Program-made: the position numbers and the translations under genes
Part shown: piece by piece, positions 1 to 6,997 of the stretch
Layout of the letters: the number at the start of each line of letters is the position of its first letter
Position numbering within the stretch: position 1 is the stretch's first letter
The notes under the pieces: generated by a model
The model's input: only the letters and a program-made list of their open reading frames with translations
Database searches by the model: none
What the model was told of the DNA's origin: nothing
Origin: Candidatus Omnitrophota bacterium
GTDB taxonomy: Bacteria > Omnitrophota > Gorgyraeia > JACOVV01
Assembly (NCBI GenBank): GCA_023248175.1
Contig: JAHFFC010000042.1
Coordinates: forward strand, 1 to 6,997
Reading direction: 5' to 3'
DNA: 6,997 nucleotides

Positions 1-513
1 GTTTCCGTTAATGACCACGCACCAGAGACGGCTCTGAAAATAGTTGGTAGTAGAAAAATAGACTCGGTACAAGTCATCTACAATTTATTTGATCAGAGTT
101 CTAAGCATGAACTCTTCCCCCTGTGCCGTCAGAACAATGTCGGTGTCATTGCTCGTGTTCCCTTCGATGAAGGAAGTCTCACCGGGAAATTGACTCTCCA
201 AACAAAATTCCCACCGGGGGATTGGCGAGAGAAGTATTTTAAAGGTGAACGACTAAAAGAAACAGTAAAACGGGTTGAACAATTAAAAGAATTACTGGCA
301 GAATATCAGGAAACACTTCCTGACGCTGCTCTTCGATTTTGTCTTACAGATCCTGCTGTCAGCACGGTGATTCCAGGCATGCGGAAACCAGAACATCTGG
401 TCGCGAATAGCCAATTATCTTTTCGTCCCGTCTGCAGTGAACTCCTAGAAAGGCTCAAATCCCACGCCTGGCAGAGGAATTTTTACGTCGGGACTCAGTG
501 TCGCAGCACTTGA
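1..513 (+). CDS. Aldo/keto reductase, C-terminal part (5' end outside window)
   Basis: The reading frame is open from the first base and ends with TGA at 511-513, giving 170 residues. Aldo/keto reductases are cytosolic NAD(P)H-dependent oxidoreductases with a TIM-barrel fold and are usually about 300-340 residues, so roughly the second half is present. Seen here: near the left edge a VSVNDHAPETAL stretch followed by DSVQVIYNLFDQ, the usual region around barrel strands 5-6; then GVIARVPFDEGSLTGK (strand 7 and the following loop); and ALRFCLTDPAVSTVIPGMR, the family's C-terminal cofactor-site segment, in which the conserved VIPG is intact. The catalytic Asp-Tyr-Lys-His tetrad would lie in the missing N-terminal half. 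The substrate cannot be told from this part. The next gene has its own promoter, so this is probably the end of a separate unit. The family assignment is firm; the specific reaction is unknown. Confidence 0.93.
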   Translation, partial: VSVNDHAPETALKIVGSRKIDSVQVIYNLFDQSSKHELFPLCRQNNVGVIARVPFDEGSLTGKLTLQTKFPPGDWREKYFKGERLKETVKRVEQLKELLAEYQETLPDAALRFCLTDPAVSTVIPGMRKPEHLVANSQLSFRPVCSELLERLKSHAWQRNFYVGTQCRST

Positions 514-556
514 TGACCTGGCAAGAAGAGTTAAAGTTTCTGGGCTTTTATCCTCT

Positions 557-585
557 TTGAGTTTTTAGAAGTGGTGTCCTATAAT
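557..585 (+). promoter_or_regulatory. Sigma-70-type promoter for the 594-3386 gene unit
   Basis: A TTGAGT box at 557-562 and a perfect TATAAT at 580-585 are separated by exactly 17 bases. Transcription would be expected to start about 6-8 bases after the -10 box, at about 592-594, which is on or beside the ATG at 594. No Shine-Dalgarno lies before that ATG, so the mRNA may be leaderless. The rest of the 514-593 gap shows no gene and no convincing terminator for the upstream reductase. Confidence 0.6.
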
Positions 586-593
586 GAAGTCTC

Positions 594-1052
594 ATGAAGC
601 TGGGGAAGTGTTATCAGAATATTGGGATTACTCTTTTTGTCATCCTTTGGACAGTTGTTTTTCACTACGAATCCGTTCGTTTTTTCTACTTAAATCCTCT
701 CTTTAAACGGGAGCTCCCCAAGGTCAAATTTCTTTTTCCCCCTGCTGGCTGGATTATGTTTTTCCATGTTGACGAAACTTATACGATGGCAGAGGTCTAC
801 GGTGTTAAAAACGGCGAACCTCAACTCATTGATCCTCACCGAATTTTCGAGACGAAAGCAATCGGTTATGATAATATTCATCGGAATGTATTAAGCTCTG
901 TTCTCTATCCCCAGAGAAAAGAGGATTTCTGCCGATTTCTAAGAAGAAAATTTCCAGACTATGAAAGTTTCTTGGTCCCAGTGGTTCATTATCCAGCCGT
1001 TGTGAAGGAACCGACAAAAAAACTGTATCGGGTAATGTACCAATGCCAATAA
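594..1052 (+). CDS. Small membrane-anchored protein of unknown function, upstream partner of the HTTM-DCC protein
   Basis: This is a 152-residue protein whose function I do not recognise. Residues about 9-28 are a hydrophobic segment (GITLFVILWTVVF) after a short charged N-terminus, consistent with one transmembrane anchor or an uncleaved signal. It is followed by a soluble domain of about 115 residues, probably outside the cytoplasm. That domain has conserved-looking stretches: KVKFLFPPAGWIMFFHVDETYTMAEVY in two parts, LIDPHRIFETKAIGYDNIHRN, and a C-terminal segment with several aromatic residues. It contains two cysteines (one near residue 112 and one near the C-terminus). An in-frame TGA lies three codons upstream, so ATG 594 is the earliest start. 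It lacks a ribosome site but sits just after a good -10 box. The gene precedes the HTTM-DCC gene by 81 bases on the same strand, so a shared membrane process is likely; this is inferred from context only. Confidence 0.8.
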   Translation: MKLGKCYQNIGITLFVILWTVVFHYESVRFFYLNPLFKRELPKVKFLFPPAGWIMFFHVDETYTMAEVYGVKNGEPQLIDPHRIFETKAIGYDNIHRNVLSSVLYPQRKEDFCRFLRRKFPDYESFLVPVVHYPAVVKEPTKKLYRVMYQCQ

Positions 1053-1054
1053 AC

Positions 1055-1136
1055 AGAAAATGCCCACCGAAGGCGGGTCCTCTGCCAGAGGCAGATTCGC
1101 CTCAGGCGAAGCCTCTGGCGGAGAAAATAGAAAATG
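1055..1136 (+). repeat. 8-base direct repeats flanking the palindrome cluster (possible target duplication)
   Basis: AGAAAATG occurs at 1055-1062 and again at 1129-1136, on both sides of the palindrome cluster. The second copy contains the ATG of the HTTM gene. Removing one copy and the material between would leave that ATG 7 bases after the upstream stop codon, a normal operon spacing. This looks like an insertion footprint. The surroundings are A-rich, so chance is a real alternative. Confidence 0.3.
1063..1123 (+). repeat. Cluster of tandem short palindromes between genes, able to fold into one long hairpin
   Basis: Four small palindromes of the form (xx)GCC-NNN-GGC(xx) lie side by side: CCCACC-GAA-GGCGGG at 1063-1077 (one mismatch), TCTGCC-AGA-GGCAGA at 1081-1095, TTCGCC-TCA-GGCGAA at 1096-1110 and GCC-TCT-GGC at 1111-1119. 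They can also pair across each other: GCCAGAGGC (1084-1092) with GCCTCTGGC (1111-1119), plus TTCGCC with GGCGAA. With C1080-T1083 against G1120-G1123, this gives a stem of about 19 pairs with a 3-base bulge and one G-T pair. No T-run follows on the plus strand, so it is not a standard terminator for this operon. Its last bases (GGAG, 1120-1123) form the probable ribosome site of the next gene. The class looks like extragenic palindromic (REP-like) DNA. Confidence 0.75.
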
Positions 1137-2429
1137 GATAATGGAAAAATACTACAGCTCTGGAATCGACTTTTCCTAGGTTATCGTTCTTCGTTGACTT
1201 TTTCTCTCTTCCGAATTGCTGTTGCCCTCACCGTTGGTTTCCATGTCATTCCTTCCTTTTTCCAACTCCAGGACAATTATCTTTCAACAGCTTTTAAAGA
1301 AGTGAACCTTTCCTTCTTTACGCCGAGTGTCGTCCATTGGGTTCAACAGAGTCCCGATTGGCTGGTTTATTTTTTCGTGGTGTTCTTCCTTCTTTATTGG
1401 TTTTTCTTTCTGATCGGTCTCTACTCACAAGTGAGCGGCATTTTAATGATGGCTGCCTGCTACTATTTCTACGCGCTCAATTCTTTTCATATCGGGACGC
1501 TTTCATGGGATATTCTTTTAGTGACGCTGTTTCTGGTATGTGTTACTGGTTACCACGGCGATTATTTTTCTGTGGACGCCCTGCGCCAGACCCATACTTT
1601 CGTTTATAAGAAAAAGAGGCCCTTTTTTATCCAACGGCTCTTGCAACTTCAAATCGCCTTCAATTATTTTTACACGGGACTCTATAAAGTGACCGCCCAG
1701 GGAAATTGGTTAAAAGATAACCCGCTTTATTATTTGTGGAACTATCCTCCAGAGGGGGTAACTAAACAGTTTATCTTTCGGGAATTTTTTGCTTCGCGGC
1801 CGGAACTCTGCTACTGGATGGGGATCGGAATTATCGCGATGGAATTGTCGGCGCCGTTATTGCTTTTTTGGCCGAGGACACGGTTCTTCGCGATTGGAGT
1901 TGCTTTTTTGTTTCATGTTCTTCTGGTCGTCACCCTGCATGTGCCAACGATTTTCTTCTTTCTCTTTCCACCCCAGCTTCTTCTATTCGTTAATCCAGAT
2001 GATATCCTTGGGTGGATTAAGCGGAAAAGAAAGGGAAATCTTGCCGGCGGCCAGAGTCAAATTATCTATGACGGGCAATGCCATTTTTGCCAGTGGAATA
2101 TCCAGAAGTTGCTCATCATGGATTTATTCGGACACTTAAAAAAGGTAGATTATCACCGCTATGAAGATGTTCGACAATTGCATCCGAGTCTCGATCAGGG
2201 AAAATGTCACAGCCAGCTTCACTTGATCGAACCGACTGGAAGAATTCACGGTGGCTTTTTTATCTTCCGCCGGTTGTGCTTGAAGTTACCAATGCTCTAT
2301 CCATTGATTCCTATTTTCTATTTTCCTGGTTCAGGAATTATTGGGCCGTGGGTTTACCGGTGGGTGGCTAAGAATCGGTATCTGCTGCATTTTAATAAGA
2401 GATGCCAGAACAATGCATGTTTTAGGTAG
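1134..2429 (+). CDS. HTTM-domain membrane protein fused to a C-terminal DCC (DUF393) thiol-disulfide domain
   Basis: This is a 431-residue polytopic membrane protein with two domains. Residues about 15-290 contain several hydrophobic spans and match the HTTM (horizontally transferred transmembrane) family, which is related to the membrane part of vitamin K-dependent gamma-carboxylase. Typical signs are the FSLFRIAVALTVGFH start, the WDILLVTLFLV span, and the QLQIAFNYFYTGLYKVT / GNWLKDNP segment with conserved Gly, Lys and Trp. After a basic linker (KRKRKGN, about 297-302), residues about 309-420 form a DCC/DUF393 domain: IYDGQCHFCQ with a CxxC pair (C316, C319), a downstream Asp, and the YRWVAKNRYLL ending. 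DCC proteins are thioredoxin-like in proposal; HTTM chemistry in bacteria is unresolved. GGAG at 1120-1123, 10 bases before ATG 1134, fits as ribosome site. A role in thiol or modification chemistry with the 594 protein is inference. Confidence 0.85.
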   Translation: MDNGKILQLWNRLFLGYRSSLTFSLFRIAVALTVGFHVIPSFFQLQDNYLSTAFKEVNLSFFTPSVVHWVQQSPDWLVYFFVVFFLLYWFFFLIGLYSQVSGILMMAACYYFYALNSFHIGTLSWDILLVTLFLVCVTGYHGDYFSVDALRQTHTFVYKKKRPFFIQRLLQLQIAFNYFYTGLYKVTAQGNWLKDNPLYYLWNYPPEGVTKQFIFREFFASRPELCYWMGIGIIAMELSAPLLLFWPRTRFFAIGVAFLFHVLLVVTLHVPTIFFFLFPPQLLLFVNPDDILGWIKRKRKGNLAGGQSQIIYDGQCHFCQWNIQKLLIMDLFGHLKKVDYHRYEDVRQLHPSLDQGKCHSQLHLIEPTGRIHGGFFIFRRLCLKLPMLYPLIPIFYFPGSGIIGPWVYRWVAKNRYLLHFNKRCQNNACFR

Positions 2430-2438
2430 GGGGGCGAT

Positions 2439-3386
2439 ATGCTCTTATCAGTCCATCATCTTCGTAAATATTTCCCAGTCCAGTCGAGCTTTTGGAGAAA
2501 AGCATCAGGGTTCATTCATGCTGTAGACGGGGTTTCTCTTTTTCTACCGGCTCAACAGACGATTGGGTTAGTTGGAGAATCTGGCTGTGGGAAATCTACT
2601 CTAGCTCGAATCATGGTCGGTTTGATCGTACCCGATGCGGGTGAGGTTTTCTATGATGGGAAAAAGATTTCTCTGGAAAATTCCCAGCAGTTGAACCGGT
2701 TCCGACAAAACGTGCAGATCGTTTTTCAAGATTCAGCGAATGCATTTGATCCGCGGTTTACGGTGAAAAAAATCTTAGAAGAACCCCTGAAGATAAATAG
2801 GTTGAAGGTTGAAGGTAGCCTCTACCTACGAAAGATTCTTGAGTCTGTTGGCCTCTCGGAGGAGATTCTTCTTCGTTATCCCCACCAGCTCAGTGGCGGA
2901 CAGCGTCAAAGAGTGGGTATTGCTCGAGCTTTGGTTGTGCGGCCGAAAGTTCTGATTCTCGATGAACCGGTTTCCGCTTTGGATATTTCGATTCAGGGAC
3001 AGATATTAAATCTGTTGCTGGATATTCAGAAAAAATACCGTTTATCTTATTTGATTATTTCCCACGATCTCAAAGTTATCCGTCGGCTCTGCGACTGGAT
3101 TGCGGTGATGTATTTGGGAAAAATTGTTGAGTTTGCCCCGCGTCAGAAAATTTTCAACGAATCCTACCACCCTTACACGAAGTCTCTTCTTCAGGCGGCC
3201 CAGTTGAGTGCTCTCACAACGGGATCGCTTGGGATACAGGGTGAACCCCCATCGCCTCTGCATCCCCCCAGCGGGTGCCGGTTCCGCACTCGCTGTCCCT
3301 TCGCCGAGAAGCGCTGTCAGGAAGAAGAGCCTCTCCTGACCCCTCGCGGCGCGGGACACAAAGCGGCCTGTCATGTCTTCGTTTAA
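2439..3386 (+). CDS. oppF: Oligopeptide/dipeptide ABC transporter ATP-binding protein (OppF/DppF family)
   Basis: This 315-residue ATPase of the peptide/nickel uptake ABC family would power import at the inner face of the membrane. All nucleotide-binding motifs are present in order: Walker A GESGCGKST (46-54), Q-loop VFQD (95-98), signature LSGGQRQRVG (151-160), Walker B VLILDEP (171-177), D-loop SALD (179-182) and switch His in ISHD (H209). The C-terminal oligopeptide extension is complete: YHPYTKSLL (243-251), then a cysteine set C280, C286, C293, C311 in the GCRFRTRCP ... GHKAACH pattern, which in some family members is reported to hold an iron-sulfur cluster. Length is normal. The start at 2439 has a G-rich ribosome site (2428-2434), and 9 bases separate it from the HTTM stop. 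The OppF versus DppF distinction cannot be made. No permease, binding protein or OppD partner is in the window, so any partners are encoded elsewhere or it serves another system. Confidence 0.95.
   Translation: MLLSVHHLRKYFPVQSSFWRKASGFIHAVDGVSLFLPAQQTIGLVGESGCGKSTLARIMVGLIVPDAGEVFYDGKKISLENSQQLNRFRQNVQIVFQDSANAFDPRFTVKKILEEPLKINRLKVEGSLYLRKILESVGLSEEILLRYPHQLSGGQRQRVGIARALVVRPKVLILDEPVSALDISIQGQILNLLLDIQKKYRLSYLIISHDLKVIRRLCDWIAVMYLGKIVEFAPRQKIFNESYHPYTKSLLQAAQLSALTTGSLGIQGEPPSPLHPPSGCRFRTRCPFAEKRCQEEEPLLTPRGAGHKAACHVFV
2799..2827 (+). repeat. In-frame heptad repeat plus short hairpin inside the oppF gene
   Basis: Two exact copies of AGGTTGA (2799-2805, 2806-2812) are followed by AGGTAG (2813-2818), a CCT loop and the inverted CTACCT (2822-2827). 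The forward-then-inverted layout matches the elements at the glgC-thiG junction and in yggS. It encodes roughly residues 121-130 (RLKVEGSLYL), a variable linker of the ATPase between the Q-loop and the signature motif, so it should not disturb the active site. It is short enough that chance cannot be excluded on its own. Confidence 0.5.
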
Positions 3387-3397
3387 CGTGATATAAT
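3368..3397 (+). promoter_or_regulatory. Extended -10 promoter for the glgC-thiG-yggS unit
   Basis: A perfect TATAAT at 3392-3397 is preceded by TG at 3389-3390, making a TGN extended -10 element. A weak -35 (CTGTCA, 3368-3373, four of six consensus bases) lies 18 bases upstream, inside the last codons of oppF. Transcription should start at about 3403-3406, just before the ATG at 3407, so glgC mRNA would have essentially no leader. The spacing matches the promoter at 557-585. Confidence 0.6.
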
Positions 3398-3406
3398 ATG
3401 CCTGTT

Positions 3407-4654
3407 ATGAAAAAATTACTGACCTTTATCATGGCGGGCGGCAAAGGAGAACGGCTCTACCCCTTGACCAAAGACCGCGCAAAACCGGCGGTCCCCTTCG
3501 GCGGGATTTATCGGATCATTGATTTTACCCTCTCCAATTGCATCAATTCAGGAATTCGGAGGATTCATGTCCTCACCCAGTATAAATCGCACTCCCTGGA
3601 TTTGCACCTGAAGATGGGGTGGAATATTTTCAACATGGAATTAAAGGAATACATTGACGTCATCCCGGCGCAGCAAAGGGTTGGGGAGAGCTGGTATCGC
3701 GGTACGGCGGATGCCATTTATCAGAACATTTATTCCATCGAGGCGGAGAAGCCGGATCAGGTATTGATTCTTGCGGGGGATCACATTTATAAAATGGATT
3801 ATGCAAAGCTCATCAATGATCATCGCTTGAGGGGGGCGGATGTTACCGTGGGATTGGTCAAAATGCCGAAGGAGCAGTCTCCGAACTTAGGTGTTGTTCA
3901 AGTAGATTCAGAGGTAAAAATGATCGGTTTTCAGGAAAAGCCAAAGAATCCCATTACCATTCCCGGTGCACCAGATTTGATCTACGCTTCAATGGGGATC
4001 TATGTTTTCAATCGAATGGTATTAGAGGAGGAATTGGTCAAAGACGCCAAGCGAACCAACAGCACTCATGATTTTGGCCGCGACGTCATCCCCTCTATTT
4101 TGGATCACTGCAAAGTCTACGGCTACGATTTCGGCGCCGATTCTAGTGAGCCGATTCCCTATTGGCGCGACATCGGAACGATCGACGCCTACTGGTCTGC
4201 CAACATGGATCTGGTGCAGATTACGCCGGTCTTTAACCTCTACGATAAAGAATGGCCTATCAGGACTTATCAAGAACAATATCCACCTGTCAAAACCGTC
4301 TTTGCTCTCGAGGAAGAGGGACGAGTGGGACTGGCTCTGGATTCTCTCATTTCTAACGGCTGTATTATCAGCGGCGGACGGGTGGAACGTTCTGTTCTTT
4401 CTCCCGGCGTCCGGGTGAACAGTTATTCTTCGGTGAGCGATTCTGTTTTGATGGAGGGAGTCAGCGTCGGGCGCTATGCCAAAATTAAACGGGCGATCAT
4501 TGATAAAGATGTCCAGATTCCTCCCAACGTAGAAATTGGTTTTGATCTGGAGCAGGACCGGAAACATTTCCATCTGACGGAATCGGGGATTGTCGTCGTG
4601 GCAAAAGGGACGACGATTAAAACGGATACAGTTTCGATTAGTCGTGAGGGGTGA
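3407..4654 (+). CDS. glgC: Glucose-1-phosphate adenylyltransferase (ADP-glucose pyrophosphorylase)
   Basis: GlgC makes ADP-glucose from ATP and glucose 1-phosphate, the committed step of bacterial glycogen synthesis in the cytoplasm. With the start at 3407 the protein is 415 residues, normal for the family. Motifs seen, numbered from that start: AGGKGERLYPLT nucleotide loop (10-21), PAVPFGG (27-33), GTADAIYQN (100-108), catalytic AGDHIYKMDY (123-132), glucose-phosphate site FQEKP (175-179), SMGIYVF (196-202) and YWRDIGTIDAYW (252-263). A left-handed beta-helix follows from about 310 onward. An ATG at 3398 is also in frame and would add three residues, but it lies directly against the TATAAT box, and family members usually begin at the MKKLLTFIMAGG equivalent, so I prefer 3407. 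No Shine-Dalgarno is visible. The last codons (SREG) lie in the heptad repeat that leads into thiG. No other glycogen gene is in the window. Confidence 0.95.
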   Translation: MKKLLTFIMAGGKGERLYPLTKDRAKPAVPFGGIYRIIDFTLSNCINSGIRRIHVLTQYKSHSLDLHLKMGWNIFNMELKEYIDVIPAQQRVGESWYRGTADAIYQNIYSIEAEKPDQVLILAGDHIYKMDYAKLINDHRLRGADVTVGLVKMPKEQSPNLGVVQVDSEVKMIGFQEKPKNPITIPGAPDLIYASMGIYVFNRMVLEEELVKDAKRTNSTHDFGRDVIPSILDHCKVYGYDFGADSSEPIPYWRDIGTIDAYWSANMDLVQITPVFNLYDKEWPIRTYQEQYPPVKTVFALEEEGRVGLALDSLISNGCIISGGRVERSVLSPGVRVNSYSSVSDSVLMEGVSVGRYAKIKRAIIDKDVQIPPNVEIGFDLEQDRKHFHLTESGIVVVAKGTTIKTDTVSISREG

Positions 4655-4731
4655 GTCGTGAGTGAAAGGATAAGAGGCTTTAGAGATTTGACAGATGCGA
4701 CCCACGACCCACGACTCACGATCCACGATGG
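4642..4731 (+). repeat. Inverted heptad-repeat element across the glgC-thiG junction
   Basis: The forward arm has three 7-base units: TCGTGAG (4642-4648), GGGTGAG (4649-4655) and TCGTGAG (4656-4662). After a 34-base spacer the opposite-strand form follows as five units: GCGACCC, ACGACCC, ACGACTC, ACGATCC and ACGATGG (4697-4731). GTGAGTCGTG (4651-4660) pairs perfectly with CACGACTCAC (4710-4719). The element supplies the end of glgC and its TGA (4652-4654), a GAGGGG ribosome site (4646-4651), the GTG start of thiG (4658) and the ThiG N-terminal extension. The 10-base stem covers the thiG start codon, so it could affect translation. This resembles heptameric STRR repeats. Confidence 0.75.
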
Positions 4732-5494
4732 ACTCAGAATTGGTGATCGGGTTTACCGTTCTCGACTGATTGTCGGAACAGGAAAATACCAAACATTTGA
4801 GATCATGAAAGAGGGGCTCCGTGCCTCAGGGGCTGAAATCGTTACGGTGGCTGTTCGCAGGATTAATCTTGACGACCCAACTCAAGAGTCGCTTCTCGAT
4901 CATATTGATCGGCAAAAGTATACTCTCTTGCCGAATACCGCCGGCTGTTACACCGCCGAAGAGGCGGTCAGGATCGCCCGATTGGGACGGGAAGTGGGAC
5001 TTTCAAACTTAGTGAAACTGGAAGTCATTGGAGATCCCAAAACATTATTGCCGGATACGATGGCGTTGCTGTCTGCCACAAAAATATTGGTCAAAGAGGG
5101 ATTTGTCGTGATGCCTTATACCAATGACGATCCGATCATGGCGAAACGATTGGAAGATGCGGGGGCAGTTTGTGTGATGCCGCTGGCGGCGCCGATTGGG
5201 TCGGGTCAGGGAATCTTGAACCGCGTTAACATTGAGTTCATCAAAGAGGCCGTGAAAGTTCCCGTCATTGTGGATGCTGGTGTCGGGACTGCGTCAGACG
5301 CGGCCGTCGCGATGGAACTTGGCGCCGATGGGGTTTTAATGAACACCGCCATCGCCGGTGCCAAAGATCCGGTCAAAATGGCGCGGGCGATGCGGCTTGC
5401 AGTAGAGGCTGGTCGTCTTGCCTGGGAGGCGGGACGAATCCCGAAGCGGCGATACGGCAGCGCCAGCAGTCCGAATGAAGGGAAACTCGAGTGA
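4658..5494 (+). CDS. thiG: Thiazole synthase ThiG
   Basis: ThiG is a TIM-barrel enzyme that joins deoxyxylulose 5-phosphate, dehydroglycine (or iminoglycine) and ThiS-carried sulfur to make the thiazole phosphate of thiamin. The protein has 278 residues, about 20 more than usual. The conserved fold starts at about residue 26 ([19 protein letters not shown]). Key features are [10 protein letters not shown] (59-68), the VKLEVIGD motif whose Lys (K120) corresponds to the Schiff-base lysine, PLAAPIGSG (175-183), and [16 protein letters not shown] / [12 protein letters not shown], the phosphate-binding C-terminal barrel. Residues 1-25 are an extension encoded by the heptad-repeat element. The GTG start at 4658 has a GAGGGG site 6 bases upstream. 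The glgC TGA at 4652-4654 is in the same frame, so the start cannot lie further upstream, and no good later start is visible. No thiS, thiH or thiO is nearby. It overlaps yggS by 4 bases if yggS starts at GTG 5491. Confidence 0.95.
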
Positions 5495-6285
5495 GGATGG
5501 AAGAAACGTTTCTTCCATCTAATATGCTTCGAGAACGTCTCCATGACATCCACTCCCGCATCGAGCAAACCGCCCGCCGAGTCGGACGTAATCCTGCCGA
5601 TATTCAACTAGTCGCCGTCACAAAAAACGTCCCCATCGGAACCATCCGAGAGGCAATCTCATTAGGGGTTCGTCACATTGGCGAGAATAAAATGCAGGAA
5701 GCCTTGTTCAAATATAAACAACTCGAAAGGTGGAAAGAACTTCGACCTTCCACCTTCGACCTTCCGCCTCTTCAATGGCACCTCATCGGCCATCTGCAGA
5801 CCAATAAAGTCCGCGACGCGGTACAGATTTTCGATTGGATTCACTCCGTGGACAGTCTGCGGCTTGCTGAGAAGATTAATCATGAGGCCGAGAAAATCAA
5901 GAAGGTGATGCCGGTTTTAATCGAAGTCAATACTTCAGGTGAATCTGCCAAATACGGTGTCTCTCCAAAAGAGCTCCCTGAATTGATCACTGACATAAAA
6001 TCACTCTCATCCCTCCATGTCGAAGGGCTCATGACCATGGCCCCCATCGTTTCCGACCCCAATCAAGCCCGCCCTTATTTCCAGCAATTAGCCCGATTAC
6101 GCCAAGAGATTCTCGAGCAATGTCCGGTTACGCCCACAAGCCCCCCAACTCCCCAGCCACACAGTGCTTTGGCACTTTTCCATCTTTCCATGGGGATGAG
6201 CCAGGATTTTGAAGCAGCCATTGAAGAAGGGGCAACGATGGTGCGGATCGGAAATGCAATTTTTTATCGCACCCGTTTTAAATAG
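5491..6285 (+). CDS. yggS: Pyridoxal-phosphate homeostasis protein (YggS/PLPBP family)
   Basis: This PLP-binding single-domain TIM-barrel protein, in the fold of alanine racemase's N-terminal domain, buffers PLP and has no established catalytic activity. Seen here: LVAVTKNVP with the PLP lysine K45, [12 protein letters not shown] (65-76), [12 protein letters not shown] (96-107), [12 protein letters not shown] (146-157), [21 protein letters not shown] (232-244) and [10 protein letters not shown] (249-258). At 264 residues it is about 30 longer than typical. The excess maps to three places: residues 1-11 before MLRERL, about 80-93 (repeat-encoded), and about 211-228 (Pro/Thr-rich). GTG 5491 overlaps the thiG stop and has GGGA (5480-5483) 7 bases upstream. 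ATG 5497 is too close to GAGG. ATG 5524 best fits the family N-terminus but lacks a ribosome site. The start is therefore uncertain; coupling with thiG favours 5491. The 3' end overlaps the opposite-strand regulator by 22 bases. Confidence 0.93.
5496..5519. repeat. Perfect 24-base palindrome at the start of yggS
   Basis: The half-site GATGGAAGAAAC (5496-5507) is followed at once by its exact reverse complement (5508-5519), with no spacer and no mismatch. It lies between the thiG stop (5492-5494) and the family-typical yggS ATG (5524). In frame from 5491 it encodes METFLPS-like residues not expected in YggS. Its core GAAACGTTTC resembles LacI-family operators, and as RNA it would form a hairpin just upstream of 5524. 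Operator, translational hairpin and inserted palindromic element are all possible. Confidence 0.7.
5724..5768 (+). repeat. Inverted heptad-repeat element translated inside yggS
   Basis: Four 7-base units follow each other: TTCGACC (5741-5747), TTCCACC (5748-5754), TTCGACC (5755-5761) and TTCCGCC (5762-5768). Just upstream, AAGGTGGAA (5727-5735) is the exact inverse of TTCCACCTT (5748-5756), giving a 9-pair stem with a 12-base loop; CGA/TCG flanks nearly extend it. On the opposite strand the unit reads GGTCGAA, close to the AGGTTGA units in oppF. It is read in frame as about residues 80-93 ([14 protein letters not shown]), placed between [14 protein letters not shown] and LQWHLIGHL, where the family normally has a short loop. 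Confidence 0.7.
6121..6177 (+). other. Pro/Thr-rich insert segment in yggS with a short hairpin
   Basis: This segment encodes about residues 211-229 ([19 protein letters not shown]). It is C-rich, unlike the gene around it, and sits just before the conserved LSMGMS motif, where the family usually has only a few loop residues. It ends with AGTGC (6163-6167), a TTTG loop and GCACT (6172-6176). I see no clear heptad repeat, so its relation to the other element in this gene is unproven. Confidence 0.4.
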
Positions 6286-6986
6286 ATTACCTCGATTGCT
6301 CCCAATAAGAGAGGCTGAGATTTTTTATCGAAGAAGAGCGGTTTGTATTCCAGATTTGTGGAATCAGGGGAGAGTGTTACTTGGTCATCAAAGCGGTAAA
6401 GACGTCGGAAGATCGGTTTTTCTTGGATATTCGCAACCACAATATCTCCGTTTTTTAGCTGGGCGTCCCTATTGATCAACACGGTATCTCCTGGCTCGAT
6501 AGCTGCTTTATTCATGCTGTCATCGTTGACCTTCAGAAGAAACATCCGCTGTCCTCGAACCATTTCTTTCGGTAATGCAATCCAGCCTAACGCATTTTCA
6601 TCGCTGATTTTTTGAGAATGGGTTGGACAATGAGCCAATAAGGGGATCGTCACAAAGTCGTGTAGGATCTTTAAATCCTGCACCTTGTCGTAAGAAGTCA
6701 CTTTTTCTTTGACGCCTAACGTTTTAGGGCTTTGCCAGTTGCAGAAGGGGGTCAACTCTTTGGGCATTCTCTCCTGGGCGGTGGTGCGTAAGAATTCCTC
6801 TGTCTCCTGGCTCGATAATTTCAAAACCTCAATCAACCGCCGACATCTCTCAAAGGGGGGTGGTTTCCTCATCCCGTTTTCAAGGTTGATGATGTAGGTT
6901 AAAGAAACCTTCAACAGACGCGCGAGGTCTGTCTTCTTCAAATGTGACCGTTGACGATATTGAGTGAGCAGTTCTCCGAATTTCAT
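6264..6986 (-). CDS. XRE-type HTH regulator with a C-terminal LexA/S24-like domain lacking the catalytic lysine
   Basis: This 240-residue transcription factor reads leftward. Residues about 3-60 are an XRE (Cro/CI) helix-turn-helix: FGELLTQYRQRSHLKKTDLARLLKVSLTYIINLENGMRKPP spans the helices. Residues about 61-110 are a linker. Residues about 111-240 match the S24/LexA C-terminal domain: VNDDSMNKAAIEPGDTVLI with the nucleophile-position serine (S157), KNGDIVVANI (178-187) and RRLYRF. The lysine of the usual Ser-Lys pair (the TVKRL position in LexA) is Arg194 in IFRRL, and no Ala-Gly cleavage site is evident in the LLAHCPTHSQ stretch where it is expected. It may therefore be a non-cleavable, dimerising or ligand-sensing regulator rather than an SOS-type one. 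The start at 6986 has GAAGGAG (6991-6997) 4 bases upstream. Its promoter and any divergent target lie beyond the right edge. Confidence 0.9.
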   Translation of the reverse strand: MKFGELLTQYRQRSHLKKTDLARLLKVSLTYIINLENGMRKPPPFERCRRLIEVLKLSSQETEEFLRTTAQERMPKELTPFCNWQSPKTLGVKEKVTSYDKVQDLKILHDFVTIPLLAHCPTHSQKISDENALGWIALPKEMVRGQRMFLLKVNDDSMNKAAIEPGDTVLINRDAQLKNGDIVVANIQEKPIFRRLYRFDDQVTLSPDSTNLEYKPLFFDKKSQPLLLGAIEVIYLKRVR

Positions 6987-6990
6987 AAGG

Positions 6991-6997
6991 CTCCTTC
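6991..6997 (-). promoter_or_regulatory. Ribosome binding site of the XRE/S24 regulator
   Basis: Read on the minus strand, GAAGGAG lies 4 bases before the ATG ending at 6986. It is the strongest Shine-Dalgarno in the window, which contrasts with the two promoter-proximal plus-strand genes that lack one, and it fixes this start. Confidence 0.7.

Follow-up and report, generated by a model that had tools for sequence, protein, structure and literature searches.

Cyanobacterial STRR heptamers consist of tandem 7-nt units. Heptamer direct repeats of the unit TAACTGA occur in marine Beggiatoaceae, cyanobacteria, and some Bacteroidetes. In the portions of that study drawn on here, they comprise a single unit in direct repeats (one indirect repeat is noted), lie near start codons, mostly between genes or at protein ends, and have stops in all frames of one strand and an open other strand; the open orientation is found in 11 ORFs, and the distribution is patchy (MacGregor 2015, PMC4679880). 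In Nostoc, class II heptads of the form NNTGAGT build the P6b stem of the trnL intron, a cyanobacterial group I intron, according to the section used here (PMC4476775). GGGAATC/GGGGAYT heptamers of Xanthomonas and Nostoc are described, in the part of the paper considered, as genome-wide, preferably between genes, with inverted repeats mentioned; the units are of the G-quadruplex type and under-represented in coding regions, and three heptanucleotides in Calothrix are cited (PMC4692102). Borg tandem repeats are, in the sections covered, of independent origin, lie in intergenic DNA and in ORFs, and add to proteins; within ORFs their unit is divisible by three (PMC9879509). Rickettsia palindromic elements insert in frame into unrelated genes; they measure about 150 bp in the described families, and the part of the account used here mentions no heptad units (PMC10969869).

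The window analysed here, the whole stretch of 6,997 nt, is contig C28 of a 139-contig metagenome-type bin (880 kb, 71% complete). Positions 4642-4729 hold two opposed heptad arrays, exactly at the junction of glgC and thiG (Table 1). A sequence-only reading had described a heptad-repeat hairpin at this site, which our analysis confirms overall. The forward heptads TCGTGAG/GGGTGAG/TCGTGAG are present at 4642-4662, the inverted units at 4698-4729, and the perfect 10-base inverted pair at 4651-4660/4710-4719, each where it had been claimed.

Table 1 Features of the glgC-thiG junction and further heptad arrays in the window.
Feature	Position	Strand	Description	Evidence
Heptad array, GAAAATR	1122..1148	+	Across start codon (ATG 1134) of HTTM/DCC1-like gene	
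Short heptad array, AGGTTGA	2799..2816	+	Inside OppF-like ABC ATPase gene	Score 11 (just at threshold)
glgC	3398..4654	+		Pfam NTP_transferase, Hexapep_GlmU, LbH_GLGC
Forward heptad arm	4642..4663	+	TCGTGAG GGGTGAG TCGTGAG T	Sequence
Candidate thiG start GTG	4658..4660	+	3 nt past glgC stop; predicted paired in stem	
thiG	4658..5494	+	278 aa from GTG; residues 1-25 ahead of conserved fold	
Loop	4664..4697	+	34 nt; AAGGA/AGAGG purine stretches (possible ribosome sites, by eye)	
Second candidate thiG start TTG	4688..4690	+	In loop	In-frame start scan
Inverted heptad arm	4698..4729	+	More than 4 units; open in thiG frame	Period-7 score 17.5
Heptad array, GAAGGTS family	5737..5764	+	Inside yggS; codes ELRPSTFDL shortly before conserved WHLIGHLQ	

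The junction element belongs among heptamer tandem repeats: its 7-nt units exceed chance, with a period-7 score of 17.5 against a maximum of 11 over 300 dinucleotide shuffles (exceeding 300 of 300), and the genome holds many further copies. Its units are of the TCGTGAG type, not TAACTGA. It resembles the TAACTGA repeats in unit length, in lying near start codons, and in having one strand with stops in all frames and an open complement; a patchy distribution and open-orientation copies in ORFs are further features in common. However, the arrays here use many units, are opposed, insert within conserved enzymes, and occupy the same junction with different units in relatives; in addition, TCGTGAG encodes a start codon, whereas TAACTGA does not. 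As in the Nostoc intron, heptads build a stem, and two of the three forward units fit NNTGAGT (GGTGAGT and CGTGAGT), but the stem here lies at an operon junction, and one of its arms is within a reading frame. The likeness to STRR heptamers proposed by the sequence-only reading stands for the tandem units, their length, and the NNTGAGT-type motif; membership does not, as the host probably lies outside the cyanobacteria. Among 120 listed ThiG proteins, most of them without an organism name, every homologue with an organism in its name is Candidatus Omnitrophica/Omnitrophota, to which the host therefore likely belongs. Unlike the Borg repeats in ORFs, the unit here is 7. In-frame insertion in unrelated genes is shared by the heptad class (metG, murB, gatA, and yggS) with the Rickettsia elements, a likeness by description alone.

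The periodicity of the element is clear. The hairpin alone is unremarkable, modestly above chance: its inverted-repeat score is equalled in 5 of 100 shuffles of 3501-5900, and 10 of 200 shuffled sequences are predicted to fold as stably as it does (-29.0 kcal/mol, z -1.85). The forward arm has only three units, which the inverted arm complements inexactly. As both arms consist of heptads, they can pair in two registers; the predicted fold takes the one without the 10-base pair, 4642-4663/4700-4721, which is 82% complementary. An intrinsic terminator is rejected, as no T run follows the stem end at 4729; a terminator scan of 4400-5000 returns 0 sites, and the scan permits only 3-8 nt loops, so it is blind to a 34-nt loop. 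A known RNA family is likewise rejected, with 0 Rfam matches in the window at gathering score.

As the sequence-only reading had claimed, the element carries both the glgC stop (TGA 4652-4654, in the second forward heptad) and the thiG GTG; the forward arm also overlaps the final glgC codons (SREG). The thiG frame has only two ATG, GTG, or TTG codons ahead of the conserved fold, at -42 (TTG 4688) and -72 (GTG 4658) from the core. Both canonical starts are inside the element; therefore, the inverted arm is translated unless the thiG start is non-canonical. These observations support the view that the heptad repeat has become gene structure on both sides, at the end of glgC and the beginning of thiG, and the element likely supplies the thiG start and the first 15-25 amino acids. 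The alignment with the best solved ThiG chain begins at residue 26. About 25 extra ThiG residues had been proposed, which holds for a start at GTG 4658; a start at TTG 4688 gives 15. The proposed masking of the start codon stays a prediction: folding places the GTG in a stem (probability of being unpaired 0.00-0.05), with modest significance for the fold. A TCGTGAG array has TGA and GTG in every reading frame, and its complement CTCACGA is stop-free in each (LTTHDSR). Of 16,380 heptads, 9.1% likewise combine a stop with a start on one strand and leave the complementary strand open.

The sole same-genus genome (G001, 60% complete) has no match to thiG, gatA, or yggS; therefore, the nearest comparison rests on protein N-termini. 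Six homologues among the 120 listed ThiG proteins are 90-92% identical to the window's. Five of the six have short N-termini unlike it, and the sixth (P0006) has a different, heptad-like N-terminus, SQVTGHKSQV; the same N-terminus lacking heptad periodicity at the DNA level is not seen among the six. N-terminal extensions of at least 9 residues occur in 35 of the 120 listed proteins, and nine of these 35, the window's ThiG included and two of them identical, are encodable at >=90% by 7-nt-periodic DNA. The corresponding count for internal segments is 0 of 70.

The element is not unique: the window holds three other heptad arrays (Table 1), and the junctions of relatives hold other units. Over periods 4 to 21, the window has four arrays at period 7, two at the harmonic 14, and none at others. 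Further copies of the repeat were also searched for in the genome and found. Of 14 contigs chosen by number, 4 were masked and left out; the other ten (58,279 nt) contain six arrays at period 7, compared with 0-3 at any other period, and two contigs (L252 and L254) carry period-7 arrays of other units in both orientations. Three units of ACTNANN give 48 exact overlapping matches on 16 contigs and, with at most one mismatch, 96 matches versus 27 for the reversed pattern; GAAGGTN gives 15 versus 6 on 7 contigs, the CTCGAG family 12 versus 2 on 2 contigs, and the AACAGA family 5 versus 0 on 2 contigs, but reversed control patterns form arrays too, so the unit sequence is not special and these pattern counts are soft.

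Further arrays lie inside metG, murB, and gatA, and the reading frames stay open through these and the yggS array. The array residues correspond to an alignment gap relative to the best solved relative, of 9 residues in GatA, 8 in MetG, and 10 in YggS (compared with PipY), and such a gap is present in MurB as well. Two more genes carry arrays close to their N-terminal ends: one for an ABC ATPase, which by eye resembles PstB, and a phosphoribosyltransferase-like one that by eye resembles Apt. Pfam supports the ATPase, MetG, and MurB identities. At one contig end (G000:C62:1-162), a second fragment is 98% identical to the end of gatA, reflecting assembly redundancy or strain mixture. Opposed TCGTGAG-type units recur near position 1500 of locus L015 (contig C124), between nusG-like and rplK-like genes (by eye), a core operon junction.

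A subset of the ACTNANN arrays is palindromic. Eight such elements (L212, L215, L225, L229, L235, L240, L029, and L032) share the start GTAATG; the end is CTGAATAGTTAC exactly in two and nearly in four, and the copies differ partly by whole heptads. A ninth copy, on contig C122, has such ends in reverse orientation (L031 reversed). The family is MITE-like and mostly intergenic by eye; the copy on C11 overlaps the end of an ABC transporter frame. The GTAATG start is absent at 4642-4729.

The same junction can be compared across the class. ThiG genes were found in 118 of 292 class genomes; the junction set is 39 of these 118 and includes the best-scoring ones, and 38 were scored. Period-7 arrays lie upstream of thiG in 6 of the 38 at a score of 10 or 11, and in 5 at a score of 13. 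The density of arrays in the rest of the same loci predicts 0.18; as that remainder is largely coding, the enrichment partly reflects junction versus coding sequence. All six arrays fall among the 21 relatives in which glgC ends <=150 nt from the ThiG core, and 15 of these 21 have no period-7 array. The six genomes represent three families (f9, f7, and f51). In all six, the array begins 3-13 nt past the glgC stop, and the units are all different: AGCGTAG in both orientations (G263), AGCACTC (G198), GGGTGGT (G120), AGTGATG (G282), AGTGACT (G238), and AGCAGAC (G207). The arrays of G198 and G207 come after the ATG and have stop-free units; that of G282 contains both in-frame thiG start candidates; in G263 and G238, stop-containing units lie between the genes, as the G120 array probably does too. 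Because relatives place their arrays differently, no common junction mechanism is conserved. Array-free junctions include ATGA overlaps (G043 and G007).

The G263 junction has a predicted hairpin of -41.1 kcal/mol. At the G009 junction (L038), a period-8 array, GGCCACTC, stands in place of period-7 arrays, with a predicted fold of -49.6 kcal/mol; both energies are raw values that carry no shuffle control. The loci of the first 24 relatives (80,459 nt) contain one array at period 7 and four at period 8. All 39 thiG loci together contain 12 arrays at period 7, 0-3 at non-harmonic periods, and 12 at period 21.

Heptad inserts also recur at other sites. In an alignment of YggS from 12 relatives, the loop with the window's insert also has one in G198 and in G263; the DNA there contains period-7 arrays in G263 and none at a score of 10 in G198. 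At the loop before LSMGMS, arrays are present in G198, G263, and G238. The 12 yggS loci contain 16 arrays at period 7 and 0-1 at non-harmonic periods, with 7 and 5 at the harmonics 14 and 21; 7 of the 12 loci have no period-7 array. The G263 locus (L321) holds seven period-7 arrays and is the densest of the loci counted. The window's YggS has two extra stretches compared with relatives. The first is the heptad array at 5737-5764; the second, residues 211-230, is proline-rich with no period-7 call. The GatA insert is absent in seven of nine relatives, and the other two (G043 and G009) have other inserts at that loop; the nine gatA loci contain three period-7 arrays, all in the G009 locus. The heptad load is thus patchy, heavy in few genomes and not seen in many of the loci covered.

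Stretches of TCGTSAG number at least 118 across many phyla and occur in 13 of 292 class genomes, this one included. Among arrays in the TCGTSAG stretches listed, 46 of 143 have an inverted arm no more than 200 nt away that matches at >=12/14, and for 38 of 143 the reading frame stays open over 60 codons to either side; both are raw counts with no shuffled control. Transfer of these units across phyla is set aside; shared units are weak evidence for it, as the reversed pattern also occurs in 6 of 292 class genomes.

The most probable explanation is that these genomes repeatedly gain heptad arrays of differing sequence, by new formation or by spread, and retain them at sites that tolerate them. 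The junction element is then one of many heptad arrays here, one that holds the glgC stop and every canonical thiG start, and that likely acts as a stop-restart joint adding 15-25 residues to ThiG; we hold this interpretation as probable, with considerable reserve. It begins with what the genome and part of the class carry, arrays of constant unit length 7 and variable sequence at gene junctions, N-termini, and the interiors of conserved enzymes. Read in triplets, a heptad array presents the same seven codons in all three frames, with TGA and GTG per frame for TCGTGAG and no stop in any frame for CTCACGA. At the junction, an array probably arose or landed at an old stop/start overlap, of the ATGA kind that G043 and G007 show in the absence of an array; the former thiG start would thereby have been destroyed, with a heptad-borne or loop-borne one in its place, and the inverted arm tolerated as an open linker. 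Translation of thiG is predicted to be coupled to the end of glgC: the stem would hide the GTG, and ribosomes ending glgC at TGA 4652 would open the stem and restart at GTG 4658. If thiG instead begins at TTG 4688 in the loop, coupling would be unneeded. Recurrence at the same places would reflect local tolerance together with a process favouring 7-nt steps. Dispersal is suggested by the unit families common within the genome and by the palindromic subset with shared ends, which the window copy does not have. A single sequence-specific element is rejected as the whole story, since the unit differs at each junction and reversed controls form arrays.

The strongest competing account is plain replication slippage, in which 7-nt polymerase slips grow arrays from chance duplications and selection spares harmless sites, so that nothing spreads between sites and the junction copy has no function. 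It competes only with the last two parts of the scheme above, restart at the hidden GTG and recurrence, and our confidence in the two overlaps; we rate it a serious contender that falls a little short of being probable. It accords with a unit sequence that differs at each relative's junction and with the dominance of period 7 regardless of sequence. In accordance, the portion of MacGregor 2015 (PMC4679880) used here cites an earlier survey, in which heptanucleotides are the most abundant long repeats in most genomes, and a polymerase-slippage idea. However, unit families recur at many distinct sites of a single genome, and slippage alone makes no inverted arms, yet these occur at several sites. 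In addition, substitutions fall in fewer unit positions than random (54, compared with a mean of 63.3, for 27 arrays, with 0 of 2000 simulations as low), a difference subject to detection bias.

A mobile palindromic element, MITE- or RPE-like, would have a transposase move a heptad hairpin with defined ends; the window copy would then be degraded or partial and read into ThiG. The GTAATG start common to eight ACTNANN copies, the CTGAATAGTTAC end, and the reversed ninth copy are consistent with such movement, and the Rickettsia elements provide a known case of in-frame insertion, as described in the part of that source covered (PMC10969869). Nevertheless, the window element has neither shared end, and the junction arrays of relatives have unrelated units, which makes this origin unlikely for the element. 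We give still less credence to a selected regulatory RNA switch, a hairpin kept because it controls thiG translation or the glgC-thiG balance. The predicted pairing of the thiG start and the predicted junction hairpins of G263 and G009, with their energies uncontrolled by shuffling, point toward it; the 15 of 21 relatives with adjoining glgC-thiG and no period-7 array there, the short unrelated N-termini of five of the six nearest ThiG homologues, the lack of an Rfam match in the window, and folding modestly beyond shuffles argue against it. Chance or artefact, a coincidental low-complexity stretch or a misassembly, is highly improbable: repeats are places where assemblies fail, and 5 of 100 shuffles do as well as the inverted repeat taken by itself, but the period-7 score beats all 300, frames stay open through the arrays in metG, murB, gatA, and yggS, and similar arrays occur in other genomes of the class.

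A literature search of limited depth found no description of heptad repeats in Omnitrophota, nor of their recurrence at a junction or use within enzymes, and a search by the repeat letters found none; 'repeat' and 'heptamer' are absent from the main text of the phylum paper (PMC10066038), the part considered here. Bacterial heptamer repeats are already known, mostly described between genes in the literature covered. Here, the same operon junction is hit in several relatives with different sequences, and conserved enzymes contain arrays even though a 7-nt unit is not divisible by 3.

As a bolder and doubtful extension of the interpretation we prefer, part of Omnitrophota may actively build and scatter 7-nt arrays with hardly any limit on sequence, often paired as the forward and inverted arms of a hairpin, and aim them at gene boundaries and protein loops. 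With 7 coprime to 3, the arrays would form frame-independent joints, and operon junctions and N-termini would keep being rewritten with no frame breaks. If this is true, some units would stop and restart translation on one strand and provide an open linker on the other. In such genomes, gene starts assigned automatically, that of ThiG here among them, may derive from heptads, which calls for caution. These genomes offer a comparative system in which to study the preference for 7 nt, the pairing of arrays in opposite orientation, and the origin of new starts and N-termini.
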